Shown piece by piece: positions 1-64,000 of a stretch of DNA of 64,000 bases; within the stretch, counting starts at the first letter, position 1; the number at the start of each line of letters is the position of its first letter. Source of the DNA: Artemia franciscana (taxonomy: Eukaryota > Arthropoda > Branchiopoda > Anostraca > Artemiidae); the NCBI RefSeq assembly GCF_032884065.1, contig NC_088881.1, forward strand, positions 368,001 through 432,000. The letters are read 5' to 3'. Under the pieces are notes generated by a model. The model had not been told where the DNA came from and searched no databases. It saw nothing but the letters and a program-made list of their open reading frames with translations. Position numbers and translations under genes: made by a program.

Positions 1-2
1 AC

Positions 3-182
3 AATTTATTTAGGTCTAACGTTGTCCAATTGTTAGACGAACATGGTAGGAAATATTTTGAACGGTCATGCAGGCACATAAAAGAGGTAGTGCTTCATGG
101 CCAAACCTTTGATGATTTGCTCATTGAGCGGCAAATTGCCCTTTCCCCTAATTTGGTTGATTTTAAAGACATAGCATAGAAA
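3..182 (+). CDS. partial open frame running in from the left edge, unrecognised
   Basis: The frame starting at base 3 is open for 59 codons and ends at a TAG at 180-182. The peptide is mixed and protein-like (for example LLDEHGRKYFERSCRHIKEV near its start and QIALSPNLVDFKDIA at its end), unlike the low-complexity frames nearby. It has no in-frame ATG, so it is either the last exon of a gene entering from the left or the tail of a mobile-element ORF. I do not recognise the family. No splice acceptor is visible because the sequence begins at the window edge. Confidence 0.35.
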
Positions 183-1229
183 GTTGAAAATATGGGCCAC
201 GGGATACTTTTTTAGAGGTTTGAGACTGTGATTGGTCCTGAAATTGGTACAAAATGGCCATTCTCCTTCCAAAAAAAAGAAAAAAACATCACCCATAATA
301 AAATTTTAATATATACATAATAATAGTAAGAATTTAAAAACTATAAAAAAAACTTTAGAAACTAAATAATAAGAAAAGAAATATGAAAAACTAATAAATT
401 ATATTTGGCAGTATTTTTGGTCCATAAAAATTCAAACACGAACAGTGTATTGTTTCCCATAAACATCTCTAGTTGCAAAGGAAAGCTGGATTTTCTTAAG
501 CTGTTTGTTTCCATGTGTTTTAAGGCATTTCTTTTTTTCAATTTTTACCCGCTACTACTAGTAAACTAAAAAATGGTATATGGATATTCTTTTAACTAGC
601 TCCGTTTTTCCTTATTTTTTTAGATAATGTTTTTTTTAGATAATGTTTTTTTTTAGATAAGGATATGTTTTTAGATATGGTTGTCTAAGTTTCCAATTGA
701 AAAGTTCAAGCAATCTCATTTTTTTTTCACTGTCCCTGGTGCTTCAATCCGTAGGGATGTACCAATTTATATATGAAATATTTATCCGCCAGGGGGACGG
801 GCCACCCTGCCGTGAGATAATAGGAAATGGTGTTACATACAAGCTATCCCAGTTTCATTTAATGCGATAACTTCATTTTGATTCGGCAATCAATATCAAG
901 ATGTCAGAATAAAATGTCTCAAAATCGCATACCATGTTGTAAATACATTCTTAATATTTCGTATTAATTTCAAGTGATTCTGTATAGGCATACGTTTATA
1001 TTTGCATCACTACGTGTATATCAAATACTTCTATATTCTCAGTAAGTCTGCAAAACTTAATATACGTCTATTATATATGCTGAATATATGGACATGATGC
1101 AGGCAAAAAAAAAGAATTCCGCGAAAAAAAACTAGAGAAGGGAGGCTTGAGATGTTCCTTTTTTTCCGATTCCTATGAGTACATTACAGGTAAAAAAAAA
1201 ACAAATCAAGCCAATATTAGTACTAGAAA
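183..1229. other. AT-rich intergenic stretch, nothing recognised
   Basis: Short A and T runs, including three close repeats of a TTTAGATAA-type motif at 620-660. No exon-like frame, RNA gene or mobile-element end was seen. Confidence 0.5.
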
Positions 1230-1237
1230 ATGAGCGA

Positions 1238-1396
1238 GGTTGCCACCCATTGAAAAAAAAATCACTACATTTTAGGGAGTGTTAGTGATTTTCTTCAACA
1301 GTCTAGTTATTTATGTGCTGATTCAGTAATTTTTTGGTTTGGGCAATATGAAAAATCACTAGAAACAGTCATAAAAATCGCTAAGGGTGGCAACCC
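1238..1396. mobile_element. short hAT-like MITE with GGTTGCCACCC termini
   Basis: The element begins GGTTGCCACCC and ends GGGTGGCAACCC, giving terminal inverted repeats of 11-12 bp. It is flanked by ATGAGCGA (1230-1237) and ATGAGCTA (1397-1404), an 8-bp direct repeat with one mismatch, the duplication length expected for hAT transposition. The interior carries several AAATCACTA-like motifs in both orientations. A related sequence in opposite orientation lies at 12296-12430. It has no coding capacity. Confidence 0.6.
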
Positions 1397-1642
1397 ATGA
1401 GCTATTCGCAAGACAAATGCATATTATTCAAATAATTTTGTGTTTTCTTCAGTATTCATCACTAACTTACTTTTGTGGAGGAGATGAGAGTAAAAACGAG
1501 CTTACTACGGGCATAAGGGCATAAGAAAATACTTTTTAAGCCAGTGTCGTTACTCGAGTACAAATGATGAAATTAACGATGGTTTTAGATAAGAAAGTCA
1601 AAACAATTCACCTTAGATAAAAGTTCCCATCAGTTCCCAAAA

Positions 1643-1773
1643 GAAATGAAAACTTCCTGGGAGTGTGTAAAGAGGAAGGCTTTGAACAGATTAGGATGGA
1701 TGAGGAGCGTGCGTAGCTGTGTTGGCCTCAGGCGGCTTGGTGCTGCAGTGAGTTGTTAGTAGTAGTAATAGTT
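1643..1773 (+). pseudogene. 5'-truncated LINE fragment (family A), ORF2 C-terminus
   Basis: Bases 1643-1759 encode 38 residues plus a stop, including KRKALNRLGWMRSVRSCVGL. This is the C-terminal tail of a non-LTR retrotransposon ORF2 that recurs at 33500, 43191, 54966, 55625, 60736 and 60985. The stop is followed by a (TAG)n tail, the usual 3' end of this family here. The clade cannot be fixed from the tail alone. Confidence 0.7.
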
Positions 1774-1900
1774 AGAAAAAATTTAGGATTAAATTGTGGT
1801 TTTTGAGTGCTATTTGAATTGATATTTGTTACGTGAAGTGATTGCCCGATATGGAAGGAATGGAGAAATCCTATTGTCAAAACACCAAGGACATTGATAA

Positions 1901-2642
1901 TTAAATTTTATTCTTTAAATATGTTCAGTGGGAACTTATACAGCCACACTTATCTTCAAAAATTAGGAAATCTAATTTTGGAGAATCTGATTTTTAACGA
2001 AAAAAGCAACCACATGCCGATGTGCAACTTTTGGTGATATCAAGCACCAAATTAAAAAAAAAATAATTAGTTTTTATTAATTAATTTGATATTTAAATTT
2101 TATTCTTTAAACATGTTCAATGGGAACTTATACAGCCACACTTATCTTCAAAAATTAGGAAATTTACTTTTGGAGAATCTAATTTTTAACGAAAAAAGTA
2201 ACCACATGCCGATGTGTAACTTTTGGTGATATCGACCACCAAATTAAAAAAAAAAATTAATTTTTATTAATTAATTTTATAATTAAATTTTATTCTTTAA
2301 ATATGTTCAATGGGAACTTATACAGCCACACTTATCTTCAAAAATTAGGAAATCTACTTTTGGAGAATCTAATTTTTAACGAAAAAAGCAACCACATGCC
2401 AATGTGTAACTTTTGGTGATATCGAGCACCAAATTAAAAAAAAATAATTAATTTTTATTAATTAATTTTATAATTAAATTTTATTCTTTAAATGTGTTCA
2501 GCGGGAACTTATACAGCCACACTTATCTTCAAAAATTAGGAAATCTAATTTTGAAGAATCTAATTTTTAACGAAAAAAGCAACCACGTGCCGATGTGCAA
2601 CTTTTGGTGATATCGAGCACCAAATTAAAAAAAAATAATAAT
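1901..2642. repeat. tandem repeat, ~190-bp unit, about 4 copies
   Basis: Unit starts (TTAAATTTTATTCTTTAAA) fall at 1901, 2093, 2283 and 2474, spacings of 190-192 bp. Each unit contains GGGAACTTATACAGCCACAC and a later GTGCAACTTTTGGTGATATC-like segment, and ends in an A-rich linker. The copies differ at scattered positions, so the array is fairly old. Confidence 0.9.
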
Positions 2643-5600
2643 AAGTACAGGTGATAAATCATCAAAAAAATCCTAAAAACACACGGCACCGACCAAATTA
2701 GGAATTCTTTGAATTCCTATTCAAAGACATCTTTCTAATTACATATTAATTACTAATTACAAAATAATTAATTACTAATTACATATCTAATTACATAGAC
2801 ATCCTAATTACAGCTTTCTTTGAAGCTGTAATTGCCCTTAGAAATCAACATATTGTTAATGTTGGAACTTTTACAGCGTTGTCAAATCCAACTTCTAGTT
2901 TGCCTATTCATTTTCGCAGTTTAGCACGGCAATACTGAAGAAAATGTATCATTGCCCTAAAACTTCAAATTTTGAAATAAACAAAAGAAAAGAATATCGT
3001 TGTGTTCAGGCAGCTTCTGATAAGTGAATGAATTAGTAGCGAATTTAGTTAAAGGTAAAAAGGTTAAAGATAATTTAAATAGAATGACGTTTTTTTATTT
3101 TTTATGCTTTTTTTCAATTATATTTTTTTATGGCAATTGGACTAGTTGATTTCTTTGTTAGTTTAAATCGGTGTGATAGTTTTACGGCCGTAGAGGTGTA
3201 GACTGACCCTATTGTTACGGCTAAAACAATTTATATATTGGGTGTATATGTGTGTGTAGTTGTTTCGAAGAGTGAAGTGAAAGCCGTACTGCATATCAGT
3301 GAAGAATATTTTATGTTCTTGGGTTTGAGTATGCATTTTACCACAGAGCAGTGTATATGAAGTTTATGTTTCTTTTTTTAATCTGACTAAACCTTGAACC
3401 TTATGTAATCAACTAAGGGTGACAATTGCAACAAATTTACATGATAAAAGTACATTATTCAAGCAATGTCATACTTTCTTCAGTATCTTTCTCTACTTTT
3501 TTTGGAGGGGGGCAAAAAATTTTCAGTCATACGTGTAATGAAACAGAAACCTAATTATCAATATTTTATTTATTCTTCGCATGGAATATTCTTTAATATA
3601 TACTCAGTGTAAAAAACAATTGCTATAAATTTTGGTAAGAAATTTTACAGGACAATGCGTAAGAGAATTTTTTTCTTAATTATATCAGCTGATTTAATTG
3701 GAAAATAGGGTCAAATAAAGGTTTTACAGAGTTTTATGCTTTTTCCAATGAGACTAATTTGCTTAATTTTGTGTCTAAAAAAAATATTTCGAAATAATCT
3801 TAGAACATCCAAACGTAGAAGCAATGGAATTTGATTCACATAATATTGTTTATTTAAAGACATAGTACTTGTACGTTTTATAATTTTGTATTATTGGCAT
3901 ATTTTATAACACTGACATATTTTCTTTTAAATATCACAGACCCCGATTTTTGTATCCAATTCTAATTTTCGTATAAGATTACGCCAATAATGACAATCAT
4001 CCCTATAAAAGTTTACCTCTTCAGATGTGTCTTCGAAAGGGAGGGGTCTTAAATAAACAAAAATAGATTTTAGGGTCATTATTTTCTGGATGCTCAAAGC
4101 GAACTTTTCGAAGAATTATTTTTGTTAAAAAAAAATGAAATTGACCATCACTCCACCTCAAAACTTTGTAAAATACCTTTTGTATCACAATAAAAAAAAT
4201 GAAAAGAAATGCATGTCTCTCGATTACTTTTGTGGATTGGTGCCCATAAAGATGACTATCATGTTATATATTTTCTCAATAAGATGCAAGTTATTACCTG
4301 CAGCACCCATATTACAGACTTAGTCCAAAAACATTCCTTGGATGAGGGAATATTAGACAATAAATAGCTGATTGGCTTTCAGTGCTTTTTAGTATAGGAA
4401 TTCAGACAAGTTTAAAAAAATATAGTGAATCCAGATAATAAATGGACAGGAGTGGATCCAGAGCAAAATATTGGGGGGGAGGCTATGTGACAAGGTTGTC
4501 AATAAGAAAAACGTTGGGGAGCCTAATGTGACAAGAGTACCAACATTTACCAAAATGACAAATTTATTTTGAAAAAAGAGTGAAAAACAGAAACAATAAG
4601 AAATGAGGGTGCCAGACAAAATCTTAAGGGAGCCTAGGGTCTCCCGCCTTTTGGATCCCCCAGCGTAAAGGAACTCTCCTGGAATGACAACATTTTACGA
4701 TTTACTCCTTCCTTCTGTTTCCCTTTGTATTTCCTACTATTTTCCTTTATTTTCAAGATTCCTTCGAGTTTTAATGTGAGTCATCTATTTTTGCGTTCTT
4801 TCAGATCCCCTCCCCCTGTCGGACTAAGTCCCGAGTAAAGGGACTTTCACACTACTTCAAAGGCAACAGGGGGCATTTACCCACAACTCCCTAGGCTTTT
4901 ACTTCCCCTAGTCTTTGAAAAATTCAGTTTTTAGTAATTTAGTTGAAAAATGCCTTTTTTTGGTATTCTATTGAAGATATTGAAAAAAAATAGTGAAATT
5001 TTCTAACTCCTTGACTTAAGAAAGTAATTTTTGTCCCCATCCCTAAATTTTCGTGAATCGAACCCACTGCAGTAGTGATGTAATATTCTATGTTAAGTGT
5101 TAAAATTTCATTTAGCATAAACTTTACCATTCAAGCAAGTCCTTTCACCCTATGCTTACGCAGAAACCCATAGAATCATATAATTTTCTAATACCCATAT
5201 CAGTGTCTAAAATTACCACAATCACCATGCGCGAAAGGTTTTACTGTGGTAATGTGAACGCAGCGTCAGTATAATGACGCGTTCGAGCAAAGCCATATCA
5301 ATCCAGAATTTGGTTCGGAAGGGGGAGGGGTGCAAAACTTCTTAAAATGCATTAAATAAATTGCATATGCATTTTTGCCTCTTATATACGAGTCATAATT
5401 TTTTTCTTTCGGGGGGGGGGTGAGGGGTCAAACCCAGTAGCCCCTCTCCCCTGGATAGGTCATAAATCGGAGCATCCACTATTTCAGATTTATTTCTATA
5501 CTGAGTAACAGAACAAAAAAATTTGTCAGGTTATTTCCATTATACATCACTTAATTTTTACATTCATTTAACAGCTTCAATCCGCCATCATGCAATCAAT

Positions 5601-6229
5601 TTAAATTTCTGATAGATCTCATCATAAAAGGGAAAAACGATAAAGTTGAATATCAAAGCCGAATCACGACATTATGGTCAAGATTAAATAATTTGCTTTC
5701 CTGATAATTGATATGTAACTTCATCAAAATCACTGCTTTGCATACCATGATGATGCAACGAACAAATTCTACATTATACATCAGGAATGATAGATTCATG
5801 CTTGATCTCATTAATTAGTCAGTATATAGGAAACTGGGTGGAGGCTTGAACGTGTATCTTAGCAGTATAACTACTGATCTCGATTAGTGGCTGTATGTAG
5901 GGTTTCTTTCTATCCACCTTTCTGTCAAAATGAAATATTTGAATATAATGTTTTACTAATTTCGCACGCCCAAAAATGTATAATTATGTTCATACCAATA
6001 ACTTATCTGACCAAATTATGGTCAACCGTTATGTTATTTTTTTATTAAAATATAAAATCTTCTATGGGGAAGTAGCTATATATTGAATGTGAGTTATATA
6101 AAATGGTGAAATCGATTAACATTTTTCATTTTAATACATAAGAATGAGTCAATGAAAATCGTGATAATTTTGGTTGTTCGTAAAAAAAACAACTATGTAA
6201 GTGGATCAAAAGAGCTTAATGTATGACAG
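2643..6229. other. long AT-rich stretch without a recognisable gene
   Basis: About 3.6 kb with frequent stops in all frames. It includes a member of the dispersed AACACTG-type repeat (2856-2970) and a G-run near 5411. The short open frames at 4135-4323, 4389-4619 and 4939-5130 show no protein-like composition or splice context. Confidence 0.5.
2856..2970 (+). repeat. dispersed AACACTG-type repeat, copy 1
   Basis: This copy shares an ordered set of segments with 10725-10846, 15622-15915, 35165-35290 and, inverted, 53690-53885: a TTTTTAYGG/GTTGTCAAA part, a TTCAACGYGRCAACACTG part, and a terminal CCCTAAAAA...TAATTTTGAAA part. It is an unclassified non-coding mobile repeat. Confidence 0.4.
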
Positions 6230-6438
<209 letters not shown>

Positions 6439-6748
6439 TTTGGAGAATTCTTCCTCCTTGGCGAATTTCTCGTGTAGAACCCCTCCCCCCCGCCACAGAT
6501 AGATCTTTTGGAGAATTCCAACCCGTTAAACCTTCCATCGGAATATTACCCTTAACATGTCCACAAGTAAAATTGAGTTGGCAAAGAGAAAGTAAGAGAC
6601 ATAAAAAGACCTTCGTATAGAAATTCTAGCAAATTCCCCCAGTACAAAATGTTCTCTCGAATGTTCATCCCAAGCTAACATCCCTCATCACTCAAGAGTA
6701 CCAATTCGATTCCTTTTTCTTTAGACAGAGCCATCATTCTATCTGGAA

Positions 6749-7048
6749 TTACATAAAAAAAAACTAGTTTTTTTAACTGAAAGTAAGGAGTGACATTAAA
6801 ACTTAAAACGAACAGAAATTACTCCGTATATGAAATAGGTTGTCCCCTCCGAAATCCCTCGCTCTTTACGCTAAAGCTTTTAATTGTTTTAAAAAGCAGG
6901 ATTGTGGCAAAGAGTCAAACTTTAGCGTAAAGAGCGAGGGATTGCGGAGGGGACAACCCATTTCATATACGGAGTAATTTCTGTTCGTTTTAAGTTTTAA
7001 TGTCACTCCTTACTTTCAGTTAAAAAAACTAGTTTTTTTTATGTAATT
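6749..7048. repeat. long inverted repeat (foldback), arms ~135 bp
   Basis: Bases 6749 to about 6885 are repeated in inverted orientation from about 6920 to 7048 with very few mismatches, around a ~30-bp loop. The arms include AAACGAACAGAAATTACTCC and CTCGCTCTTTACGCTAAAG and their complements. It forms the left end of the larger repeat at 6749-8489, and the matching foldback recurs at 27420-27693 in the inverted copy. Confidence 0.9.
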
Positions 7049-8489
7049 TCTGAACGTTTTTGAATTAATGCATGTTTGATTTTGGCTCTCCACACATAAA
7101 TTATTAAAATGAAATTTGCATATTAATTCCTTTTTTGGCTAAATGGCTTTCTCTTAGTTTTGATCAGACGATTTTGAGAAATAAGGGATGGGGAAGGAGG
7201 CCTAGTTGCCATGCAATTTTTCGGTTACATAAAAAGGCAACTATAAATTTTAATTTTTAACGAATTTTTTTATTAGTAAAAAATATACGTAACTTAAGAA
7301 TTAATTTACGTAACAAACTTTTATATTCTTTAATTTTTATTATGTATATGAGGGGGTTTGTACCCTCGTTAATACCTCGTTCTTTATACTAAATCGCAAG
7401 TTTTGTCCCAATTCTTTAAGAATGACCCCTGAATCAGAAAGGCCGTAGAATAAATAGCTGAAATTACTAAAAATACTATAGCTTAAAGAGCGAGGTATTT
7501 ATCTCCTCCTAAATACCTCGCTCTTTATGCTAAAGTTTTTTAGAGCCCCTCATATGCGTAATAATCTCTGTTCGTTTTAAGTTTCAATGCTTCTCTTTAC
7601 TTTCAATTGAAAAAAACTTTTCCATGTTTATTTTTTCATTTTTTTTATAGTAATTTTAGAAAATCCTGCGCCCTTTTCATTGAATTTCTGTTCCCCCATG
7701 ACATATTTCTCCGAGGAAAGATCCTCCCACATAGCCCCCTCCCCTCAACCCCACCCCCAAAACAAAAAAAAATCCCCTGAAAACGACTGTACACTTCCCA
7801 ATAACCATTATTATATGCAAACACTGGTCGAAGTTTGTAACTTTTAGCCCCTCCCCCAGGGACTGTGGGGGAGTAAGTCATTCCCAAAGACATAGTTATT
7901 ATGGTTTTTTACTATGCGGAACAAAATGGCTATCTCAAAATTTTGATCTGTTGACTCTGGAGAAAAAATGAGCGTGGGAGAGGGCCTATGTGCCCTCCAC
8001 TTTTTTTAGTCACTTAAAAGGGCACTAGAACTTTTCATTTCCGTTAGAATGAGCCCTCTTGCGACATTCTAGGACCATTTGGTGGATACGATGACCCCTG
8101 GGGAAAAAAAAACAAAAACAAAAACAAATAAACACGCACCCGTGATTTGTCTTCTGGCAAAAAATACGAAAATCCACATTTTTGTAAATAGGAGCTTTAA
8201 AATTTTTCTGTAGGGTTCTCTGATACGCCGAATGCGATGGTGTGATTTTCGTTAAGATTCTGCGACCTTTAGGGAGTGTTTTCCCCTATTTTCTAATATA
8301 AGGCAATTTTTTTCAGGCTCGTAACTTTTGATGACAAAGGCTAAATTTGATGAAACTTATATATTTAAAATCAACATGAAAATCTGGTTCTTTTGATGTA
8401 TATTTTAGCATCAAAATTCCGTTTTTTAGAGTTTCGTTTACTATTGAGCCGGGTCGCTCCTTACTACAGTTCGTTACCACGAACTGTTT
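6749..8489 (+). mobile_element. unclassified dispersed element, copy A
   Basis: This segment is collinear with 26474-27693 in reverse orientation. Shared landmarks are the foldback end, a middle block with TGGCTATCTCAAAATTTT, a GGCAAAAAATACGAAA block, and a distal end with GAGCCGGGTCGCTCCTTACT and CAGTTCGTTACCACGAACTG. I see no transposase or reverse transcriptase frame. Partial relatives of the middle block appear near 39080-39380, 40000-40140 and 42430-42600. It looks like a non-autonomous element with one foldback end, but no clear target duplication was found. Confidence 0.6.
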
Positions 8490-9233
8490 GAAAGAAAAAA
8501 CATAAAAAAAGGATAAATGAATAAAATGTTAAAATTTTGTAAGTATCCGGACTTCGTGGACACCCTGTATAAAGAGCAGAAGAGAGATTATGCCCCCCAA
8601 CGCAGTGGTGTCATTGGAGAGAGGGACATGGGCCCATAGAGTTTTTGCTCCCCACCCTAAAGTTTGGAAAATACATTCATTGGGATATATTCATTGAACA
8701 GGGCTTTTTTCTTAAAGTAAAATAAAAGCTAAAATTGTTAAAAATATAAAACATTTAAAAGAAGCTGAAACACTAAATAAAATATAAAACACAACTAAAA
8801 TATGCGGTATCAAACAACACCGGATTCATGTAAGAGCAATCAATACTGGAAACTGATTTGATATACTGTATCTAGGACATCAAGGTTTGTGGAAGCAATT
8901 GCTCATGGTGTCAAAATCCTGGGTGGGTTCTCAATCGTTGTTCTTTGAAAATGTAACTACTGATTTGTGAACCACCAAGAAAATGTGCTCGTGCTGTTAA
9001 GGCATGCTCGAATGTCGGCACATGTTATCAAAGTAATCCATCAGCTAAAAGGTGATCAACTTACTCAAGATTTATGTGTTTATGTTCAGCTTTCCGGCGA
9101 CCACTCGTCGGTAGTTATGCCTCATTTTGAGTGGTCTAAGACATTCTTTGCCCAGCTTGCTATCTGCATGAGTAATTCTAAATCAAAAGCTTCTTTAAGC
9201 TTCTATGTGCGTTTCAGTAACAGCCATAGATAA
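8490..9233. other. no recognised gene; unexplained 88-codon frame
   Basis: An open frame at 8967-9233 has mixed composition (for example VLLRHARMSAHVIKVIHQL) but no domain I recognise. Its last 75 bp (9158-9232) recur in diverged form at 9936-10010, after the SINE and a duplicated block, which suggests a repeat rather than a host exon. Confidence 0.35.
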
Positions 9234-9540
9234 AGCCGTCCTGACTAAGTGGTTGGCGCGCTGGGTCGAGAATCGTTTGTCCGAGGGGCACGGGTTCGAT
9301 TCCTAGCGTGGTTGGTTGTTTCGTTTGGGGTAGGGGTCACTGGCTTTACTCTCTAAGCTCAGTCAGAGTCGATCCAGCTCTAAATGGGTACTTGGAGAAA
9401 TCTCGGGAAGGTAAGCAAGAAGTGTGTGCGAAAGTACAGGATGGCTGGTCCCCAGGCCTCCTTTGCACTTCCTGGCTGAAGGGCCACAAAAAGGAGATGA
9501 TCACCACTGGTTTGGACCTTGAGGGTCTAGTGCCATGACA
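9234..9540 (+). mobile_element. tRNA-derived SINE
   Basis: The head resembles a tRNA gene: an A-box-like ACTAAGTGGTTGGCGCG at 9244-9260 and a B-box GGTTCGATTCC at 9293-9303, spaced as in a tRNA with a long variable region. A ~230-bp tRNA-unrelated body follows, with AAATGGGTACTTGGAG and GATGGCTGGTCC. The same body is found in reverse at 14785-14965. Body recurrence makes this a SINE and not a functional tRNA gene. An internal RNA polymerase III promoter is implied by the two boxes. Confidence 0.8.
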
Positions 9541-9589
9541 CTTACTAGAAAAACTACCTCTAGGAAAAGGATAACAATTTTAAACCTCA

Positions 9590-10250
9590 TATCCCTGAAA
9601 TCTTAAGGATTAAATTTCAGATTTTAGGTCACCTAAGCGCATTTTTGGATTTTAGGGTGGGATTGTAAGTAACCTCCCTTTTTTACTTAATGCTTAAGTA
9701 CAATACGTAGCTATTTCAGTCAAAAACAATAGTAAATGGCTTCTATCCGTTTTCTATTTTGTTTAAATATGGTTATTAAATAGGGATTGTTTCTAAAACA
9801 GAGAAGAAAAGGCATAATTTTTTTTTTTAATTTCCCGCATAATTCGTTTATTTTGTGCGATTTTTTATTCATGTCTTTTACGTGTGTCCCGTGCAATAAA
9901 ATTTATTTTTTTCCTTTTCTCAACATTGTTTTCCTGCCTTGCTATCTGCAGGAGTAATTTCGAATTAACAGCTTCTTTTAAGCTCCTATATATGTTTCAG
10001 TGTCACCCCTAGTAGACCCATTCTTAGAAAACGGTTAATGTTTTACGCGTTTTCTGAAATTTGAAGGATTAAGTTTCTGGTTCTGAATGATTAAAGCACA
10101 TTCACGGGGTGTACGGGGGTATAGGTAAGCTCCTCATTTTACTTAATATTTATGCACAATACTTAGATATTTCAGTCACTAGTAATAGTGAATGGCTTTT
10201 ATCCTTTTTTTTTATTTGGTTCTCTAATGATTATGAAACAATAGGCATGT
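9590..10250. repeat. diverged direct duplication, ~460-bp offset
   Basis: Bases 9590-9790 align with 10050-10250: both run through a CTGAAAT(C)TT...AAGGATTAA part, then TTTTACTTAAT and CAATAC, then ATATTTCAGTCA or GCTATTTCAGTCA, and AATGGCTT(C/T)TATCC. Identity is moderate with small indels, so the duplication is old. Confidence 0.65.
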
Positions 10251-10724
10251 CTCCGCATGTCAAAATTTTTTTTTTCATCTCGAAATTTAGTGAGAAAAAA
10301 AAGAAGAATATGATAAACAGAGGCAGTTATATATGCATGAATTGATTTCTAAAGCGGGAATGATAAAATACACAAAAAGGAAAATAATAGCAGAAAAGGT
10401 GGATATATAGAGTACAAAATAATATAGAAGAAAGCCACAAGATCCAGAAGAAGGTGGGGGATCTAGACTGCTTAATCGTAGAAATTAACCAATTAAAGAA
10501 TAACAGTTTTGTCAGATAAAGAGACAAAATTTAAAAACTAAAAAAGACGGAAATTATTATGCACGTGCAGGACGGCTGCCAACTCCCCGTTTCTCGTTAT
10601 TTATGGGTTTTTTTCTTGTAACAAAAAGGCACTGTGATACCAAGTAATATCGCTTTAAAAATAAGATAACTTATTCGTTTGCGTTTGGTTTGAACAATAC
10701 AAATCCAATATGTGTCCCCATGAA

Positions 10725-10846
10725 AATCGTTGTTAATTTTAATAAATAAGTTCTATTTATTTATTTTATGGTTCAACGTGACAACACTGACCAAAATATA
10801 GTGCGCCCATAAAAATTTCATAATTTTGAAACGTTAACTTAAAAAA
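10725..10846 (+). repeat. dispersed AACACTG-type repeat, copy 2
   Basis: Contains GGTTCAACGTGACAACACTG and a terminal TTTCATAATTTTGAAACG; same family as 2856-2970. Confidence 0.5.
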
Positions 10847-10849
10847 TTA

Positions 10850-12295
10850 TGGTCTTCAGGTATGATCTCACCTAAGTGAGAAAAAAAATATTTTGAAGTT
10901 TAATTTTTTTATTTTGATGTAAGATGCTCTCTGCCTCTCATTTCCCAAGTGAAACCAAGTCATTAAATTATTTCTTCTGATGAGTAATGAATTTTCTCCT
11001 GATCTCCTGAATTTCTGCTGATATTTTCCTGATGAGCCCTTGCGTTGGGTGTTCGTCTTTAAATTATTTGTCTTATTTGTCGTTTTAATTATCCGATATA
11101 TGATGACTTATATTAACTTACGACACGACTGCCTGTCCATGGACTATTCTTTGCGGTTGATTTTGTATGGATATACTATTTGACTTATGTAATTGGATGG
11201 ATGAGTAGGGTTAAGGCCTCGCTCAAGTACTGATCTATATTAATTACTAAAGTAGTGAAACAGTCTTCCTTTCTCCTTCTGTCCTTTTTCTTATTATTCA
11301 TTATTTATTATATTTTATATATTATTTATTACTATTATTTAATATTTATCACTTATTACTATTTTTTATAGTTTATATTTTTTATTTTTAGTCTTATGGT
11401 GTGCGTTTGTTTTTGTGCTGTCGTACTGGTAATTTTTCACTAGAATTACAAATATATTTGTAGCTTCTTAAAGAGCATGTGAACTTCAACAGTCAATAAC
11501 ATTGACAAAAATGAAACTAATATGCAACTTGGTGAAAAAATATTGACCATCGGCAATAGAGAAAGTTCAAGAAAGAAAATAAAGAATAGTAACGATGTGA
11601 ATATCTCGAAGTCAAAAAGTAATTTATATGAATGAACAGTTTTGTGGGAAACACTAATAAATGCTTATGCTTAGGTCAGCTCTCTCTTATACTAGCCACT
11701 GTCCCGTTCATGTGAAAACCACAGTTTCACAAGGTATTTGAACAAAAATTTTCTTGTGAACGGAAATTTCAGTAAATAACAGGAAGGAAGAAATGCTTGA
11801 TTTCGTCAAAGGTCGAATTTTACGGTATTTGTTTCCAAAGTAACTATTGGTTTGCAGTTCCTGTCTTTATTGGACCAATCATGCGCTCAGAGTGATGGCA
11901 ATTGATATCAAGGAAATGCGATTTTCTTGAAAAATATGAGGGGTTGCTCACTCTCGACCACCTGGTTTAGGTATCAAGTGCAACTAGCCCCACCTCGCCT
12001 AGCACGCGTCCTTCTAAGTGTAGACACACTTCTACCATATTCTGTATCCTCATAGAAGGCGGGGCATACTTTTGCCATTCGTAGCATATGCCTACGCAAA
12101 CATGGCTACATTTATTTAAGATTAGATATTTATTCGAGCCAAAGAAGAGAAAGGCTCTTAGTATCCCAAAGTCATAATTTCACTTTGTGCCATCTGACAT
12201 ACAGCTTGGAGCGCCACCTGCTCTTCCATGCACGACACTTCTTGTACGTGGGCGACACTCTTGCCTTGAATCGCCGCTTCGTGCCATATACGGTT
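10850..12295. other. no gene recognised
   Basis: AT-rich sequence with a TTATTTATTA-type simple stretch at 11284-11400. A GC-richer block at 12180-12290 is open on both strands but has no recognisable domain. Confidence 0.45.
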
Positions 12296-12430
12296 AGGGT
12301 TGCCACCCTTAGGGGTTTGTCACTATTTATACTGATTTTTTTATATTGCCTAAACAAAAAAAAATCACTATGCAAGCACATAAATCACTAGATTATGGAA
12401 GAAAATCACTAAATCAAACAAAACACTAAA
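12296..12430 (-). mobile_element. truncated relative of the GGTTGCCACCC MITE
   Basis: The block from GGGTTGCCACCCTTAGG through a TATATTGCC(T/C)AAAC part and an AGCACATAAAT(A/C)ACTAGA part to GGAAGAAAATCACTAA aligns with the reverse complement of 1238-1396. The other terminal repeat is not recognisable. Confidence 0.6.
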
Positions 12431-14784
12431 GAGGCACGTGTCACAAGGTGTACACGATTTTGAAAGTGATCAACCCGTTGGATTTTCCTGAAGAGTGGTC
12501 AAGACTGTGGTTCAATTGTTAAGAATTATCAAGCGTTACTGATTTACCTTTACTAATAATATCCATTCATGGACTAAGTAACATCACTACCTAGAAATCG
12601 ATCCTCAAAAATACCATACTTAACAACAAATACTTAATTGTCCAGAAATCAACACAAATGCTATGTCCTGATGATAACTATTTTAGGTGGTATATTTTCT
12701 TAGACCGTACTATTTTTCCACGTGTGAAAAAAAAACTGAAAATATAGATAGAATTTTTTATTAAGACGCAAGCTTAAACAGAAAAATTAAATCTTAGTTA
12801 AAATAACTTTATCACTGACTAAAAAAAAAAACAATGCTTTTGTGATTTAAAATGTTTCCAGGACCAAGGTAGCCAACTGGACACATTCTATGCCAAAAAG
12901 ACACATTGACGTAAAGGGGAAAAAAGGGACACATTTCAGAAATCTGGGACATAAAAGGGCAAAAGAAGGGCACATTTTGCAAATTTATGAAATAAAACAA
13001 AAGATTTGACGACTGGATATATTTTGTAGTAAAAAATTACTTTTCACCAAAGTAATGCTTTTTCTTTTTGTTTTTTTTTTTTTAGTCGAAAGTACAACTG
13101 GTAAAAAAAAATAACCTCTAGTTCTTGAATTTCAAGCTGGACACATTTTTGGATGCTAAGGGGACATATTCATGTATCATAAAGTTGTCTGTTCAGGACG
13201 CCTTTAGGCTAAGTCTAAATTCTCCTTGAGAGTCGTCTTGAAGAGTAAAAAAACTAACGATGTGTTATAAAGATTATTTTTGAAACCTGGATAATTTAGC
13301 AAATAGACATAGTAAAAAAAAACTTGTGTCAATAAAGCCAAAAATTTGGTAGGTTGGAGACCTACCCTTTGGTATTGGGCCTACCTATAGGCCAAATATA
13401 GGCCTACCTATATTTGGTATTAAATTTGGTATTTGGTAGGGAAATATATATCAATAATTTATTTTCTTACATTTATATGACACATTTCTTATCCAAAAAA
13501 TAAACAATCGTTTTTTATTAGAAGACATTCAAAGAAAAGGTGAAATTAGGGTGAAGTTCTTCATTAAGAAGTCTCGCCCTTTCCTATAAGTTTCTAAAAT
13601 TCAATTTGATTTATCAATTATTACGGAAATAAGGCTAGACGTGTTAGCGGAAGAGCACCTGAGTAACTTCTGAGCCCCTCTCCTGAAACACCCCTTATTT
13701 CTATATTATGGATACTTCTGTTTCTACATCAAAGTCGTGTGAATAATTTGATTATTTTTTTAATGGATGAACGCTGAAGTAATTTTTGTTTTTTGGTGAT
13801 TTGGTAAAAAAAAGTAAGTAAATAGGTTAGTAAATTTGTTTCCCACTATCTTGAGAAATTCCCTATTGTTCTTCTTGTTTTTGGTGTTTGTGATGGAAAG
13901 GCAGTGTGGTCTTCGTCGCTATTTAAGTAAATAGTTTTTTTTTACTTTTGGATTCGAAAAATGATGCGTTTGAGTTTTGTATATATATTTGAGTATTTCA
14001 ATAAAAACTACAATTTAGAACAAAAAATATGTATCTAAATATTTTTGTATCTTTTTTTGTGTTTTTATTTTTTTTTTTTTTTACTTATGTATTTTGTAGC
14101 TGAATTTAAATACTTTTTCAGAGTATTTTAAATCCATCTAAAGCCTTGGATGAAAAATTAAAGATGATTTGGACTGTAACAAATAATTTGTTATAAAAGT
14201 ATCGAGTATGAAAATGATAAAACTGAAGACAAACAAATATAATGATAATAAATGGAGGACAAACATTTCTGCCGTGGCCTCTACTCAGCGAACTTCGGCA
14301 CAGGAAGAATAATGTAAAATATAGATAAAAGTTCACAGGACAATATAAAAATAACAACGCCATTAAAAAAACTAAAATGAACAAAGCATTTTCTTAAGCA
14401 ACGGTGAAAAGCTGATGTAGTTTTTCAGAAGGGAGCATATTTTTTATGGGGGGGGGGGGGCTAAATTAAAAAAAGATGCAGATTATATGATAAATAATGT
14501 TTATCTCATAAGCAAAAGATAGCATAAAGGCTGAGACTTTAAACTGACATTTTCTTATGAGGCAATATACCCTATTTTGGCCCAATTCCGCCATATTTTG
14601 GCGCTATCACGCAGTTTCGTCCTTTACAGTTCCATATACCGTCGGTTACAAAACTTTCAGCATTAATTAACATGATCAGAGTGTGTCTAAAACTGATAAC
14701 ATGTATGAAACAATTGACAAGATCCTATAGTTACTGATAATACTGGGAGGTTGGGTAAAAATAAGCGGAATATTTCGTTGAGTT
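12431..14784. other. no gene recognised; low-complexity and repeat fragments
   Basis: Contains a cluster of (A/G)GACACATT-type motifs at 12875-13175, a local inverted set of TAGGCCTACCTATA motifs at 13350-13440, a T-run near 14070 and a 12-base G-run near 14449. No exon-like frame was found. The upstream exons of the SAM gene could lie here but I could not identify them. Confidence 0.4.
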
Positions 14785-14965
14785 TTACAGTCCCTACCGA
14801 CGGTGCTGATCCCCCTTTCGCAGCCCTTCAGCCAGGAAATGCAATGTGGACCAGCCATCTTGTACTTTCACACAACCATCATGTTTACCTCCCCTAGAAT
14901 TCTTCAGGTACCCATTTAGAACTGTGGGAGGTGGGGGAGTCATTCAAACCAATTTTCAAGTAATG
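14785..14965 (-). mobile_element. truncated SINE, body only
   Basis: The reverse complement matches the body of the SINE at 9234-9540: TCTAAATGGGTACCTG, GTGTGAAAGTACAAGATGG, CTTCCTGGCTGAAGGGC. The tRNA-like head with A and B boxes is missing, so it is a 5'-truncated copy. Confidence 0.75.
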
Positions 14966-15014
14966 CTCGTGTTATCTAAGATCCAACGAGTTAACTGTTT
15001 TGTTCATTTTTTAG

Positions 15015-15230
15015 GTATTCAAAGAGCATTCAATTGATGGTACAGCATTGCCGCTACTCACAGACGAGCATCTGACAACAAAGCTAAATATGAAGCTGGG
15101 ACCTGCACTGAAACTTAAATCCACCATAGCGCAAAAACTAGGTCATTGTCCAGTGTGCCTTCACTGTGCTCACTGTCATTCTAGTCCAGAGAAGAAATTT
15201 TTCCGAAATAATTATGGTTTAGGATTGTGA
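15015..15230 (+). CDS. SAM-domain protein, 3'-terminal exon (C-terminal half of SAM)
   Basis: A splice acceptor (CATTTTTTAG, ending 15014) precedes an open frame of 71 codons to a TGA at 15228-15230. The first ~40 residues carry the C-terminal half of a sterile alpha motif of the Polyhomeotic/Scm type: FKEHSIDGTALPLLTDEHL, then KLGPALKLKS, the conserved helix-5 signature. A Cys/His-rich tail follows (HCPVCLHCAHCH), four cysteines spaced by two residues. SAM domains of this class self-associate and are common in chromatin repressors. Upstream exons with the N-terminal half of the SAM were not found on this strand. The ORF may end here or splice within its last codons. The family is well supported; the orthologue is not. 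Confidence 0.75.
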   Translation, partial: VFKEHSIDGTALPLLTDEHLTTKLNMKLGPALKLKSTIAQKLGHCPVCLHCAHCHSSPEKKFFRNNYGLGL

Positions 15231-15621
15231 TTTTTAAGTAGAATAATAAGAACTAAGTCTTCCTTTACCAATACCCTCTTCAGGGTTTTGAATATATTTT
15301 TGGAATATGGGTACAAAGCTCAGAAAAATGCTATTGCTTCACAGCCAGCAAGTGGTGCCAAGGGCAGTGAAAATGAATTTGTTTGAACTAGTTAAGTGGA
15401 AGTTTACATAACCTTTTATAGTGTATATGGAAAATTAGGAGAAATGGAATTTCAACTTTTACTGAAAAAACCTCCATATGCAATTAGGCAGTTTTGGTAG
15501 CGAGTGGCAAATAAAAAAAAGAAACGTTGGTGAAAAATCCGCAAAAAAGCTAAAATAATGTGGCAACTAACGTCTTAAGAAAGTGTGGCTTTCTTTTGAA
15601 GATGTAGTTGGTTTTGGGAAT
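15231..15621. other. downstream of the SAM exon, likely 3' UTR then intergenic
   Basis: No further coding frame. An AATAAA polyadenylation-type hexamer lies at about 15510, 280 bp after the stop. Confidence 0.4.
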
Positions 15622-15915
15622 AAGAAGATTGTTAATGTTTGAATTTTATGGATAAAAAGCATTGTCAAATTTAACAAATTAGTTTTGTTATTTATTTTGA
15701 CAGTTCAACGCGACAACAGTGGACGAGATTGTGAAACTGCTCTAAAAAATTATAAAATTTGGAACAACCAAAAAAACCCACAGATTTGTATTTCTTGAAT
15801 TTTATGGATGAAAAGAATTGTCAAATTTAATTGACTAGTTTTGTTTATTTATTTTCACAATTCAACGTGGTAACACTCACAAAAATGTGTTGCAGCCCTA
15901 AAAACTTTATAATCT
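15622..15915 (+). repeat. dispersed AACACTG-type repeat, two tandem copies
   Basis: Copies at 15622-15770 and 15790-15915 share TTGAATTTTATGGAT(A/G)AAAAG, (C/A)ATTGTCAAATTTAA and TTCAACG(C/T)G. They belong to the family at 2856, 10725, 35165 and 53690. Confidence 0.6.
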
Positions 15916-18900
15916 TATATATAATAACAACAGTCTAATAAATAAATTATATTAAATAAATAACTAAAGAAATAACTAAGTAAACATGAAATAACAAAAT
16001 AATACAAATAATTAAGCAATAACTAAATAGTAATAACTAAATAATAGCAACAGAAAGAAAATCCGTAGTTTTCATATAAAACAGACCTAAGATAGGTCCA
16101 GGGGCAAAAAAAACTTGATTTTGATATCCTTGATGCTTTAAGGATCTTTTATATTGGATTTTGGTACTCCATTTTTCCCTTCCCGTAAACGTCTCAGAAA
16201 TGGGCAACTCGGATGAAAAAACGAAATAAATTGGTGCAAGCTAGAAAACATATTTTAATTTTAAGCTTTCTGTAGATGGCGATTGTGAACGTTATTTATA
16301 ACAAGAGTGAACTTACGTTGGAAGAAATAGTATTGTAGCGTGGAAGGAACTGTTACGATATAAAGAGAGACAGACGTAAGAACCCTGGCACAAAACGTAA
16401 CAGCTTTAATATTTAACATAAAGTAAAATGCTGTGTTTGCAATATGAATTTTCAATTAATCTGTCTAGCAGAATTGTGGTTTATCTTGCAAGAAATCTGA
16501 GCTACCATTCAAGGAACTACACAGTAACAATTACTTTGTGATTTTAATTTCGTGATTTTATTTTGTTTTCTTACTGGGCGCTGGAAATAGATTTAGTTAA
16601 TTAAAAGCTAAATTCGATTTTCGCCTTTTCTAGTGTCATTTACTTTTGGTTATTTTATAAGTTCTCCCATTTCGGTTTTTACCATCGAAGGTTCTTCTGT
16701 TTCCCATACTCCAATTTTTTCAAAGATTTATCTGTGACTGCAAAATATTACCATAAAAAATTTGTTGGACAGGTAAAAAAAAAATACATTTTAACTAAAA
16801 ACTTGTAATATTTGTAAACAAAATCACATTTTAAGAAAAACAAGACATATTTTAATTAGTTAATTTATTCCAAGAATTCAAATTCTTCAAAAAGGACTTG
16901 ATGTACAGATACTAAACACGAATAACTAAAACGACCTACTAACAAATGATGTCATTTTCCGCCATATTTTAATGTATTTGAAACTTGTACATAGCGGAAA
17001 AATAGTATTTTCCGGTTGATATAACGGAAACACACATTTGATGTAACTTGTGTATCACATGAACTTTTATATTTAATTTACATAAAAAGTAAGAGATAAT
17101 AGTAAAAAAGGATATATGTTTATATTTTGGATGCTAATATAACAACAACTTCTTGGAAAACGAACATCCAGGCTATTTCAGGTTTGAGTATGCGTTTGAG
17201 TAGAGAGAGGTTGCGTAAACGCAACCTCTCTATAGAGAAATAGACTCCTTGTAAAAATCTTGCGACTCGTGAACTTACGTGGCTTAAATTCTTCACACAG
17301 AAGAAACAACTAAATGTAATTTCACGTTCCGTTCTTTTCACTGGCTTACTATTTCTCACAGGGAGTTCAAAAATCCATAAGATTTTAAAAGGTGAAGCTA
17401 TTTGTCTCCAGAAATAAGAAAAAAAAAATGAATGGCTTACAAAAACACGTTAAAGGTGTAAACCAATGAAACTAAAGCAAGTCTTTTTTCTTATCATGGT
17501 TTTGAGAAAAGATATATTTAAGCCATCGAATTAGGTTCAAAAATATGTTTTATTATTGGATGGCTAGATTTTTTCATATTGTTTTTTTTTTTGCACTCAT
17601 TCCAATTTTTTAGAGTATCAAAGAAAAATATCAATTTTCATTTCTTTTAGAATTAAGGGCGATTTTACAGGGGTGGGCAGAAGGAGACCTTGCCCTGGGT
17701 GCAGACATTTTAGGGGTATAAAATTTCAAATAAATAATTTAACAAATTTAATTCGAAAATTTCATTTTCTCATAGCTTTTCCCATGTCAAGTAAGAAAAG
17801 TCAAACTTAAGTAAATGAGAAATTTTGTTAATAAATGACAATTTTGTTAGAATTAAGCCTGAAAATTAGGGGGCTCTAATCAAGATTTTGCCAGGGCACA
17901 AAAGAGGCCAGAACTACCCCTGATAAAAAGTCACAAAAATTTTTAAGAACTATAGCGATAAAATGTAAAAAAGGTGGGTTTATCAAAATGAATTTGAACT
18001 GTCCATGTAAAAGGTTGAATACGGCTTCTCACAGATCTGAATCATAGATTCAGAATATCTGAATAAAAAATTAACTGCTTATATACTATTAAAGTAGAAA
18101 AGCACTAGAAACGATACTAGCGAAAGATTCTCCCTCAAATTCTTTTCTCACGCGAGTTAATGAAAGGCTATTATCTAGAATAAAATGAAATTAGGAAGTA
18201 GAAACCAAAAATAAGAAATAAGATGAAAATAGTTAGACAATTTTAATAATTGAAGAACATTCCGAAAAAGTAAAGGGTTTGTTTATTTCATTTAGTTACT
18301 GATTTATTACAAAAGCTACCGTTAAATCAGTAGCTCTAAAAGTGGTACCTGACACCGAAAAATACATTTACTTAAATGAGGCTTTATCCAATTCAACTAA
18401 TATCCATGCATGTGGAAATCAGAGTTTAGATTCCCTAAGCTGATAAGAAATTTCATAGGCAATATGTTTGATAAATAGTAATAGAAATCCAGAAATTAAC
18501 GACACCAATTCCGAAGTCCTTAAAAAGCAAAGGGAGCAGATAAGAGGGAGCTTAAAGGGAGCTTTTTAAGGGATCTTAAAAAGCAAAGGGAGCTAGAATA
18601 AGAATTACAGCTGAAATGACATTAGAAAGAGTTAAAAAATCGAATATAGTTATATAACATATGGGTATAATAATACTCGCTGGGCTTAATGTGCAATAAA
18701 TACAGCTTTATCTAGGATAATTAGTAAAAGCGTTGTTCCCTGATTTTATAAAGCTTTAATTTCATTTAACATTAATTGTAAAATACAATTTTTTTCTGCG
18801 GATATTGTTTTTATATACCTCGTTATATTTTGTCTCAAGTATTTTGTATATAAACTGTTGATTTTGTTGTTGTAAATGTATACTGTTTCTAAGTTTAAGT

Positions 18901-19002
18901 TGTTCAATATACGTTTTTATAAGATTTGTTGTCCTATTTCATAGATTAGAGGAATTATTCACTCAATCTTGTGCTAAAACAGTAGCACTGCGGTAAAACT
19001 TT
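15916..19002. other. no gene recognised
   Basis: Begins with an AATAA/ACTAAATA simple-sequence stretch (15916-16060), then AT-rich unique sequence. The only structured spot is the hairpin at 17204-17231. The short frames at 16261-16455 and 17120-17359 have no protein-like support. Confidence 0.45.
17204..17231. repeat. perfect 13-bp hairpin
   Basis: AGAGAGGTTGCGT is followed by a 2-base spacer and its exact complement. It stands out as GC-richer than its surroundings. No terminator or histone-type stem-loop function is implied. Confidence 0.8.
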
Positions 19003-19006
19003 TTAA

Positions 19007-19585
19007 GGCCGTGATTAAGTGAACTCGAAAACATCGAGCTTCGACGTTAGAAGAAGTTAGGATAGCCTTCTGTCTCTCAATTCTCTAGAGACCGTCGATT
19101 GTCAAAAACCCTTCAAATAACACTTATTTATTCGCAGAAATAGTAGGTTAATTATACCAGCTTGTCAATATGGTCTCTAGGGGTGTTATCGGCGATCTGA
19201 AACGATTCTTTCTGGTAACCGACTTGTAAATATTTCAGGTAGCTGAAAATATTCTATGGGACTGTTCGAAAACAGGAAAATACATCGAAAAAAGGTTGCA
19301 ATCAACTTATAAATTACTGTCTTCTGCTCATGATAGTACCGATTTTGTTCTAAAAGCAATATCCTTCATAGAGTACACTTGTGAAATAGAGCTAAACATT
19401 TTCTAAGATTTCTAAGCAATTAGTGGAAATAGAGCAAAATCCTAGCAAACATTTTATAGCATCTTGAAGATGCTACGGCCTGATATTAAAAGCGGTATCT
19501 TCCGCCAATAAATACTTGAGTTCTTTTTAATTTTTCGATTTTAACATGGGATTTTCGAGTTCCATCAGTTCACTTAATAACGGCC
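19007..19585. mobile_element. TTAA-flanked non-autonomous TIR element (piggyBac-like)
   Basis: The element begins GGCCGTGATTAAGTGAACT and ends with the complement (AGTTCACTTAATAACGGCC), giving ~19-bp inverted termini with one mismatch. The homology continues inward to CTCGAAAA after a short insertion on the right side. TTAA lies directly outside both ends (19003-19006 and 19586-19589), the target duplication of the piggyBac superfamily. The 579-bp interior has no transposase frame. Confidence 0.7.
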
Positions 19586-19589
19586 TTAA

Positions 19590-20116
19590 GGGGATGGGGT
19601 ACCTTAAGAATCACCCTATGTCTTTCACTATACACCTGTTTTAGTTTGTATGGGCAAAATATTTAGGCGGTCATGCCATATCTTGGAGAGCTTGGATATA
19701 AGCCCACACTTGCTTTCCCAAAAATCTTAGAAAACCCATTCATCTTGGCAGGAAACCATTGCGAATGATCTTGACAGTCAATTATATAATGGCTTTAAAA
19801 AACAAATAATTCCAAGAAGGTTGAACATACTAACTTTTTTTTACCCCATGATGTTGTTTCATATTTGCAGAATACTAAAAAACTAAACACGAGGGTTCAG
19901 TTACACGGCGTTCGGTTGCACTGGGGTTCAGTTGCTTAGTGTTCAGTTACGCGCACACCAACAAAATGGCCTCTATGTTTTCCTTTTTTTTTTACTTCCG
20001 TTAGTTTATATAGTAGGACAGATTGTAGAAATTTAGGAGAAGGTCCGTTAGATCGGAAATTTAATGGTTTAGTTACCTTTTTAAAATTCAAAACTTTGTT
20101 TAAAGATAACAAACCG
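19590..20116. other. no gene recognised
   Basis: Unique-looking sequence before the inverted-repeat element, with a local tandem of GGTTCAGTTRC/GTTCGGTTGC motifs near 19890-19945. Confidence 0.4.
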
Positions 20117-20412
20117 TGTATTGGTCCAATAAGAGATATACTTCCGCCGTTCACCCAAGCCAAATTAATCAAACACTTGGAAAACTACAGGTACTATCAA
20201 TATATTAGCTCTATGACTATCTACCTTGGTTCTACTGCCCTAGCAAATATGCATGGACGGTTAATAGATAGACATATCTATTAACAAATGAACTAACCTC
20301 CTTTTCATACAATACTAATAAGGGGGAATTAATGCCAGGGTTTTCTTCTCACTCAAATGCACTATCTGTCTTGGCTTTCTCTACAATTAGCCATGACTTG
20401 GTGCCCACAACT
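20117..20412. repeat. left arm of a ~300-bp inverted repeat flanking a LINE
   Basis: Runs from TGTATTGGTCCAATAAGAG to GGTGCCCACAACT. Its reverse complement is found at 23460-23765 with modest divergence. The spacer between the two arms corresponds to the LINE. Confidence 0.9.
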
Positions 20413-23400
20413 ATTCCATTTTAATGTTGTGATTTTAACATCTGCCAGCCTTCCAACAGTATATCCAAAACTTACCACCAACCAGTTTGGAATTTCAAAG
20501 AAATCAAAGATTCACCCACCCCTCAAACCATGTCTTCCGAGTATCCCAACTTGGAACCGATTCAATGTGCTGGCAAGGAGAGTCGAGACCGCAGTGTAAA
20601 GCCCCTCTTTCATCCCTATATATTTCCGAAAATACTATTATCAAATGTCCGGTCACTTATGAACAAATTAGAAGAGGTTGAACTTTGCTTGAAGAATAAA
20701 CTGGTTGATATTGCTTGTATCTGTGAATCATGGTCTGCGACTGAAGATGTAGCATTTGAAGGATATGATACCTATTTCAAACCTAGAATGACACCCAATG
20801 TTATTGCAGTAATACATGGTGGTGGTGTTGGTATTATTTGTCGATCGTCTATAAGAAATCGAGTTCTCACTTTCAGTAATATACCAAATAAGCAAGGTTA
20901 TGAAGTATTATGGTTGTGGTGCAGGCCTAAGAAGCTTCCCAAGGAAGTGGCATCACTGGTGATATGTGTTCTTTACTATCCGCCCCGTGGTCTTGTGAAT
21001 TACTTACAGAAGTAAGTGTTGTAAAGACCTTGTGAATTACTTACAGAATTGCACTGACAATGTACGATCCTTGTATCCTAATGCTGGTATCATAATGTGT
21101 GGTGACTTTAATGACTTAGATGCCAAATGGCTAAGTAATTCACTATCACTTATGCAGGTTGTCAATGTGCCCACAAGAGGTAACCGTATGTTGGATCTCA
21201 TTTTTAGTAACTGTCCTGAATATTATAATACTCCAGTTACATTACCCCCATTAGGTTTGAGTGATCACCTGTGTGCTGCTTGGACACCCAATCATTTTAT
21301 CCCAAATAGACAAATAAATAGTGTGGTGTACAGGCCTTTCACACCGAACTAGTAAATCTCTACAAGAAATGGCTCACAGATCGTGACTGGCGTGATATTC
21401 TCTCATTGTCTGACGGTGACAAAATGGCAAGTTTATTCTGCAAGGAACTGTACGACAAATACTGTGAAATTTTCCCACAAAAAAATATATGTGAAATCTA
21501 ATGATAAACCATGGATTACTCAAGAGATTCGGAATCTGATAAAAAGTGAGAAACGAATTGCATTTAACTGGACCCATAAAAGATTTCAAAAGAGTAAGAA
21601 ATTTAATTGTATATAAAATAAAATGTTCACGTAAGCAGTATGGGTCTAAAATAAAAGCAAAATATATAAATCCAACCCAAGGAAGTTCCATGACTTAGTT
21701 CAGAACATTATCGGCAAAAAAGTGACCAGAGTTGAAGTGAGAGATGTCAATGATAAACCCCTGTTACCTAGTGAAATTAATTACTTTTTTGCATCAATTT
21801 GTAAAATTCATCCGCAACTAAGAAAATTACCATCGAATGATTCAGTTTCAAACATCCCTATACTAGAGATTTGTTCAGTTGCTAAAAAGTTAAAGGCTCT
21901 TGATTCCTGTAAATCTAGTTATCCTAGTGAGATACCAATTAAATTGATTATTGAGTGTGTTGATCTTTTATGTACTCCTTTAACGGCAGTTTTCAACCAA
22001 TGTTTTATTGATGGTGTTTTCCCATGTATTTTTAAACAGGCGTATGTAACGCCAATTCCCAAATGCAAGGCACCCAAAGATATAACCGAGATGAGGCCGA
22101 TTTCGAAAACTCCAGCTCTCTCAGAAGTATTTGAAAGTTTTATTTTTGATTGTTTATTTGAGGACATAAATGATAATATTGATCCTCAACAATTTGGATT
22201 TAGATCCGGGCATAGTACTGTTCATTATTTGGTTGCATTGTTGGATACTATCCTTAAGCACTTAGAAAATAATGGGGCCTATGTTGATGCATTATTTGCA
22301 GACATAGTTAAGGCTTTTGATAGCCTTCATCATAATGTAGTTGTGGATGAAGCAAAGGCTTTGGGTCCCCGTCCATTTATTGTACAAATGCTCGCTTATT
22401 TTCTTTTTGAAAGATCTCAGTGTGTCCAACTTCCTGATCATGAGCCATCTGAATTTGTAAATATTTTTTGTGGTTCGCCACAAGGAACTAAATTAGGCCC
22501 GCTTTCTTTTCTTATTGTTTTTAACCGTGTTTTAACAACAATTCGTGAGCGTTTTAAATTTGATGATGATTTAACTGTTTTATCACTGCGACTAAACCCC
22601 TCCGACTACTGAACAGTCTGACTTGATCAAAATCTATCATGACCTAAAATCGAATTCGGAAAGGTAAAACTGACGGTCAGTGAAACTAAGAGCTCTTATG
22701 TGACGTTTTCCTTCCTATAGGGTAACAACCACTCTTCTCATAATTCCATACTGCCAACAAAGGAAACTGTTAAAATACTTGGGATTCTTTTGGACGATGA
22801 TTTAAGATGGAATTCGCGCGTTGACTATCTGACTAAAAAAGGCGCCTCGCTTTTATATTCATTTTCCAACCTAAAAAGATTTGGTACACCAACCGAGGTT
22901 TTAAAGTCTGTATACCACAGCTATGTTAGACCTTCTCTTGAGTATGCATGCCCTGCTTGGCATCCGGGATTGACAGAAGATCAAACAGATAGACTTGAGA
23001 TGATACAAAAAAGAGCTGTAAAAATTATGCTTGGACAAAACTTGCGAGGATGAACTGAAACAACTCAATTTGCACTCGCTTGATAGTCGTAGACATGGCT
23101 TAACATATAGGTTTGGACTAAATTGTTTGAATTCCCCAACTCATTGTCGTCTGCTACCCAACCCTGAGAGCCCCCCAACTGAAGGACCAGTTACTAGATT
23201 CCGACAAATAAAAAAGAATTGTCCACAGTTACTGACTTGCTCAGCCTATAGTACTGAAAGATATCGCAAATCATTTGTTCCATATTTTACCCGTCATTTT
23301 AATAATATTGACGCGACTAATATTTAATGTTTGATTAATATAATGTTTGTTTAAATTTTCCTGTGACTGTTTTTGAAGGTATAAATTATTTTTGTCATGA

Positions 23401-23459
23401 CATGCTAATGCTAGCTCCGGCTATTGTAGTGAATAAATATATTCTATTCTATTCTTAAC
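20413..23459 (+). mobile_element. near-complete LINE (family D), CR1/L2-like
   Basis: A 3-kb non-LTR retrotransposon with endonuclease, reverse transcriptase and C-terminal regions in order on one strand, ending in a short (ATTCT)n tail at 23440-23456 as in CR1/L2-like elements. ORF2 is broken by frameshifts and stops. A 38-bp local duplication at 20991-21045 (TTGTGAATTACTTACAGAA twice) is one of the breaks. The element exactly fills the loop between two inverted arms. The clade is inferred from the protein motifs and tail type. Confidence 0.85.
20530..23327 (+). pseudogene. LINE ORF2: AP endonuclease + reverse transcriptase, disrupted
   Basis: The frame is split into pieces at 20530-21015, 21032-21352, 21383-21616, 21722-22612, 22790-23053 and 23031-23327. 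The first two hold the APE-type endonuclease: ILLSNVRSLMNKL with the metal-site Asn, CICESW with the Glu, MCGDFND, and a SDHL box, all key residues present. The 21722 piece is the RT: FGFRSGHST (residues 158-166), FADIVKAFDSLHH with the motif A aspartates, SPQGTKLGPLSF, and FDDDLTVL in place of the usual FADD box, still with paired aspartates. The last two pieces carry the post-RT region (SVYHSYVRPSLEYACPAWHP). Domains are intact but the frame is not, so this is a recent relic, not a working copy. Confidence 0.88.
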
Positions 23460-23765
23460 AGTTGTGGGCACCAAGTCATGGCTAATTGTAGAGAAAGCCA
23501 AGACAGATAGTGCATTTGAGTGAGAAGAAAACCCTGGCATTAATTCCCCCTTATTAGTATTGTATGCAAAGGAGGTTAGTTCATTTGTTAATAGATACGT
23601 CTATCTATTAACTGTCCATGCATCTTTGCTAGGGCAGTAGAACCAAGGTAGATAGTCATAGAGCTAATATAGTGATAGAACCTATAGTTTTCCAAGTGTT
23701 TGATTAATTTGGCTAGGGTAAACGGCAGAAGTATGCGAAATTATACCTCTTATTGGACCAATACA
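23460..23765. repeat. right arm of the ~300-bp inverted repeat
   Basis: Reverse complement of 20117-20412 with scattered substitutions and a ~10-bp insertion near the outer end. It begins immediately after the LINE tail. Confidence 0.9.
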
Positions 23766-24269
23766 AAATCGAAAAAAAAAATCGATAAAAATCGAAAAAA
23801 AACACTCCTCCCTGTATTTTGAAAACATTTCCTTTTTGTATTTCCGTAAAAGAAACTGAAGAAAGCCCCCGAAAAGTTTCATGAATTGCCAACCCCAAGC
23901 ATAAATCTCAAAGCAGGCGCTCACCGCCATTTTTTAAAATTCATTGAAAAGAATAAAATTTTAGCGAAAAAATAACTGTTATTTTTAGTAAACATATAGC
24001 CTAACTATGTAAAATATAAGAGCCCGATGTATTTTATTTGCTTTATGCCATATTAAAAGAATAACCACTACGGACGGCTTCCATGGCATGAATAGATCTA
24101 ATAACGCTGTTTTCAAAGTTAATAAACTGTTATCCTCGTATGACATTTTTGACTTTATCGCCTTCGGAAAAAAAATAAACCTCTTTAACTTCTTAGAGCA
24201 AAATTTAGCCAGCAACAGAGGGCTTCTGAGTAATTTTAAAAGGGCGTTAAGAAACTAACAGATCAGTGA
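23766..24269. other. no gene recognised
   Basis: A-rich sequence leading into the satellite. The minus-strand open frames at 23682-23930 and 23985-24215 have no recognisable domain and no splice support. Confidence 0.4.
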
Positions 24270-26473
24270 AATAGATAGAGTAGTAGGAAGAGAGGTATAT
24301 ATGTAGCAGTAGATGGCAAGGTAGTAGTAGTAATAGCAGGCACAGAAGTACAGTAAATAGAGTAATATAGAGGAGTGATATAGTATAGTAGATAGAGAAG
24401 GTTGAAAAATTATTCATTTCTAATAATAAAAGGCAGAGCGTTGAGTAGATAGATTAAAGTAAATAATAAGTATAGGGGGTTGAAGAATTATTCGTTTCTA
24501 ATTATAAAAGGTAGAGAAGTAGAGTAGATAGAGAAAAGTTCATTTCTAATAATAGAAGGTATAGAAGTAGAATGGATAGAGTAAAGTAAAAAGTAGATGG
24601 ATGAGGTTGAAGAATACTTCTTTCTAAAAATAGAATGTAGAGAAGTAAATTAGATAGAGTAAAACAAATAGTAGATAGAGCGGTTGAAGAATTATTCGTT
24701 TCTGACAATAGAAAATAGGGAAGTAAAGTAATTAGAGTAAAGTAAATAGTAGATAGAGGAGGTTGAGAAATTACTCATTTATAATAATAGAAGGTAGAGA
24801 AGTAGAGCTTATAGAGCAAAACAAATAGTAGATACAGGAGGTCTAAGAATATTCATTTCTAATAATAGAAGGTAGAGAAGTAGAAAAGATAGAGTACAGT
24901 AGATAGAGGAGGTTAAAGAATATTCATTCCTAATAATAGAAGGTAGGGAAGTAAAGTAGATAGAGTAAAGTAAATAGTAGATAGAGGAGGTTGAGAAATT
25001 ACTCATTTATAATAATAGAAGGTAGAGAAGTAGAGCTTATAGAGCAAAACAAATAGTAGATACAGGAGGTCTAAGAATATTCATTTCTAATAATAGAAGG
25101 TAGAGAAGTAGAAAAGATAGAGTACAGTAGATAGAGGAGGTTAAAGAATATTCATTCCTAATAATAGAAGGTAGGGAAGTAAAGTAGATAGAGTAAAGTA
25201 AATAGTAGATAGAGGAGGCTAGAAAATTACTCATTTGTAGAAGGTAGACAAGGGAAGTTGATAGAGCAAGTAAATAGTAGATAGAGGAGGTCTAAGAATA
25301 CTCAATTCTGATAATAGAAGGTAGAGAAGTAGAAAAGATGGAGTACAGTAAATAGTAGATAGAGGAGGTTAAAGAATATTCATTCCTAATAATAGAAGGT
25401 AGGAAAGTAGAGTAAATAGACTAAAGTAAATAGTAGATAGAAAGGGTTAAAAATTACACATTTCAAGTAATAGATGGTAGACAAGTAAAGTTGATAGAGC
25501 AGATAAATAGTCGATATGGGAGGTCGAAGAATACTTATTTCTAATAATAGAAGGTAAAGAAATAGAAAAGACAGAGTAGAGTAAATAGTAGATAGAAGAG
25601 GTTAAAGAATACTCATTCCCAATAATAGAAGGTAGAGAAGTAGAGAAGATAGAATAAAATAAATAGTAGATAAAGAAGGTTGAAGAATTACTCATTTCTA
25701 ATAATATAAGGTAGAACAGTAGAGTATACAGAGTAAAGTAAATATTGCATAGGGGAGGTTGAAGAATACTCACTTCTAATATTAGAAAGTACAGAAACAG
25801 AGTAGATAGAGTAAAAGTAAATAGAAGATAGAAAAGGTCGAAGAATTATTCGTTTCTAATTATAGAAGATAGAGAAGTAGAGTAGATAGGGAAAAATAAA
25901 CAGTATATAGAGGAAGTTGAAAAATCACTCATTTCTAATAATAGAAGGTATAGAAGATGAATAGATAGAGTAAAGTAAAAACTAGACAGAGGAGGTTGAA
26001 GAATACTCCTTTCTTAGAATGTAGAGAATTAGATAGAGTAGAGCAAATAGTAGATAGAAGAGGTTGAAGAATTAATCGTTTCTGACAATAGAAGGTAGGG
26101 AAGTAAAGTAGATAGATTAAAGTAAATAGTAGATAGAAAGGGTTAAAAATTACTCATTTCCAATAATAGAAGTTAGAGAAGTAGAGAAGATAGAGAAAAG
26201 TAAATACTTTATAGAGGAGGTAGAAGAACACTCACTTCAAATAATATAAAGTAGAGAAATAGAGTAGATAGATTAAAGTAAATACAAGATAGAAAAGGTC
26301 GAAGAATTATTCGTTTCTATTTATAGAAGGTAGAGAAGTAGAGTAAATAGAAAAAAATAAATAGTAGATAGAAGAGGTTGAAAAATTACTCATTTCTAAT
26401 AAAAGAAGGTATAGAAGTAGAATAAAATAGAGTCAAGTAAATAGTAGATAGAGGAGGTTGAAGAATACTCCTT
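24270..26473. repeat. satellite array, ~76-bp unit with a 228-bp higher-order repeat
   Basis: The unit carries GAAGAATACTCATTTCTAAT, AATAGAAGGTAGAGAAGTAG and AGTAAATAGTAGATAGAGGA in order. Between 24761 and about 25220 three units form a 228-bp block repeated twice at near identity (GGTTGAGAAATTACTCATTT at 24761 and 24989), while the rest of the array is more diverged. The array resumes at 27694 after an inserted element. Confidence 0.92.
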
Positions 26474-27693
26474 TTAAACAGATCATGGTAACGAACTGTA
26501 GTAAGGAGTAACCCGGCTCAATAGTAACCGAAACTCCAAAAAACAGAATTCTGATACCAACAGTTACACCAAAAGAATTGCATTTTGATGCTGATCTTAA
26601 ATATAAAAGTTTCTTCAAGTTTAGTCTTACCCATCAAAAGTTACGAGCCTGAAAAAATTTGCCTTATTTTAAAAAATAGGGGGAAACAACCCCTAAAAGT
26701 AATATAATCTTAACGGAATTCACACTATCAGATTCAGCGTATCAGAGAACCTTACTGAAGAAGTTTCAAGCTCCTATCTACAAAAATGTAGAATTTCGTA
26801 TTTTTTGCCAGACGTCTGATCACGGATGCGTAATTATTGGTTTCTTTTTCTTCCCCAGGGGTGATTGTATCGATCCAGTGGTCCATAATGTCGCGAGAGG
26901 GCTCACTGTAACGGAAATTAAAAGTTCTAGTTCCCTTTTTTAAGTTACCAAAAAATTGGAGGGCATCTAGGCCCCCCCAGGCACATTTTTCCCCAAAGTC
27001 ACTGGATAAAAATTTTGAGATAGCCATTCTGTTCAACTTTGTCAAATATCTAATAAGTATGTCTTTGGGGACGACTTAATTCCCCAGAGTCCCCGGGGAA
27101 GGGGCTGCAAGTTACAATCTTTGACCATTGTTTACATATAATAATGGTTATTATGAAGTGCACAGACGTTTTCAGGGCCATTCCTAAAGATTTTGGACAA
27201 AATTTAAGCTTTGGTGTAAGGAGCGAGGTATTGACGAGGGGGCGAACCCTCTCTCATACGTAATAAAAATATACAAATATAGAAGTTCGTTACGTAAGTT
27301 AATTCGTAAGGAACATATGCTTATTACTAACAAAAAGATTCCTAAAAAAAAACAAAAAACATCTTGTTGCATTTTTAAGTAAACAAAATTGGAGGGCAAC
27401 TAAATAAAAATAACAATTTTTTTTTTAACTGCCAAGTAAGGAGAGACAGAAAAATTCAAAACGAACAGAAATTATTCCGTAGGGTTTTCCCCTCGTCAAC
27501 ACCTCGCTCTTTACGCTAGAGTTCTTTGTTGCTTTAAAAAGTAGAGTTGTGACAAAGAGTCAAACTATAGCGTAAAGAGGAAGGCGTTGAGGAGGGGGCA
27601 ACCCCTTTCATATACGGAATAAATTTCTGTTCGTTTTAAGTTTTAATGTCGCGCCTTACTTGCAGTTAAAAAAAAACTTGTTTTTTTTTATTT
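26474..27693 (-). mobile_element. unclassified dispersed element, copy B, inserted in the satellite
   Basis: The reverse complement is collinear with copy A at 6749-8489: distal end with AGTTCGTTACCATGATCTG, GAGCCGGGTTACTCCTTAC, the TGGCTATCTCAAAATTTTTA block, and the foldback pair at 27420-27693. The satellite unit is cut between GAAGAATACTCCTTT (26460-26475) and CTAATAATAGAAGG (27697 on), so the element landed in an existing array. The 97-codon open frame at 26752-27045 is closed in copy A and is probably fortuitous. Confidence 0.7.
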
Positions 27694-28110
27694 AATCTAA
27701 TAATAGAAGGAAGGGAATTAGAGTAGATAGAGTAAAGCAAATAGAAGATAGAGGAGGTTGAAGAATTTTTCGTTTTTAACAACAAAAGGTAGGGAAGTAG
27801 AGTAGATAGAGTGAAGTAAATAGTGAATAGAGGAGGTTAAAAAATTGCTCATTTCTAATAATAGAAGGTAGAGAAGTACAAAAAATAGAGTACAGTAAAT
27901 AGTAGATAGAGGAGGTTAAAGCATATCATTCGTAATAATAGAAGGTAGAGAAGTTGAGAAGATGGAGTAAAGTAAATAGTAGATAGAGAAAGTTGAAGAA
28001 TTACTCATTTCTAATAATGGAAGGTAGAGAAGTAGAGTATATAGAGCAAAGTAAATAGTGGATAAAAGAGGTCAAAGAATACTCATTTATAATAATAGAA
28101 GCAGAAGAAG
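27694..28110. repeat. satellite array, ~76-bp unit, continuation
   Basis: Same unit as 24270-26473, about five more copies, ending near 28110. Confidence 0.9.
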
Positions 28111-29177
28111 ACAAATAATAAAATCCTGGAATTTAATTCTCATGATGAAGCTGTGTGAACACATCAATCCTAGCAAGGAGAAGAAGAAGAAAAAATAATA
28201 AATCGAAAAGTAAAATAATAAATGGAATAAATATAAATGGAATATTAAAATAATAAATGATCTAATAATAAATTGAAAAAAAAAATTTGGAGTAGCCAGT
28301 GGAAGTGGTGAGAACTTAAGAACATTTGTGCGACAAGAAAAACAAGGTTTACGAAATCTTCTGCTAATGGTTAATTTAATCATTAATATCAGCTAGTAAC
28401 TGGGGTTCGGATTAGGGTTAGTTTTGATATTAGTAAAATCTTACTGTGAATGGGGCTTTAAAACGGGAGCATAATTTGCTATGGGTTAGGGGGCAACTGC
28501 CCCTCCAGACCTTATTTTGCCCACCCAGACTTCCGTTTGCACACCTAGCTGAAATTTAGTTTCTGTAAAAATACTTGTCAAAACTAAGATAAACCTGCAT
28601 AATTCAAGCATCCAGAGAAAACGGTCAGTTTTCTCTGGAGTTTTCATCTTTTCAAAAACTATAGATAGAAAATATATAAGAAATGAGTAAACAGTTAAAA
28701 TGGAACCTCCTATTGGTCTTAAAACCCAAAAAGGATATAATAGCCTGGATTACTTCCTCGCCTCTGCTTGTTCCGGGATGAGGAGCAACCACCTCTATCG
28801 GCATCCGGAAGATCTCGTGTGGTTGATTTCCATCTATCGCAATCTTCTACCGATTCTTCAGTAAACCAGAGTCGGCAACTCTCCAGCCTTCTGGTAAATT
28901 TATGAAATTCACCGATAGGGTTAAGGTCGCTTTTGACAACTTTCCCTTAGCTTTTTAATTGACCGCCCGGTCACCCTACACCAGTCATGGTTGCAGCAGT
29001 AGCTGCAACCTAGTAAAGAGCAGACCACAGCCCGAAATAACCAAAAAGAAAAAGTACGTTAAAAAAGACTATTGAGAAAAACTACCATTTGTAGCTGTAT
29101 TCAAGAATTGTAGCTGTTATCTCATGATTAAAATATTATTTTGAAAACCAGCTTATCGGAATTTTGGCAAATAGCGT
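28111..29177. other. no gene recognised; simple sequence, then a GC-richer block
   Basis: AATAAAT-rich stretch at 28190-28275. The block 28740-29040 is less AT-rich and contains a 9-bp-arm palindrome (GGTTGCAGC, 4-base loop, complement) at about 28989-29010. Its composition suggests a repeat or decayed mobile element but I could not place it. Confidence 0.35.
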
Positions 29178-29338
29178 CAAACCCAAGGCCATATGCAGGT
29201 GAAAAAAGGGGTCTGACCCCCCCCCTCCCTGTTATGTTTGTCCGACCCGTAAAAACGTAACAAAATGAATATTAAAGGATTTTTATGCGTTTTTTGTAGC
29301 CCCTCCCCCTTCCTAAAAAAAGTTGCAGATACGGCCCT
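29178..29338. mobile_element. MITE-like element, GGCCRTATSCAG termini
   Basis: Starts CAAGGCCATATGCAGGTG and ends GTTGCAGATACGGCCCTCG, an inverted repeat of about 15 bp with mismatches. The interior has C-rich runs and a GTCCGACCCGTAAAAACGTA segment that matches, inverted or direct, the element at 34943-35104 (CTACATTTTTACGGGTTGGAC). Confidence 0.55.
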
Positions 29339-29411
29339 CGTCAAATCCCTGAAAAATTGGTGTTGGACTAAAATGAAAATCATACCACTGAAATCGCCAT
29401 TACCGAAAATC

Positions 29412-29760
29412 TTATTCAAGAAATTTACAGTACTTGGCTTGAATAACAAGAAACATCACTTTTTTGTATAGGTAGCGCTGGTGTGTCCTCTTTTGTTTCT
29501 TCACTGGTAGCGGGGAACTGGAGTATCTCAAAGAGCTGTTTAAGAGCTTGTTTGGAAGGCAAATCCAATTTCTCTGTTTTACAATCGTTGCCATGGGCTT
29601 GATCTTACAACGACGGTGTTGCACCGGTGGTGCATTCTGCCACAGTATCATACCCTTAGGAATTCGGATAGACAGCAGGGGGTCAAAGACATTCAAATCA
29701 TAAAGAGGAAGCGCACTCCTACCAACTAGCTGGCAATTTACTTATTTCCTCAAGAGTAGA
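29412..29760 (-). CDS. unrecognised protein-like open frame
   Basis: Reading down from about 29740, a frame runs through LVGRSALPLYDLNVFDPLL, IPKGMILWQNAPPVQHRR and MATIVKQRNWICLP to about 29412. Composition is mixed and basic, richer than surrounding sequence. It contains no ATG early and I found no clear acceptor or donor. It could be a host exon or a mobile-element remnant; I do not recognise a domain. Confidence 0.25.
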
Positions 29761-31480
29761 AATCCTTTATTGAATAAAAGACAAACTCACTGTTACTCCG
29801 TAATACAAGTCAAAACACCAACCCTCTCCAAATACTAGAATGTATGTAAAACTAGAGAAAACTACAGTTAGAACACTGAAAAAAAAAACAAAAAAACATA
29901 CAAACAAAAATAAAAGTAGACCGGACAATACAGCTTTTAGAAATAAAATTTAATTGCTACCCCTGCTGCAATTTGTCAGCATCCAGTCGAATTTAATTTC
30001 TGAGAATAAGAGGTTAATCATATTATTTTTTTAAGGAAATGCTCTTTCTAGATGTACAACAACTTCACTGTTTAAAAGATCTGATTGGCTCTCTTATATA
30101 AAATTTTAAGGCACGAGCCAGTAAAAAGAACAAGAGGTTGAGGTGACGCTGAGGTTCACCTGATTTTTTCTTCTGTATGTAATTTTAGGCCAGTAAAATG
30201 AAACAGAATATTTTCTAGTCACGAGATTTTAAAGCTAAGCAATAAACCGTTTTGGGTTGTAAATGCAGTACCAAAGAGAAAAAGAGAGATTACTTTCCTA
30301 GAATTTCATGGCAATAAATGTGCTGTAATTTCATTGGGTAACGTTATCTTTTATAAAACAACAACATTATTTCTGAATGAAATGTAATTTCTAGATTAAA
30401 TAGTAACCTCAATATCTTTAAACCTGATTGAGTTGCAATTCATCTGTGTGAAATTTTAAGCCAGTACAAGGAACAAAACATAGAATTCTGGTTAATCAAT
30501 TCTTCTCTGTGAAATTTGTAGAAAAACTGACAAAACATTGTAACACTGATATTCACAACCCCCCCCCCCCCACCCCCTCTATGTGGCCCCACTCCCTCTC
30601 TGATAATAATTTAATCAATGATATTTAATCGTATAAAAAAACCTATTACACTGTTCTAAAACCTCTCCTAACAATTGCTGTCTTTAAGAAGGCAAATTTT
30701 AAGAGGGCTAAATACCTCCTAGCAGTTATTATGCATAAGAGGGCTAAATATCTCGTAACAGGAGTTATGCTTAAAAGGGCAGCAGTTTACTTCTTTGCTC
30801 AAAGCATAGCAAGTAAAGATGATTATACTTGACAGCTATAGAAAAAGGAGGGGTAAAAAGATAACAATACTCAAATCGATGAACGTAATGGGTAAAAGCC
30901 TTTGAACAATGAGTGTTATGGGTTCAATATTGGGTGTAATTTCCTCAACAAGCTTAATAGGCTCAACCCCAACATGGATATTAAAAAACATCAAAGATGC
31001 TATTATTTCAAACTCTAATCAAATTTTTAAGCCCCTTAAAGAAAGAAGACATGACCTGATGATGAATTCACATGTGTATCGCCTGAAACTTACCCAATTA
31101 CTTTCCCAGAACATGAGTTAAAATTAGAACTGAGTTAACAAAATTAAATTAATTAAATTAAACAAAATTAAAACTGTACCACACAGTTTACCCGACTGTT
31201 TGGTCTTTAAAAGCTAAGCCTGCCGACTGTTAACTCGACTCAGCGGCACTTGTTTTCATTTATAATTTCGTGCGTAGACTTGATTTACGAGGTTGTTTTA
31301 AATAAATTGTACACAAGTGTATTAACTAGCATATTTTTAATACTACCATGGAGAATAAAAAATTTAATTATTTATATAAGACACGTGTGTGTGCTTATTT
31401 TAGAAGTGCAACTCCAAAATATTACCCCCCCCCCTCCAAGCGTAAAAGTATAGCCTAAGACAAAAAAATATATATATTTG
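29761..31480. other. no gene recognised
   Basis: AT-rich, with an A-run near 29880 and C-runs at about 30560 and 31426. A local duplication of AAGAGGGCTAAATA(C/T)CTC lies at 30690-30755. The small frames at 30909-31121 and 31250-31453 have no support. Confidence 0.4.
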
Positions 31481-32900
31481 GTGTTTTAAGATATAGTTAC
31501 ATTATCCCCCTAACTAAGGAGAAACTTCAAAGAAAGAGCTAGGTCCAAATTACAAAGGACAAAAATAGATATAATTCAATTCGTTGTATTCAACGAATTA
31601 TCTACTTGTCTGATAATTACTAAAAATACTCATTGATTAAATAAATTCAAAGACTTAGTGGAAAAGAGATAAAATAAAAGACAATTGAGAGATAAACCGA
31701 TGTCCTTTGGCAAGTTCAGTTTCTTCGATGTAAATTTTATGTCTTAATTATTTCCATTACTATGTTAATAAAATTCATGAAATAGGTGAATAGAATTTTT
31801 GAAAACATGAAATCGGTGGAAAGAATAAATAAAGCGATTTTCACTATTGGTTGGATCTCCCCTCCCCCCCAACTTGACTTACAGGAACAAAATGAAGAGA
31901 ATGATTTATATACCTAGTAAAGAATAAGGAGAAGCTAAACGTAACTAGAACGAAGACTGTAATAATAGGGATCAAAAAATAATTTTAAAACAGGAACACT
32001 TGAAAAAAAAATTGAAACCGAAAATTTCAAAAGCAAAATCTTTCCCACTGTAAAATTTGAGTACACAGGAACGTGTTTCGGCACTGGGCGAAGTTTCAAG
32101 CCCCCCCCCCCCTCCCATGTTAAAGACTATCATACAGAAAAATACATTACTGATACCACTGTAAATAGTTACACTCTCTTCTCGAAAAATAACTTGTGAG
32201 GACGGTCTAGATTTAAATTACTAAACACTCTAGTACCCAACAAACTATCTACTTGTCCAATAATTAAATAAATATACTAAAAATATCGATCACAAAAATA
32301 ATTCAATGACTGAGTGGAAAGATGATGAAATAAAAAGAAATTAAGCGTAAAAGGCATCTTCAAAGCTTCAGCGGTGTTTATTCTATGTCTTAATTTTTTA
32401 TGTTACTAATTTAGCATATTAAAGTAATATAATAATTGATCAAGATAAAAGCTTTGAGGGATATTTTTAATCCTTTACAATAGATGAAAAGGAAAACGAA
32501 AAAAATTTACCCCCCCCCCCCCGTTTCAAGTGTAAAAATGAAAGGGTTTGATGAAGGTTCTGCCCTTGCAGGGTATATCAGATAAGCAAATTAAATTAAT
32601 GCTATGCACAAGAATGAAATTGTTGCAAATAGAATATGAAGTAAGGTTAGCAGTTGGTTTGGTACGGAATCATGAGTTAAGCAGTTTGAAACACTTCAAG
32701 TGTAAATGAAGAGTAAAAGGCATCTTCCAAGCTTCAGTGGTGTTCATTCTATTTCTTAATTTTTTAAATTACTAATTTAGCATATTAAACTGATATAATA
32801 ATTGATCAAGATACAAATTTCGTGGGATGTTTATAACCCTTACAATAGATGACAAGGAAAACGAAAAAGATTTGCCCCACCCCGTTTCAAGTGCCCGAAG
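31480..32900. repeat. diverged direct repeats with C-run junctions
   Basis: Bases 32350-32530 and 32700-32893 are the same ~190-bp block (AAAGGCATCTTC(A/C)AAGCTTC through ATAATTGATCAAGATA to CCGTTTCAAGTG) about 350 bp apart. The part before it, with ATCTACTTGTC(T/C)(G/A)ATAATTA, occurs at 31600 and 32245. Homopolymer C-runs of 9-14 bases sit inside several copies (31862, 32101, 32512). Confidence 0.7.
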
Positions 32901-33233
32901 TGGTAATTTTGTTTTTGTTTTTTATTGCTTTTTTCGCTTTTCACTCAGTCGTTTAGAGCATTTTAAATGTCAACTGTATAAAAATAATAGGAATAATGTA
33001 TAACAATTGCAACTATAAATATGAATTTAATCAGGGCTGTCACTGATAATTTGGGCTAGGAAAATTTTGAGAAAAATTGAAAAACAAATCTATAAATATT
33101 GAATAATAACAAAGCATGGACTTGATATATTTTTTGAGGGTAGTAGTACCCTTAAGATCCTGAAATCGGGACAGAAATTTAAATGAAAATCCAAATAAGT
33201 TGCAGCCCTGTATTTAATAAGTTCCTAATAATA
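32901..33233 (-). other. probable 3' UTR of the SLC33A1 gene
   Basis: This lies directly downstream (minus strand) of the transporter stop codon. On the minus strand an AATAAA hexamer is present near 32920, about 310 nt after the stop. No other coding frame is present. Confidence 0.45.
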
Positions 33234-33398
33234 CTAGTTGTTCTTCACTCGCCACTGCTTATCTGTCCCATGGTGAAGCTGGTTCATAACTGTCTTTCCC
33301 CATGATAACCAAATAACACCAATGATTGTACATATCAACATTTCTATGTAATATCCGTCTATTAACGTGACGCATTCTCCTCCAAGCCTGGCGCATTC
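33234..33398 (-). CDS. SLC33A1: acetyl-CoA transporter SLC33A1, terminal exon
   Basis: The acceptor (ACTTTATAG before GAATGC) is followed in phase 0 by 54 codons and a TAG at 33234-33236. The peptide has the family's lumenal Cys pair and last membrane helix: ECARLGGECVTLIDGYYIE, then MLICTIIGVIWLSWG, and it ends WRVKNN. Human SLC33A1 has a corresponding CKKLGGSC...DGYY motif, last helix and a basic KRNN-type C-terminus. The open frame noted on the same strand at 33259-33447 is a shadow in another frame. Confidence 0.9.
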   Translation of the reverse strand, partial: ECARLGGECVTLIDGYYIEMLICTIIGVIWLSWGKTVMNQLHHGTDKQWRVKNN

Positions 33399-33499
33399 CT
33401 ATAAAGTATGTCGGATTAATTAATACAAATTGAGCAACTCGACACAAAGCTTTTAATTCAAATATTACTGAAATTTCACTGCAGATAAAGAGAGACTAT

Positions 33500-33695
33500 T
33501 ACTACTACTACTAATAACTCACCACAGCACCAAGCCACCTAAGGCCAACACAGCTACGCACGCTCCTCCTCCAATCCAATCTCTTCAAGACCTACCTGTT
33601 TACACCCTCCCAGGAAGTTACCACTTCCTTTAAATCTTTATTTATGACATTCTTCCACCCCAGACGAGGACGACCTGCTTTCGGTTTAGCCCCAG
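33500..33695 (-). pseudogene. 5'-truncated LINE fragment (family A)
   Basis: Reverse complement carries the family A ORF2 tail with the GRPRLGWKNVINKDLK-like region and a (TAG)n tail (ACTACTACTACTAATAACTC at 33500). It sits just upstream of the transporter's last exon, in the intron. Confidence 0.75.
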
Positions 33696-33974
33696 ATAAA
33701 GAGGGAAACTTTGTAAAAAAAAGTGATTTAAAAAATTTCTTTCTCTTACTGGCTTATGGACAGAGATGTCTGCATCTGATTTAGTTTTTAGTTTTTAATT
33801 TAGTTATTTACAGGTCTACAAATTGTATGTACTTGAAGTACTAAGGGTAATGACAATCAAATCTGATTGTTGTAACTGGTTAAATGGAAATTAATGCATC
33901 CATACACATCGCTAAATTTGAAAAAAAAAAGAAGATGAAAAATAATCTAAAATAAGCCAGAGACGTATGGCCAG

Positions 33975-34555
33975 GGTTATAATAATAATTTATTTGAACC
34001 CTCTATGCATACAAAAATGCAATTAGAGGAGTATGGAATAGAAATATACATAATAAAAACACTTATCATCACAAACACTAAAAATACACCAACAACGACT
34101 CAAAAAAGATTAATGCACCCCAATGGAAAATCTACAACTGACTTAGATCGTTCTCTGAATCCGCCTTCTAAAACATCTATCTTATCACATCTCAAAAACT
34201 CCGTAACGTTTGGAGATATGACTGTTACGAGACCAAATAGTAACACGAAGAAAATCCTTACAAAATTTGAAAAAGACAGACCGAATTTGTTGACGTTCTG
34301 AAGAAGTAAAAAAAAATTCCATAATGGCACCAGAAAAAATACATGGGGAGCAAAAAACGAGTTACAAAGCCGACCAAGCGTTTATTTTTTTTTGTCAAAT
34401 CGACCTTTAACTCTAGAAAGACGTCCATAGGACTTTCTCAACTTCTCTCTCAGCATATTTATTGTTAGTGACCTTGTTGCTCGAATCGAAGTCCCGAATG
34501 CAAGTCCAAGGTACTTGAGGGACGCACTGGCAAAAATTGAATCAGGACCGGCCGT
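33975..34555 (-). pseudogene. 5'-truncated LINE fragment (family C), ORF2 C-terminus
   Basis: Reverse complement reads, with frameshifts, KIDVLEGGFRERSKSVVDFP and PLGCINLF, followed by a 3' UTR and an ATTATTATT tail. It is the same 3' end as the LINE at 51690-53175, but with a single copy of the 56-residue segment triplicated there. Confidence 0.8.
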
Positions 34556-34925
34556 TATAAGTTATAACGGACTCCAACTCCGACACCGCACATTTTCAAT
34601 ATACCGACTCCAACTGCAACCCCTGAAACCTTAAACATAATTTCTCCTACTCCAGCTCTGACTCCGAGTTATACTACTTGCTAGCTATTACATTTGTTTC
34701 ATATTCATCAGAAGCAAGATTACCTTGGCAATATTTTCTTTCATAGATGACCGGAGATTAAATTTAATTAACTTCAGTACTGAGAAGAACTTTCAACACT
34801 GACTTGAGTGGGAGGTAGTGAATAACTCCCATTCCAAAGTGTCTTATATTATTTCTGTTGCTCCAACTCCTTTCAGAAAAATAAAAAAAAAACTCCAACT
34901 TCGACTCTAACGCTCCGACTCCAAA
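34556..34925. repeat. clustered CTCCAACTCCGAC motifs
   Basis: CTCCAACTCCGAC, GACTCCAACT, CTCCAGCTCTGACTCCGAG and CTCCGACTCCAAAG occur in a loose cluster. The first part opens with a GTTATAA/TTATAAC palindrome. Possibly the end of an unidentified element. Confidence 0.45.
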
Positions 34926-34942
34926 GCCTTGTATACGGCAAC

Positions 34943-35104
34943 CAGGGCCGTATCCAGTATTGTTCTCGGGGGGGGGGACAAAAAACCTTCAAAGGAGGCA
35001 TAACGAATTTGTTTGTATTAATTTTTGCTACATTTTTACGGGTTGGACAAACATTTCGAGGGGGAGGGGGTGTTCGAACTCCCCCACTACTGGATACGGC
35101 CTTG
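34943..35104. mobile_element. MITE-like element with ~17-bp TIRs
   Basis: Begins CAGGGCCGTATCCAGTA and ends with TACTGGATACGGCCTTG, its inverted copy with one mismatch. A G-run of 10 and a GAGGGGGAGGGGG stretch lie inside. Related to 29178-29338. Confidence 0.65.
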
Positions 35105-35164
35105 ACGGACACCAACACCTTAACAACGTATAGCTTTCTTTTAAAGGTCTTTTGGAACCAATAA

Positions 35165-35290
35165 TTTGTTAATATTTGAATCTTTAAGGACCAAAAATGT
35201 TGTTGAGCTTAATTAATTATTTTAACTTATTTATTTTGTAGCAACACTGATGAAAATGTGATACTACATTTTCATAATTTTGAAACAAAC
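35165..35290 (+). repeat. dispersed AACACTG-type repeat, copy 5
   Basis: Contains GGACCAAAAATGTTGTTGAG, GTAGCAACACTGATGAAAATG and TTTTCATAATTTTGAAAC. Confidence 0.5.
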
Positions 35291-35399
35291 GAGAAAAAAA
35301 ATCTTAGAAAATCACAGTTTCCAGGAATAAATATTTATCGGGTGGGAGAGAGGACAAAGAATATTTTTACTTCGATGTCCTGATACTTTATGGGATTGG

Positions 35400-35645
35400 C
35401 TTACGGAAACGTCTTACATTTATTATTTTTTATTATAATCGCATTTATTATTGCATTTATTATATTTGCTTTTATATTTTTATAGTCATTACATTTATTT
35501 GTTACGTTATTTACATTTACTACATTATATTTATTGCGTAAGTTTATTTATTACATTTTATTTATCACTCATGTTTATTACATTTATACATACTACCTTT
35601 ATATAATCATACTTACTATTATATTAAATTATTGTGGAATACAGG
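35400..35645. repeat. ATTTATTAC-type simple sequence
   Basis: Imperfect repeats of TTTATTACATT across about 240 bp; no gene content. Confidence 0.7.
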
Positions 35646-35759
35646 AGGTAATCCCTCTTATTCCCAACAGTTTAATTTTTTTTTTTAGGTGCAAGTAGCA
35701 TTTTGAATCTGTTACAAAGAATTAATGACCACAAAGGATATCTACATTTCACATAGTAA

Positions 35760-37090
35760 TATATCTTCACGAAACTATTTTTTTAAGAGTGTTATATGAA
35801 CACAGTTATAATATGGTATATAGTCTATATAAAGTCTAAATGAAATGATAATACATAAATGAAATTACATAAGCCTATATAAAATCAACCTAGTCATACA
35901 GTAAAAAAAAAATTGTCAATTTTTAGTTTTTTTCCACGCTGTAATTGTATATATAAAGTCCATCCCTTTACAAAGTCTATATAAACTTGTCAATTTTGAA
36001 GTTTCTTTTTCTCACAATAATAATCTGTATGAAGCCTGTCTCCTTCGAAAGTCTATATAAACTTGACAATTTTCAGGTTTATTTTTCCGTACATAATAAA
36101 ATATATAAAAGTCTATATAAACTTCATCTTGTCATGCAGTTTATATTAACTTGTTAATTTTCTGTTTTTTTTTTCTAAACTATGATAGTCTATATGAAGT
36201 ACATCTCCTTAAAAAGCCTATAAAAGCTTGTCAATTTTTGGGTCTTTTTTTGACATATCAAGAAATTATATACAAGTCTATATAAATATTCTATGTGAAG
36301 TCCATTTCTTTAAAAAGTCGATATAAACTTGTCCATTTTTGAAGTTTTTTTCACAAAATAATAATCTACATGAAGTCCATCTCCTTACAAAGTCTAAATC
36401 AACTTGCCAAGTTTCAAGTCTTTTCCTGCATATCTTAAAAGTACATATAAGTCTATATAGAGTCTATACAGTCATACAGTTTACATGAGTTTGTCGGTTT
36501 TCATATTTTGCCCTCACTATAATAGATACGTCTACATGATTCCATCTCCTTACCAAGTCTGTATAAAATAGTCAATTTTCGGGTCTTTTTTTCCTATATA
36601 TCATAAAAATATATACAAGTCCATAACAAGTCTATATAAAATCTATCTAGTCATACAGTTTATATGAACTTGTCAATTTTCAATTTTCTTTCAACACTAT
36701 AATAGTCTATATGAAGTCCATCTTCCTACTATAAACTTGTCATTTTTCAAAATTTTTTTCTACACTATAACAGTCTATATGAAGAGCATATCCTGACAAA
36801 GTCTGTATAAACTTGTTATTTTTTGGTCTTTTTCCCCGCATATCATAAAAATATCTATAAGTCTGTATAAAGTGAATCTTGTCATATAGTCTATATAAAC
36901 TTGTCAATTTTCGGGTCTTTTTTTCAAATATTACAAGTTTCTCTGGTCATAGAGTCTGTATAAATTAAGTAATTTTCCTTTTTTTTTCACATATAATAAG
37001 AATCTATATGCCTATATAAAATCTATCCTATCATTAAGCCTATACAAAGTTTTGAATGGTCGGGTCTTTTTTTCCACATTTTACACATAA
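35760..37090. repeat. degenerate tandem repeat, ~80-90-bp unit
   Basis: AGTCTATATAAACTTGTCAA followed by TTTTCGGGTCTTTTTTTCC-like and AGTCCATCTCCTTACAAAG parts recur about 14-16 times between 35760 and 37090 with heavy divergence. It lies in the last intron of the transporter gene, just downstream of the exon at 37210. Confidence 0.8.
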
Positions 37091-37209
37091 CAAGGAGTCA
37101 ATCACCCTGATTCTGTATTCCGTTATAGGGAAGCCGTAACTTACTTAAAATTGATTTAAGATAACTGAAATAAAATTATACAACTTTGAAAGGATCCCAA
37201 AAACATTAC

Positions 37210-37425
37210 CTCTATTTCTGAAGTGTTTATGCAGCTTCCAACCCCATCTATAGAACATGTTTTCCTCGTAAAGTAATCAACAAGCCACAGCGCAAGAGTG
37301 GTAGGCCAGTTTCCTCCAAGATTGCAAATGGTATTGAGTAATGTCATATAGGTGCCACCGACGGACGGATCACTAATACGAGCAAAATATGCCATTACGG
37401 ATACAAACATGGAATAGACAGCAAC
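37210..37425 (-). CDS. SLC33A1: acetyl-CoA transporter SLC33A1, penultimate exon
   Basis: 216 nt, phase 0 at both ends, bounded by an acceptor (TTTATTATTACAG, ending at 37426) and a donor (GAG then GTAATG). The 72 residues contain the most conserved block of the family: ISDPSVGGTYMTLLNTICNL followed by GGNWPTTLALWLVD, which matches the VSDPLIGGTYMTLLNT/NLGGNWP region of human SLC33A1. A membrane helix (VAVYSMFVSVMAYFA) precedes it. The Cys-containing end (FTRKTCSIDGVGSC) lies in the expected lumenal loop that the next exon completes. Confidence 0.95.
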
Positions 37426-37691
37426 CTGTAATAATAAAAAACGCTTTACTTACTATTTGAAAAGGTGTTTCTGGAGTAAAAAGGTATTTTTTATCTGCTG
37501 ATGACGGCCACTGTATATGTGACCGAAATATCCGGAATATTTTTGTTGTTTCACGGTCAAATAAAGGGATTTGTCCCTACTTAACTGTTAGTTGTACGTC
37601 ATGGAAAGGCAGCGTGGTCTTCAAAATATCTGCGAAGTCAGGGGTGTAATCAAACTACCGGGTGGGGGTAATCAATCCACTTGATACTTAC

Positions 37692-37744
37692 CATTTGCTC
37701 CAAAGTTCTTTTTTCTTTATCGGTTCTTTTTCCGTTTTCTTCAT
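37692..37744 (-). other. possible cryptic or alternative exon
   Basis: 53 nt on the minus strand lie between a good acceptor (AAATTTTTTGTCCTAG) and a near-perfect donor (ATG then GTAAGTATC), 267 bp upstream of the exon at 37210-37425. Two frames are open and encode Lys/Glu-rich peptides (such as EENGKRTDKEKRTLEQM). Inclusion between the flanking transporter exons would shift the frame, because 53 is not a multiple of 3. No counterpart exists in the known protein family. Confidence 0.25.
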
Positions 37745-40147
37745 CTAGGACAAAAAATTCATAAGAGAAATAAATCTTTATTGTCTCGAACTAAGATAGG
37801 TATTACAATATTCCTTATATAACAATAAAAGTTGCCTCTCCAGCTATGATATGGAGCTGATACAACTGATATAGAGGGATGAGAAATCAGGCGTACCTAT
37901 TACGTAAAGATCACTTGGGTCCACTCCTGGGAACAAGCAGATGTAAGAGGCTGGGAAAACGACAAGGCTGGAATCCTTTCCTAAAAAATTGACAAAACAA
38001 CCATCGCAACAAATAAATCAGAGAAACAACACAAACTTAATAAAACAACCAAATTCTTAATTCACAAGCCCGTTTTATGTTTTGGCAAAACCATCTCATT
38101 TAAAAGGTCTTTTTTAATACTAAGTAATATGTGTAATCACATTGTCAGATAGAGCAAATAAATTCAAATTTTTGGCTATTTCGGAACTATTTTAGTTCTT
38201 ACAGCAAAACTTTATTTTTATCATTGTTGCCACATTGGATTGTGAAAATAAGAAGAGCCAATGGAAAATTTCCCCGGGAAAATTTCCCCTCACGGATAAT
38301 TCCCCCATGCACAAAATTGAGTAGTCACAGAGAAAATACAAAACAGGTCTAAAAATGTCTATCAGATGTCTTAAGGGGTAACAAAAGAACCCGGTATAAA
38401 AGAATTCTAGCACAGGGTCTAGATGGTTTCCAATAACTTTCGACTTAAAAAAAAGAGGACTACAACTCTTAGTTCTAACAAAATGAGCCTTCTCCAAAGT
38501 TTCTACGACCATGAAGGGGAGGTTGGGATTGCAAAAGGGGCAGTCCCCCTTTTATAAGGCTTAAATTCTGCTCATTTTGGGGTTTGATGTTACCCTTTAC
38601 TTTCATAATAAAAATGTCGACCAGAAATATTCCCGAGAAATCAAGAGGGATTATAAATCAGTTTCCGCCTCCACCACCCCCAAACCTTTCCTTGGAACTA
38701 ATCCTATATTTATCTGAATGATCAATGAAAATTAGGATGTTCTTGCATTAAAATGCACCCTTTGAGGCATCTCCTCCTCCCTAACAAAAAAAAAACAATC
38801 AGAAAACCCTACTGTAGAGGTTTCAAGCTCTTATCTACAACTATTTAGAGTTGTCTATTTTTTTGCCAAAGCAGGATCAAGGGTAAAAAACAACAACAAA
38901 CAAAACAACAGAGAATTTACCTAAGACGGTGAAATTTTTCTAACCTCAAAAATGTTTCAGCTCTATATCCAAGAGCCTTCCTCAGCAAAGGTACACAAAT
39001 GAAAGAAAACTTACAATAAAATGGGATCTTTAGCACTAAAATTGGAAAATTAAAACAGTTCCAAGTTTGTTGTTTTTTATGATGGAAAATCATATGGTCT
39101 TCACCCTTATTTAAAGATCATGAATGTGTGCTGTTTTTCTTTCTCTTTTTAGAGATGATCGTATCAGACCAAGGGTCCTAAAAGATCGGGAGAGACATCA
39201 CTCGGACAAAAATCAAAAGTTGAAGTACCTTTTTAAGTGACTATACAGAATTAAGTTTGATTCGCCCCGTTGACATGCCCCCTTTCCCCCCCAACCACAT
39301 TAAAATGAACTTTTGAGATAGCAATTTGGTTCATCATAATCTAAAGATCCAATAGGTATGTCTCCGGGGGATGACGTATTATTAAGGCCACGGCGGTAGG
39401 TCTTTGTGCAGGAGGGAGGGGGTAAAATGTCTAAGGGAGTACATTTCAATAATCTAATTTTCCAAGTCTTCTTTTGCCATCAGATAAAAACTGAATGGGT
39501 TTTCGGGACTTGTTGTCTAGTCCTTTTTGGTTCCCACGTATGTTTTTGGTCTGTACATTTATTACTGGAGCTGCGGGGTACTAATACTGTCCTAATGTCC
39601 TATTAGTGACCAGTTTAATTCAGGTTATGTTTCTCAATGATAAATCCTGCGTGTTAAGAATGGATAAATTGAATAGTTTACAATCGGGACTGCCTCTTCT
39701 TTTTTCTACTTCCCTCTTAACATGATTTGAAAGTTTCGACTTAATACGCTTAGCCACTCCTAAGATATGCTATTGTATCCTTATGACAGAACTCCAGCAT
39801 ATAGTGTTTTTAATTTGACACCCCCACAACTCCTTATAAAGGTTTTACCTTTATACTCTTAGCCTTTTTGGAAACTCTTGATCAAACTTGCCCGCTTTTC
39901 CCAAAAATGAACCTTATATGTAAACAATGTACAACATAACGTATATTACTTGCCCTGGGTGCCTTGGGGGTTTCGTCATCCCTGGAAGAATAGTTATTTG
40001 ACTTTTCAACTTCTTTGAACAGTATGGCTATATCAAAATTTTGACCGAATGTGTTTGGGGAAAAGGACGTAGTGGTGGTTGCCCTCTAATCACTTTTGAA
40101 TCTTAAAAAGAGCACTGGAACTTTCAATTTCCAATTGAATGACTTGA
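37745..40147. other. intronic, no gene; repeat fragments
   Basis: Diverged pieces of the 6749-8489 element family occur at about 38520-38600 (GTTACCCTTTACTTTCA), 39080-39380 (minus orientation, TTTTGAGATAGCAATTTGGTT) and 40000-40140 (plus orientation). A GGAAAATTTCCCC-rich stretch at 38265-38310 resembles stretches at 42730-42810 and 63740-64000. No exon-like frame beyond 37692-37744 was found. Confidence 0.45.
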
Positions 40148-41520
40148 CTTACTTGAATTAATTCTCCTACTGACTTGGCGCCAACTTCGAGAGAGCAGAC
40201 ACTATCCTTCTCCAGTAAACCCGGTCTTGAGCCGCCGCGGGTGCATCTTCAGGTCTTATGCTTGCCTTACTTGGAAAATGATATAGACTATCGGACCATC
40301 CTGCTCTTGAGCGACCGCGTGGTCATTTCCATCCAGGGACCATGGGGTTAAAATAACATACAATACGACAAGGGCATTCAAAGGAGGTGGCTGTACCATG
40401 TCAGTGTACGTTGTGCAACTTGCATGGAGAACGGAACCTGCATCGTACGGGACAGGAGGCTGGTGTAGCTGATAAAGTCGTACCAACGAAGTCCCTTTAT
40501 CTTATGGAGTCTTTTGCTTTGGATTATGTCCAGCATCCTCAAAGTCTTGATGGTTGCTATCCAAGTTTCTATGCCATATAGTAGGACTGAGCCGACAAAT
40601 GCATTAAATATCCGCATCTTTGTAGGACGGCTGACAAGAGGGTTGGACCAAACTTTATTAAGTCTCCTTAGGGTAGAAGTTCCCTTGACGATTCTTGCGT
40701 TGACTTCACTCTCGACTAATCCATCACTTGACAGAATGGAGTCGAGGTACGTCAAACCTTTCGCGACTGCTACTTGATTTTGGTATGCTTCGACTGTAAA
40801 AGGGGGTTGTTGAGACAGTTGTGGATCGATAAACATAACTTTAGTTATGCTCCAGCTAATTTTTAGCCCAACCTTGCTAGCTTTGTCCCTCATAACTGTC
40901 AGAGTTGCTTGAAGTTCTTAGAGGATGTTTTACGTGAGCACCAAATTCTCAGCGAAGCCCACATCCCTTGAAAGTCTGTCACCGAACTTCAAGCCAAAGT
41001 TCAGTCAGGTAATGGTCTTCATCATCACGTAGTCAATGATGAAGTTAAATAGTTCAGGAGCCACGGCAAATCCCTGACGGACTCCAGTACAAATCCAGTA
41101 AGGCTGGCTAAGTTTCTCATTAACTTGTATGCAGCTTGAGGTTACTCTCAGAGAGAGAGAGCAGTACTACCGGGACAAGCCTGTTGTTCTTAGTATGAGC
41201 AATAGCAACTTCCAATCTACAGAGTCAAAAGCGGGTTTTAAGTTGACAAAGCCATTGTACGCTTTCTTCCGAAATTCACACGTCCTTTCTATCACTTTCT
41301 GCAAGGTGAGTATATGTTCGCAAGTGGAACGACCGGGCGTGAAACCTGCTTGCGCAATTCTTCAGTTTTTTCGAAATATACTAGAGCTCCTATTGCGGAG
41401 CGGAGATTTGTTGCATATAATTCAGCAGGAACAGAGAGTAACGTTATACCTCTGTAGTTAGAGCATTGGTTCCTAGATCCTTCCCGTTTCCAAAGTGGCA
41501 GGATTATTCAGGCCCTTTGG
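40148..41520 (-). pseudogene. LINE fragment (family B): reverse transcriptase to C-terminus, decayed
   Basis: Reading down from about 41480 the minus strand gives RT motifs with stops between them: AGFTPGRSTCEHILTLQKV, LKPAFDSVDW (motif A), GVRQGFAVAPELFNFIIDY (box B) and VGFAENLVL, where the catalytic FADD has become FAEN. The open stretch 40378-40893 covers the next part (MFIDPQL, LTYLDSILSSDGLVESEVN, FVGSVLLYGIETW), and the frame ends near 40160 with WRRIVSALSKLAPSQ. It is a non-LTR element in an intron, in the same orientation as the host gene. The catalytic change and stops make it inactive. Confidence 0.85.
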
Positions 41521-41532
41521 AATGATCTCTAT

Positions 41533-41860
41533 GTTAGGGTTGCCAACTCCCGACGTCTGAAAAGAGTGCAAATCAAGACCAAAAAAGAGTGATTTTTGCT
41601 CAAAAAGAGTGCAAGTAATGAAATGTGTGCACGTATCCCCTATGAGGTGCAAAAAGAGTCCATTTCACACGAAAAGAGTGCAAGTTGGAAACCATGTTTC
41701 TAGGGTTAGTTGCACTTCTTACGAAGTTGCCAACTAGTAACGCTTCAAGTGAAGCAAAACCGACACCTATAATGACTGATTTTCACAGTTCCATATCTAG
41801 TATGAGGTGAAAAAGAGTGCATTTCACACGAAAAGTGTGCAAGCTGGCAACCATGCTCCG
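41533..41860. mobile_element. GTTGCCAAC-ended element with AAAAGAGTGCAA repeats
   Basis: Begins AGGGTTGCCAACTCCCG and has GCAAGCTGGCAACCATG at the far end, loosely inverted. Inside, AAAAAGAGTGCAA/ATTTCACACGAAAAG occurs repeatedly, with a ~165-bp partial duplication (41640-41700 and 41800-41860). Probably a small non-autonomous element. Confidence 0.45.
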
Positions 41861-42105
41861 TGCGCCACACTGCGCAGAACACTGTTTGAAGCCATATCAA
41901 GAAGGAAGAACCCACACATTTCAGAAGCTCAGCAGCTATTCCACAGCAACTAGGCATGCGGTTATTGTTTAATCTATTTATTTCGTCGAGGGAAAGGGCT
42001 CTTCATAACTACTACCAGGTGGGATAGAAGGCGCAGGCGAATTGAATGAGCCCCTCCAAAATTTATGTGACCACACTTTTCAAAACGATTTTATGTGTTA
42101 ACAAT

Positions 42106-42347
42106 GGGCAACTTGCATAACTTACAGTGCTTTCCTTGGGGACTGGATGGGGGATTTTCAATACCGCAGGCATGCTTATTTGTCCTTTGGACTATTTGGA
42201 ACAATTGGTTATCTCAAAATTTGTATGGGCAATTTGCATAATTTACATCCCTTTCCTTGGGGACTGGATGGGGGATTGTCAATACCGCAGGCATGCTTAT
42301 TTGTCCTTTGGACTATTTTGAGCGACAAGCTTGGGCGACAAGCTTGC
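42106..42347. repeat. direct tandem duplication, 121-bp unit
   Basis: Starts of GGGCAA(C/T)TTGCATAA at 42106 and 42227. The two copies share CCTTGGGGACTGGATGGGGG and CAATACCGCAGGCATGCTTA with only a few differences, so the duplication is recent. Confidence 0.9.
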
Positions 42348-43176
42348 TACTTGTTCCTGTAAAAACACCGAGCAACTGAAACGTCGATTCGACGCCCTAT
42401 GCGCCAGCAATGGCTCTGGAGGATCTTTATCCTTATCCTATCCTATTTTGAACAAATGGCTATCTCAAAATTTGTATCAATGCATATTTTTATCAATGCA
42501 TTAGGGGGAAAAGGGCGTTGGAGGGAGTCCTGGTTGCCCCCCAAACACGTTTGAAGCCTTAAAAAAGGCACTAGAACTTTTCATTAGCAACCCCTTGTAA
42601 GTAAGTATGACCACCCCTTCCAAATGAAGCTCCTCTGGAAAAAATAACATTACATTGAAGTCCTCTGTCTCTGAATTACACAAGTAAGTAGGACTTTCTG
42701 TTTCCTTTCTAACGAACATCCAAAATTGCCCAGGAGATTATGAGGGGAATTTTACACGGCGAGGAATTCTCCTGAGGGGCGGGGGGATTTTCCGTGATAG
42801 GGAGTTATCCGGGGGGAGGCCGAGCACCAAAAACAAGTAAGCCAAACTAGTAAAATTTGACGACACCTTCAAAGTACAGTTACATCTTCTTAAGCTGTTT
42901 GATCCAATTTTAGCCTTTTTTCAAGAATTTTTTACTCATGTTTCTTTTTTTTTTAATTTGGCACCAATTACCACCAAAAATTGCATAATTGCATGTGTAG
43001 GTCTTTCTCGTTATAAATTAAATTATCAATTTTTCTAATTTTTCAAGATATATATTGCTATTTAAATTTCCACTTAACCAATTCAAACTTGATCCTCAGT
43101 CCTTGGTATTTCAAGGAAAAAGGAAATTTTCCTTCTTGAACCAATTTGCAACGGATTTGAGGTATTAAAGCCTTAG
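42348..43176. other. intronic, no gene
   Basis: Part of the dispersed family with GGCTATCTCAAAATTTGTAT (42450-42600), then AT-rich sequence. No coding support. Confidence 0.45.
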
Positions 43177-43190
43177 GAAAGCAGAAAATA

Positions 43191-43538
43191 CTACTACTAC
43201 TACTACTAATAACTCACTGCAGCACCAAGCCGCCTGAGGCCAACACAGCCACGCACGCTCCTCCTCCAACCTAATCTATTTAAAGCCTCCCTCTTTACAC
43301 CCTCCCAGGAAGTTCCCATTTCCTTTAAATCTTTATTTATGACATCCTCCCAACCCAGACAAGGACGACCTGCTTTCCGTATAGCCCTAGACGGTTGGCC
43401 AAAAAGGACAGTCTTCGGTAATCTGTCATCCTTCATCCGTAGAACGTGACCTAGCCATCTCAACCTTTCTTTCATTATAGCCCCAGAAAGCGGGATTGAA
43501 CCACAATCCCGTGATAGGGATTGTGGTCTGCATCCCCA
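43191..43538 (-). mobile_element. 5'-truncated LINE (family A) with target-site duplication
   Basis: A 348-bp insertion flanked by GAAAGCAGAAAATA at 43177-43190 and again at 43539-43552, a perfect 14-bp target-site duplication. The minus strand has an uninterrupted ORF2 C-terminus (MKERLRWLGHVLRMKDDRLP, then VINKDLKEMGTSWEGVKREA, ending GLRRLGAAVSY) and a (TAG)n tail. At its 5' end a 10-bp inverted repeat (CCACAATCCC, 6-base loop) lies at 43501-43526. The intact frame and perfect duplication mark it as the youngest family A copy here. Confidence 0.9.
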
Positions 43539-43552
43539 GAAAGCAGAAAATA

Positions 43553-44570
43553 ACATAGGAAAACTCCACAGGAGACAAAAAAATTAACAAGCTATAATTC
43601 AGTTACGTTAATAACGTTAACGGGAGTACAGCGCTGCTTCAAAAGAGTGTAACATCGAATTAGTTGCATTGAGATCGTAAACATTGCATCCAGTTACAAA
43701 CTAGTTGCATCCAAAACATTAACGTTACATCAAGATCATTAATGTTGCACCCAGTTGCATTCAAATGATTACCGTTGTAGCAAGTTTCATCCAGTTACGA
43801 ATTAGCTGCGCCAAGATCATTCGCGTTGCATCCAGTTGTGAAATAGTTGCATGGAGTTCATTGACGTCGCAGCCAATTTAATCCAGTTGCGAATTAGTTG
43901 CATCCAGATCATTAACGTTGCAGATTGATTCATCCAGTTGCGATTTAGCTGCATCAAGATCATTCACGTTGTATCCAGTTGCGACATAGTTGCATGGAGT
44001 TCATTGACGTCGCAGCCAATTTAATCCAGTTGCGAATTAGTTGCATCCAGGTCATTAACGTTGCAGATTGATTCATCCAGTTACGATTTAGCTGCATCAA
44101 GATCATTCACGCTGCATCCAGTTGCGACAGAGTTGCACGGAGTTCATTGACGTCGCAGCCAATTTAATCCAGTTGAAAATTAGTTGCATCCAGATCATTA
44201 ACGTTGCAGATTGATTCATCCAGTTGCGATTTAGCTGCATCAAGATCATTCACGCTGCATCCGGTTGCGAAATAGTTGCATGGAGTTCATTGACGTCACA
44301 GCCAATTTAATCCAGTCGCGAATTAGTTGCATCCAGATCATTAACGTTGCAGATTGATTCACCCAGTTACGATTTAGCTGCATCAAGATCATTCACGTTG
44401 CATTCAGTTGCGAAATAGTTGCATGGAGTTCATTGACGTCGCAGCCAGTTTCATCCAGTTGCGAATTAGATCATTAACTTTGCATCCAGTTGCAAATTAG
44501 TTGCATTTAGGTCTTTAACGCTGCATCCATGTGCGAATTAGTTGCATCCACTTCATTCACGATCAAATGC
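43553..44570. repeat. satellite array, ~47-bp unit in a 143-bp higher-order repeat
   Basis: GTTGCATGGAGTTCATTGAC recurs at 43846, 43989, 44132, 44275 and 44418, exactly 143 bp apart. Each 143-bp block has three related subunits of the form CATCCAGTTGCGAATTAGTT plus ATCATTAACGTTGCA. The flanks hold looser single subunits. Intronic. Confidence 0.93.
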
Positions 44571-44901
44571 GTTGAAATAAAAGGTGGCATTTCGAACGAT
44601 GAATGAATAAACGGTTTATTTCAAATGACTACTCACAGGATCAAATGAAAGAATTGTTGTTCTCCGAATTTTAGATTAAGTTGCCCTAAAATAAATTTAA
44701 GATTAAAAAAAGACGGTCAATAGCTAAATAAAAATACTGCCATACTGAACGCTGTCAAGTCTAATATTCACGCAAAATCATTTAACTACAAATTTTAATC
44801 TATTTCACTATATTCATATTAGATAATTTATAAAAAGGTAATCCTATATTCATGGGAGCAGAAAGTTTATAGAACATATGAAATCTAAAATATATAAAAT
44901 A
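44571..44901. other. intronic spacer, no gene
   Basis: AT-rich sequence between the satellite and the Helitron; nothing recognised. Confidence 0.5.
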
Positions 44902-47119
44902 CTAGCTGTTGGGGTGGCGCTTCGCGCCACCCCAACACCTAGTTGGTGGGGGCGCTTCGCGCCCCCCCAAGCCCCCCCCGCGCGCGTAAGTCGTTACGCG
45001 CCATAATAGTTACGCGCGGTATATACATTCGTTTTTTAGTTTTGTTTTTCTCCTTTATTTTTTTCCTTTTTTTTCTTTTTTAGCTTATTTAGATTTTTAG
45101 ATTTTTTAGTTTTTTTATTAGTTTTTAGTTTTTTTTTCTTTTTAGTTTTTTTGTCCCGGTCGTCATTTATATCCCCCTGTTTCCCCGTTGTAGTTGTGTC
45201 CCTGTGTCCCGGTCGTCATTTATATTCCCTGTGTCCCGGTCGTCATTTGTATCCCGGTGTACCGGTCTGTATATACATTCGTTTTTTAGTTATGTTTTTC
45301 TCCTTTATTTTTTTCTTTTTTTTTTCTTTTTTAGTTTATTTAGATTTTTAGATTTTTTAGTTTTTATATTAGTTTTTAGTTTTTTTTTCTTTTTAGTTTT
45401 TTTGTAGTTTTTACCTTCTTTTTAGTTTTGTTAGTCTTTTTTTTTACTTATGTCCTGGTCGTCATTTATACTCCCTGTGTCCCGGTGCTTTGTTGATTGC
45501 TAATCGAACATTCCTTTTGTCCTGGTCGCTTTCTCTTTGAGTGTCGTCATTTATTTTTTTCTTTTTTAGTTCTTTTAGTTTTTACCTTTTTTAGTTTTTT
45601 TTAGTTTTTTAGATGAAATTTTTTTTTAGTTTTTTATTGGTTTTTACCTTTATTTTAGCTTATTTTTCAGTTTTTTCCTTTTTTTTAGTTTTTTTTATTT
45701 TTTATTTTTTTTAGTTTTTACCTTTTTTTAGTTTTTTTAGTTTTTTTAGTTTTTTAGCTTTTTTACTTTTTTTATTAGTTTTTAGTTTTTTTGTAGTTTT
45801 TGCCTTTTTTTAGTTTTTTCATTTTTTTTTTAGTTTTTTATTGGTTTTTACCTTTATTTTAGCTTATTTTTCAGTTTTTTCCTTTTTTTTAGTTTTTTTT
45901 AGTTTTTTTAGTTTTTTTACCTTTTTTTAGTTTTTTTAGTTTTTTTAGTTTTTTTAGTTTTTTAGCTTTTTTATTTTTTTTATTAGTTTTTAGTTTTTTT
46001 TGTAGTTTTTGCCTTTTTTTTTAGTTTTTTTAGTTTTTTAGCTTTTTTATTAGTTTTTAGTTTTTTTTGTAGTTTTTGCCTTTTTTTAGTTTTTTTAGTT
46101 TTTTAGCTTTTTTATTAGTTTTTAGTTTTTTTTGTAGTTTTTGCCTTTTTTTAGTTTTTTCAGTTTTGACGTCACCTGATCCAGTTTTTTCAGGTGACGT
46201 CACCTGATCCACGATCCACAGATCCACAGACAACTTATTTTTATATATATAGATAGTTTTTTTTTTTACTTATGTCCTGGTCGTCATTTATACTCCCTGT
46301 GTCCCGGTGCTTTGTTGATTGCTAATCGAACATTCCTTTTGTCCTGGTCGCTTTCTCTTTGAGTGTCGTCATTTATTTTTTTCTTTTTTAGTTCTTTTAG
46401 TTTTTACCTTTTTTAGTTTTTTTTAGTTTTTTAGATGAAAATTATTTTTAGTTTTTTCCTTTTTTTCTTTTTAGTTTTTTATTGGTTTTTACCTTTATTT
46501 TAGCTTATTTTTCAGTTTTTTCCTTTTTTTTATTTTTTTTTATTCTTTATCTTTTTAGTTTTTTACCTTTTTTTTAGTTTTTTTAGTTTTTTAGTTTTTT
46601 AGCTTTTTTACTTTTTTTATTAGTTTTTAGTTTTTTTTGTAGTTTTTGCCTTTTTTTAGTTTTTTCAGTTTTTTTTCAGTTTTTTTTTAGTTTTTTATTG
46701 GTTTTTACCTTTATTTTAGCTTATTTTTCAGTTTTTTCCTTTTTTTTAGTTTTTTTTAGTTTTTAGTTTTTTTTTAGTTTTTTACCTTTTTTTAGTTTTT
46801 TTAGTTTTTTTAGTTTTTAAGCTTTTTTATTTTTTTTATTAGTTTTTAGTTTTTTTTTTGTAGTTTTTGCCTTTTTTTAGTTTTTTTAGTTTTTTAGCTT
46901 TTTTATTAGTTTTTAGTTTTTTTTGTAGTTTTTGCCTTTTTTTAGTTTTTTTAGTTTTTTAGCTTTTTTATTTTTTTTATTAGTTTTTAGTTTTTTTTGT
47001 AGTTTTTGCCTTTTTTTAGTTTTTTCAGTTTTGACGTCACCTGATCCAGTTTTTTCAGGTGACGTCACCTGATCCATCCATCCACAGACAGACAGACAAC
47101 TTATTTTTATATATATAGA
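44902..47119 (-). mobile_element. non-autonomous Helitron
   Basis: On the minus strand the element starts TCTATATATATAAAAATAAG at 47119 and ends CTAG at 44902, lying between a host A and a host T as Helitrons do. Just inside the 3' end is a strong hairpin (13-bp arms GTTGGGGTGGCGC at 44908-44920 and complement at 44924-44936), followed by a second GC-rich hairpin near 44948-44966. There is no terminal inverted repeat and no target duplication. The interior is almost entirely (CTAAAAAA)n-type simple sequence with TGTCCCGGTCGTCATTTAT-like blocks. No Rep/helicase frame is present. A second 5' end occurs internally at 46253. Confidence 0.8.
45440..47119 (-). repeat. ~865-bp tandem duplication inside the Helitron
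   Basis: The block with TCCTGGTCGTCATTTATACT and GATTGCTAATCGAACATTCC occurs at 45450-45560 and 46275-46385. The terminal block with AGGTGACGTCACCTGATCC and TTATTTTTATATATATAGAT occurs at 46165-46254 and 47033-47120. Thus about 865 bp carrying the Helitron 5' end is repeated. Confidence 0.88.
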
Positions 47120-47344
47120 TAAAACAAAAAATTTTTTATTATATAAAACTTTAGTATATAAAACTACATAAAACATTTGTAAACATTTTCTGATGTTTTT
47201 ATATTTGTTATGTTATAAACTAAATGTTTGTATGTTTGTTATATAAAATATATTGTGTTTAAATGTTTAAAAACTAAATATTTTTAACATGTAAATTGTA
47301 TAAAAACATTTAAAAATAAAACATAAAACTAAAATTTATTATAG

Positions 47345-47402
47345 GCTGTCTGTGAAGCACAAATCTACAAAAACCTGACCTACAATGGAGAGGACTTGAA
47401 AG
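47345..47402 (+). CDS. possible small exon, PAN/apple-like start
   Basis: 58 nt on the plus strand, between an acceptor (AAATTTATTATAG) and a donor (AAAG then GTAAACTGG). Only one of three frames is open and it encodes AVCEAQIYKNLTYNGEDLK, with codon use unlike the AT-rich surroundings. The Cys followed by Y-x-G-x-D-L resembles the first strand of PAN/apple domains; that match is from general memory of the family pattern and is weak. It lies inside a minus-strand SLC33A1 intron, so it would belong to a nested or overlapping gene. No partner exon was found. An isolated chance exon or a relic is possible. Confidence 0.35.
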
Positions 47403-47954
47403 GTAAACTGGCTTTATTTCTTTAATTTTCTTGCTTCGTCTTCTTTTTTTTACCTATTACGTATCAATTTTTTTAATTAAGGAAAATGTATATCTAAAAA
47501 ATAAGAGTGGGGTCCCACCTCTAGCCACCCGTTTCCTTAAATAGCACCCCCTAGGAATCAAAAATACATTTAAACCCCTCTATTACTTTTGGAAATTGCT
47601 CTTTTTATCAGCTTTGCTATAGGCCAATTTGAATTTCATCCTATTTTATTTAAACTTTATCGAAGTCTATTTTTTGCTCCCAAGATACAGTTTAATTAAC
47701 TTTACCTTTGTAATAATACTGCAATCCCCCCTGTCCTGGAATATTTCCCCTCTTCCCAAAAGCAAAACCTTTACACCAACATGGAAATAATCCTAAACTC
47801 TGAGTTGTATTCCACCATAGTCATTTCTGGAATTATATAGTGTTAGTCAGATATTTAGAAAAATCTCAGTGTTGAGAATCATGTTTAAAAGAAAGTATTG
47901 CTAACAAGGATTATATAATGATAAAAATAACGCAAAATATATTATAACATTTCA
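47403..47954. other. intronic, no further gene signal
   Basis: AT-rich sequence between the candidate plus-strand exon and the partial exon copies; nothing recognised. Confidence 0.45.
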
Positions 47955-48500
47955 TACCTTGTGGAGACCATAAATGACATGTATTATCATATAGTAATAT
48001 TTCATTTCATATAGTAACATATATTGTGTCGTATCATATATAGTAACATATCATATCCTAGTAACGATATCATATAGTAACAAGTGATACCTGGTTGAGA
48101 GCATAACTGACAACGATTATCATACAGTAATATTTCATATCATATAGTAACATATCGTATATCATATCCTATATAACATATCATATTCATAACATATCAT
48201 ATCATAGTAACCATATCATATAGTAACATTTCATGCCTGGTGGAGGGCATAACTGATAACAATTATCATATAGTAATATTTCATATCATATAGTAACATA
48301 TCACATACAGTAACATATCATATCATAGTTACGATATCATATAGTAATATTCCATACCTGGTGGAGAGCATAACTGACAACTACAATATATAATATTCCA
48401 TATCATATAGTAGCATATAATATATAATATCACATAACATATAACATACCATATAAAGTAACGTATCATAGTAGTGATATCATATAGTAACATTTCATAC
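47955..48500 (-). repeat. four tandem partial copies of the adjacent SLC33A1 exon end plus splice donor
   Basis: On the minus strand the 3' end of exon 48501-48621 (ATGATAATCGTCGTCAGTTA, TGCCCTCCACCAG, donor GTATGA) recurs directly downstream with exon/donor junctions at about 48358, 48237, 48091 and 47958, spacings of 121-146 bp. The copies carry differences (for example CTCAACCAG, CTCCACAAG). The linkers are CATATCATATAGTAAC-type sequence that itself resembles the exon segment TACTATATGATA. Only the copy at 48501 continues into the rest of the exon. Confidence 0.88.
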
Positions 48501-48621
48501 CTGGTGGAGGGCATAACTGACGACGATTATCATATAGTAATATGATGGGAAATTACCATCCTTGTTCTTAAACCAAGGTGTCATCCATACTAGCATAGCG
48601 TACTCAAGTCCCATTACAAGT
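48501..48621 (-). CDS. SLC33A1: acetyl-CoA transporter SLC33A1, internal exon
   Basis: 121 nt, entered one base into a codon (AG from the previous exon plus A makes Arg) and left in phase 0. Acceptor TTTATTTTTGCAG, donor CAG then GTATGA. The 40 complete codons include LVMGLEYAMLVWMTPWF and SYYYMIIVVSYALHQ, matching the LLLGLEYALLVWWTP and YYYIVVLLSYALHQ segments of human SLC33A1. These are two consecutive membrane helices joined by a short loop. The 3' end of this exon has four decayed tandem copies in the following intron. Confidence 0.95.
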
Positions 48622-49228
48622 CTGCAAAAATAAAATAGAATTCTGTTAATTCTTTCGGGAGGGGGAGGATAAGGACAGGGTGAGAAGTCACAAAATCCTA
48701 AAAAAGAGAAGTCTTCTTTTACTATCCTATATGTGTTCAGTTCAGGTAGGTGATTTTGGGGTGAAGTGTACTGGAAGTTTTATTTTGGGGTGAAGATTCG
48801 GTGTAGGCATTAAGAGTTACGCTTGTTTCCTGAAGAGTTTTTCTTTTGATTTGTCTAGTAACTATATTGACTTTGACTTTATCGAATAAGAAACACGCAA
48901 ATAAGGATACAACTCCAGGGACTGATCAATTTTCCCTAGGGCTTAAACGTTAGCCCCTGGAAAATGTCGAGTATTCATATTCAAACATCAATGATTTAAA
49001 TCATAAAATACATCAGATCATATTACATCACAAAGTATTTAACCAAAGGCACTAGTACTATACAGAAAAAAGAGAATCAACCTTGCACAAACCTACTAAA
49101 ACATGCTAAACAAACCTCCTAAACAATCCTGCAAAAGTTACAAAATACATGAGATCATAATACATCACAAAGTATTTAACTAAAGGCACTATGCACTATA
49201 GAGAGTATATTACAGAGATTGATTTTAT
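48622..49228. other. intronic; contains an inverted relative of the 86-bp satellite unit
   Basis: Two diverged direct copies of ATCACAAAGTATTTAAC(C/T)AAAGGCACTA lie at 49025 and 49165. The following AGTACTATACAGAAAAAAG is the inverted counterpart of the satellite segment CTTTTTTCTGTATAGTRC, so single or inverted satellite-like pieces precede the array. Confidence 0.5.
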
Positions 49229-51469
49229 CTTTTTTTTTCTGTATAGGGCATATTGCCTTTGGTTCCATACACAAAAACATAATTACGTACTATACGAAGA
49301 GGGAAGACCACTGATGTTTTTTTTTCTGTATAGTGCATATTGCCTTTCGTTCCAGACACAAACATAACTACATACTATACGAAGAGGGAAGACCACTGAT
49401 GTTTTTTTTTTCTGTATAGTGCATATTGCCTTTGGTTCCAGACACAAACATAACTACATACTATACGAAGAGGGAAGACCACTGATGTTTTTTTTTCTGT
49501 ATAGTGCATATTGCCTTTGGTTCCAGACACAAACATAACTACATACTATACGAAGAGGGAAGACCACTGATGTTTTTTTTTTCTGTATAGTACATATTGC
49601 CTTTGGTTCCAGACACAAACATAACTACATACTATACGAAGAGGGAATACCACTGATGTTTTTTTTTCTGTATAGTGCATATTGCCTTTCGTTCCAGACA
49701 CAAACATAACTACATACTATACGAAGAGGGAAGACCACTGATGTTTTTTTTTTCTGTATAGTGCATATTGCCTTTCGTTCCAGACACAAACATAACTACA
49801 TACTATACGAAGAGGGAAGACCACTGATGTTTTTTTTTCTGTATAGTGCATATTGCCTTTCGTTCCAGACACAAACATAACTACATACTATACGAAGAGG
49901 GAAGACCACTGATGTTTTTTTTTTTTTTTTCTGTATAGTGCATATTGCCTTTGGTTCCAGACACAAACATAACTACATACTATACGAAGAGGGAAGACCA
50001 CTGATGTTTTTTTTTCTGTATAGTGCATATTGCCTTTGGTTCCAGACACAAACATAACTACATACTATACGAAGAAGGAAGACCACTGATGTTTTTTTTT
50101 CTGTATAGTGCATATTGCCTTTCGTTCCAGACACAAACATAACTACATACTATACGAAGAGGGAAGACCACTGATGTTTTTTTTTCTGTATAGTGCATAT
50201 TGCCTTTGGTTCCAGACACAAACATAACTACATACTATACGAAGAGGGAAGACCACTGATGTTTTTTTTTTCTGTATAGTGCATATTGCCTTTGGTTCCA
50301 GACACAAACATAACTACATACTATACGAAGAGGGAAGACCACTGATGTTTTTTTTTTCTGTATAGTGCATATTGCCTTTGGTTCCAGACACAAACATAAC
50401 TACATACTATACGAAGAGGGAAGACCACTGATGTTTTTTTTTCTGTATAGTGCATATTGCCTTTGGTTCCAGACACAAACATAACTACATACTATACGAA
50501 GAGGGAAGACCACTGATGTTTTTTTTTTTCTGTATAGTACATATTGCCTTTGGTTCCAGACACAAACATAACTACATACTATACGAAGAGGGAAGACCAC
50601 TGATGTTTTTTTTTTCTGTATAGTGCATATTGCCTTTGGTTCCAGACACAAACATAACTACATACTATACGAAGAGGGAAGACCACTGATGTTTTTTTTT
50701 TCTGTATAGTGCATATTGCCTTTGGTTCCAGACACAAACATAACTACATACTATACGAAGAGGGAAGACCACTGATGTTTTTTTTTTCTGTATAGTGCAT
50801 ATTGCCTTTGGTTCCAGACACAAACATAACTACATACTATACGAAGAGGGAAGACCACTGATGTTTTTTTTTTCTGTATAGTGCATATTGCCTTTCGTTC
50901 CAGACACAAACATAACTACATACTATACGAAGAGGGAAGACCACTGATGTTTTTTTTTCTGTATAGTGCATATTGCCTTTGGTTCCAGACACAAACATAA
51001 CTACATACTATACGAAGAGGGAAGACCACTGATGTTTTTTTTTTCTGTATAGTACATATTGCCTTTGGTTCCAGACACAAACATAACTACATACTATACG
51101 AAGAGGGAAGACCACTGATGTTTTTTTTTTTTCTGTATAGTGCATATTGCCTTTCGTTCTAGACACAAACATAACTACATACTATACGAAGAGGGAAGAC
51201 CACTGATGTTTTTTTTTTTTCTGTATAGTGCATATTGCCTTTGGTTCCAGACACAAACATAACTACATACTATACGAAGAGGGAAGACCACTGATGTTTT
51301 TTTTTTCTGTATAGTGCATATTGCCTTTCGTTCCAGACACAAACATAACTACATACTATACGAAGAGGGAAGACCACTGATATTTTTTTTTTTCTGTATA
51401 GTGCATATTGCCTTTCGTTCCAGACACAAACATAACTACATACTATACGAAGAGAGAAGACCATTGATG
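49229..51469. repeat. homogeneous satellite array, ~86-bp unit, about 26 copies
   Basis: Each unit has a T-run (9-16 bases), CTGTATAGTGCATATTGCCT, TTGGTTCCAGACACAAACAT, AACTACATACTATACGAAGA and GGGAAGACCACTGATG. Spacing is 85-86 bp plus changes in T-run length. Units differ at only a few recurrent positions (TTTGG/TTTCG, AGTGC/AGTAC). GTATAGT and ACTATAC form a 7-bp inverted pair inside every unit. The open frames across it are artefacts of the repeat. It fills almost half of the SLC33A1 intron between 48621 and 54030. Confidence 0.97.
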
Positions 51470-51689
51470 GTTGAGGTTTCTAGCGGAGGATTTGAAATCT
51501 TCAACTCATAATTGATTGAATTCGTACCAATTTCACTATGTGAGGGCATTGTGACGTGTGTCACAAAAAAGAATAAGGGCCCTCAATCTTGATACTCATA
51601 TCGTCCAATTATAGTTTGTTCTTTGTTCAATTTCAATTACAGCATAATTATATCGTTCAAAAATATTTGAAAAATATTCTTCTGTTGAA

Positions 51690-53175
51690 AATCTCAAAAA
51701 GGTGTGATGATGGAGACAATCAGTTTGGTTTTCGTGCGGGTCTTGGTGTTGGGAATGCACATGCAGTTTTCGGATCTATTTTGGAGAGGTATGAGAGAGT
51801 GAAAAAGAAACTTTATACGTTTGTGCAATAGATATTTCTAAAGCATTTGATTCGATCCTAAATCCCCAGCCTGTTTTAGCACTTTTGAGGAGTGGGGTAT
51901 ACCCATTCATTTGTGCCTCCCTATGGCAATGGTATCAAAGCTCTTCTATACGTGTCCGCGTCGAAAATCTTTACGGCAGCCAAATTTCTTTGCGTTCTTG
52001 TTAAGTCCTGAAAAATTTAACAATGTCGTCTGCTATGCAACCTGCAAAAACTGCATGTTCTTATCCATCCATCCATTGAAACAAGTCACCTTTCATATGC
52101 AGATGGCATTCTTCTGCTGTCTGATAATTTGCTATCACTGCAGGCTGCAGTGAACAGCCTTTATGCCGGGTTGTCTGACATCGGCTGTCAGTCGCCTCTG
52201 CTAATACTGAATTTTTCGATTTTGGTTGTCATCACCACCTCGATTCAAAAATTCAGGTTGGCCCTGATTCAATTTTTGCAGTGCATCTCTCAAGTACTTT
52301 GAACTTGCATTCAAGACCTTGACTCAAGCAACAAGGTCATTGACAATAAATGTGTTGAGAGAGAAGTTGAGAAAGTCCTATGGACGTTTCTCTCGGGTTA
52401 AAGGTCAATTTGACAAAAAAAAAAAAAACGCTTGGTTAGCTTTATACCTCGTTTTTTGCTCCCTATGTATTTTTTCTGGTGCCATTATGGAAGTCTTTTA
52501 CCGCGTCAGAACGCCAACAAATTCCGTCTGTCTTTTTCAAATTTTGTAAGTATTTTCTTTGCGTTCCTATTTGGTCCCGTAACAGTTATATTTCCAAACA
52601 ATACCGAGTTTCTGAGATATGTGATAAGATGGATGTTTTAGAAGGCAGATTTAGACAGCAATCTGAGTCAGTCATAGATTTTCCGTTGGGGTGTATTAAT
52701 CGTTTCAAATTTTGTAAGTATTTTCTTCGCGTTCCTATTTGGTCCCGTAACAGTTATATCTCCAAACAATACCGAGTTTCTGAGATATGTGATAAGATGG
52801 ATGTTTTAGAAGGCAGATTTAGACAGCAATCTGAGTCAGTCATAGATTTTCCGTTGGGGTGTATTAATCGTTTCAAATTTTGTAAGTATTTTCTTCGCGT
52901 TCCTATTTGGTCCCGTAACAGTTATATTTCCAAACAATACCGAGTTTCTGATATATGTGATAAAATGGATGTTTTAGAAGGCAGATTTAGACAGCAATCT
53001 GAGTCAGTCATAGATTTTCCGTTGGGGTGTATTAATCGTTTGTGAGTCATTGTTAGTGTATTATTTAGTGTTTGTGATGATAAGGATTTAGATTATGTAA
53101 ATTTCTTTTTCCATACTCCTCTAAGTGTATTTTTGTATGTACAGAGGGTTCAAATAGATTATAGTTATTATTAAA
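51690..53175 (+). pseudogene. LINE fragment (family C), RT to 3' end, decayed
   Basis: RT motifs are spread over several frames: DNQFGFRAGLGVGNAH at 51715, then AIDISKAFDSI (motif A) near 51830, and LSYADGILLLSDNLLSLQ near 52090, in which the catalytic YADD has become YADG. The post-RT region runs through 52300-53043 and includes an in-frame tandem triplication. A short 3' UTR ends with an ATTATTATT-like tail near 53175. Opposite in orientation to the host transporter gene and located in its intron. Stops, frameshifts and the active-site change show it is dead. Confidence 0.88.
52535..53043 (+). repeat. 168-bp in-frame triplication in the LINE ORF2 C-terminus
   Basis: TTTCAAATTTTGTAAGTATT starts at 52535, 52703 and 52871, exactly 168 bp apart, so each copy adds 56 residues (FKFCKYFLRVPIWSRN through DKMDVLEGRFRQQ to DFPLGCINR) without breaking frame. 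The copies differ at only a handful of bases. The related fragment at 33975-34555 has one copy only. Confidence 0.95.
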
Positions 53176-54029
53176 AGTAAAACTTACTAGTTGAACTTCA
53201 ACAACCTGTTTATTCCCAAAACCAGCTAAGGCTTCAAAGCAAATTATCTATCACTAAGATATAGAAATGAAAAGAAATTCACATAAAGTGTGAAATAATG
53301 ATATTCCCTAAAGGGCTGGTGTTCTTGAAAGAAAGCGAAATGCGGATGCGGTCTTTTGCCTCAGCTGCAGATAAGTTTTGTCCCTGATGTAACTTGGAAA
53401 TTGGTTATGCGACTCGCATTTTTAAAGTGTGCCAGTAACTTAATCATACGAGGAAAAGTTTTTTGGACGTGATACCAATGAGCTTCTTGGAATCCTGTAG
53501 AAGACTTTAAAAGGACAGTCGTTTAGTTTTGTAAATATGTTGATGAAGAGTTGAAAGAGGAATAGAAATTTAAGTACCAAGGACGTGAAAATGAAAAAAT
53601 TTTCCCCCAGAGACCCGTCCCAGGTCTATTCATACCTGAAAACAATATTTTTCTCAGATTAAAAAAAAAGTTATTTCGAAATTATAAATTTTTTAGGGCA
53701 GTATCACATTTTTTTCCACTTTGAACTTTGAAAACAAACAAGCAAAATTAATTAGTAAAGCTTAATTAATTAAATTAGTTAGTTGAAATAAATAATTCGT
53801 TAAATTATTTAAATTAATTACTTAAAATTAATTATTTAAACAATTAACAATACTTTTCACTTCTAAAATTTCCAACATTAGCTTTCACATCGACTTTTTT
53901 GGAGGAGATCGACTTTTTAATTTATATTAGTAATTTTATATTGTTCATTTATAGATATTGTTTTATATGACATAATTTGGCTACTTCTAAACTATCATTA
54001 TAATTACTTGAAGTTTGATAGTTACTTAC
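53176..54029. other. intronic, no gene
   Basis: Contains a mid-GC stretch at 53290-53590 of unknown nature and an inverted AACACTG-type repeat (53690-53885) with a long TTAATTAA-rich insertion. Confidence 0.4.
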
Positions 54030-54214
54030 CTATACGGGAAGGCTTTCATGAAAATCTTCATAGGCATTCGACCACTGGTGTATTTGCTAATAACAAAAGG
54101 CAGTATAATTTGCAGTGGTATAAGTGGAATGGCAAGCAAAGCTAGATGTGCTTTCGGAACGCCTTCTTCAACCAGCTTCAAACCAGTAATGGCATCAGCT
54201 GCTGCAAATCCAAT
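54030..54214 (-). CDS. SLC33A1: acetyl-CoA transporter SLC33A1, internal exon
   Basis: 185 nt, phase 0 at the start, two bases into a codon at the end (TAT AG then donor GTAAGTAAC). Acceptor TGAATTTTACTGTTAG. The 61 complete codons include IGFAAADAITGLKLVEEGVP, KAHLALLAIPLIPLQIILPF and FMKAFPY, matching the family segment (T)AKIGFSAADAVTGLKLVEEG and VPMVPLQIILP of the human protein. It holds one membrane helix plus the conserved loop before it. The plus-strand open frame over the same bases is a shadow. Confidence 0.96.
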
Positions 54215-54965
54215 CTAACAGTAAAATTCACAATTAATTATTGCGAATTACTCGATAGCTTTGATCAGAGTTGCCAGCATTCCAGTAAAGGAACATACTA
54301 CTATTTACAGTTTAGACGAATTTAAGTTTGGAGTATACAAATTTGTTTGAGTTACGTATTGAAGAGTCTAAGCAGTAAAAAACCGATAAATGAACCCAAC
54401 GAGATCACCCGGATTTGACCGGAATAGTGGGAATTTCCGGAGAAGAAAAATACACTTTGTGTTTCGGGGAGATCTTGGGTTTCTTTAGAAGAGCTTTACA
54501 AAGGTAGATATTCGAATTTATTTATTTGTTACTACCAAACGCGGTAAGCTTCACAAAGTTTGTCGCACTAAACACTAATAGCTAATATAAAAAATATTCT
54601 CGAAACAGAATAAGAACCAGACTTGTGACAACGGATTGGAATTCGTTGGAATCACAGTCTGACGGAAACCGATTGTGACAAGATTTAGTGCGGATCCCGT
54701 AATCTAATCTACTTTTGATCCGTAATAGTCACACTGTTTCCAACGAAAAAGCATTCCAAGCCACTTGACATTGGAAAGAGATTCTTAGCCTAACGTTTTC
54801 TGTGGACAAAGTGGGTATATGGTTTGATAGTGTTGACGGGTACTAGTGAATTCTGAAAAAGTGAGTTCTTGACATTATGAATGTCCCCAACAGTGGGAAA
54901 TCTATTTATTCGGTGATTAAGCGAAAATATTGTAATTAACTTATTACTTTGTTATTAATATGATT
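54215..54965. other. intronic, no gene
   Basis: Moderately AT-rich sequence without repeats or exon-like frames that I can support. Confidence 0.45.
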
Positions 54966-55624
54966 ACTAACAACAGCACATCGCAGCACCAAACCACCAG
55001 AGACCAACAGAGCTACGCCTGTTCCTCCTCCATCCCAAACTATTCAAAGATTCCCTCTTTACTACCTCCTAAAGACTTCAAATTTCAATTGAATCCTTTC
55101 TCACAATCTATTATGACTCCTTTCAAGAGCAACCTACTTTTTGTTTGCCCCCAGATGAATGGCTGAGATGGACGGTCTTTGGCAGCCCATAATCTTTCAT
55201 CCACAAAACGTCTCTAAGCAATCTGAATTATTCGATCATTACAACCCTAGAAAGTGGAAAGGAACTACGTTTTTCGTACAGATCACTGTTTCAAAACACT
55301 CTGTCTAACGGGTACCCATAACTAATCCTAGATAATTCCTCTGAAAAACATATAATAAATCCTCCTACGACTTCCAAAGCACCTTCATTTCAGAACAAAA
55401 CTCGACCACTGTCATCGCTGTAGCATCCAACATTCTAACCTTGATTCGAAGACTTATCTTCCTGTTCTTCCACACTTAATCAGCTGTGGGGAAAAACCCT
55501 GGGCCTTGGCTATTTTACTTTTAACATCTTCACAGCAACCACTATCTTTACATATAATGCAACTTAGGTAAGGGAAGCTATCCGCCTCATCGATCTTCCC
55601 TTTACCCAACTTCACCTTCCTTTA
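54966..55624 (-). pseudogene. LINE fragment (family A), longer decayed copy
   Basis: Minus strand reads, with stops and frameshifts, KIDEADSFPYLSCIICKDSG, EDVKSKIAKAQGF, then a region equivalent to the family's ERLRWLGHVLRMKDDRLP segment, and a tail close to the (TAG)n end near 54966. It covers about 210 codons of the ORF2 C-terminus, the longest family A copy in the window. Confidence 0.75.
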
Positions 55625-55950
55625 TTCGTAGTCTAAGCAACCAAGCCACCAGAGACCAAAACAGCTACGCACGCTCCTTCTCCATCCCAATCTATTCAAA
55701 ACCTCCCTCTTTACGGCCTCCCAGGAAGTTCCCATTTCCTTTAAATCTTCTTTATGAAGATTGAGGAAGGAAATGGTCTTCTTGAGGAAGATCCTCTTAC
55801 TCAAGACGAGGATGATCTGCTTTCCGTTTAGCCCTAAACGGTTGGCCGAAAAGGACAGTCTTCGGCAATCTGTCATCCTTCAACCGCAGAACGTGCCCTA
55901 AACATCTCAACCTTTCTTTCATTATAGCCCTCGAAAGCGGGATTGAACGA
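55625..55950 (-). pseudogene. LINE fragment (family A), 3' end
   Basis: Minus strand carries the RLRCLGHVLRLKDDRLPKTV-like segment, then KEMGTSWEAVKREVLNRLGW and the SVRSCFGLWWLG tail. It abuts the previous copy in the same orientation, with a local TTGAGGAAG duplication at 55765-55800. Confidence 0.8.
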
Positions 55951-56118
55951 CTCTTCACTGAACGACTATTGAACGCGCACCTACACTCTTCCTTGCGAGA
56001 GCACTAAGGTTAGATTTAAAGTCTTCAACAGTCATCCCCTCCCTCCAATTTAACATTGCATATTTTTAGAAACATACAAAAGAAAAGGAAATCAAACCTT
56101 CAGCAGAAAATTTTCTTA
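55951..56118. other. intronic spacer
   Basis: Nothing recognised. Confidence 0.5.
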
Positions 56119-56400
56119 GAGAAAGCTTAAATTAAAGATAAAACTCACTTAATTCTATAAAAGATTATGGTTTTAAAAAGATTTTAAATATAGATTTCAA
56201 ATTAAATTAAATTTAAATTTTTCTAAATTTAAATCAAAGATTTTAAATTAGGATTTTAGATTTAAAAAGATTATGGTTTTAAAAAGGATTAGAAAGCTTA
56301 AATTAAAGATACAACCCACTGAATTCTATAAAAGATTATGATTTTAAAAGACTATGGTTTTAAAAGACTATGGTATTATTTAAGATTATGGTTTTACACG
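56119..56400. repeat. AT-rich tandem duplication, ~170-bp offset
   Basis: AAGCTTAAATTAAAGATA(A/C)AAC, ATTCTATAAAAGATTATGGT occurs at 56122 and 56288, with TTTTAAAAGACTATGG repeated further. Low-complexity sequence. Confidence 0.75.
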
Positions 56401-56499
56401 CCAGAAGTGCAATGTATAAAAATGAATCATTGATCACCGGTCATCATTTATTTATTATTCACAACAAAGAAAAGAATTATAATTACTGCTTTATAAAAT

Positions 56500-56790
56500 T
56501 CTACAAATCGTGATTTTTTTTTTTCTTCGTCCTTTTAACCTACAAATCGTGATATCTCTTTTCACGTCCTTTTATGTTTTTTCTCTTTTGTTTTAGCGTC
56601 TTTTATTTTTAATGTGTTACTCTGTAACTGGTTTCCTTGCGATTTCTATTTTGATTTGCATTGTATTTTTATGTCTTTTTCCTCGTGTTACTCCACGTAT
56701 TATACCTTGTATAGCGTAGGATGGTCACCCACACCACACTACACCACTTGTATAGTGTAGGTCAAAAATAAATAATAATAATAATAATTC
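56500..56790 (+). mobile_element. probable LINE 3' end with (AAT)n tail
   Basis: TTTTT-rich 3' UTR-like sequence with GTTACTCTGTAACTGG ends in AAATAAATAATAATAATAAT at 56768-56789. The duplicated CTTGTATAG(C/T)GTAGG pair lies just before the tail. Inferred from the tail; no coding part is visible. Confidence 0.4.
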
Positions 56791-56799
56791 AATAGACAA

Positions 56800-57070
56800 A
56801 AATATTCAACACACAAATATTCCTCGTTGTTTTAGTGATTTCTTGTGCATTTTGTCTACCCTTCGCGGTGTTGACTCTTATTTCCCTAGATGCATTTATT
56901 CCCGTTCATGTTTTTCTATCTTTTACAAAGGTACACAGAAATGGAATAGTTTAACTAACGATATTAAGATTATTGGGGACCCCCATATATTTAGAAAAAT
57001 CATTAAGGAGATGCTTTTTGTAGAATATGAGTTTTGATTGATTTATTTACTTATTGGGGGGTTGATATGA
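56800..57070 (+). pseudogene. LINE fragment (family E), ORF2 C-terminus
   Basis: The open frame 56843-57037 encodes a typical non-LTR post-RT tail: YFPRCIYSRSCFSIFYKGTQ, WNSLTNDIKII and HIFRKIIKEML, the pattern of aromatic, WN-x-L and F-(K/R)-K residues that closes many CR1/Jockey-like ORF2 proteins. A 3' UTR follows. It begins directly after an (AAT)n tail. Confidence 0.7.
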
Positions 57071-60020
57071 CGTTCCCGGAGTTAAAGTAAAGTAATAGTG
57101 TTTTTTTTTTATATATTCACACGTGTTCTTTTTGTTTTAAGGATTTTGTTTTCTCAGCCTCCCTTACGGACAAGCTTTCCTTTTCAGGGGATTTTGATTT
57201 TTTGTTTATTATGTATTTTGTCAAAAAATCCTTCTCTCTTTCACACACAAAAAAAAACTATCCATAACCATGATGGTAAAACCTGGGATCATTAATGCTT
57301 AAAAGATTGACTGATTAATCTTCTCATAACTATCACAAAACTGTCACAAAAACAATCACAGAAAAAACTACCCATAATTCATGTAAAACTTGGTATAAAA
57401 CCTGGAATAAACTGGAAAAACCAGGAATAACAGGAAAAAACATATCCAGGAAAAATCTGGAATCATTAACGTTTAAAAGATTAACTGATTTTGAAAACAT
57501 CTCAACAGTTAGCGTATCAAGCCTATGAGTATCAACGAGCTGGAAACGCGACACAATCTTACCATTCGTAACGTCAAAAACAATATTATATATGTCAACG
57601 TCAAATAAAAAAATAATAAATATCCACGTCAAAAAATATTCACGTGGCAAAAACAAAAGAAATTTTAAAGAACAAATAGAGGCAACCTTCAATTTTTTGA
57701 TCCTTTTTCTGAAGAAGATTAGCAAATCCGGACCGAAAAAAATATTGCTGGAATGCAAAAGAACCATAGAACCTGCAATTTTAGTTAAATTTGCCATGGC
57801 TTGGGCAATTTTTTCCGTATGAAATTCTATTTTTTTTTTTTAATAGTGAAACTAACTAACTCAAAACATGTTGAAGACAGACTTGAACAAAAAGAAACTC
57901 CAAGCCAATTCATTTCCTCTCGACTGAGCAGCAAAGAACCATTTGAACGGAGGAGGAATATTTAAAGTAGGGTCACTAAACATAAAATATGGCCCGTAAA
58001 TAAATAGAAAGAGTAAAGCTAGAAAAAAATACTGGTCAAGCAGTCCACAAGAAGTGACCCTGCCATTGGTTAAAAAAAAGAATAGAACAAAGAATATAGA
58101 ATATAATTAAACTCCATCATCAAAGCGCAATAAAAAATATTCAGCATTCTTTTTAAAACTATAATGATTATATCCAAATACCTCATCTGAAATTTTGTCG
58201 CTGAATCTGTGTTTATTTGGGATTAACGATATTTAAGACCGAGTTGAGGGCCTTGATCTTTCAGAATTAGCAGAAGGTCGTCGATACGCTCTAGAATGGC
58301 CTAAAGTCTTAAACCCCGTCCTTATTCAATTTCTTGTTAAATTATCGGGTCTATTTTACTGTCCCATGACCGACCTACTTTCCCAGAATCACTGAAAGTA
58401 ATTGTAAACGATGCTGATCAGGTCCTTAAAAAGATATGGAAGTAAAATTCATTTGTGTCTTTTAATTGTTCTAACTGTTTTGTATCAGAGAAAGACACCG
58501 ATACGCTCTAGAATGCCTAAGATGTACACATGCTTTATGAATAAGGCGTTATAAAAATGAAAAGGGCAAGAATAAGAAAGATAGGCAAAAAGAAGATATA
58601 AAAGATAGATAGAATATCGAAAAAGAAATGGAAGAATTTTAAAAAAGCGTAAAACAATGTAACTAAGTATAGTCACAAAGTACCAAAGAAATCAGCATTA
58701 GGATTATTGAAACTTGATGCACAGCCTGGGATAATCTAGGATGACCTGATTTTTTTAAGATTTCTCCACTTTGCGTTTACCATCGACATCATAACAATAC
58801 TAATTGTCAGTATAGTACCAGTATGCTATTTCGGTATTGGGAAATTAAAGAATATAAAATGATACATATCTTTGAGAATTAGTTTTGGCTCCACATAACT
58901 GATGATAAATTATTATAAAGAATTATATTTTATAATTTTTTACTGGACTTCCAAGTTCATATTCCTTCAGATTTTTAATGAAATATGGTGGTGACAGGCA
59001 TGTGGACTGATCAAGGACTTTTATGACTCTACCCAACATCTCGTAATTTTCTCAACAGTTGCCTTAGTTGCCAACAGTTGTTTTTTTTTTCATTTTCACA
59101 ACTGTACCGTTCATGACCGAAGAAAATGTCACTGTGGGTGTGGGTGGCACCTAGCATATGACATACATGTGGGTGGCACACAACATAGGAGCTCCATGTC
59201 AGTATAGTACCATGTCAGTTTGCGTAGTAATAGGCGGAGCTTGTTTATTGTATATTTTATCTCCTTGGTTTTTGCGTGGAGTAGTTACAGGACATATTGA
59301 TTTGATTTTTTTTTGTTGTTGTTAGAATACTCTCCTTTTTTAAACTGTAACGGTTTTGATTCTTTCCTTTATAATATTATCCTTCATTTTACGAAAGTAA
59401 TTTTATAGGTATCAAATACCACAAAAATGGAATTAAACTCGGTGGAAAATATAAAATAATAAGAAGAAGAAATAAGCTAAGGCAAGAAATAATTAACACA
59501 CAAATTATTCTGACACGTTTTATTTAAACTAAAATATTCTCGCGTTATCACAGTTATTCTATCAGCATCCTAAATTCTATGGTAGCACAGTGGATTCATT
59601 CTAGTTTGACAATACGGTGCCCGGGAGTGTATCTCCACAGGTGCAACTATGAATTTCCCAAAAAAGAGGTCGAAGGGTTAAGTATACTCCGACGTCGGTT
59701 CAGCATATTCCCAAGAAACATCTAATATTGCTAGGCGAGGCCCTCGCGTCTGGCCTAAATATATGTTGTTTTTTTTTAGTATCATTTATATATTCTTTTT
59801 TCCTTGCAAGTAGCCTGTCAGTTGATTTAACCCCTTTCAGGACGCATAGTACATAGCACTGTTATTATACACAGATATAGTTTTCACTTCTTAAATACTT
59901 TGGCTTCTTAGACTACTACACTTAAAACGGGCATAGTCCACCCACGGATAATTTAGAGTTTGCCATAGCTTTCAAAACCTAGGTTAAAATGGCAGCAATT
60001 TAAAAAAGGATTCTTCTGAC
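57071..60020. other. intronic, no gene recognised
   Basis: A diverged pair (57256-57325 and 57363-57490) shares CATTAA(T/C)G(C/T)TTAAAAGATT(G/A)ACTGATT. A block at 59580-59770 is GC-richer (GTGCCCGGGAGTGTATCTCC) and opens with GGTAGCACAGTGG, loosely like a SINE head, but no B box was found. The rest is AT-rich. Confidence 0.4.
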
Positions 60021-60735
<715 letters not shown>

Positions 60736-60980
60736 AAAGTACGGATGACAGATTTCCAAAGATTGTCCTTTCCGGCCAACCGTTTTAGGGCTAAACGGAA
60801 AGCAGGTTGTCCACTTTGGGTGGCTGGGTGTCGTAAAGAGAGATTTAAGGGCAATAGGAACTTCCTGCGAGGGTGTAAAGAGGAAGGCTTTGAACAGATT
60901 GGGACGGAGCCGTAGCGTGCGTAGCTGTGTTTACCTCAGGGGGCTTAGTGCTGCGGTGAGTTGTTAGTGGTAGTAGTTAA
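60736..60980 (+). pseudogene. LINE fragment (family A)
   Basis: Carries the ATGACAGATTTCCAAAGATT segment (RMKDDRLPKIV), a CCGTTTTAGGGCTAAACGGA part, the TGTAAAGAGGAAGGCTTTGA part and the stop plus (TAG)n-like tail at 60965-60980, with frameshifts. Confidence 0.8.
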
Positions 60981-61235
60981 AATGGCTAGGCCTTGTCTTA
61001 CAAAGGCAAGATGATGGGTTGCCAAAGATGTTGCTTCCTAACCATCCATCTGGCAGCAACAAAAAGTAGGCCCTTCCCGAAAGGGTAAGAAGAAGATGCA
61101 AAGAAGGATTTAAAGGGACCTGAAAGGGGGTAAGGAGGGAAGCTCTTAATAGATTGAGTTGGAAGAGCAGTGTGCATAACTATGGGGCTCTCGGGCGGTT
61201 TGGTGCTGTAGTAAGTTGTTAGTAGTGGTGGAAGT
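60981..61235 (+). pseudogene. LINE fragment (family A), second, more diverged copy
   Basis: Directly follows the previous copy in the same orientation: GATGGGTTGCCAAAGATGTT, GGGAAGCTCTTAATAGATTG and CGGTTTGGTGCTGTAGTAAG correspond to the same ORF2 tail with more differences and the TAG-rich end. Confidence 0.75.
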
Positions 61236-61492
61236 TATTAGTTTTAGTAGTTATTGAAATTTAGAAAATTTTGTACCAGGAATATACTTTTTGAGGCACT
61301 ATTTTTTGACAACTTTTAATTCTTTCAGGTGATGGGTAACTATACTTAGTTGAAACCAAATAAGAAGTGGACTAACCAAATGTCTAGTAAAATATAAATC
61401 ATCAGATACTCCTTGTTGGTAGGTTCCCTTCACACTGTATTCTTCAAAAATTTTAGTTATGAAAACAGTTATCTCAAAAGAATTCCTCTTAC

Positions 61493-61710
61493 CTTGCAGG
61501 TTAAAAGGAAAACAGCTAAGATTTTAACGCTGGGTAGTTTGATAATGTGCCATAAAAGTTTGTAGGTCTCTTTCACACCTCTCTCTTCTTCAACTTCTTC
61601 ATGGTCCTTTTCATCTTCAATTAAATGTTCATTGGATTCCTTTTCGGTCTTGAAGAGCCACACTAACGTTGTTGTGATCATAAATACAACTCCCCAAAAG
61701 AACAAGAACG
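61493..61710 (-). CDS. SLC33A1: acetyl-CoA transporter SLC33A1, first well-supported exon in the window
   Basis: 218 nt, entered two bases before a full codon and left in phase 0. Acceptor CTTCCTGTTTTTAG, donor AAG then GTAAGAGG. It encodes a membrane helix (FLFFWGVVFMITTTLVWLF), a charged cytosolic-type loop rich in Glu/Lys, the conserved ETYKLLWHIIKLPSVKIL and the start of the next helix (AVFLLTCK). Human SLC33A1 has FLFFWGTFFLITTTLVALL and a DTYKLLFAIIKMPAV segment at the same place. The GAA/GAG-rich codons for the acidic loop match the start of the microsatellite in the decayed copy at 60021. The upstream coding exons are missing or beyond 64000. Confidence 0.96.
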
Positions 61711-62177
61711 CTAAAAACAGGAAGAAAATGAGGAATTTAAAAATAAGAATTTTAAAATTTAAAATAAGAATTTTAAAATTTTAAACAATGATTTTAAACT
61801 TAAATTTTTTTTAATTTTAAATATAATTTTAAATTTAAAAATTTTGTAAATAAGAATTTAAAAATAAGGAATAAAAAATTAAAAAATTAAAAATAACAAG
61901 GGTTGTGGAAAAAATCATTACAGTCACATAATTATAAAGGTAAGCCCAAACTCTGCCATCGAGCATCGACTTATAAGTTATATAATAACTTATTATATAA
62001 TTATAGTTATATGTTTTTAATATACAAGTTATAATATTTTATTTATATTATATTTATATTTATATTATAAGTATACAATATATTATATATTATAGTACAA
62101 TTATAAGTTATAATATATATTTGTATAAATTTATAAGTTGTGAAAACGGAAGATGAAGAAAAAGTCTGAATTCTTAC
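61711..62177. other. AT-rich intronic sequence
   Basis: TTTTAAAATTTAAAA and TTATATTATA low-complexity stretches (61735-62125). No coding signal. Confidence 0.6.
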
Positions 62178-62243
62178 TTCCAGAACGTGTTGTATTTGCT
62201 CTATATATGACAGAGCTCTCTATTAGTAATAAATGTATGTCTT
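62178..62243 (-). CDS. SLC33A1: possible additional SLC33A1 exon
   Basis: 66 nt between an acceptor (CCCCCAACTCTCCTAG) and a strong donor (CTGGAA then GTAAGAATTC). Only one frame is open: two bases, 21 codons (IHLLLIESSVIYRANTTRSG) and one trailing base. That trailing base plus the first two bases of exon 61493-61710 make a codon in the right phase. The residues just before FLFFWG in this family vary, but the expected L-x-LES motif is only loosely met. It may be chance splice sites in AT-rich sequence. Confidence 0.3.
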
Positions 62244-64000
62244 CTAGGAGAGTTGGGGGTAAAAATAGTGTAAAAATGGGCTCAGTGGACTAGTGAACAA
62301 TGGTCAACTTATATAGTTAATTTTTCTATCTTTTGCGTCGACTTGACTATTACCATTGAAAGGAAAAATGATAGGTGGGGAAATATGTTAGTGGTGATCA
62401 ATTACATGATCACCAGTTATCAACACTGGTATAGAAATGTTTGAACTATGTTGCACCAGCATATTTCATGGATATTTTTTGTTACTAATTTGATTGTTAT
62501 TTGTGTACTTGTTCATGATTCAGAACACACTCAAGAATTTTGATCTGTAGAACCGTAAAAACCAGTTTCATATTTCATAGCCCCGAGACTTGTTTAGTTT
62601 GAGAGAATGCATTGGACTTAAATTTGGGCTATATATCTGCACATTAGGGGGGAGGGGTGGGGGTAAAGTATTTGGACAGACTTAAGTTAGAAAAAAATTC
62701 TTACTTCATAATATGCAGAATAATAGTAGCTAACACATTTTACGTACCGACCCGCTATACTTTACTCTCTTGTGCCTGGACAAAATGTTGATAGGCGCCC
62801 CTCCACCCAGTCTCCAACAATTTTTTATTTATTAACCAAATTGTTTTTAATGCTTTTGTTTAGCATCCCAGTGCTTTTTTATTGCTTTAAATTCTTTAGG
62901 GGCTAGTAATAGCACTTTAATTTAATTACTTATTTAATTTAACTTATTTGATTTGATTTATTTACTATTGCTTTTCCACAAAATGGAGTCCTTTCAGTGA
63001 AGATAGAGCCAGATTCACTCATGGGGGGATTTTCCCTTCCCTAAATTTCGACAATTAGTTGTTGGCTAATTTTCATTGAAATATATCATTTTCGGTATTT
63101 TGTTGAAAAAATTTAGAAAAAATAACGGAATTGCGGCCCCTAGATTTTTAAACAAACATTTTGCCCCATCCACCCCTATAATTTCTTGAATTGACGCCAG
63201 TCTCCAAACCAGGGTTTTGATTTGGAAAATCCTGGATTTTATTTAGGCAAGGGGGGAGGGTAACAAAAGAATTTGTTCAGGGGGTGGGAGGGAGCACCGG
63301 AACAATTTCTATTTTGGGGAGGGGAGGGTTGCAAAAGAATGAAGAGGAGGGATTTCATCTCCCTGGGACTTTGTCTAAATAAAGACAAGTGGAACAAGAT
63401 CAAGCCATAGCCCTTTCAGTCCTAAAATTTTAGTAGATAGCACCAGTTCATGAAACCGTTGAATTTTAAGTACAGTTAAGATCTTTTTTACGCTTTTTGT
63501 CTTTATTGTATTGTTTTTCTTAGTATTTACGCTGAAACATTCTGGTTTTATGTTCTATCTATTGTTTGTTATATTATTGTATTCTATCTTTTATGTAGAA
63601 GTGGAACAATATCAAGGCATAGCCCTTTCACTCCTAAAATTTTCATAAACACCACCGTTTCATGAAACTGTTGAATTTTCAGCACATTTTTTTACAGAAT
63701 TCTTGTACGAAATTCTTTTTATTAGTCTTACTGTCTCTTTACCGACTCAATTTTCCACGTGGTGATGTACCGGGGAAATTACCTGGCGGCTATTTCCAGC
63801 GTATTTGGATTTCCTGGAAATAATATCTACAGAAGGGAAGATTTCCAGAATGATCTGGAAAACTATTAAAATTAAATTCTTTTTTAAATTAAAGAATTCT
63901 AAGGAGAATTTTTCAGGGTGAATCGCAAGCAAGAAATTTTACGGGTGGAGGGGAGATTTCAGCGAGGACGGAACTGTCTGGAGGGAATTTTACGGGGGAT
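62244..64000. other. upstream intron or intergenic, no gene recognised
   Basis: Mostly unique AT-rich sequence, with G-runs at 62646 and 63250-63330. No exon encoding the conserved N-terminal helices of the transporter was found. The end of the window (63740-64000) is rich in GGAATTTTACGGG-like motifs also seen near 38270 and 42740. Confidence 0.45.
63391..63705. repeat. direct duplication, 211-bp offset
   Basis: GGAACAA(G/T)ATCAAG(C/G)CATAGCCCTTTCA, CCTAAAATTTT and CATGAAAC(C/T)GTTGAATTTT occur at 63391 and 63602 with moderate divergence. Confidence 0.8.

Follow-up and report, generated by a model that had tools for sequence, protein, structure and literature searches.

Directly downstream of a 121-nt exon of the acetyl-coenzyme A transporter gene SLC33A1, the end of the exon and its splice donor are present four more times on the minus strand of the following intron. 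On sequence comparison, this array is very probably a decaying minisatellite of the mirage type that spans an exon-intron boundary and is probably neutral with respect to splicing. All positions refer to the window, the whole stretch of 64,000 nucleotides that was analysed.

SLC33A1 Exons in the Window

The 40 codons of the exon, denoted exon E, match a solved acetyl-coenzyme A transporter 1 (SLC33A1) end to end (E 5.1e-10), and the match stops at ...SYALHQ, the last codon of the exon. Both this protein match and a tblastn search, in which the query was the human protein sequence, identify the encoded segment as conserved and ending YALHQ. The same tblastn search located further SLC33A1 exons on the minus strand at about 61490–61708, 54029–54214, 37207–37425 and 33237–33395, and the ends of the first three of these were set by donor motifs at 61493, 54030 and 37210. 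The exons that frame the array are as follows.

54030..54214, minus strand, preceding SLC33A1 exon D, placed by tblastn, donor motif and open frame
48501..48621, minus strand, SLC33A1 exon E, 121 nt, ending ...YYYMIIVVSYALHQ with a phase-0 donor
37210..37425, minus strand, next SLC33A1 exon F, placed by tblastn and continuing the frame of the exon that ends at 48501

A single open frame extends across the junctions of exons C, D, E and F, which places the intron after exon E at 48500 to 37426, about 11 kb, starting after a complete codon. The join to 37425, assumed in an earlier reading of the window that was based on its letters (the sequence-only reading), was thereby borne out. Stops appear where the exon at 33237–33395 is appended, with its border unfitted.

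Copies of the Exon End and Its Donor

The five junctions, including that of the exon itself, are listed below, with identities to the last 30 nt of exon E.

48499..48500, minus strand, GT of donor 1 at the true exon end, CAG/GTATGA
48358..48387, minus strand, copy 2 exon-like block, 25/30; donor CAG/GTATGG at 48357
48237..48278, minus strand, copy 3 exon-like block (YYYMIIVISYALHQ), with a tblastn match, 27/30; donor CAG/GCATGA at 48236
48091..48132, minus strand, copy 4 exon-like block, 27/30; donor CAG/GTATCA at 48090, +5G lost
47958..47999, minus strand, copy 5 exon-like block, the most diverged, 22/30; donor AAG/GTATGA at 47957

With first intron bases at 48500, 48357, 48236, 48090 and 47957, the units are spaced 143, 121, 146 and 133 nt apart, in agreement with the 120–146 bp first proposed. 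The sequence-only reading had also claimed that the exon end recurs four more times and had named chance likeness as a danger to this claim, which nevertheless stands: identities of 22–27 of 30 are far above the maximum of 18 reached when the 600-nt array was shuffled 1000 times with its dinucleotides preserved, and the best matches elsewhere in the window are 18/30 on the minus strand and 20/30 on the plus strand. When the comparison is extended to 44 nt (30 exonic and 14 intronic), copies 2 to 5 score 37, 40, 38 and 35, against a shuffle maximum of 26 and a best score elsewhere in the window of 27.

Two details of that reading were modified. The repeated exonic stretch, given as about 40 nt, has this length in copies 3 to 5, and its first part is rearranged in copy 2. 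A junction resembling (A)CCAG/GTAT had been assigned to every copy, and here the departures are ACCAG/GCAT in copy 3, ACCAG/GTATCA in copy 4 and ACAAG/GTAT in copy 5; AG/GT is therefore present in four of the five copies, including the exon, and copy 3 carries AG/GC.

The possibility that the copies represent full exons was rejected, the 5' boundary region of exon E having no other copy within the window at E 0.01. Past copy 5 the repeats cease and the intron continues with GTATGAAATGTTATAATATAT, which may be its original flank.

The Short Repeat Unit of the Linkers

The 13-mer TTACTATATGATA encodes part of YYYMII in exon E. The minus strand carries nine exact occurrences, one exonic and eight within the array, with starts between 48540 and 47997, and the 13-mer is absent from the rest of the window on either strand, with no exact occurrence at all on the plus strand.

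47985..48490, minus strand, the eight exact intronic matches to TTACTATATGATA, located in both linkers and exon-like blocks (the exonic one starts at 48540)

When up to two mismatches are allowed, the minus strand of the window carries 12 occurrences in the array and four outside it, and the plus strand one and two, respectively. In copies 3 and 4 the unit is found ahead of the exon-like block, at the start of the block and past the donor, with a mismatch in one of these six cases; it is missing from one of the three positions in each of the exon, copy 2 and copy 5. The exon-like blocks that carry TTACTATATGATA with at most one mismatch (at 48276, 48130 and 47997, in copies 3 to 5) are all preceded by ATGAAATA, which is one base from ATGAAATG, the flank of the exon E donor, and exactly ATGAAATG or ATGAAATA stands ahead of TTACTATATGATA in five of the 12 occurrences. 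The linkers have TTACTATATGATA in common with the exon, and the relation suspected earlier, that of a linker resembling a slipped version of exon sequence, is real.

Direction of Growth and Divergence of the Units

Sequence comparison identifies exon E as the seed from which the array grew into the intron, because the end of the exon, with the repeated part included, is conserved with human SLC33A1. The converse order, with the array first and the exon later, was rejected on the same grounds, and the limitation of TTACTATATGATA to the exon and the array within the window adds to the support for the original proposal that the exon end seeded the minisatellite.

Over the core columns, copies 2 to 5 differ from the exon at 10/50, 4/54, 7/54 and 9/54 positions, with copy 3 nearest to the exon over 54 columns. 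Copies 2 to 4 differ from one another at 9/54 to 12/50 positions and are no closer to each other than to the exon (4/54 to 10/50), a pattern as would be expected if each copy were decaying from an exon-like state. The linker that follows the donor behaves differently, in that copies 2 to 4 resemble one another (4/45 to 5/46) and the exon's flank stands apart (13/46 to 14/46), and this suggests a later spread of whole units among copies 2 to 4. Greater likeness among inner than among edge units holds for the linker only. Distances between whole units also take in flanks of copies 1 and 5 that do not repeat. Alignment of the five copies had been proposed as a way of reconstructing their order, and it gave no order that is well supported, the best split being found in 280 of 500 bootstraps.

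Summed over the pairwise comparisons of copies 2 to 4, differences amount to 20/112 in the exon-like block, 12/42 in the donor block (donor+14) and 4/61 and 14/136 in two linker blocks. The donor and exon-like blocks are thus no better kept than the linkers, although the numbers are small and interdependent, with the rearrangement in copy 2 and the donor flank of copy 4 contributing much of the total. A third-position bias was set aside as a sign of selection, since some of the differences may reflect a synonymous substitution in the exon itself; at one site, a possible case, copies 2 to 5 carry T and the exon C.

Consequences for Splicing

Among the four extra donors, that of copy 3 is damaged by GT to GC and that of copy 4 by loss of +5G, and the junctions of the array are decaying. 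The earlier suggestion of up to five potential 5' splice sites in a row is weakened by the absence of a key position from these two donors, and further by a donor block that in copies 2 to 4 has fared no better than the linkers and by the published parallels cited below, in which regular splicing is described as unaffected or as limited to the first donor. That use of a downstream donor would add intron sequence with stops was confirmed: any of them would add V and then TGA, an immediate stop.

Donor strength was scored with a frequency matrix, in which donor 2 reaches 9.68 and donor 1 8.40, ranking 2 and 10 of the 886 GT/GC sites. Strength alone does not, therefore, favour the true donor, the choice of which would rest on position or exon context. 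RNA structure that might hide the donors was rejected, as folding of 631 nt revealed no unusual structure (z = +1.10, with 18 of 20 shuffles folding at least as well).

Stops that lie more than 50 nt ahead of a junction usually make a transcript a target of nonsense-mediated decay. A working ladder, consisting either of donors or of dual AG/GT sites, by which part of the long intron would be cut out one repeat length at a time or some of the transcripts would end at V-stop, appears unlikely. If it were true, copy number would set SLC33A1 output and would vary between individuals.

The first form of ladder, in which the array would tune SLC33A1 output through regulated use of the downstream donors, the resulting transcripts ending at V-stop and being destroyed, is improbable to a marked degree. 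In its favour, the identical immediate TGA would follow every downstream donor, the distances from stop to new junction of 137, 258, 404 and 537 nt would suffice for decay by the 50-nt rule, and donors 2 and 5 still score well, donor 5 ranking 13 of 886. Against this, the two damaged donors rank 93 and 61 of 886, the donor block of copies 2 to 4 has been kept no better than the linkers, and the decay of the extra donors is not the trace that would be expected from selection for a donor ladder. Moreover, splicing of human F7 intron 7, which carries 37-bp donor repeats, is reported to rely normally on the most upstream donor alone (PMC6627357).

A recursive splice site, or ratchet point, is an AG/GT that follows a pyrimidine-rich stretch. 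In the second form of ladder, the AG/GT copies would serve first as acceptor and then as donor, in recursive or nested splicing with zero-length exons that would remove part of the intron in steps of about 120–145 nt, and we consider this very improbable. The presence of AG/GT in all but one of the five copies speaks for it, as does the pyrimidine content of the 20 nt ahead of the last four bases, which is 12–13 in the copies and, for the acceptors of exons C to G in turn, 18, 11, 14, 12 and 12; the copies lie within the 11–14 of four of the gene's own acceptors and below the fifth (18), and an objection that they are too pyrimidine-poor for acceptor use was dropped. Dual use of AGGT has also been described for the tandem repeats of human UBC and is reported to be enriched in tandem repeat genes (PMC10809524). 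The decay of donor positions in two copies counts against stepwise removal, and the papers on mirages report no disturbed regular splicing, although silent steps would leave the mature mRNA unmarked.

An assembly artefact or a chance likeness in an AT-rich intron is hardly credible, for although AT-rich repeats misassemble easily and the draft version of one amphioxus mirage seems, according to PMC3087553, to be aberrantly assembled, the units here differ in sequence and length, unlike simple stutter, and chance is excluded by the shuffles.

A Probable Course of Events

For the reading preferred here, a neutral minisatellite spanning the boundary, the following course can be proposed. An early tandem duplication would have joined post-donor intron sequence (GTATGAAATG) to the exon's own TTACTATATGATA, at a TTA common to both sides, and this would have produced a second exon end with its donor. 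Slippage of the short TTACTATATGATA unit would then have generated the linkers, and duplication of whole units the five copies that now lie 121–146 nt apart. Selection on the protein would preserve the true exon as the other copies decay. The spliceosome would probably take the exon's own donor, the most upstream one, such that the whole array leaves with the intron of about 11 kb and a normal mRNA results.

Comparison with Known Boundary Repeats

Tandem repeats across exon-intron boundaries have been described in amphioxus as mirages (PMC3087553, PMC3902484). PMC3087553 reports mirages in Adh3 and in the globins BflGb6 and BflGb9, with units of 10–72 bp and 150–160 bp, and PMC3902484 adds TnC, and PGBD5 with imperfect repeats of 60 and 108 bp. 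According to the former, AG/GT occurs in many but not all mirage units, inner units are homogenised with the cluster edges exempt, mirage lengths differ between haplotypes, and the data suggest that regular splicing is left undisturbed.

The SLC33A1 array fits this class in its anatomy, as judged from the sequence. It consists of tandem repeats that span an exon-intron boundary, AG/GT is present in many but not all of its units, and its units of 121–146 nt compare with 150–160 bp for the globin mirages and 60 or 108 bp for PGBD5. The BflGb9 mirage likewise contains a duplicate of an exon 3' boundary. The homogenisation of inner units may be paralleled by the likeness of copies 2 to 4 in the linker and not in the core. 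The array differs from the amphioxus mirages in the gene concerned and in having a linker built of a nested short unit held in common with the exon. Moreover, length differences and normal splicing have been reported for mirages, whereas the SLC33A1 array was read from a single assembly; its length may also be unstable. The class has already been described, with several reported examples, and the SLC33A1 array is a further one, such that the growth of an array from exon plus donor, earlier called unusual, is so only in part.

Human F7 intron 7 resembles the array in that its true donor belongs to the first repeat of a highly homologous series, which leaves a row of intronic donor copies; the differences lie in its 37-bp unit of variable number and in first-donor use, which is reported for F7 and predicted for SLC33A1. 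Tandem AG/GT copies, as in the SLC33A1 array, also feature in the Rogers model of intron gain by AGGT tandem duplication (PMC4974935, PMC3629103), for which the fission yeast cases carry AGGC, and in the AGGT dual-specific sites of UBC. Unlike the intron-gain cases, the SLC33A1 copies sit inside an existing intron. Internal tandem repeats are also found at exon-intron boundaries of human duplicated genes, some of them tied to new introns and alternative splicing (PMC2812944), and resemble the array in being minisatellites at such boundaries; that they can create introns counts against a neutral reading.

Local Duplication and Other Features of the Window

Local duplication is common in the window: of 1065 tiles, each 120 nt long, 231 have a copy on the same strand no more than 2 kb away (E up to 1e-10). 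Two of four SLC33A1 donors and none of five acceptors are matched elsewhere in the window below E 1e-10, and, given the tile background, duplication is not enriched at the donors (P 0.21 for at least two of four). The exon ends seem to have been drawn into the duplication to which this stretch is locally prone. This makes the array less remarkable and agrees with the general picture. Further features of the window are as follows.

59971–60107, minus strand, intronic, a decayed copy that comprises the end of the SLC33A1 exon 61493–61710 and its donor (local alignment score 108.8; highest of 500 shuffles, 61.6)
60100–60294, a GA tract adjoining this copy, at the place where the exon 61493–61710 has AGAGAGAG
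49230–51469, an 86-bp tandem array of 26 copies at 96%, in the intron directly upstream of exon E
near 49042–49072, a short stretch related by eye to the 86-bp array, in opposite orientation
52535–53041, a 168-bp tandem array of three copies at 98%, within a plus-strand open frame of 201 residues
24540–26474 and 27696–28101, two arrays of a nearly identical 78–79-bp unit, about 1.2 kb apart, the gap between them holding a minus-strand open frame of 107 residues
20425–23327, plus strand, open frames resembling by eye the endonuclease and reverse transcriptase parts of a non-LTR retrotransposon

The exon's AGAGAGAG may have been the origin of the GA tract, and upstream of the tract there is no likeness to the exon beyond chance (163/500 shuffles). 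No Rfam families at gathering score and no tRNAs were detected in the window.

Significance of the SLC33A1 Array

The array is a clear case of intronic repeats seeded by an exon end, in which the source and the fate of the duplicated donors are legible in one sequence, and no new mechanism is needed for it. If the host is not a lancelet, it would extend the amphioxus mirages of the cited papers beyond that group, with F7 as a human parallel, and it constitutes a natural test of how a cell chooses between near-identical donors.
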